From a virus, in IMG/VR virus record IMGVR_UViG_3300025133_000555, positions 1 to 25,217 of that record: a stretch of DNA of 25,217 nucleotides, one strand, 5' to 3'. The position numbers and the translations under genes were made by a program. The notes under the pieces are model-generated. The model was not told the DNA's origin. It saw only the letters and a list, made by a program, of their open reading frames with translations, and searched no databases. Below, piece by piece: positions 1-25,217 of the stretch (its first letter is position 1; every line of letters begins with the position of its first letter).

Positions 1-368
1 GACCATCCAGCAGATTCAGCGTTAGAATCAGCAGAAGCATCAGCTTCTCCAAGAAGTCTTACAAAAGTAACAGGTGTTGTTTGTGAAGCAAGGTGAGCCT
101 GAGCAGCATAGACACCATAAGTTGGTCCCAAACTATTTCCATCTCTCCATACGTCATTGTCTTGTCCACCTTTACCGGAAATTCCTTTTCCGAAGATGGT
201 ATTAAAGTCATCAAGTGTTTTAACCTTAATTGGTTTCATTGCGGGGCCTGATAGAGCTCTTCCAATTATCAAAGGTCCGACATCATCAGATACAACATCT
301 GGTATGCGACTCTCGTCAATTTCACTTATCAATACACCGGGTGAAACAAAATCAAATTTTCTAGGCAT
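1..368 (-). CDS. 18: Contractile tail sheath protein, N-terminal part (gp18-like), runs off the window
   Basis: The reverse strand from 368 to the window edge is open for 122 codons, starting MPRKFDFVSPGVLISEID. The SPGV...E.D opening, then GPLIIGRALSGP and a DDFNTIFGKG segment, is the usual N-terminus of phage tail sheath proteins, the subunit of the contractile tube that surrounds the tail tube. The start is supported by a GGAGATATTTTA leader directly before ATG. The gene lies after gp15, in keeping with a tail module continuing to the left. A CTATTTA promoter-like motif sits 33 bases upstream (401-409), so this gene probably begins its own late transcript. Only the N-terminal quarter or less is visible. 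T4 gp18 has about 660 residues. Identity as a sheath protein is confident; the rest of the protein cannot be judged. Confidence 0.85.
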   Translation of the reverse strand, partial: MPRKFDFVSPGVLISEIDESRIPDVVSDDVGPLIIGRALSGPAMKPIKVKTLDDFNTIFGKGISGKGGQDNDVWRDGNSLGPTYGVYAAQAHLASQTTPVTFVRLLGEADASADSNAESAGW

Positions 369-400
369 TAAAATATCTCCTTATTAATACATTTATCTCT

Positions 401-409
401 TATAAATAG
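401..409 (-). promoter_or_regulatory. Late-promoter-like motif CTATTTA upstream of tail sheath gene
   Basis: The transcribed strand reads TTACTATTTATAAG, 33 bases before the gp18 start. It is one of nine near-identical copies placed before gene starts in this window. Function is inferred from recurrence and position. Confidence 0.55.
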
Positions 410-416
410 TAAGATA

Positions 417-432
417 AAAGCGCAAACGCTCT
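417..432 (-). terminator. Weak hairpin terminator at the end of gp15
   Basis: The transcribed strand gives AGAGCG-TTTG-CGCTTT followed by TATCTT. The stem is six pairs with one G-U and overlaps the gp15 stop codon. It sits directly before the gp18 promoter-like motif. The T-tract is short, so termination may be partial. Confidence 0.35.
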
Positions 433-1273
433 AATCTCTGTAATCCTTGTCTTTCTTTTTCCAAGGGATTTGGTCTCCAATAATTCTACGCTCTCCTGTG
501 ATTCTAACTTTTACTTGGTTTTCCCTCCTAGCAAGGTCTGGTTTCTTTCTAGAATATCCCTCTCCGTTGAGGTGACCAAGTACTTTTATATCAATTTTTG
601 TCTCAAACATTCTTTCGTCTTCACCGATGTTTGCAGCATTATTGTTCATAGAAAAATCTTGTTGGATGAACGCTTCGTATCTATGGCCATCTTTTTGAAA
701 TATAAAAGAATTTATTTGACCAGTTCTTGTTATGAACGGTTGCATCAAATCGTTCATTTGTTGCTGATACTCTGTCCTCAAAGTGATCGAATAGACCATA
801 GTAACATAAACAGGTATTGGAGAGTTATATGTTTCGTAAATAATTTGATTATTTTCGTCAACCTTTCCTGTTTGTTGTTTGTTCTTACTGTCTTGTTGAA
901 CTATAGAGGATTGAAAGTTTTGAGTTTTATCTTGATTTATTCTAGAATCAACAGGAACAGATCCTCCTTTGTAATCATCAACTTCTAATACGTTCGCTTG
1001 ATAAGCTCCTTTGAAGTTCGGGTCTTTTGTCATCGATGAGCGGTTTATTGTTATCAAAGGAAGTATCAGTTTTCCAACTTTATCTCTGATTCTTGCGTCT
1101 TTTTTAATTTGCCAAACCCTTTCAGTACCAAGCCACAATACGGGAACTTTGTAAATTCCTCTATTGGTCCTTGTGTGTACATCTAAATCACCATCAACCC
1201 ATTCGAACAACCCAGTGTCTATTGTCTCGATTGTTGAGGCTTGAAAGTGTATATATTCATCGTTACTCGGCAT
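431..1273 (-). CDS. 15: Tail terminator / proximal tail sheath stabiliser (gp15-like)
   Basis: This 280-residue protein resembles T4 gp15 (272 aa), the hexameric ring that caps the contracted tail and joins it to the neck. Visible similarity is in the order of features: a KVPV strand near residue 42, an ILPLITI segment, a long variable loop, then SPIPVYVTMVYSITLRTEY followed by a QQQMNDLMQPF helix. T4 gp15 has SPIKMIYELSIFTRYEDDM and ILPYFQP in the same order. An upstream ATG at 1285 is also in frame, but GGAG lies between the two ATGs and six bases before the second, so the start at 1273 (MPSNDEYIHF) is preferred. That start falls inside the end of gp14, implying translational coupling. The C-terminus is strongly basic. 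The assignment comes from pattern and gene order, not from a database search. Confidence 0.7.
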   Translation of the reverse strand: MPSNDEYIHFQASTIETIDTGLFEWVDGDLDVHTRTNRGIYKVPVLWLGTERVWQIKKDARIRDKVGKLILPLITINRSSMTKDPNFKGAYQANVLEVDDYKGGSVPVDSRINQDKTQNFQSSIVQQDSKNKQQTGKVDENNQIIYETYNSPIPVYVTMVYSITLRTEYQQQMNDLMQPFITRTGQINSFIFQKDGHRYEAFIQQDFSMNNNAANIGEDERMFETKIDIKVLGHLNGEGYSRKKPDLARRENQVKVRITGERRIIGDQIPWKKKDKDYRD

Positions 1274-1754
1274 TAAATACTCCATCTCGTGCTCTAATAC
1301 ACTCTGCTATGACTTCAAACTGAACGTCTGCTTGTCCAAACAAGTGTTTTGGTTCATTTGTTTTGACTATCTCGTAAAATATCTTTCCATACTTTACAAA
1401 GTCTCCCTCTCTAATAAATAGGTCTTGATCTTCGGTTAAACGTCGCTTGTGAAACATAACCTTTAAGCCGGTCTTCTTATCGAGAGCCATGTTCTCGAGG
1501 AAATTGGTCTCGACTCCTCCATATTCCACTCGAGCATACACTCTTATAGGTGGAAGGAACGTTTTCTCGATTGCTTCTCCATATAATGGGTGAAAATTAG
1601 TGTGCTGGATGTCAATTGGGAAATAGAGCAACTGTTGACCAGCGACCCGTTCGATAATCTCATCATTAACTTGCTTTACAAGATTCTTTTCCTTCTCTCC
1701 AAGGAACATCGGAGGTGGTGGTGCATCTGGTTTTTTCCATTTATTATCGGCCAT
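1263..1754 (-). CDS. 14: Neck protein (gp14-like), short form
   Basis: This 163-residue protein has the T4 gp14 neck-protein layout. There is an N-terminal helix (VNDEIIERVAGQQ), then a YFPID strand matching gp14 YYVPRE, then LYGEAIEKTF matching the IFGEDLKNKF region. The middle contains an EGDFVKYGKIFYEIVKTNEP segment followed by LFGQADVQFEV, which parallels gp14 EGDLIYFP...FEINWVEP...YQLGQN. gp14 works with gp13 to close the filled head and to form the site where the tail attaches. The protein is shorter than T4 gp14 (256 aa), lacking its C-terminal extension. The N-terminus has a proline run (KKPDAPPPPMF). The gene sits four bases after gp13 and overlaps gp15 start, so the three are probably co-translated. 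Confidence 0.68.
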   Translation of the reverse strand: MADNKWKKPDAPPPPMFLGEKEKNLVKQVNDEIIERVAGQQLLYFPIDIQHTNFHPLYGEAIEKTFLPPIRVYARVEYGGVETNFLENMALDKKTGLKVMFHKRRLTEDQDLFIREGDFVKYGKIFYEIVKTNEPKHLFGQADVQFEVIAECIRARDGVFNAE

Positions 1755-1758
1755 TTAT

Positions 1759-3030
1759 TTATCCTACGAATATCTTGAGAGGTGCATCCGAGATGATGTC
1801 TTTTGCCTTTTCGGTCATAGCCGCATCGGTTTCTATAAGCTTACTATAGGTTATTTCATCCAATTGTTTCTGGAGCTCTTCTTTTAGCCCTTGTTTCTCT
1901 TCTTTTGCTTGAGCCAACAAGTCCGAAGCGTTCAAACTGATATTGTCTCCGGGAATTGGAATATTACCACCGAACTTTCCTCTAACTTGACCAAGAATTT
2001 CCTTAGATAAGGCCAAAGCATATCTTCTAATCCACTGTTTACCGATGGAGTTAATTTTTTCGTATGGAAGATTCTCAAAAGGGATTGTATTCATGTTGTT
2101 TACACCATCTAATCCCATATTATTATCATCAGTCCAAATTTCTCCATCTTCAATTGTAAATTTAAACCAGAATTTTTCCGGAGATACTGAACTTGGAATC
2201 GGAAACAACCTAAGTTGATTATCGATTATCTCATATGAATAATGAGAGGTTCTTGTATAGAGGTGATCTTCATAAGACATCGCTTGCAACTTGTTTTGCC
2301 AAGCTGGGATAACCTGAAATGTTGAATCATCAGCATATTGACCGTAGGTGTGCATATCGCCAACAACATTTAAGCCACCGTAGTATCCATAGAATCTCCA
2401 CATTTGTTGAGGGGAAACATAATACATCTGTCTTATTTTAACTCTTGGGTTCCCGACCATTTTATTATAGAAAGGTGAACTACTGTCATTTGCCGATGAA
2501 GATACAACACTTTGAAGGTCATAATCTTGTTTATCACTTACGATATCTATGGAGGCACTATAAACGGTCTGTGTGCCGCCTATTCCAGCCTCGGTGGCAA
2601 ACGTATCACCAATGCGAAAAGCCGCCTCAAATGAGAACTTAGGATACTTTAATGCATAATCTTGAGGACCGTCTGTTATTTCGCCTCGATGGTTGAACGA
2701 ACCAGTCGTTGAACCAAGAGCAGAGCCGATTACATTCTTGGTTTGGTGCATATTTATGATATAAGAATATTCAAGACATGACTCTTCATAAGCAGCAAAC
2801 ACACTTCCACTTGTTATCTCGACATCTAATATATCTCCGCCAAGTCTTTTATATACAAAAGCAACTTGAGCTACTGCTCCTGTGACAAAAGCAACAGAAC
2901 CAGAGTAGGCGCCTATGGGGCATGCATCTGTAACTTCCGAAAGCGCAGCAGTGGACCCATTAAAGCTAGCTGTTTTTGGTAAAACTATTGCTGTTGTTGT
3001 TGATGTTGGTGTTAAAGTTGGTAATGACAT
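1759..3030 (-). CDS. 13: Neck / head-completion protein (gp13-like) with long N-terminal part
   Basis: The 423-residue product carries, at about residues 325-365, the hallmark of T4-like gp13 neck proteins: a helix INSIGKQWIRRYALALSKE, then ILGQVRGKFGGNIPIPGDNISLNA. T4 gp13 has a comparable KKFGNMTLPGG turn. A charged helix follows (LLAQAKEEKQGLKEELQKQL). gp13 completes DNA-filled heads and provides, with gp14, the tail docking surface. The protein is longer than T4 gp13 (309 aa). The first 150 or so residues are Ser/Thr/Gly-rich and look like an added beta domain. The start is preceded by a GGAG sequence, and a one-mismatch copy of the promoter-like motif (CTACTTA) lies 22 bases upstream. 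gp14 follows after four bases. Identity is supported by the conserved C-terminal helix and by the gp13-gp14-gp15 order. Confidence 0.75.
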   Translation of the reverse strand: MSLPTLTPTSTTTAIVLPKTASFNGSTAALSEVTDACPIGAYSGSVAFVTGAVAQVAFVYKRLGGDILDVEITSGSVFAAYEESCLEYSYIINMHQTKNVIGSALGSTTGSFNHRGEITDGPQDYALKYPKFSFEAAFRIGDTFATEAGIGGTQTVYSASIDIVSDKQDYDLQSVVSSSANDSSSPFYNKMVGNPRVKIRQMYYVSPQQMWRFYGYYGGLNVVGDMHTYGQYADDSTFQVIPAWQNKLQAMSYEDHLYTRTSHYSYEIIDNQLRLFPIPSSVSPEKFWFKFTIEDGEIWTDDNNMGLDGVNNMNTIPFENLPYEKINSIGKQWIRRYALALSKEILGQVRGKFGGNIPIPGDNISLNASDLLAQAKEEKQGLKEELQKQLDEITYSKLIETDAAMTEKAKDIISDAPLKIFVG

Positions 3031-3070
3031 TCATTGTATCTCCGTTCTATTGTAAGTAGTTTTGCCTTAA

Positions 3071-3103
3071 AGAAAAAGCCCCAAGCATATGCAAGGGGCA
3101 ACG
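3071..3103 (-). terminator. Rho-independent terminator after the Lys/Ala-rich gene
   Basis: The transcribed strand has GCCCC-TTGCATATGCTT-GGGGC followed by TTTTTCTTT. The loop contains the palindrome GCATATGC. It lies about 20 bases past the stop of the 124-aa gene and before the gp13 leader. Confidence 0.85.
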
Positions 3104-3126
3104 GAGGACTAATATAATATTAGTAA

Positions 3127-3501
3127 TTAGTTTTCTTTAGGAGAATCTACTTTTTTCTTAGTGTCTTTGGCTTTCTTTTTAGCAGCTTCAGCTTTTCGTT
3201 TAGCAGCAGCTTCTGCTTTTTTCTTGCGAGCGGCTTCTTCGGCTTTACGCTTAGCTTCGGCCTGTGCTTTTCGTTTAGCTTCGGCTTCTTGTTGAGCTTT
3301 TCGAGCTGCGTCTTGAGCGGCTTTGATAACGGCTTCGGCAGCAGCTTTCTTTTTGGCTTCTTCGATTGGATCAATAGGAGCATGGGCGCCAAGTTGTTCT
3401 CTTATTGCTTTTGCTTCGGGAGTTCCTTCTTGAACCTGTGAAAGTTGTTGTAATAGCTTTGCCTTACGGGCTCTGCTTATAAATTTAACTTTGCTTGACA
3501 T
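3127..3501 (-). CDS. Lys/Ala/Glu-rich helical protein, unknown function
   Basis: This 124-residue protein starts MSSKVKFISRARKAKLLQQL, has a short hinge (GAHAPIDPIEE), and then about 75 residues made almost only of K, A, E, R and Q with repeated KRKAEA and KKKAEA blocks. Such sequence forms a long single helix or a TolA-like coiled coil and is very basic overall. No catalytic motif is visible. The gene has its own leader (AAGGAGACAAAT before ATG), an upstream promoter-like motif and a strong terminator, so it is a separately transcribed late gene. A basic internal head protein that contacts DNA, or a rod-like structural or scaffold part, are both possible. Function is not recognised, and composition-based matches would be misleading. 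Confidence 0.8.
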   Translation of the reverse strand: MSSKVKFISRARKAKLLQQLSQVQEGTPEAKAIREQLGAHAPIDPIEEAKKKAAAEAVIKAAQDAARKAQQEAEAKRKAQAEAKRKAEEAARKKKAEAAAKRKAEAAKKKAKDTKKKVDSPKEN

Positions 3502-3524
3502 ATTTGTCTCCTTGTGATATTATA

Positions 3525-3532
3525 CTAAATAG
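3525..3532 (-). promoter_or_regulatory. Late-promoter-like motif upstream of the Lys/Ala-rich gene
   Basis: The transcribed strand reads ATACTATTTAGTAT, 24 bases before the start at 3501. A TGGACA hexamer lies exactly 17 bases before TATTTA, inside the preceding gene. This suggests TATTTA occupies a -10 position, though the -35 match may be chance. Confidence 0.55.
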
Positions 3533-3537
3533 TATCA

Positions 3538-3669
3538 TTAATCGCTTTTGTCCACTCTGGTTTCTGTAATGGTTAATGCTAACTCTTTTATGTATTCTAA
3601 AAGATTCTTTTGTTGTTCTTGAAGGTCTCGGACTTGTTGTTCTAAAACTTGGATTCTTTGTTCTTTCAT
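3538..3669 (-). CDS. Small coiled-coil protein, 43 aa, unknown function
   Basis: The frame could be read from 3813, but that would run through the preceding gene end and a terminator. The internal ATG at 3669 is preceded by CCAAGGAGACAAA, a strong ribosome binding site, and by a promoter-like motif at 3687-3694, so the real product is MKEQRIQVLEQQVRDLQEQQ... of 43 residues. Leucine, isoleucine and valine recur at heptad spacing through residues 6-34, with glutamine between, giving a short coiled coil. No other domain is present. It could be an oligomerisation peptide or minor virion part. It lies in a series of small separately transcribed genes between gp23 and gp13. Confidence 0.6.
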   Translation of the reverse strand: MKEQRIQVLEQQVRDLQEQQKNLLEYIKELALTITETRVDKSD

Positions 3670-3686
3670 TTTGTCTCCTTGGTTTA

Positions 3687-3694
3687 TTAAATAG
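3687..3694 (-). promoter_or_regulatory. Late-promoter-like motif upstream of the 43-aa gene
   Basis: The transcribed strand reads AAACTATTTAATAA, 18 bases before the start at 3669 and directly after the T-tract of the previous terminator. Confidence 0.55.
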
Positions 3695-3699
3695 TTTTT

Positions 3700-3736
3700 A
3701 AAAAAAAGAAAACCCCCAACCAAAAGGAAGGAGGTT
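3700..3736 (-). terminator. Rho-independent terminator after the 149-aa gene
   Basis: On the transcribed strand AACCTCC pairs with GGGGGTT (one G-U) around a 14-base loop, followed by TTCTTTTTTTT. It lies just after the stop at 3764 and abuts the next promoter-like motif. Confidence 0.8.
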
Positions 3737-3763
3737 TGTGTGGTATTCTTTTGAAACTCTTTA

Positions 3764-4213
3764 CTATTGCACGAGAGGAGCAGCAGCAATTGAATTAACA
3801 GCTTCTGCGGCACCGCTTGATCTGCTGAGTAATGCCCAACCAGAAGCAGTCCAAATACAAGTCACTGTTTCACCAATGTTGGTCAGAGTAAAAGTATTAT
3901 AACTCCCAGCTGTTGTAGCTGGAGTTACTTGAAACGCGTTTGTAGCATGTAAGCTTACAAAGTATTTAAGCTGCCCAACAGTTGTACCATTAGCCAATGT
4001 AACAGCCATTGTGTCACCATCTGACGTAACAAGAGATACTGGTACAGTTATACTAGCAGCTCCAGCAGCAGTAATGGCTTCTGTGCCTAAAGACAAAGCT
4101 GCGGCACCTGAGATGCTTGGCGCTGTCAATGTTGAGTTTGTGAGATCTAAATCTCTATCTACTGTTTCTAACAGTTTTTCCATTCGGCCTAAGCCCATTC
4201 TTCGATTTCCCAT
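3764..4213 (-). CDS. Probable virion decoration or head-associated protein, 149 aa
   Basis: The product begins MGNRRMGLGRMEKLLETVDR, a short basic helix, followed by about 120 residues of Ala/Thr/Gly/Ser-rich sequence of the kind seen in beta-structured virion proteins. The final part (FTLTNIGETVTCIWTASGWA) ends in a small aromatic strand pattern resembling the end of the fibre proteins upstream. It has no enzymatic motif. It is transcribed just after the major capsid gene and has its own terminator, which fits an abundant head decoration or similar structural protein, but this is inference. The start has a GGAG leader. Its upstream region contains the three-way-junction RNA candidate at 4248-4319. 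Confidence 0.6.
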   Translation of the reverse strand: MGNRRMGLGRMEKLLETVDRDLDLTNSTLTAPSISGAAALSLGTEAITAAGAASITVPVSLVTSDGDTMAVTLANGTTVGQLKYFVSLHATNAFQVTPATTAGSYNTFTLTNIGETVTCIWTASGWALLSRSSGAAEAVNSIAAAPLVQ

Positions 4214-4235
4214 AATATTTCTCCTTTTTTATAAT
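4207..4235 (+). promoter_or_regulatory. Possible sigma70-type promoter on the opposite strand for the RNA candidate
   Basis: A perfect -10 box TATAAT lies at 4230-4235 on the plus strand, with TTCCCA (four of six matches to TTGACA) 17 bases upstream. A start near 4242 would begin just before the structured element. Such a box can arise by chance in AT-rich leader sequence. Confidence 0.3.
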
Positions 4236-4247
4236 TATGGACCCGTT

Positions 4248-4319
4248 TTCTGGTCAGTTTCTACCAGCCCCATTCCGGTAGAGACAGTGAGCAGGGGCCT
4301 CGCTCAAAGGAGACCAGAA
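4248..4319. ncRNA. Candidate structured RNA: three-way junction with complementary hairpin loops
   Basis: Plus-strand pairings: closing stem TTCTGGTC (4248-4255) with GACCAGAA (4312-4319), 8 bp. Hairpin one: TCTACC (4260-4265) with GGTAGA (4277-4282), extendable to 9 bp with one G-U. Hairpin two: TGAGC (4288-4292) with GCTCA (4302-4306). Loop one holds GCCCC (4267-4271) and loop two holds GGGGC (4294-4298), which can form a 5-bp kissing contact. On the minus strand this would be the 5' leader of the 149-aa gene; there the extended stem has a C-A mismatch. On the plus strand a TATAAT box precedes it and a hairpin at 4356-4379 could end it. I do not recognise it as a known class, and the strand is undecided. 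Confidence 0.5.
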
Positions 4320-4343
4320 TTCAAGTCGTAGTAATTAGTATCT

Positions 4344-4380
4344 AGAAATAGAAAAGCCCCAAATCCGAAGATAAGGGGCA
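4344..4380 (-). terminator. Terminator of the major capsid gene, cUUCGg loop, possibly bidirectional
   Basis: The transcribed strand has GCCCC-TTATCTTCGGATTT-GGGGC then TTTTCTATTT. The inner ATC-TTCG-GAT forms the very stable cUUCGg tetraloop, showing the minus strand is the main orientation. In reverse the stem is followed by ATTTCATTTT, so it could also stop a plus-strand transcript. The T-tract contains CTATTTC, a one-mismatch form of the promoter-like motif. Confidence 0.85.
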
Positions 4381-4416
4381 TTTCATTTTAAGGTTATCTT
4401 CTTACTCAGTCAAGGA

Positions 4417-6231
4417 CTAAGCTCCAGATTCGCCAAGGAGACCACGAATGATAACAAGACCGTACATGTCAGGACGTACCATCTTCTTAGCATAACGAGT
4501 CATTACACCTTTACGAGGAACAAAGTCTTCTGGTCCGAAGATAGTTGGAGTTACTTGTAGAGGCACATAAGGTGCATATACGTAACCTGATTCTAAGAAA
4601 GAACCACCTTTACGTCCAACGAGCATTAAGTTACGAGGGAAGTAAGGGTCAACGATAACGTCGAACTTGCGAGAAAGACTTCCGGCCTTAACAGCACCAA
4701 TGTCACCTTTATCAGCGTCAGCAGTTACGTTAGCACGGAATCCAGAGGTGAACTCAAGGATATTAGCACCTTCAGGAGAACAAACTACATAGTTAGCTCC
4801 GCCACGAAGTGTCTTTCTGTGGATTTGAGCAGAAACGTCATTGATAGTTTCAATAAGAGTCTCATACCATTCAGAAACAGTTCCGGTAAAGTCAGGAGCA
4901 GCAGAAGTTGCACCAATTTCAGTACCAGTTTCTCTGTTTACAAATAGTCCGGGAGAACGAGCCCAGTAGTAAGTGGCAGCAGTTGCGCCATTTACAAGGT
5001 CAGCAAGGATCTCACGGTCAATCTCAAGAGCAATTTGCTCAGAAAGAATAGAAGTCAATTCAACTTCAGCATCAATATTATGGTAAGCATTCAAATCTTG
5101 ACCCAACTCAGGTGTCCATTTAGCTTTAAGCTTCTTGGTCTGGGCTGTGATCGCAGTTGAATCAACACTGATGTCGATTTCTGGGATTTCTGCTAACCCT
5201 TCAAGTGCAAATAAATCACCAACAATGGCACCAACCGAGGTTGCGCCAACGTTGTCATATTGATCCTTGATAGGAACTGTAATATGAGCAGCGTTGGTGG
5301 CGTTAGCCAAAGCAGCTTGAACAGCGACAGCGGCTCCGCCGGTCTCAATTGAGAAGATAAAACGAACTGATTCGCCTTGACCATTCAAAGACTCAGCAGT
5401 AGTAACCTTATCAGTCAAACGACGGATTTGCTTCATTGTAGCTGAATTAGAAACAGCAGTAATATCTGTAGCTAAGTCAGTAACGTCAAACTGGAATGCA
5501 GATAGATTGTCATAATCAACATCACCAGTGGAACAAGTAAATGCTGAGGTTTTAAGATCTACAACGACAATTTTATAAGTACTATCATCAATAGTTAAAA
5601 GATCAGGATCAAACTTAATGATTTTCTTGTTTGCGTCCGTTACAGCACCATCTAGATCAAAGACGAGTGCGCGACCGTCACCAGTAGCAACAGCAGCAAT
5701 AGAGCCGCTTGGAGATGCATAAGCATAACCTACAGATCCTCCACGACCGGGACCACTAAAATCTTCTTTTCCACCAGCATCAACAAGATTAACACCATCA
5801 ATGATTCCTGAACCTAACTTATCAGTACCATAGATAGAACCTTCAGCAGCATTACCCATACGAGGCATTACAGCAGTAGTTCCACCAGCATCTGGTGAGA
5901 ATTTGAAATCTAAGAAGAAGATCAAGCCAGATGGCAAAGACATCGGTTGAACACTTACAAGATCATTTGCAATAAGTCCGGCGAATACACGACGAACGAT
6001 AGGGAAAGCAACAGCAGCAAAACCTTCAACGTCACCAGCAGCCATGCTAGAAGACTCTCGAAGAAGTTCTTTTGCTTGGTTTTCCAAAAGACGAGCCATT
6101 GTCGCCTTTTTATGTTGGGTCTCAAGACCCTCAAGAAGTCCAGTTGAGGACCACTTGTTTAGAAGTGCACTACCTTCCGCTTTCATATCACGGTTGACGA
6201 TGCCTTCTGTTAATTTTTCAATTATAGACAT
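4417..6231 (-). CDS. 23: Major capsid protein (gp23-like)
   Basis: The 604-residue product is the HK97-fold shell protein. The N-terminus (ALLNKWSSTGLLEG at about 22-35, then ARLLENQ) follows T4 gp23 (LLNKWKPLLEGEGL, IFENQ). The mature domain opens with VRRVFAGLIANDLVSVQPM, matching T4 MVRRAIPNLIAFDICGVQPM. The C-terminus has GYVYAPYVPLQVTP, then EDFVPRKGVMTRYAKK, matching T4 IYYAPYVAL...FQPVMGFKTRY. A gp21 cleavage site of the (L/I)-x-E type is visible at LLRE/SSS (after residue 59), close to the T4 cut after residue 65. It exceeds T4 gp23 (521 aa), mainly through extra sequence at about residues 150-330, probably an insertion domain. It follows the scaffold gene closely and ends in a strong terminator. 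Confidence 0.95.
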   Translation of the reverse strand: MSIIEKLTEGIVNRDMKAEGSALLNKWSSTGLLEGLETQHKKATMARLLENQAKELLRESSSMAAGDVEGFAAVAFPIVRRVFAGLIANDLVSVQPMSLPSGLIFFLDFKFSPDAGGTTAVMPRMGNAAEGSIYGTDKLGSGIIDGVNLVDAGGKEDFSGPGRGGSVGYAYASPSGSIAAVATGDGRALVFDLDGAVTDANKKIIKFDPDLLTIDDSTYKIVVVDLKTSAFTCSTGDVDYDNLSAFQFDVTDLATDITAVSNSATMKQIRRLTDKVTTAESLNGQGESVRFIFSIETGGAAVAVQAALANATNAAHITVPIKDQYDNVGATSVGAIVGDLFALEGLAEIPEIDISVDSTAITAQTKKLKAKWTPELGQDLNAYHNIDAEVELTSILSEQIALEIDREILADLVNGATAATYYWARSPGLFVNRETGTEIGATSAAPDFTGTVSEWYETLIETINDVSAQIHRKTLRGGANYVVCSPEGANILEFTSGFRANVTADADKGDIGAVKAGSLSRKFDVIVDPYFPRNLMLVGRKGGSFLESGYVYAPYVPLQVTPTIFGPEDFVPRKGVMTRYAKKMVRPDMYGLVIIRGLLGESGA

Positions 6232-6257
6232 TTTTTATACCTCCTTAATTGTATTTT

Positions 6258-7337
6258 TTAGTCTAGACCAGCAAGCTTTTTCATTCTCTCAGAGAAAGAA
6301 TGATTTTCATTTAAAGTCTCTTGCTTGCGGCGTGGCATAACGTGGGAAAGATTGGATCTTCGATTTACGGACTCACTAAGTGATTGTGGAGACTTTTTGG
6401 TTGCTCCCACTGTAGCTTCTTTAAGGGTCTCGTACAAAGACTTGGCTTCCTTTATTGTTTCTGCCTTAACGATGACTTCGACAATTTTTGACTTTTGTCG
6501 CTCATTCAAGGAGGCATCGCTTAAAACTTTATTTGTATATAGTAAACGGGCATTGCTAATCAATGCTTCTTCAAGCTTGTCTGTTATATCTGTGATAACT
6601 TTGTGAAGCTTGTCTTGATTTGTTTGATAAGTTGCCAATGAATTCTTCAAGCCTTCTAGCTCTCCGGTCATTTGCTCGGCACTATCTTTATATTCGTCTG
6701 ATTGGCGTTTTGCCAATTCTAATTCTTGGTCGTATTTTCTCGTTGCATCGTCGGTTGTTATCCAACCATGCTTCTCGGCTCCAACATCAACAGTAAGGGC
6801 TTCGTCGATAACTTCCTCTTCATCTGTTTCTTCTAGGAGTGCAAGAAGTTCTGCAATCATTTGATCTTCATCGTTTTGGGATTCTTCCAAGAGCCCCTCG
6901 AGTCCACCAGCATCTTCTGTGGCAGGTTCAGCAATAACCTCATCTCCACCCAAACCTAACTCACCAGCAAGGTCAGCGGTTGTTTCAGTTGTCTCACCAG
7001 CAGATGATGGGTCAGCCTGAGCTTGATCTTTAATACTTTCAAGATCCAATTTGAAGTCTTCTGGGTTAAATTCAAATTCTAATTCCATCTCGACTTGTTC
7101 TCCAGTTCCCATCCCGGGATCAGAAGCATAAGGTATATCAAATTGAGCAGCACCACCTACAGCAGCAGCCTCATCAGCGATCTGTTCCTCGATGACTTCC
7201 TTACCTTCTAATAGAGATTCAACAGCAGCTTTAATTTCTGGTGCGTATTTCTCAATTACAGATTGTTCAGCATTTTTTAATGCTGCTTCACGCAACGCCT
7301 GAGCGTCTACGATTGCTTGTTCTAACATTGATGACAT
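6258..7337 (-). CDS. 22: Prohead core scaffold protein (gp22-like)
   Basis: This 359-residue acidic, helix-rich protein lies directly upstream of the capsid gene, where T4 encodes its major scaffold gp22. It has a helical N-terminus (MSSMLEQAIVDAQALREAAL), a long Glu/Asp/Ala-rich disordered region (about 60-170), a coiled coil (about 195-260), and a C-terminal part (LISNARLLYTNKVLSDASL followed by NERQKSKIVEVI) similar to scaffolding proteins of other T4-like phages. The last 50 residues are basic and end in FSERMKKLAGLD, a likely capsid-contact tail. The scaffold would shape the prohead and be degraded by gp21. It has a GGAG ribosome site and a CTATTTA motif upstream. T4 gp22 is 269 aa, so this one is longer, mostly in the acidic part. 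Confidence 0.8.
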   Translation of the reverse strand: MSSMLEQAIVDAQALREAALKNAEQSVIEKYAPEIKAAVESLLEGKEVIEEQIADEAAAVGGAAQFDIPYASDPGMGTGEQVEMELEFEFNPEDFKLDLESIKDQAQADPSSAGETTETTADLAGELGLGGDEVIAEPATEDAGGLEGLLEESQNDEDQMIAELLALLEETDEEEVIDEALTVDVGAEKHGWITTDDATRKYDQELELAKRQSDEYKDSAEQMTGELEGLKNSLATYQTNQDKLHKVITDITDKLEEALISNARLLYTNKVLSDASLNERQKSKIVEVIVKAETIKEAKSLYETLKEATVGATKKSPQSLSESVNRRSNLSHVMPRRKQETLNENHSFSERMKKLAGLD

Positions 7338-7368
7338 TAATACATCTCCTAATAAACGTTTATCAACA

Positions 7369-7376
7369 ATAAATAG
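7369..7376 (-). promoter_or_regulatory. Promoter region of the scaffold-capsid operon
   Basis: The transcribed strand reads AAACTATTTATTGT, 32 bases before the scaffold start. A TTGACA hexamer (7405-7410) lies 17 bases before TATTCA (7382-7387) just upstream, a possible weak sigma70-type partner. The leader also holds a 12-base palindrome, ATAAACGTTTAT (7352-7363), next to the ribosome binding site. Confidence 0.55.
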
Positions 7377-7449
7377 TTTAATGAATAAGAAAAGAACATT
7401 CTATTGTCAAGAGAGAGTAATGGTGCTTGTTTGAAAGAATAATTTTTTA

Positions 7450-8958
7450 TTAATTCGCTGTAAATTCAGAGACCCTGTGCCATTCATCCGGACCGCAAAC
7501 GTAAGTCATCGATTTCCAGTTGACAGCCATTGGCTTAGTCGTTTGCCCGTCAATCGTTTCACTACCGTTTGGATCTATTGTAACAGTGCCGGAACCAAAA
7601 TTGCCGAGAGCATCTTTGATTATTAATATTCTGCCTAGTTCAGCGGCTTTGGCTGGAAAGTTTATTGTTCTAGCACCTGATCCTTTTACCAGCAATATAT
7701 AATCGCTTGCCGTAACTGTGTATGGAAAAGAATCTACAACAGTTGTGTTCTTATATACAGCACCAGCGCTCCTTGTTGAGCCACTGACATCTAGTGTATA
7801 GCTAGGAGATGTCGTACCGATGCCGACCTTTCCGTCCTGTTCTATCACCATTCTATCAGTACTGTCTGTTTTAAACACAAGCTTATCATCAGATGGGTCG
7901 TTATATACTATCCATTTTCTAGTTCCTGCCTCGGCCCACTCATAACCCGGATGATTGCCGGCATTTCCTTCAACTCTTATTCTGCCATCAGACCCTGAAA
8001 CATGTAGTTCCCTTGATGGTGAAGCTGTTCCAATTCCAACATAACCGCCTGATCCTATTCTCACTCTTTCAGCAGTACCATCACCACCGGTAGTAAAGAA
8101 ACCGAGACTTTTTCCATTGGTTTGATTACCAATAACAAAGTGTTCTGAGGAATTAATTTGTATGAAGCCGGCTTCTGAACCATCATTTTCAAATTGTATT
8201 TCTCTATAATTTGCGTCATTTTTTGATATCCTTAAGCCCGCTGTTACGGAAGCACTTATATGCAATGCAGTGGTTGTGGTTATAACATCATTTTCAATCT
8301 TGAGTCTTGTTGAACCACCTGTTTGTAATTCCATTGTACCAGAACTAGAAGAAAGCTTTGAAGTGATAATCTTTCCAAATGAACCTGTGTTGATTCCTGT
8401 GATATCAATATTTGAATCCGCAACAACTGCCTTAGAAGCAGCTGCTGTTCCAGCAGTTACAGAATCTAGAACATTGATTTCAGCAGATGTTATAAACGTT
8501 GAACCACCATCCAATGATAATCCACTTGAAGCATGTAGTTCAATAGAATCTTGTTCTGAAAATGATTTTCTTATTTTTAAGGAGGCGTTGTTGCTGACAT
8601 TTGGATTACTAAACACCATAGATGCACTAGAATTGTCAGAATCTTCAATGGTAAATCCTCCGTAGGAGTCAAGCAAAAGAAAGGCATCACCATTCGAATT
8701 AATATTTTCTGACAAACTAATTCTGCTTAGTTCATTTTGATTGATTGAACTACTGCCGATTCTTATGGTACCACCGGTAGCAACATGAATAGAACCTGTA
8801 ACTTCTACTCCTTGATTATCTACTTTCAATCTTGTCGAACCACCTGTTTGGAATTCTATTTGGTCCTCTCCAAAATCTATCAGCGTATTTCTTTCGGCAT
8901 CATCTGCTGCTTTTAGGTCTCCGATAACTTGTGAACCTTTTGAAAATTTATAAGCCAT
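7450..8958 (-). CDS. Tail fibre-like virion protein with VGIGT repeats, 502 aa
   Basis: The protein opens MAYKFSKGSQVIGDL, like the 468-aa neighbour, suggesting a common virion-attachment end. The body is beta-rich with a twice-used EFQTGGSTRLKV / ELQTGGSTRLKI block. At about residues 305-395 the motif VGIGTxSPSxxLxVSGS occurs twice (GYVGIGTASPSRELHVSGS and GKVGIGTTSPSYTLDVSGS), a signature common in phage fibres and large secreted adhesins. The C-terminal 95 residues (LVKGSGARTINFPAK, IIKDALGNFGSGTVTIDPNG, ETIDGQT) form a domain shared with the 357-aa protein. It probably contributes to host binding. It has its own promoter-like motif and a good ribosome site. The exact appendage is unknown. 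Confidence 0.75.
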   Translation of the reverse strand: MAYKFSKGSQVIGDLKAADDAERNTLIDFGEDQIEFQTGGSTRLKVDNQGVEVTGSIHVATGGTIRIGSSSINQNELSRISLSENINSNGDAFLLLDSYGGFTIEDSDNSSASMVFSNPNVSNNASLKIRKSFSEQDSIELHASSGLSLDGGSTFITSAEINVLDSVTAGTAAASKAVVADSNIDITGINTGSFGKIITSKLSSSSGTMELQTGGSTRLKIENDVITTTTALHISASVTAGLRISKNDANYREIQFENDGSEAGFIQINSSEHFVIGNQTNGKSLGFFTTGGDGTAERVRIGSGGYVGIGTASPSRELHVSGSDGRIRVEGNAGNHPGYEWAEAGTRKWIVYNDPSDDKLVFKTDSTDRMVIEQDGKVGIGTTSPSYTLDVSGSTRSAGAVYKNTTVVDSFPYTVTASDYILLVKGSGARTINFPAKAAELGRILIIKDALGNFGSGTVTIDPNGSETIDGQTTKPMAVNWKSMTYVCGPDEWHRVSEFTAN

Positions 8959-8976
8959 GCTGTTTCTCCTTTAACA

Positions 8977-8984
8977 ATAAATAG
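8977..8984 (-). promoter_or_regulatory. Late-promoter-like motif upstream of the 502-aa fibre gene
   Basis: The transcribed strand reads TTTCTATTTATTGT, 19 bases before the start at 8958. It begins within the T-tract of the terminator of the preceding gene, so termination and restart are back to back. Confidence 0.55.
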
Positions 8985-9011
8985 AAAAAGGCCGAGCTTT
9001 CGCCCGACCTT
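8985..9011 (-). terminator. Terminator after the 468-aa fibre gene
   Basis: On the transcribed strand AAGGTCGGGC-GAAA-GCTCGGCCTT forms ten pairs including two G-U around a GAAA tetraloop, followed by TTTCTATTT. The G-U pairs would be mismatches on the other strand, confirming orientation. Confidence 0.88.
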
Positions 9012-9051
9012 CTTTTGAGAACATAAGATAATAATCTTGTTGTAAAAAATA

Positions 9052-10458
9052 TTACATAATGTGCCATAGAGCGTTAGGTGCATCTCCATCATAAACAAGA
9101 GTGAAACCTGCACGAGGCGATTCTAATACGGCAGTTTGAGCACCATCAAAGTTATATCCATAACCAGCAGCACCAGTAACTGTCAAAGTAGCGGTAGTGT
9201 CAACATTCGAACCAGCTTTAACAAGAATCTGATCACCTTGTGTGAAAGACCCACTAATCGTCAATATACCAGCTGTACTGGGTTGAAGATTGCAAATAAC
9301 CATTCCCACAGCAGAAATTGTGTTAGAAGCTGTAATGTTACTCATAGTATGTCTCATTGCACTAGCAGCATCAGCAGAAATGCCAGTCAAACCTGATCCA
9401 TCACCAATAAAATCTTTAGCTTTAATGCTAATAAGACTAGCGCTATTTGTACCGGTACCTTGTCTTGCAACTAATTCTTGATTGTTACTGTTGCCAGCAT
9501 CAACTTCATAAAGGAGTCGAGCACCATTAACATCACCTAAACCGAACAAAAGACCTGAATCTTTAGATGTGGCTTGGTTGGATGCGCCAGCAGCAACTTG
9601 AATGATTTTGTCTGCAACAAGAAGATCAGTTGAATTAATTGTTGTGGTTGTTCCAGCAACAGCTAAATTACCAGCGATAGAAACAGTTGTGCTAGCAGCA
9701 CCAACAGTAAGAGTATTAGCTCCAACTGTGTCAAGAATAGTAATGTTACCAGCAGACTTGACGTCAAGGTCAGTCAAGCCTGTAATTGCCATGTCTTCAC
9801 TATCAATAGCAGTAGCAATAACACTAGCAGCGATAGAACCACCGAGTGAGGTGTCTGTACCGCAAATAGTGATACCGTCATTCACCAAGTGGACGTTCAC
9901 CACTGAAGCGGTAACGTACTGATCAGTACCAACTGAAGCTGCGCTCATGTGAACAAGATCGATTGAGCCATTAACATATTGGTCACTATCAATCGCATTG
10001 TCAGCAATAGTTAGTGTACCACCGCTTATAGTAGCATCGCCTGCCATGGTGGTCCAAGAAGGGTCACCAAAACCATCGGCAACAAGAATTTTGCCGACAG
10101 CTCCAGCTGCAAGAACCGAAGGGTTACCAGCAGCATCACCAACAATGATTTTACCACGGGCAATACCATCCATTTTAGCAAGGGTTACTGCATTATCAGC
10201 AATGTGAGCTGAATCAATTGAAACGTCTGCATAGTGTTGTGAATCAATTGCATTATCAGCAATGTGAGCTCCATCAATCGAACCGTTTGTATAGTGTTCT
10301 GAATCAATAGCATCATCAGCAAGTTTAGTACCGTCAACTGCGTCAGCAGCAAGGTCAGCTGTTGCTACTGATAGGTCTTTATGAGCAACAGATGTAGCTG
10401 AACTCATATCAATGGCACCTTTAATATTAAAGGTCCCCACGTTAAATTTATAAGCCAT
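9052..10458 (-). CDS. Tail fibre-like protein with IDS/ADNAIDS repeats, 468 aa
   Basis: The N-terminus MAYKFNVGTFNIKGAIDM resembles the 502-aa protein. Residues about 35-180 carry degenerate repeats of the type ADNAIDSxHYxxGSIDxAHI, seen as AIDSEHYTNGSIDGAHI, AIDSQHYADVSIDSAHI and AIDSDQYVNGSIDLVHM. Repeats of this style are familiar from fibre-like proteins of marine tailed phages. A middle segment (LAVAGTTTTINSTDLLVADK followed by IIQVAAGASNQ) is another block common in such fibres. The last 100 residues end in TAVLESPRAGFTLVYDG and ALWHIM, matching the IVLESPYAAVNIYSNGSD end of the 357-aa protein. It is probably a trimeric beta-structured virion fibre. The leader is long (about 80 bases from the promoter-like motif) and holds two hairpins. 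Confidence 0.75.
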   Translation of the reverse strand: MAYKFNVGTFNIKGAIDMSSATSVAHKDLSVATADLAADAVDGTKLADDAIDSEHYTNGSIDGAHIADNAIDSQHYADVSIDSAHIADNAVTLAKMDGIARGKIIVGDAAGNPSVLAAGAVGKILVADGFGDPSWTTMAGDATISGGTLTIADNAIDSDQYVNGSIDLVHMSAASVGTDQYVTASVVNVHLVNDGITICGTDTSLGGSIAASVIATAIDSEDMAITGLTDLDVKSAGNITILDTVGANTLTVGAASTTVSIAGNLAVAGTTTTINSTDLLVADKIIQVAAGASNQATSKDSGLLFGLGDVNGARLLYEVDAGNSNNQELVARQGTGTNSASLISIKAKDFIGDGSGLTGISADAASAMRHTMSNITASNTISAVGMVICNLQPSTAGILTISGSFTQGDQILVKAGSNVDTTATLTVTGAAGYGYNFDGAQTAVLESPRAGFTLVYDGDAPNALWHIM

Positions 10459-10471
10459 TTTTTAATCCTCC

Positions 10472-10536
10472 ATAGATATAATAGCTGAGTCTCATATTAA
10501 AATATATGGACTCATGGACGCGAACGCCCATTTCGT
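10472..10536 (-). other. Two-hairpin 5' leader of the 468-aa fibre gene
   Basis: After the promoter-like motif the transcribed strand forms TGGGCG-TTCG-CGTCCA (one G-U) and then TGAGTCCATAT-ATTTTA-ATATGAGACTCA, 11 pairs with one bulged A. No T-tract follows either, so they look like leader structure rather than terminators. Stabilisation of the mRNA 5' end is a possible role. Confidence 0.45.
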
Positions 10537-10545
10537 TATAAATAG
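10537..10545 (-). promoter_or_regulatory. Late-promoter-like motif upstream of the 468-aa fibre gene
   Basis: The transcribed strand reads TTACTATTTATAAC, about 79 bases before the start. This is the longest leader of the nine motif sites. Confidence 0.5.
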
Positions 10546-10567
10546 TAAGTAAAATTCGGTATCTACC

Positions 10568-11641
10568 CTAATAGATAAAGAAACTGTCGGAACCATTACT
10601 GTAAATATTTACAGCTGCATAGGGAGATTCTAACACAATTGATGTTTGACCATCAATAGTATCTGCTCCCGTCGTTAGAATCGTTATATTGTTTGAATCT
10701 GCATTTCCTGCTTCGTCCTTAACCACAAAGTATTGCCCAGAAGTATAGCCAGATGCTGCTGGTAATCTAATTTCTAATGCGGCTGAAGCGGAGATTCCCA
10801 ATATTCTAGAGGAGATTGATGAGGTTACTGTGGAAGTTACGGCTGTTCTGGCATAGTTTATTCCACCGGGAATTGTAACAGTGATGTTGTCACTAGAATT
10901 GGTAGCAGTTACACCAGCACCCACAAAATCAAAAGAAGAAGCTTCTGTTGATATGTTTGAACCCTCGTCCTTAACTGTTATATCGGTACCACTACTAGAA
11001 ATTTCTGTTATCTTTGTATCAAGGTAATCTCCAACATACAGATAAGCAGAAGCTGAAACAGGAACTGTTGAAGAATTATAGTCCTGTATAAAAACAACAC
11101 CTGAGTAGTAATCTATCTGCCAGTCTACAGCATCGCCAGACGTTATCTCATTGGCATCACTAACTGTTCCTTTGTATAATTTTAGGAAATAAAGGTTCGG
11201 ATTGGCATTTGATATTAATGGAGGTACAAGTTGTAGTGCACCTCTGGTATTATAAATTCGTGTACTGTTTGTGAAAGACCCAGTTCCTCGCTGTGGATTG
11301 GATGAGGTTGTTTCGTAGTTTGAAGGAAGTTTAAGATAATATCCATGAGCACCATTTGTTGAGGCCTCATCTCCACCACCATTTGCATCGTTTGCATCAT
11401 AAATCGTATTTGATAAAGAGACAACATCTAAATAAACTTTCTCAACAGCTCCACTTATTGCAAAAGCACCAGTTGCGGGTGTATTTGGAATATCATCAGC
11501 AAAGATAGTGCTATACGGTAATGAAACATTTGAAGGAATTGATTCATTAACGTCAGAAAATACGTTGGAGGTATGGGCCTTCCCCAACAGCTTCTTAGCC
11601 GCAAATTGTGTTGATGTTCTGTTAGTTTTTCCCGTACTCAT
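10568..11641 (-). CDS. Fibre or fibre-adaptor virion protein, 357 aa
   Basis: The N-terminal part (MSTGKTNRTSTQFAAKKLLG, then KAHTSNVFSDVNE) resembles conserved N-termini of structural proteins in marine tailed phages, probably a virion-anchoring region. Residues about 60-225 include LQLVPPLISNANPNLYFLKL and DWQIDYYSGVVFIQDY, beta-rich and without enzyme motifs. The last 85 residues (ALEIRLPAASGYTSGQYFVV, KDEAGN, ADTIDGQTSIVLESPYAAVN) form a domain shared with the C-terminus of the 502-aa protein and partly with the 468-aa protein. The gene starts eight bases after the 1525-aa gene and has no promoter-like motif of its own, so it probably shares that transcript. Role in host attachment is inferred from context and shared domains. 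Confidence 0.7.
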   Translation of the reverse strand: MSTGKTNRTSTQFAAKKLLGKAHTSNVFSDVNESIPSNVSLPYSTIFADDIPNTPATGAFAISGAVEKVYLDVVSLSNTIYDANDANGGGDEASTNGAHGYYLKLPSNYETTSSNPQRGTGSFTNSTRIYNTRGALQLVPPLISNANPNLYFLKLYKGTVSDANEITSGDAVDWQIDYYSGVVFIQDYNSSTVPVSASAYLYVGDYLDTKITEISSSGTDITVKDEGSNISTEASSFDFVGAGVTATNSSDNITVTIPGGINYARTAVTSTVTSSISSRILGISASAALEIRLPAASGYTSGQYFVVKDEAGNADSNNITILTTGADTIDGQTSIVLESPYAAVNIYSNGSDSFFIY

Positions 11642-11648
11642 TTATTTC

Positions 11649-14600
11649 CTAATATGTTATCAAAATTCTTGATAAGTGACCTGTCCAATTTTTATGGGCT
11701 GTAACTTTTACTACGTAGTATTGATTATTTCTTATTTGCTTTTCTTGGAGTTGTATACCTATTGCTGCTCCACTTCCGTCAACAGTTTGATCTAAACCAG
11801 AACCGCCACCGCTGTAAATTCCAATGCCATCCGTTGTTGGTTGCACACCAGCAGAATAAGGTTTTACAACATCTCCCCAAGCAGTAGAAGTATCATCATC
11901 GCCTGTGAAATTGTTGTCATATGGAATTTTTAATTCAACATTTATGTTCTTATTGGCACCTAAGTAACCAGTGTAAAAAGCTCCTGATTTGGATATGATA
12001 TTTGCATCTCCATATAAAGTAACTGTAAAAGTTGGCTTTGCCTGACCTGTTGTATTTTGGAAATATCGATAAAATGATCTAGTTGCATTTGTTAAACTTG
12101 AATAGTTTGGATTACCGGCTGGAGCCTGTAGAGAACCTCCTTGACCAGAGTTTCTTGTATCTCCAAGGTTTCCAATTTTTAAAGGAGAGATAGCGTAACC
12201 GTTTATGGTCACCACCCCATCACCATGAGCATTAGCAGCATTCATGTGAGTTTGTGAATTCCAAGCATTCGCAGAGGAGGTGGTGTCTGTTTGATTTGCA
12301 TAGTTTCCGGAAACAATTCTGTATGTTTCTGTATTAAAGTATTCGTTTGTTGTGCTATTGGTACTTCCAATAGAGCCTGAATAAACCATAAAGCTAGTTT
12401 TACTTTGTGTTGAGCTAGTTAAGTCTGATTTCAAAGGATGATGTATTGCAGAGTTCACAGAAATATCATATTTTGTAAAAGCAGCAGATCCATACGCTCC
12501 TGAAATAGATGTAAGAGAATCAAACCTAACTGTTCCTGTTATTTCAATAGAGTCCTGCTCACAATCAGTTGAATTGTCAAGATTTGGTAATCCGGTCTGT
12601 GAAACACCAGAATTAAACGTTGAGACCCCATCTCCTGTGACTTTGATATTAGATATCGAACAATTTGTGGTTGTTGGAAATTGTAGAGCATTTACTTCAT
12701 TAGAATAGATATTTCTATAGACATTAGCAGCAGTATAAGAATATGAAGCAGATGGTCTAGAAGCAAAGTATTTAATTCCAGATTGATAATAAATATCTAA
12801 GTGATCAAAATTAGAACAAGAAACAAAAGTTGCCGCTAGGGCATTAGAATCTGTATCTATAACCCATTGTACATAATTTGTATTTGTTGTTGAACCACCA
12901 ATAATGTGTTTTATTCTTGCATAGTTCCATCCCAAGTTTTGATCGGCTGGGCCGACATAATACGAACCGGTTCTATAAGTTTTTGTATAATCTGGTATAT
13001 TATCCACAGTCGTACTGAAACTGACTGATGAGACAATAAAACCACTGGTGTTTCCATTAGAGCTTGAAATCTCGTTTAAAGAAGAGATCAGATTGATTGT
13101 ATGTACATCTATCCCATTCACTTCTAAAGTCAAAGAACCCGTATATGCATCTTTGAAGGAGTTGGCTGGATAATTCTTACCATTGCTATTAACATCTTCG
13201 TTTAGAGTCCCTACTAAATTTTGTTTAGTTGAGAAAACACCCCTTCTATCTCCACTAACCGTATAGGATCCATTTGAATTAATATCACTTAAAGAAATAG
13301 CAGATCCTGTTGCATTGCTGTAATTTGTTACACCATTTGCAGCTCCAAAGGACAGTTTAGAAGGAACACCAGTATTGTTCGCATCAATGTCATCTAGTGC
13401 CGCCGTTTCAGTAGCAGTGTTCGATGTTGCTCCAACACTGAATGAAAGTTCCGAAAGGTATCCACTCCAGCTTTCGTCTGCTAGGATCTTAACCATCACA
13501 TTTTCACCGATAGCGATAGATTCTGTTCCAAATGTTACAAAATGAGCATTGTTGCCAGAATCAACATCATTCGCCGCTCCTGCTATCAAAGCCCCATTAT
13601 TATCTGATGTGCTTCCATATACAAAGTTTTGTGAAATGTCCATCCAACCTGTGGCACCGGGCACCTTTACGAAAAAATGAAGGTTTGCCGCTGCGAGTGA
13701 TGAATTGTTATATGTAGTTGAACTTTTTGTAGAGACGATCTTCATGTCCCTCTTTGTTACTCCGCTTGAGTTTGAAACAACACGATAAAATGTTCTTGTT
13801 CCAATTATTCCACTATAGTTTGGGTTACCACTAGCAATATTATCAAGAGCAGCTATATTCCCTCCATGGGGTATGTCTCCATCAACAGGGCTATAAAGTC
13901 TTTGATTATGAAAAAGCAAACCATCTTGGTGCCCATCTACATTGGAACCTGTCATGTGTGTTTGAGAATTCCAATACGAAGAGACGTTTGTTGTCGCAGC
14001 TTGGTCGTTATACGAGCTAGATACTTTTCTATATGTCTCGTCATGAAACTTTTCTTCCCAAACGGAACTGGCCAATGTTCTGTTATCAATGAGAAAACCA
14101 TTACCAGTTGTAGCGCCACCCTGATTTGAAATTGTATTCTTTAACGGATGAGTCACAGTTGTATTGCTAGTGATAGAGCCACTAAATAAGGTTGAGCCAT
14201 TAAAATCCAAAGAGGCGGTAACACCTAAGACTTTTGTATTGTTTTCCGATGCTCCGATGTCAGCGACGGATTGTGCGGAAGGTGTTGCACTATTTGCAAC
14301 AGTAAAAGAAATAGGTGTTCCGCTAGCAGCATATATATTTCGATATAAATTATTAATATCGACCTTATATTTTGCTGTGGCATCTGTGTTGTACTTAATA
14401 CCTGAAAGGTATTTGGTACCGACCAATGCTATCTCCTCTATTCTCCCATTTGAGACAGATAGGTCATTGACTGCACCTGATGGATCGTTGACCCATTCGA
14501 TATAGTTTGTAGTGTTGTCTATGGTTAAACTGTGAATTACTCTCGCATAGTTCCAACCAACTTTTTGATCGCCAGCATCAACCTTGAATTTGGCAGTCCT

Positions 14601-15050
14601 ATGTTTAAAAATATACCACTCTGCGTTGTTTCCATCATAGGAAGAAGCTGTGAGGGACACATTAATAAAACCTGATTGACTTGTAAGAGAACTAGCAGAT
14701 CCCGTAAAGGGGTTCCCGCTCCCTGCCAACCCAGATAACGCAACTGAATGTATTACTGTTCCGTTTAATTCCAGCTTCAGAGTACCTTCATTTGCATTCC
14801 CAAACGCATCATTTGAATAAGCTAAGTACCCATTCGCAACAGATTCAACCGTGTCATGATTGATATACCCTGTTATGTCTTGTGTTCCATCGTATATTCC
14901 CAATCTTATGTTAGAGCCAGATGTTGCAGCTGAATAGCTGCCTGATCTACCAACAGCATTAAAGCCAGCTGTGGTACCGGAGGAGGTATAATCTGTTATT
15001 GGATAAGACGATCCAAATGATAGCTTTGCTGTAATACCATCTGTGATATC
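11649..15050 (-). repeat. Tandem duplication of a ~550-residue module inside the 1525-aa protein
   Basis: Copy one spans about 15050-13410 and copy two about 13390-11649. GWNYAR occurs near 14550 and 12925, and WNSQTHM near 13965 and 12255, both offset by roughly 1.6-1.7 kb. The copies share ordered motifs but have diverged strongly between them, so the duplication is old. Confidence 0.85.
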
Positions 15051-16226
15051 TTCGTTGATAGAATTTACTGCTGGGGCTGGGGATGGTGCCAATATTTTAA
15101 GTACTTCGTTAAAGCGATCAATTGGTACCCCGATTAGAGTCTCTGCTGTTAAATCGGTATAAAGACCGTCGGCATAGTCACCGTCTTCAGCAGCACCTAA
15201 TTTGCTTTGAGTTGCTGTGCCGCCAGAAGATGAAGTGAGAACAATATTGTTGTTTGTATCTAAAGCAAGAAAACTCGATGTGGTAGCAGTACCAGCAGAC
15301 AAGCCTGTTAAATGCATCGTAGAGCCAGACACTGTTCCACCTATTTGCAGATTAGAAGAGCCAGATATAGTCGTGACACCAGAGATTGCACCAGCATTCG
15401 TGATGCCTCCTGTCTGGAGGTTCAATGATGTCCCAGTGATTGCAACAAAAGAACCAGCACCCCCTGATACTGTTGTAGCACCAGCAATTGCGCCGGCGTT
15501 TGTTATACCACCGGCTTGAAGATTTAACGAAGTACCTGTTAATGTTGTGTAGTTCCCGACAGTTCCAGATATTGTTGTCCCACCAGCAATAGAGCCGGCG
15601 TTTGTTATGCCACCATTCTGTAGTGCTAAGGAGGTCCCAGCAAGGGTTGTGAATGTACCAGCAGCACCACTTACTGTACTGGAGAAAGTACCAGTTGTAG
15701 CACCGGCAATGGAGCCGGCATTTGTTACTCCTCCGTTTTGTAAAGCTAAAGAAGTACCAGCAAGGGTTGTGAATGTACCAGCACCACCTGATACAGTTGA
15801 TGCAAAGGTCCCAGCAGCACCAGTGATCATTGTTGATCCTGAGACGATGGCGCTAGAAATGGTATTCGTCATTGTCGCATTGATACCAGCATAACTAAGA
15901 GCACTATTTCCTAAAGAAGAAGAAACAGCACCAGCTGTTTTCATTGAACCAGTAAATTGGTGGACATCATCGGCTGTGTCACCAAACTTTGAAGACCCAG
16001 TAACTGATAGATTTGTTACATTTTTACTAGTAACATCTAAATTAAAAGCATTGGCATTTATAGTACCCGATACATTCAGTGTACCAGTTAGCGCAACCGT
16101 TGATGATGCAACACTATATGTAAAATTAGAAGAACCGGTGAATGCCTGATCCTTCTTAATTTGAATAGAATCGTTAATACCACCAGCATTGCTTCCACTA
16201 ATATATGCCCAGCCAAATTCACCCAT
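11649..16226 (-). CDS. Giant repeat-containing fibre/adhesin-like virion protein, 1525 aa
   Basis: The largest gene in the window. The N-terminal 70 residues (MGEFGWAYISGSNAGGINDS...) are followed by Ala/Gly/Thr repeats at about 140-285 of the form GTSLxLQxGGITNAGxIAG. Residues about 390-1525 contain two tandem copies of a ~550-residue module. Matching landmarks are KLSFG, GWNYAR, SGIKY, YRNIY, HPLK, ETYR, WNSQTHM, GNPNYS, and ESWSGYL / KNWTGHL. No enzymatic motif or signal peptide is seen. Such giant beta-rich proteins usually form long fibres or baseplate-linked adhesins. The gene lies in the fibre block between gp21 and gp22 and follows the 154-aa gene by 12 bases. Function in host recognition is inference; the coding call is secure. 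Confidence 0.85.
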   Translation of the reverse strand: MGEFGWAYISGSNAGGINDSIQIKKDQAFTGSSNFTYSVASSTVALTGTLNVSGTINANAFNLDVTSKNVTNLSVTGSSKFGDTADDVHQFTGSMKTAGAVSSSLGNSALSYAGINATMTNTISSAIVSGSTMITGAAGTFASTVSGGAGTFTTLAGTSLALQNGGVTNAGSIAGATTGTFSSTVSGAAGTFTTLAGTSLALQNGGITNAGSIAGGTTISGTVGNYTTLTGTSLNLQAGGITNAGAIAGATTVSGGAGSFVAITGTSLNLQTGGITNAGAISGVTTISGSSNLQIGGTVSGSTMHLTGLSAGTATTSSFLALDTNNNIVLTSSSGGTATQSKLGAAEDGDYADGLYTDLTAETLIGVPIDRFNEVLKILAPSPAPAVNSINEDITDGITAKLSFGSSYPITDYTSSGTTAGFNAVGRSGSYSAATSGSNIRLGIYDGTQDITGYINHDTVESVANGYLAYSNDAFGNANEGTLKLELNGTVIHSVALSGLAGSGNPFTGSASSLTSQSGFINVSLTASSYDGNNAEWYIFKHRTAKFKVDAGDQKVGWNYARVIHSLTIDNTTNYIEWVNDPSGAVNDLSVSNGRIEEIALVGTKYLSGIKYNTDATAKYKVDINNLYRNIYAASGTPISFTVANSATPSAQSVADIGASENNTKVLGVTASLDFNGSTLFSGSITSNTTVTHPLKNTISNQGGATTGNGFLIDNRTLASSVWEEKFHDETYRKVSSSYNDQAATTNVSSYWNSQTHMTGSNVDGHQDGLLFHNQRLYSPVDGDIPHGGNIAALDNIASGNPNYSGIIGTRTFYRVVSNSSGVTKRDMKIVSTKSSTTYNNSSLAAANLHFFVKVPGATGWMDISQNFVYGSTSDNNGALIAGAANDVDSGNNAHFVTFGTESIAIGENVMVKILADESWSGYLSELSFSVGATSNTATETAALDDIDANNTGVPSKLSFGAANGVTNYSNATGSAISLSDINSNGSYTVSGDRRGVFSTKQNLVGTLNEDVNSNGKNYPANSFKDAYTGSLTLEVNGIDVHTINLISSLNEISSSNGNTSGFIVSSVSFSTTVDNIPDYTKTYRTGSYYVGPADQNLGWNYARIKHIIGGSTTNTNYVQWVIDTDSNALAATFVSCSNFDHLDIYYQSGIKYFASRPSASYSYTAANVYRNIYSNEVNALQFPTTTNCSISNIKVTGDGVSTFNSGVSQTGLPNLDNSTDCEQDSIEITGTVRFDSLTSISGAYGSAAFTKYDISVNSAIHHPLKSDLTSSTQSKTSFMVYSGSIGSTNSTTNEYFNTETYRIVSGNYANQTDTTSSANAWNSQTHMNAANAHGDGVVTINGYAISPLKIGNLGDTRNSGQGGSLQAPAGNPNYSSLTNATRSFYRYFQNTTGQAKPTFTVTLYGDANIISKSGAFYTGYLGANKNINVELKIPYDNNFTGDDDTSTAWGDVVKPYSAGVQPTTDGIGIYSGGGSGLDQTVDGSGAAIGIQLQEKQIRNNQYYVVKVTAHKNWTGHLSRILITY
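15385..15810 (-). repeat. Short tandem coding repeats, 34- and 40-residue periods
   Basis: The block around CCGGCRTTTGTTAT recurs at about 15391, 15493, 15595 and 15715, giving periods of 102, 102 and 120 bases. It encodes GTSLxLQxGGITNAGxIAG units. The last two units share near-identical DNA (CAAGGGTTGTGAATGTACCA in both), implying recent duplication or conversion. Confidence 0.85.
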
Positions 16227-16238
16227 TTAAACCTCTCT

Positions 16239-16703
16239 TTAAAATGTGCTACATGCGGCAAAAACATTAATCCTACTAGCATTACCGGCTACAAAAGCAA
16301 CCTTGTCGATGCCATGAATTTCGTAAACTCTATAATCTCGAGAACCCGGAACATGTAAGGCGGGGGATGTAGAAGAATTTGTTGGATCAATCTCTGATGG
16401 TGCATTCCTAGCATTCTGTCCTTGTCCTCCTGTTTCTGTCTCTGGTATCTCAAACCATCTTTGAAATGCATGGCAATACCCATAGATGAAAACTGCATCG
16501 GCATTTGTGTCGCTACCATCATTTGTTTCTTCGACCAATACGTGAAGGTATCTTTGATTTTCTGTGTTGTAACCAACTGTTGTAGCAGTTATACCTCTAA
16601 GGGTATTTGTGTTTGCTAAAACTGTTATTGCTGTTCCATGTGAACCTGCTAAATTTTTGGGACTTCTAGTGCGTCCCCAACTAGTATGTTTATGTACTGA
16701 CAT
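16239..16703 (-). CDS. Virion-associated protein of unknown function, 154 aa
   Basis: This 154-residue protein (MSVHKHTSWGRTRSPKNLAG...) has no domain I recognise. The sequence alternates short hydrophobic strands (TAITVLANT, RYLHVLVEET, AVFIYGYCHAFQRWFEI) with polar loops, suggesting a beta-sandwich. The end DYRVYEIHGIDKVAFVAGNA looks like a compact strand-rich edge. It has a GGAG ribosome site and a promoter-like motif 21 bases upstream, and it is the first gene of the fibre block, 12 bases ahead of the giant 1525-aa gene. It may be an accessory, base or assembly partner of that fibre. It lacks the coiled coil of known T4 fibre chaperones such as gp38 or gp57A, so no specific role is claimed. 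Confidence 0.65.
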   Translation of the reverse strand: MSVHKHTSWGRTRSPKNLAGSHGTAITVLANTNTLRGITATTVGYNTENQRYLHVLVEETNDGSDTNADAVFIYGYCHAFQRWFEIPETETGGQGQNARNAPSEIDPTNSSTSPALHVPGSRDYRVYEIHGIDKVAFVAGNASRINVFAACSTF

Positions 16704-16723
16704 TTTAACTCCTTAAAAACTAC

Positions 16724-16732
16724 TATAAATAG
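16724..16732 (-). promoter_or_regulatory. Late-promoter-like motif at the head of the fibre block
   Basis: The transcribed strand reads AGACTATTTATAGT, 21 bases before the 154-aa start. It falls immediately after the bS21 stop codon at 16734. Confidence 0.58.
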
Positions 16733-16733
16733 T

Positions 16734-16940
16734 CTATTTTCTACGTTTTCTCTCTTCTTTCTTGCGTCTTCGGATGGCTCGTTCTTTTGCGCGTCGCCTT
16801 TTTTCCGAAGGTTTGGTATAGTGGCGTCTATCTTTCGCCTCATCAATTATACCAAGTTTTTTACATTTTTTTATAAAACGCTTTATAACACGTTCAATAT
16901 TGTCCTTTCTTCGGACTTTTACTGAATAGTTTATGCCCAT
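16734..16940 (-). CDS. rpsU: Phage-encoded small ribosomal subunit protein bS21
   Basis: This 68-residue, very basic protein has the bS21 pattern: an N-terminal strand (YSVKVRRKDN), the helix IERVIKRFIKKCKKLGIIDE, the hallmark RRHYTKPSEKRRR around residues 38-50, and an Arg/Lys-rich tail. Bacterial bS21 (about 65-75 aa) sits by the mRNA exit site of the 30S subunit near the anti-Shine-Dalgarno sequence and helps initiation. The length and the Y-x-KPS-x-(K/R)R core match the family. Phage bS21 genes are known from aquatic viruses, including a SAR11 myovirus. The start overlaps the stop of the 138-aa gene as TAATG, so it is translationally coupled. Its position between prohead protease and fibres implies late expression. 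The protein may exchange with host bS21 to favour phage messages; that role is inference. Confidence 0.9.
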   Translation of the reverse strand: MGINYSVKVRRKDNIERVIKRFIKKCKKLGIIDEAKDRRHYTKPSEKRRRAKERAIRRRKKEERKRRK

Positions 16941-17356
16941 TACTTACCTGCCATTTTCGACCATATAGCCGCTGATTTCCCCATAACTGATGTTATATCA
17001 ACACCGGCATCATTAGGGTCAACTCCTGACAATGGCCCCTGATTGTTATCGCTTGTTGGTGTTGGTGTTGGTGTCGTGCCTTCGAAGAGATTTACTCCGT
17101 TATATGCATCTCCGCCAATTGCTTCCATCATCTTATTTCTTTTCTCATCAAGTCTTTTTTTAGCCTGATCGTCTGTTTCATATTGTGGCTTTTGTTTTGT
17201 TGGAAAAACTTGTTTGGTCTCAACGATTGTCTGTTGTCCCATTCCCCTTGCTACTTCAGATACAATTGACGAAAGAGTTCCGTCTTCGAAAATAACTTCT
17301 TTGATGCACTCCTTTATCAATGGTTTGAGCATTTGTTTTAATTCATTCTTGTTCAT
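16940..17356 (-). CDS. Conserved-looking small protein with amphipathic N-terminus, 138 aa
   Basis: The first 35 residues (MNKNELKQMLKPLIKECIKE, then VIFEDGTLSSIVSEVA) form a strong amphipathic helix similar to that of two other small proteins at the right of the window. The rest is polar, with a charged helix (DDQAKKRLDEKRNKMMEAIG), a TPTPTPT linker near residue 97 and a C-terminal SVMGKSAAIWSKMAG helix. No enzyme motif is visible. It lies one base after gp21 and is coupled to bS21, with a promoter-like motif inside the end of gp21. Position beside the prohead protease suggests a prohead-core or head-internal protein. Function is not recognised. Confidence 0.7.
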   Translation of the reverse strand: MNKNELKQMLKPLIKECIKEVIFEDGTLSSIVSEVARGMGQQTIVETKQVFPTKQKPQYETDDQAKKRLDEKRNKMMEAIGGDAYNGVNLFEGTTPTPTPTSDNNQGPLSGVDPNDAGVDITSVMGKSAAIWSKMAGK

Positions 17357-17989
17357 TTAATCCCTCAATATCTTATTAAATAGATTATCTATTTGGTTTT
17401 CTTTGTTTTCTCTCATCTTGACTTTAAACATGTCGGAGCCAAGAGCGTTGCGTTTTTCGTCCGGATACACATAGGCATCTGGGGTTGAAGGTTCTGATAC
17501 GATATCAAAACAAATAAGCTGAAAGTCTTCGGCTACAACTGATTGTCCGCTCATGTCTTCGTTAACTGAGCCTAATCCACGGGATGAGATTCCGAGTTTT
17601 ACACCAGCATTAATAAGGTCTTTAAGGATACGACCAGATGGAGTATCAAGAACCTTGATCTTTCCCATGACATCATTTCCTTGCCACCAGCACTCAACAA
17701 TCAAATGTGATACGTTCTTAAGGTTGATGACAGAATCATCAGGATGATCTAGTTCGCCTGTTGCTCTGCTGTCTTTCACTATTTTTTGATAGTTATTTAT
17801 TTCTTTCTCCAGAACTTTCTTTGGATAAACTCGTCCGTTTCCGTTCTTCTTTCCTGCTGTTTGAATACGACCGGTAAGATATACGGCACCGTTCTCGATT
17901 ACTTCTTTCTTTTGTCTCTCACTCAGTAGATCAAGACAGCGTCCGTTCGGACACAGTTCAAAAAATTCTGTTAATAATTGTTTACTCAT
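17357..17989 (-). CDS. 21: Prohead core protease (gp21-like)
   Basis: The 210-residue product is the serine protease that cleaves scaffold and capsid subunits during head maturation. The catalytic pattern is clear: GELDHPD with His82, and about 50 residues later LGISSRGLG with Ser135 or Ser136 as nucleophile, as in T4 gp21 (GELDHP and GMSSRG). NGRVYPKKVLEKEI near residue 51 and the segment FDIVSEPSTPDAYV near 161-174 are also family traits. T4 gp21 is 212 aa, so length agrees. T4 gp21 cuts after (L/I)-x-E, and such a site is present in the major capsid protein here. A GGAGATTTAA leader precedes the start. The gene follows a small membrane protein gene after an 86-base gap and is followed immediately by the 138-aa gene. 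Confidence 0.92.
   Translation of the reverse strand: MSKQLLTEFFELCPNGRCLDLLSERQKKEVIENGAVYLTGRIQTAGKKNGNGRVYPKKVLEKEINNYQKIVKDSRATGELDHPDDSVINLKNVSHLIVECWWQGNDVMGKIKVLDTPSGRILKDLINAGVKLGISSRGLGSVNEDMSGQSVVAEDFQLICFDIVSEPSTPDAYVYPDEKRNALGSDMFKVKMRENKENQIDNLFNKILRD
17376..17383 (-). promoter_or_regulatory. Late-promoter-like motif inside the 3' end of gp21
   Basis: The transcribed strand reads AATCTATTTAATAA, 20 bases before the 138-aa gene start. It could drive that gene and bS21 separately from gp21. Confidence 0.45.
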
Positions 17990-18079
17990 TTAAATCTCCA
18001 AATATACGGGCGTCACCCGCCTGAGTCAGCTACCTGAGCAGCAACGACGAACTGGTTGTAACATCCATTTTTTCATCAT
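17982..18079 (-). pseudogene. Tiny ORF, possibly a broken or frameshifted ~31-codon gene
   Basis: The gap between the membrane protein and gp21 starts with AGAGGTGAGTTATGATG, a good ribosome site and a coupled ATGA start. The open frame gives only 17 residues, MMKKWMLQPVRRCCSGS, ending at 18026. Removing one base after QPV and one from the GGG run further on would yield a frame of about 31 codons: MMKKWMLQPV, then VVAAQVADSGG, then DARIFGDLNE, whose stop overlaps the gp21 start as in neighbouring coupled genes. That fit suggests a small gene with two single-base insertions, a sequencing artefact, or coincidence. Function is unknown. Confidence 0.35.
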
Positions 18080-18444
18080 AACTCACCTCTCTGTTTTGTT
18101 GCACAGTTACATGTTGTTTTATTTCCTTGAACCTTTAGTCCTTCATCATTCAACAACATTGAAAGAAAATAAGAAGTACCAGAAGATATCCATCCACAGA
18201 CAAACATATTACCTATATTATAATCAAATGTAAATAGTTCCGTAAATCCGTTTATGAAAAACAAAAACATACCAACCCAAAAGCCCATACACATTGAGCA
18301 GTTGGCCATATAACCGATAAGACCCCATTGGTCTCGTGCAGGTCTTACTTTTTCAAATACCTTGGAATAAACCAAGATCTGTGTTAAGCCATAAGCAGTT
18401 AAAATAAAATATAACAAATCCATCTCCATATTAATAAGTGTCAT
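18076..18444 (-). CDS. Small multi-pass membrane protein with CxxC, 122 aa
   Basis: Three hydrophobic segments are visible, at about residues 8-26 (DLLYFILTAYGLTQILVYS), 53-70 (MGFWVGMFLFFINGFTEL) and 78-98. The motif NCSMCMGFWVG (Cys49, Cys52) stands at the start of the second segment, in the style of small DUF1360-like membrane proteins (C..C.GFW). A second Cys pair (Cys112 and Cys114) is near the polar C-terminus. It should sit in the host inner membrane. The chosen start overlaps the GNAT gene end and has GAGAAAGG six bases upstream; the later ATG codons have poor sites. Its place among head genes is unexpected. It could be a host-membrane effector or a membrane anchor for prohead assembly, which starts on the membrane in T4. 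Function unknown. Confidence 0.75.
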   Translation of the reverse strand: MTLINMEMDLLYFILTAYGLTQILVYSKVFEKVRPARDQWGLIGYMANCSMCMGFWVGMFLFFINGFTELFTFDYNIGNMFVCGWISSGTSYFLSMLLNDEGLKVQGNKTTCNCATKQRGEL

Positions 18445-19168
18445 ATCGACCTTTCTCTTTTGCTAATTCTGCACTATATGCATCTGAAAAACCTGTTGAG
18501 CCTCTGTCCGATAGTTGACCTTCCAACCATTTCATATCCTTCCCGGACTTTAAATATCTTATATTTAGCAAGTGGTTTCTTATTAAATTTCTATAGGTCT
18601 GTTCACTCTGTGATGTGTCTTCTTTTTCAAAAGAATGGTCAGTCGCTAACTCTTCAGGTTTATCATATACCCCAACATCACAATCATCGTTAGGATCATC
18701 TGGTGTACTGTTGTTGTAATCAAATTTGAAGTTTCCCTGATCTGTCTCTCTTTTCCTGTAAGCTGCATCTTCTGCCTCTATCTTATTCCACACTTTCTCT
18801 TTTGCAACATCAGTGGTACCAAATGAATGATCCGATGTTACACCGTAGCCCTTGTCTTTTGCTACCGTAAACATAATATCATAAAGCATTTTGGAAAAAC
18901 CTTTCCCTCTTGCCTCTTCTTCGACATAGACTCCGCCTATTTGATAAGTTTTTGGAATACAAGGTTCTTGTGTCTCATCATAACTCAAGTATCCAACAAT
19001 GTACATTCCATTGTCCACAATTGTTGGCATCATGTGATATAACACCAGTTCTCCGTTGTCGCCATTATCCTCATGATAAAGAGACAAGGATCCAAATTTT
19101 TCTGGTTCGTAATCATAGAGAGGACTCTCTGTCAAGAACTTCCTCCAACTTTCCATTATAAGTTTCAT
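18431..19168 (-). CDS. GNAT-family N-acetyltransferase with possible capsid-targeting N-terminus
   Basis: Residues about 20-120 form a GNAT domain. The acetyl-CoA-binding motif A is clear at 77-96: IGGVYVEEEARGKGFSKMLY, containing the R-G-K-G-F phosphate loop (Arg87 to Phe91) before a helix. The acceptor substrate cannot be told. The C-terminal 110 residues are acidic and polar with no recognised domain. The N-terminus MKLIMESWRKFLTES is a short amphipathic helix ending in L-T-E, fitting a T4-style capsid-targeting sequence removed by gp21; packaging into the head is a hypothesis. The ATG overlaps the previous stop (TAATG) with GGAAGG upstream, and the end overlaps the membrane protein gene. 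An in-frame ATG four codons on is a less likely start. Confidence 0.78.
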   Translation of the reverse strand: MKLIMESWRKFLTESPLYDYEPEKFGSLSLYHEDNGDNGELVLYHMMPTIVDNGMYIVGYLSYDETQEPCIPKTYQIGGVYVEEEARGKGFSKMLYDIMFTVAKDKGYGVTSDHSFGTTDVAKEKVWNKIEAEDAAYRKRETDQGNFKFDYNNSTPDDPNDDCDVGVYDKPEELATDHSFEKEDTSQSEQTYRNLIRNHLLNIRYLKSGKDMKWLEGQLSDRGSTGFSDAYSAELAKEKGRYDTY

Positions 19169-19770
19169 TAGTAAGTGTACCTTCCATAGAAATATGGAGA
19201 AAACATACCTCTTTGCTTGATCGAACCCTTTTCATCTTCATGCGGAATCTCTCCAAGCTCGGTTGAATTTTCACCATCTGGTTTTATTAGAGCATCTTCC
19301 ATCTGTTCGTCGTGACCCTTTGAGGCTTCAATATATGGAAGCTCATCTTTCATCCACTCAGATATTTGGAAAACAACTGTTTTTAATGCATCTCTCTCTG
19401 TTGCTTCGTGAAGTTTTCCTTCTAGTGAGCCGTAAACATTTCCACCCTGAATTGAATCATATTCGATAACTCCTGAGCGTCTAAGGTGTTCCATAAGTCT
19501 AGACTCTGCTCCATAAACAACTTCAGACATCAGATCTTTTGCAAAAGCAACAACCTTCTTTTTTTCAGTCATTACAATAATGTCAATATCCTTGTGATCA
19601 AATATCATAAGATCTCCATTTAAAGCCTTTCTCATATTCATTTTAAAATCAATACGCTTTTTGTTTGAGTTTTTGATCTCGACACTTATGGTTGGTTTAA
19701 TCTTAACGTTGATGGTTCTGTCTATGTCTATTGTTACGATATCTTCTGGTGGTAGTATTTTAACTTTCAT
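19168..19770 (-). CDS. Conserved-context protein of unknown function, 200 aa
   Basis: The frame opens further upstream (19812), but that would overlap the previous gene by about 50 bases. The ATG at 19770 has GGAG ten bases upstream and gives MKVKILPPEDIVTIDIDRTI. The N-terminal 75 residues are a run of alternating strands (INVKIKPTISVEIKN, DFKMNMRKA, DLMIFDHKDIDIIVMTE). The middle is helical (FAKDLMSEVVYGAESRLMEH) and the C-terminus is acidic and disordered before ending RGMFSPYFYGRYTY, an aromatic tail typical of protein-protein docking. No catalytic motif is visible. It lies between portal and prohead protease, where T4 has the core proteins gp67 and gp68, so a prohead role is possible but not shown. 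Confidence 0.65.
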   Translation of the reverse strand: MKVKILPPEDIVTIDIDRTINVKIKPTISVEIKNSNKKRIDFKMNMRKALNGDLMIFDHKDIDIIVMTEKKKVVAFAKDLMSEVVYGAESRLMEHLRRSGVIEYDSIQGGNVYGSLEGKLHEATERDALKTVVFQISEWMKDELPYIEASKGHDEQMEDALIKPDGENSTELGEIPHEDEKGSIKQRGMFSPYFYGRYTY

Positions 19771-20569
19771 TTTTGCTGATCTCCGCAAGTAGGTCTTGGA
19801 TATAAAACACATCCTTGACCATGTTTTCTGTTATTGGTTGCTTTGAAAAATTTTCAAGCTTTTCTTTAACTTGAATGAGTTTATCTCCGTAGTTAGATTC
19901 AGAAAGTGCTTGGATCTCACTCTTCAGTCTTCCAAGTTCTTCGTTCATAAATGATTTGAGTCCCAAGCCATTATCGGAGAACGATGTGATATAGTTTGTT
20001 AATAAACCTCTCTGTTCATCTCTGAGTGTGTGTTGATATGTTTCATTGAACTTATTTATGAAAGTGTTATAAGTCAAACTATCAAGGGTTTTCATTTCTT
20101 CGCTTTTAAGGGCCCTAGGTTGAGAAACAACAAGGGTCTTTACTCTATCCTCTATCAACAGCCTAGTCTTAGGTTTGGAGCCCTTAGAATAGAAATACGA
20201 GCCAACTGTTGCTATATTTTTATAGTTGGGTATAAAGTTTCCAAAAACGTTTGAAGAAATAGTTTCGTTCATCTCTTTGATAAGTTGAGTTTGGCAATTG
20301 AATATTTCCTTTCTGTTGAGTTCGTTCCAATCCTTTCTAACTTCGGTCATAAACCGAGTTGCAAATTCTTCGGAAAGACTTTGGGTCTCAAGCAGTTGCT
20401 TATATTGTTGTAAGTCATTATACAACGGAGATCCTTTTGAGAAGTTGTTCTTTAGAATCTCAACCACCGTTTGTTTTGTGGTCTCGTCCTTTCGTACGAT
20501 TGCCTTTGTCATTTCTTTTATAAGACATTCGTAAAGAAAAGCGGTATTTCTTTTCTTATTGTGTTTCAT
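19760..20569 (-). CDS. Helical protein of unknown function between portal and protease, 269 aa
   Basis: The protein begins MKHNKKRNTAFLYECLIKEM and is rich in Lys, Glu, Leu and Asn throughout, predicting mostly helices. Helical stretches include YNDLQQYKQLLETQSLSEEF, FINKFNETYQHTLRDEQRGL and EELGRLKSEIQALSES followed by a KLIQVKEKLENF coiled coil. There is no transmembrane segment or enzyme motif. The start overlaps the end of the portal gene by 14 bases and the stop overlaps the next gene by 11, so it is part of a tightly coupled late operon. By position it could be a prohead core or assembly factor like T4 gp67/gp68, but no sequence resemblance is evident. Confidence 0.7.
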   Translation of the reverse strand: MKHNKKRNTAFLYECLIKEMTKAIVRKDETTKQTVVEILKNNFSKGSPLYNDLQQYKQLLETQSLSEEFATRFMTEVRKDWNELNRKEIFNCQTQLIKEMNETISSNVFGNFIPNYKNIATVGSYFYSKGSKPKTRLLIEDRVKTLVVSQPRALKSEEMKTLDSLTYNTFINKFNETYQHTLRDEQRGLLTNYITSFSDNGLGLKSFMNEELGRLKSEIQALSESNYGDKLIQVKEKLENFSKQPITENMVKDVFYIQDLLAEISKNES

Positions 20570-22451
20570 CTTCGGTCTCCTTTTTAAATAAACCTTCTAA
20601 TAACATCTCGACATCACGAGAGACAGCAAATAACTTGTCCTCGTCTTTGTCCATTTGTTCGTACATAGTATTTAGACTTCCATAACCATAAGCTCCTTGA
20701 AACTTTGTTCTTTTTGTCGTACCATGTTCTCCACCTCTAGCTACGTTCTTTAAGTGTTTTGTTACTCCGCCCTTCTTAGTTGTTGGTGGTTTTACAATTA
20801 AATCATCACGTTTAGCGGGAGGAGGTTCGGCGAGAAGATCAGTATCACCCCCTTCATCATCACCAGTTTCCCCAGCAATGTCCTCGCCTTCACCTCCGAG
20901 ATCAAGGTCACCACCGAGGTCACCTTCGGCTCCACCGAGGTCTCCGAGACCACCGGCAAGTCCGCCGCCTCCGCCTTCACCTTCAGCAGCTTCTCCACCA
21001 GCGGTGGCTGCTTCCAGTTTAGCGGTATACTTCTTGTCGAAGAACATTTCTCTTTGATTGCGAAGGAACTCGTCTTCAGACATTCCTAAGAGGTTCTCCG
21101 CAATCCAGCGTTTTGAAAAGTAACCTTCAGTAGCAGATGCTGCGATATCGAACTTCTGTTTCCAATGTTCGAGTTCTTGTAATTCTGCGATCTTTGAAGG
21201 ATTATTAAGATGTAATTTAAAGGCTAACAAATCGTCCTCTCTATATCCTAAAGTATATAAATGTATGATACCGACTTTTTCAAGCTCAGAAATCGCTACT
21301 CTCTGTAGTCTCTGGATGGTTCTAGCAAAACGAATATCTTTCTGTGCAAGTGTGGTTTTATCCTCTGTTGCTCCTTCTCCCATGGTAAGATACGACTGTG
21401 GTATCTTAAGTGCGGAGAACAACTTATCTCGGAGGTACTTAACATCGTCAATACCGCCATTGAAAGAGGCTCCGGGAAGAGAGATAATATCTGTGTTTGA
21501 TTGTCCTCCACGAATCGGAATGTAAAAATCTTCCTCAACCGACATTGGGTTATAACGAAGATCAACCTTACCGGTCTTTGGATCAACAATTTGGTGACGC
21601 TTCATTTGAGTCATAACTTTCTGCATGTATTGTTCAACCTCTTGTGGAGGAATGCCACCAACATCGATCTTAAATACACGACGCTCAGGGGCACGAACAA
21701 TACGATAAGCCATCATGGCATCTTCTAATAAGATAAGCTGTCTGTAAATCCGACGAGAAGGCTCCAGAACAGAAGTTCCATATGGAGCATGCTTGTCATT
21801 CCCTAGAATGCGAAAATGAGCAACTTGCCAGTTTTCAAGCGTAAGAGCAGCTGTATTCCATTGGTATTGAACATAATTAGGATTAGTTTGATCCTCTCCT
21901 TCCAGCCTTTCAATTTCTTGCGGAGGAAGTCCAATAGCTGCTCGAATTCCTAACTGCTCGTCAATATCTAGATATAGAAAGAAGTCTCCATACTTACACA
22001 TTGTTCTAGCCCAGCCAAACAAATTGTGTTCTATGTTTAAGATATTATGATATAAATTTTGTAAAATATGTTTAATTTCTTCGTTAGCGCACTTGATTCT
22101 CAACATGGGACGAATGTCTGTGTGTGTTGTCATCTCATCAGCATAGATATCTAGTGATGAGGCAATCTCTGGGACGTATTCCATTTCATCAAAATCAACA
22201 TATCTCTCGGATCTATTACGATTAGTGATCATGTTCATGGTGATGTTGTTTATCGGATTATGTTCCCACTTTTTAAATTGCTTACCAGAGGCTGATTTGA
22301 AGCGATTAGCAAACATATCCAAATCTCTTCTTTTAAGTTGCCTACCAGTTTGTGTTCTTCTTTGCGTGATAGGACCAGAAAATAATCTGGTTAGTGCCTT
22401 AAACAAATCCGATTGTGGATTATAGGGCGACTTTTTATTATATTTTGCCAT
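20556..22451 (-). CDS. 20: Portal protein (gp20-like)
   Basis: The 631-residue product matches T4-like portal vertex proteins, the dodecamer through which DNA enters and leaves the head. Recognisable parts are RYVDFDEMEYVPEIASSLDI followed by YADEMTT near residue 83, the segment APYGTSVLEPSRRIYRQLIL at about 225, LEDAMMAYRIVRAPERRVFK next to it, YNPMSVEEDFYIPIRGG near 305, and DDVKYLRDKLFSALKIPQSY near 340. These blocks are conserved in gp20 of T4 and marine myoviruses. It exceeds T4 gp20 (524 aa) mainly by a Gly/Glu/Asp-rich stretch at about 484-546, likely disordered, followed by a basic tail. The start has AAAAGG seven bases upstream. A perfect sigma70-type promoter lies just before it. 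Confidence 0.94.
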   Translation of the reverse strand: MAKYNKKSPYNPQSDLFKALTRLFSGPITQRRTQTGRQLKRRDLDMFANRFKSASGKQFKKWEHNPINNITMNMITNRNRSERYVDFDEMEYVPEIASSLDIYADEMTTHTDIRPMLRIKCANEEIKHILQNLYHNILNIEHNLFGWARTMCKYGDFFLYLDIDEQLGIRAAIGLPPQEIERLEGEDQTNPNYVQYQWNTAALTLENWQVAHFRILGNDKHAPYGTSVLEPSRRIYRQLILLEDAMMAYRIVRAPERRVFKIDVGGIPPQEVEQYMQKVMTQMKRHQIVDPKTGKVDLRYNPMSVEEDFYIPIRGGQSNTDIISLPGASFNGGIDDVKYLRDKLFSALKIPQSYLTMGEGATEDKTTLAQKDIRFARTIQRLQRVAISELEKVGIIHLYTLGYREDDLLAFKLHLNNPSKIAELQELEHWKQKFDIAASATEGYFSKRWIAENLLGMSEDEFLRNQREMFFDKKYTAKLEAATAGGEAAEGEGGGGGLAGGLGDLGGAEGDLGGDLDLGGEGEDIAGETGDDEGGDTDLLAEPPPAKRDDLIVKPPTTKKGGVTKHLKNVARGGEHGTTKRTKFQGAYGYGSLNTMYEQMDKDEDKLFAVSRDVEMLLEGLFKKETEDETQ

Positions 22452-22468
22452 AAGTTAACCTTTTTGTA

Positions 22469-22476
22469 GTAAATAG
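22469..22476 (-). promoter_or_regulatory. Late-promoter-like motif upstream of the portal gene
   Basis: The transcribed strand reads TAACTATTTACTAC, 18 bases before the start and four bases downstream of a TATAAT box. It overlaps the expected start point of the adjacent sigma70-type promoter. Confidence 0.55.
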
Positions 22477-22480
22477 TTAT

Positions 22481-22509
22481 ATTATACCATAAAGTAAGGA
22501 CTTTGTCAA
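22481..22509 (-). promoter_or_regulatory. Perfect consensus sigma70-type promoter before the portal gene
   Basis: The transcribed strand has TTGACA (22504-22509), a 17-base spacer and TATAAT (22481-22486), with TGG giving an extended -10. Both boxes match the bacterial housekeeping consensus exactly at the ideal spacing. The expected start is near 22474. Confidence 0.8.
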
Positions 22510-22510
22510 G

Positions 22511-24094
22511 TCATCCCTTGAAAATCCAAGCGAATTCTCTAGCGATACCTATCTCTTCTTCATACTTCTTTTCAAATTCTTTGCTATACTCTTTCATACC
22601 CGGGATTGCTGTGTTGATAGTTTTACCCGTTGAATACATGGCATCTACCATCGCCTTCTTATATAATATCTCTTTTTCGGACACTTCTAACGCTGTGTCT
22701 CGAACCCAACATGCAATTGCGAGAGACATTATCAAGTCATCATGATAGCTTCTCATCGCTTGAGGTTTTCCATTATTCCAAATAAAAGTTTTTGTCTCCG
22801 AGAATAGCCGTTGAGATTTTGGTTTGACAAGTTTGTTTCTAATATATTCTTCAAGTTTTGCGACGATCAGGGGTCTTGTTTTTGTTGACGTGGTAAAACC
22901 CATAACAGCATTTGAATTATATTCTCCTGTTAAAGCATCAACATATTCATGAGTTCCTTTTATTGAATAATATAAGTTAGGATACTCAAGGTCTCTGAGC
23001 TTCTCGCAAACAGAGATTCCAATACCGATATTCTCAACAACCAAGAGACAACCTCCATACTCTTTCCCTGCATCGTTTAAGATGCGAGCGAAATGATCGA
23101 GTGTCGGCTTGCCTTGATACTCAGCAACGGCTTCCATCGTATCTGTTCTCATAATATGAAATACGGAACTATCGGCTCCATCTCCACGAGCAACGTCTGC
23201 TACGAGAAGATAAGGAACACCTTCTTGGTACTTCTCCCATATCCACATGTTTCTATCCCAACCCGTTCTATACTCTGGTTCACAAATTTGCTGATGTATC
23301 CAAGAGATATCGTCTGGGTGAATGACTGTTTCTCCAGATGTGTTGAAGTTACACTCAAGCTCTTGTGCTATTTGTCTCCGAGACATATTTTTTGTTTCTT
23401 TCTCGAACCAAGCCTTATCCCGCTCGGGGTGAACGTCCCAACGAAGAGAAACAGGGTGGAACTCGTTGTCTCCGTTCTCAGCATCAGTATAGGTTCTGTG
23501 GAACCAGTTTCCAACACCCATAGGGGTCGACAAAGCGATACAGCGACCACCTGTTGATAGAGTAGGGTAAAGACCTGCCCAGAGGTCATCAAGCCCTTCA
23601 ACGTGTGCTGCCTCGTCTATAATGAGCAAAGATAGAGCTTCCGAACGACCAGCGTCTGCTGATGTTCCGACTGCTTTGATCGTGGAACCATTCGAGAGTT
23701 CAAACGAGTTTCGGTTATCGATTGTGATCTTTGCAACCTGCATCCATGGCGGAAGGTTCTTCATCACTTGTTTTACCTTTTTGACCAAGTTAGCTGCTGT
23801 TGTGAACTTTGTCGCCATTACAAGAATATTCTTTTCCTTGTGGAACAGCATAAACCAAACAGCATAAGCAGCAGAGATTGTAGAAATGCCCAGCTGTCTT
23901 GCTTTTAATATGACGGTGAAACGATAATCATTAAAGTCATTGACAAGTTCATCTTGATATGGATACGTGTTAAATGGAATAAGACCGCGAAGTGGATGAG
24001 AGATTCTGCAATAGTTATTTATAAAATATACAGGATCTTTTCCGGACTTGACGATCTCTTTTATAATCTCTTTCTTTGATAACTTGAGAGTCAT
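22511..24094 (-). CDS. 17: Terminase large subunit, packaging ATPase and nuclease (gp17-like)
   Basis: The 527-residue protein powers DNA packaging through the portal and cuts the concatemer. The ATPase domain has an adenine-binding YPYQDEL (44-50), a Walker A variant KARQLGIST (64-72), Walker B LLIIDEA (156-162) with catalytic Glu161, and the coupling motif ALSTP (187-191). The nuclease domain follows with acidic residues in LLVADVARGDGADSS (Asp300), LLVVENIGIG (Glu354) and YHDDLIMSLA (Asp452/Asp453), the RNase H-like pattern of T4 gp17. It is shorter than T4 gp17 (610 aa), lacking the N-terminal extension. An AGGAG lies three bases before the start, a close spacing. It is six bases after the 75-aa gene. 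No small terminase (gp16) is recognised in the window. Confidence 0.96.
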   Translation of the reverse strand: MTLKLSKKEIIKEIVKSGKDPVYFINNYCRISHPLRGLIPFNTYPYQDELVNDFNDYRFTVILKARQLGISTISAAYAVWFMLFHKEKNILVMATKFTTAANLVKKVKQVMKNLPPWMQVAKITIDNRNSFELSNGSTIKAVGTSADAGRSEALSLLIIDEAAHVEGLDDLWAGLYPTLSTGGRCIALSTPMGVGNWFHRTYTDAENGDNEFHPVSLRWDVHPERDKAWFEKETKNMSRRQIAQELECNFNTSGETVIHPDDISWIHQQICEPEYRTGWDRNMWIWEKYQEGVPYLLVADVARGDGADSSVFHIMRTDTMEAVAEYQGKPTLDHFARILNDAGKEYGGCLLVVENIGIGISVCEKLRDLEYPNLYYSIKGTHEYVDALTGEYNSNAVMGFTTSTKTRPLIVAKLEEYIRNKLVKPKSQRLFSETKTFIWNNGKPQAMRSYHDDLIMSLAIACWVRDTALEVSEKEILYKKAMVDAMYSTGKTINTAIPGMKEYSKEFEKKYEEEIGIAREFAWIFKG

Positions 24095-24100
24095 GTGCTC

Positions 24101-24328
24101 CTATTGCTTTGGCAAAAGAGAGATAGCCTTGTGGATCATCATGATCACTTCTCTATTTCTAAGCTTCACAGCCAATTCTAAACCCGCTTTGAGTTCTTCG
24201 AGATCATATACTTCCTCAAGTTCTTCCGAGCCTTCAATGCCTTCATCGGCATATTCTGCTGCTTGAGAATAAACAGCATCCATTTCTTCTTTAATAATTT
24301 GAGTCAATCTTTCTTTTGATATTTTCAT
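24101..24328 (-). CDS. Small acidic protein, 75 aa, shared amphipathic N-terminus
   Basis: The product MKISKERLTQIIKEEMDAVY... starts with a 20-residue amphipathic helix nearly the same in pattern as that of the 103-aa protein two genes upstream. The middle is very acidic (EYADEGIEGSEELEEVYDLE) and the end is helical (AVKLRNREVIMMIHKAISLL). I-K-E at residues 12-14 fits a gp21-type cleavage site. No known domain. The start overlaps the stop of the 184-aa gene as ATGA, and the terminase follows six bases later, so it is in the same coupled operon. It could be a head-internal or packaging accessory protein. It is too small and lacks helix-turn-helix features to call small terminase with confidence. 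Confidence 0.6.
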   Translation of the reverse strand: MKISKERLTQIIKEEMDAVYSQAAEYADEGIEGSEELEEVYDLEELKAGLELAVKLRNREVIMMIHKAISLLPKQ

Positions 24329-24879
24329 TTCTGATTCGCTCCTTTTTTGCGTGTGTCATTACTCGGACGTTTGTTTGAGAACTGATCTAAAAACTTTCGT
24401 GTAATTTTTCTTGAGTCTTCAATGCTTGCCTCAAGTTGTGGGAGTTCTTTAATACCCGATATCTTATAGTGCTGTTTGGCATTACAAAAAGAACGAACCC
24501 TAGATGTGGATTGTACAAGGACATTCGCTTCTCCATCCTTCGTAAGAGTAACAGAATTCCCAGTAACCTTTTTATATTCCTTTTGAAGGAACTTCTTGAT
24601 CTCATTCATTTGACGATCAATATCTCCGGCAAAGTTATTTGCGTAGACATCCTTAAGTAGAACATCTGATTGATAAGAGAGACACATCCTGTTTCCATAA
24701 AACTTAACAAAAAAACCATCAACGACTCTAGAGTCATTCAGTGGGCATCCGTTTTCTCTTTTCATTCCCATGCTAACACTTTCACCCGGTCGGACGAAAC
24801 GTTCATCGTGGGCTCCGTCATAAGCATTTGCAGCTGCTTGTGAAAGGCCTTGTATAATTTCTAGTGTTGTACTACTCAT
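24325..24879 (-). CDS. Protein of unknown function upstream of terminase, 184 aa
   Basis: The product starts MSSTTLEIIQGLSQAAANAY and continues with a conserved-looking stretch (RFVRPGESVSMGMKRENGCP, then FFVKFYGNRMCLSYQSDV). A helical middle follows (NNFAGDIDRQMNEIKKFLQK), then a strand-rich part (SVTLTKDGEANVLVQSTSRV) and a basic C-terminus. No enzymatic or DNA-binding motif is recognised. An AAGGAG sits six bases before the start; the start overlaps the 103-aa gene end by eight bases and the stop overlaps the 75-aa gene, showing tight coupling. Location directly before terminase would fit a packaging or head-related function, but this is inference. Confidence 0.7.
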   Translation of the reverse strand: MSSTTLEIIQGLSQAAANAYDGAHDERFVRPGESVSMGMKRENGCPLNDSRVVDGFFVKFYGNRMCLSYQSDVLLKDVYANNFAGDIDRQMNEIKKFLQKEYKKVTGNSVTLTKDGEANVLVQSTSRVRSFCNAKQHYKISGIKELPQLEASIEDSRKITRKFLDQFSNKRPSNDTRKKGANQK

Positions 24880-25183
24880 AAGTTTCTCCTTTATAACCTT
24901 GTTTGTATCTTTGAATTACTTCATCAGCCATAGCTTCAATGTTTACCATAGAAGTAACAACTTCATTAGATAAAGGTGATATTTCAGCTTCAGCTTCTTG
25001 ATCTTGACGCTTACCAATTTTTTCAAGAGCTATGTCGGTAACTTGATCCATTAGTTTGAATAGATGATCGTTTGGATCTGGTTGGTCCAGAGGCGCGGTA
25101 GCTAAGGTCTGTATTCCTTCATCCACAACTGCCTCTAGTTCTTCTTTAATAATTTGCTTTAATTGTTCATTTGTTATTTTCAT
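24872..25183 (-). CDS. Small acidic helical protein, 103 aa, shared amphipathic N-terminus
   Basis: It begins MKITNEQLKQIIKEELEAVV, an amphipathic helix parallel to the 75-aa protein (MKISKERLTQIIKEEMDAVY) and similar to the 138-aa protein (NELKQMLKPLIKECIKEV). The rest is acidic with a helix (LFKLMDQVTDIALEKIGKRQ) and ends KQGYKGETYE. The ATG at 25183 has GGAG seven bases upstream. The same frame remains open to the window edge, so a longer upstream start cannot be fully excluded, but the N-terminal match to the 75-aa protein favours this start. I-K-E at 12-14 is a possible gp21 cut site. Function unknown; a head-packaged internal protein is one hypothesis. Confidence 0.65.
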   Translation of the reverse strand: MKITNEQLKQIIKEELEAVVDEGIQTLATAPLDQPDPNDHLFKLMDQVTDIALEKIGKRQDQEAEAEISPLSNEVVTSMVNIEAMADEVIQRYKQGYKGETYE

Positions 25184-25217
25184 TACTAGGTCTCCATCCT
25201 TTAAGCCATCGTTCTTC
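25167..25217 (-). CDS. Possible C-terminal end of an upstream gene
   Basis: A frame entering from the right edge reads EERWLKGWRPSNENNK and stops at 25167, overlapping the start of the 103-aa gene by 17 bases. Overlaps of this sort are common in this operon. With only 16 residues visible, coding status is uncertain. Confidence 0.35.
   Translation of the reverse strand, partial: EERWLKGWRPSNENNK

Follow-up and report, generated by a model that had tools for sequence, protein, structure and literature searches.

A covarying three-way-junction RNA with kissing loops upstream of a virion protein gene in phages related to T4

The gap downstream of the major capsid gene gp23 in a T4-like phage contig encodes a three-way-junction RNA, and covariation among homologues establishes its three helices (P1, P2 and P3), its kissing pairs and the strand on which it acts. 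The RNA family shows strong covariation and has no Rfam entry; well over 100 contigs of T4-related viruses carry it, at a fixed position beside the major capsid gene. We give about an even chance (roughly 0.5) to the reading that it acts in cis on translation, as the 5' leader of a late phage mRNA; the main rivals are an mRNA stability element and a riboswitch. The leader offers a concrete, testable case of a phage structural operon controlled at the RNA level.

Locus, architecture and family

The window analysed here (25,217 nt) is a 25-kb IMG/VR contig of a T4-like phage with its head genes on the minus strand, on which the parts of the leader locus also lie. The gp23-like major capsid protein gene (4417-6231; PHROG major head protein, E 1.7e-71) is directly upstream of the leader and ends at 4417; the next gene (3764-4213) encodes a 149-aa protein (MGNRRMGLGRMEKL...), and the gap between them is 203 nt. 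In minus-strand order the gap holds a terminator (4379-4352), the sequence ACTAATTA (4339-4332), the three-way junction, AAGGAG (4226-4221) and the ATG at 4213. Elsewhere in the window a 1525-aa ORF at 11649-16226 contains repeated 'TSLALQNGGITNAGSIAG'-like segments and probably encodes a fibre or surface protein.

The sequence-only reading had described a closing stem, TTCTGGTC/GACCAGAA, at 4248-4255 and 4312-4319, and all of its parts were found in place. On the minus strand the inner P1 helix pairs UUCUGGUC (4312-4319) with GACCAGAA (4248-4255). The two hairpins it listed are P3 (4258-4284) and P2 (4288-4306, UGAGC-GAGGCCCCU-GCUCA), and their loops carry the complementary segments GGGGC (4271-4267) and GCCCC (4298-4294), respectively. 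The element is bigger than first noted: P1 has an outer helix of six pairs, GACUUG (4322-4327) with CGGGUC (4240-4245), and a promoter-like motif lies upstream at 4332-4339. The entire covariance-model match spans 4234-4327 (cmsearch, 47.8 bits, E 2.7e-8), a score that is not by itself independent since the window sequence is included in the model. RNAfold predicted the three-way junction on both strands of the window sequence, with fold z-scores of -2.7 (minus) and -3.8 (plus); 3 of 200 and 0 of 200 dinucleotide shuffles, respectively, were equally stable. A fold that beats shuffles for one sequence proves little by itself.

Homologues came from protein searches with gp23 (80 loci) and with the 149-aa protein (a further 10), and from DNA pattern searches. 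In 14 of the loci from the protein searches, the gap downstream of gp23 proved to hold the same arrangement of elements in a different sequence. We built a covariance model on 45 sequences, and it matched at least 149 elements in IMG/VR contigs, with at least 111 distinct sequences, and gp23 was directly upstream in all 135 listed matches with enough upstream sequence. Ten long contigs had one copy each, chance-level scores aside. Besides subtype A there is a second subtype, B, to which the window belongs; it comprises 20 distinct sequences and has a longer inner P1.

The remark of the sequence-only reading that no known class matches was borne out. Rfam 15 gave no match in the window at gathering thresholds, and relaxed thresholds yielded just weak matches under gathering scores in the window and nine homologous loci. 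DNA searches of cultured phages with the window, subtype-A and L091-type elements detected no homologue, and bacterial genomes searched with the subtype-A pattern gave no match. The nearest annotated gp23 relatives (Flavobacterium immuto phages, Microcystis Mel-JY01 and an uncultured phage) had no covariance-model match; in the Flavobacterium immuto phages and Mel-JY01 the gaps downstream of gp23 are short. Among open-licence PMC papers we found no earlier description of this leader.

Covariation and the functional strand

In the 45-sequence alignment, 95.7% of the structure cells are paired. Double-changed cells number 139, as against 40.5 in shuffled alignments, and the covariation score is 0.420 compared with 0.173, a level reached by none of 500 shuffles; these shuffles do not preserve the relatedness of the sequences. 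Both sides have changed in 14 pairs across the 45 sequences, and when the partners are slid by one to three columns pairing falls to 31-48%. By helix, 97.0% of the cells are paired in outer P1 and 99.4% in P2, with both-side changes in three of the four P2 pairs and six of the eight P3 pairs. Within the window's subtype, all 120 inner P1 pairs are intact (120/120) across 20 distinct sequences, in nine pair variants. Most positions of P3 show two to six types of pair. The kissing loops occur in four versions among the listed matches: GCCAC/GUGGC (97), GCCCC/GGGGC (30), GCGGC/GCCGC (13-14) and GCCGC/GCGGC (8); the search pattern left free the two NN positions that distinguish them. The loop-loop contact comprises six to seven pairs in 9-nt loops. 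The variety of P3 pair types together with four kissing versions is hard to obtain without selection. Absence of compensatory changes in homologues was what the earlier reading had named as grounds for giving up the structure; such changes are present, and both the junction and its kissing loops are confirmed by them.

Which strand is functional can be read from wobble pairs. On the minus strand, G-U cells outnumber A-C cells by 148 to 5 over P1 (41 G-U, 0 A-C), P2 (3 and 0), P3 (25 and 3), the kissing pairs (65 and 2) and the 3' hairpin (14 and 0). Of the 65 kissing G-U cells, 45 come from a single position that is always G-U, and the two A-C cells among the kissing pairs probably stem from misaligned window-type rows, so the strand argument is carried by the P1, P3 and hairpin counts. 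The G-U excess therefore identifies the functional RNA as that of the minus (late mRNA) strand, and the suggestion that the element serves there as the 5' leader of the 149-aa gene is upheld by this asymmetry and by the promoter-like motif upstream.

The other proposal of the sequence-only reading, a separate plus-strand transcript of about 140 nt antisense to the operon, had in its favor sigma-70-like hexamers on that strand and the slightly better plus-strand fold of the window sequence. It is now highly improbable: the 148:5 ratio favors the minus strand, and a late-promoter-like motif precedes the leader on the minus strand in 148 of 148 listed loci. The putative plus-strand promoter, TTCCCA-N17-TATAAT, arises from the ATGGGAA start codon and Shine-Dalgarno (SD) region read in reverse complement. 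What had been taken as its downstream terminator (4352-4379) is gp23's own intrinsic terminator, GCCCC...GGGGC TTTT, recognized by sequence and fold, whose T-run is a minus-strand feature; a comparable hairpin and T-run is also found 3' of gp23 in relatives. On the wobble asymmetry and the strand of the promoter-like motif we rejected a plus-strand small RNA.

Transcription start, Shine-Dalgarno pairing and proposed function

The conserved motif upstream of the leader, ACTAATTA (4332-4339), belongs to the CTAWTTA class. A CTA-type motif is present in all 148 listed matches with upstream sequence, in 143 of them 4-5 nt ahead of the first position of the model. In relatives, ACTAHTTA occurs 303 times on the coding and 13 times on the opposite strand, where shuffled sequences lead one to expect 47 and 72. 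In the window its minus-strand copies are at 410, 3060, 3131, 3533, 3695, 4339, 7377, 10546, 16733, 18238 and 22477; all 11 are on the coding strand and most lie shortly ahead of a gene. Known late promoters are the T4-type TATAAATA and NATAAATA of cyanomyoviruses (PMC2984593). A stretch of Pelagibacter phage HTVC008M has NATAAATA instead, 11:0 by strand. From its distribution, ACTAHTTA is likely a late promoter unlike T4's TATAAATA. By likeness to T4-type late promoters the mRNA would start near the first pairs of P1, and since the motif keeps a near-fixed distance from the first helix, the start is expected within a few nucleotides of it.

This placement bears on the stability reading, in which a junction at the 5' end would leave ribonucleases no free end to attack and so keep the late virion mRNA stable, CUCCU being just a part of the fold. 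With P1 only 4-5 nt after the promoter-like motif there would be almost no free 5' end, and 5'-terminal stems are known mRNA stabilisers. T4 late mRNAs are nuclease targets (PMC3014915), which also speaks for it. A plain stem would be enough for that purpose, however, leaving over the fixed junction sequence, the kissing loops and a CUCCU facing the SD; we regard the stability element as the less probable reading, with perhaps one chance in several.

The junction strand between P1 and P2 (J12, CUCCU(UU), 4306-4312) contains CUCCU, the complement of the gene's SD, AAGGAG (4221-4226), which in alternative folds is its possible partner. CTCCT is kept in 50 of 50 listed loci, in a scan that did not select for it, and in 13 of the 14 gp23-derived loci; the exception (L090) has CUUCG in J12 and can still wobble-pair with its own SD. 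Except for this CUCCU, subtypes A and B have little junction sequence in common. In nested folding models, which ignore the kissing loops, the SD-free and J12:SD folds of subtype A differ by a mean of -0.5 +/- 1.9 kcal/mol, with 81 of 94 sequences within 3, whereas the SD-free fold is favored in the window's subtype (ddG mean +5.6 +/- 5.1 kcal/mol). Because it is favored on average, a switch in the window's subtype would need a pseudoknot or would be ON by default. As SDs are nearly invariant, the CUCCU:SD complementarity can hardly covary; the sixth base of J12 covaries weakly with the SD, a signal confounded by ancestry. J12 may instead be conserved for the junction fold itself. A start-codon hairpin, CCAUAAU/AUUAUGG, which can form in the window and in roughly half the relatives, was rejected as barely above permuted partners (8/500).

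As a translational leader, the RNA would work as follows. Transcription would begin at a late promoter between the gp23 terminator and the next gene, a few nucleotides from P1, and the RNA would fold into the P1-P2-P3 junction with the P2 loop paired to the P3 loop. A closed P1 and the kissing-loop fold would leave the SD free, and pairing of J12 CUCCU with AAGGAG would hide it, so that a factor favoring either fold could set the output of the 149-aa virion protein.

If that factor were a small metabolite bound by the compact kissing-loop junction, which would free or hide the SD, the leader would be a riboswitch. The conserved junction nucleotides and loops of subtype A are aptamer-like and its SD alternatives near-isoenergetic. 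Against this, the window's subtype does not retain the J23 and J31 nucleotides, and the only genes that the element precedes are virion genes of a single class; we consider a riboswitch unlikely.

Subtype A also carries a perfect palindrome of 10-16 nt just 3' of P1 (for example L006, ~2054-2067), in the versions GTTATTGCAATAAC, GTTATCGATAAC, GGTTACGTAACC and GGTTAACGTTAACC, whose centre stays self-complementary throughout; it is not present in the window. Changes from G-C to G-U within it suggest an RNA hairpin. A trans-acting or dimeric RNA, in which intermolecular loop-loop pairing and this self-complementary hairpin would multimerise the leader, would draw on the palindrome and on the complementarity of loops 1 and 2. 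The covariation is compatible with intra- and intermolecular kissing alike, though, and intramolecular kissing accounts for it equally well; the palindrome is missing from the window's subtype, and an SD and ATG follow downstream in the elements read. Multimers therefore seem a distant prospect.

The encoded protein and comparison with known RNAs

The leader does not follow the gp23 phylogeny. On the gp23 tree it is scattered, with 11 changes (mean 13.1 after shuffling), of which supported branches require at least eight. It goes instead with the start of the downstream protein: the N-terminus is MG[NS]RR or MGKRL in 14 of 14 leader loci, a type that no locus lacking the leader has, and across at least 116 leaders this basic type (MGNRR.G.KRL) nearly always forms the first residues. 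The window protein (3764-4213) and that of locus L085 (4001-4432) have a C-terminal domain in common and are 78% identical overall; L085 begins with MGTKRVGLAR, and its record has no covariance-model match. The leader therefore goes with the N-terminus and not with the C-terminal domain, and comparison of the proteins indicates domain exchange, one C-terminal domain standing behind differing N-termini and differing leaders. The leader RNA thus moves among capsid backgrounds along with a short N-terminal peptide while the remaining protein is exchanged. Because leader and N-terminus are physically adjacent, co-inheritance alone suffices to explain their linkage. The 149-aa protein matched no family in Pfam or PHROGs, and its AlphaFold model (pLDDT 39) was too poor for use.

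Since leader and N-terminus travel together, the likeliest factor acting on a translational leader would be the protein encoded just downstream, by way of the arginine-rich N-terminus. In its full form, a new class of autogenous operator in which the N-terminus binds the kissing-loop junction at the 5' end and flips the CUCCU:SD switch, output is tied to capsid assembly and each leader class at the locus matches its own N-terminus, this is a tentative proposal that we hold doubtful.

The purine riboswitch, too, is a three-way junction in which the loops of P2 and P3 pair with each other. The likeness to our covarying junction is one of architecture only: here six to seven pairs form within 9-nt loops, the junction is another one and no purine genes are beside it, and the Rfam purine core had no match in the window or homologous loci. 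In translational riboswitches of the preQ1-II type an aptamer strand pairs with the SD, as is proposed here for a core strand; their architecture differs from that of the new leader, which has no Rfam match. The packaging RNA (pRNA) of phi29 is phage-encoded, as is the new leader, and is also a three-way junction with complementary loops, but it is a motor component whose loops pair between molecules, whereas the new RNA is an mRNA leader; the Rfam pRNA model had no match in the window or homologous loci. Among T4-like phages, the manA and wcaG motifs are structured RNAs of marine members, and manA likewise lies in 5' UTRs (PMC2864571); unlike the new leader, which lacks an Rfam match, they are associated with metabolic or light-related genes and have different structures. 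The leader pseudoknot of gene 32 in T4, T2 and RB69 is an autogenous translational operator, and perhaps the sole viral pseudoknot in translational autoregulation according to a T4 review (PMC3014915). Both are structured 5' leaders upstream of a ribosome-binding site in genes of the T4 lineage, with control read by a protein, which here is only proposed. The gene 32 leader is an H-type pseudoknot on the mRNA of an ssDNA-binding protein rather than of a late virion protein, and has neither three-way junction nor kissing loops; the 5' end of the new leader forms a three-way junction with kissing loops and not an H-type pseudoknot.

Another class of leader was observed between gp23 and an MG[ST]KR gene in five loci (L041, L047, L054, L056 and L063), with a conserved GACATGATTATAAA(T)GGAGGG before the ATG. 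Several of the five have two additional hairpins whose stems differ in sequence. Judged from these sequences, the GACATGATTATAAA(T)GGAGGG leader may be another structured RNA, linked to a second type of N-terminus.
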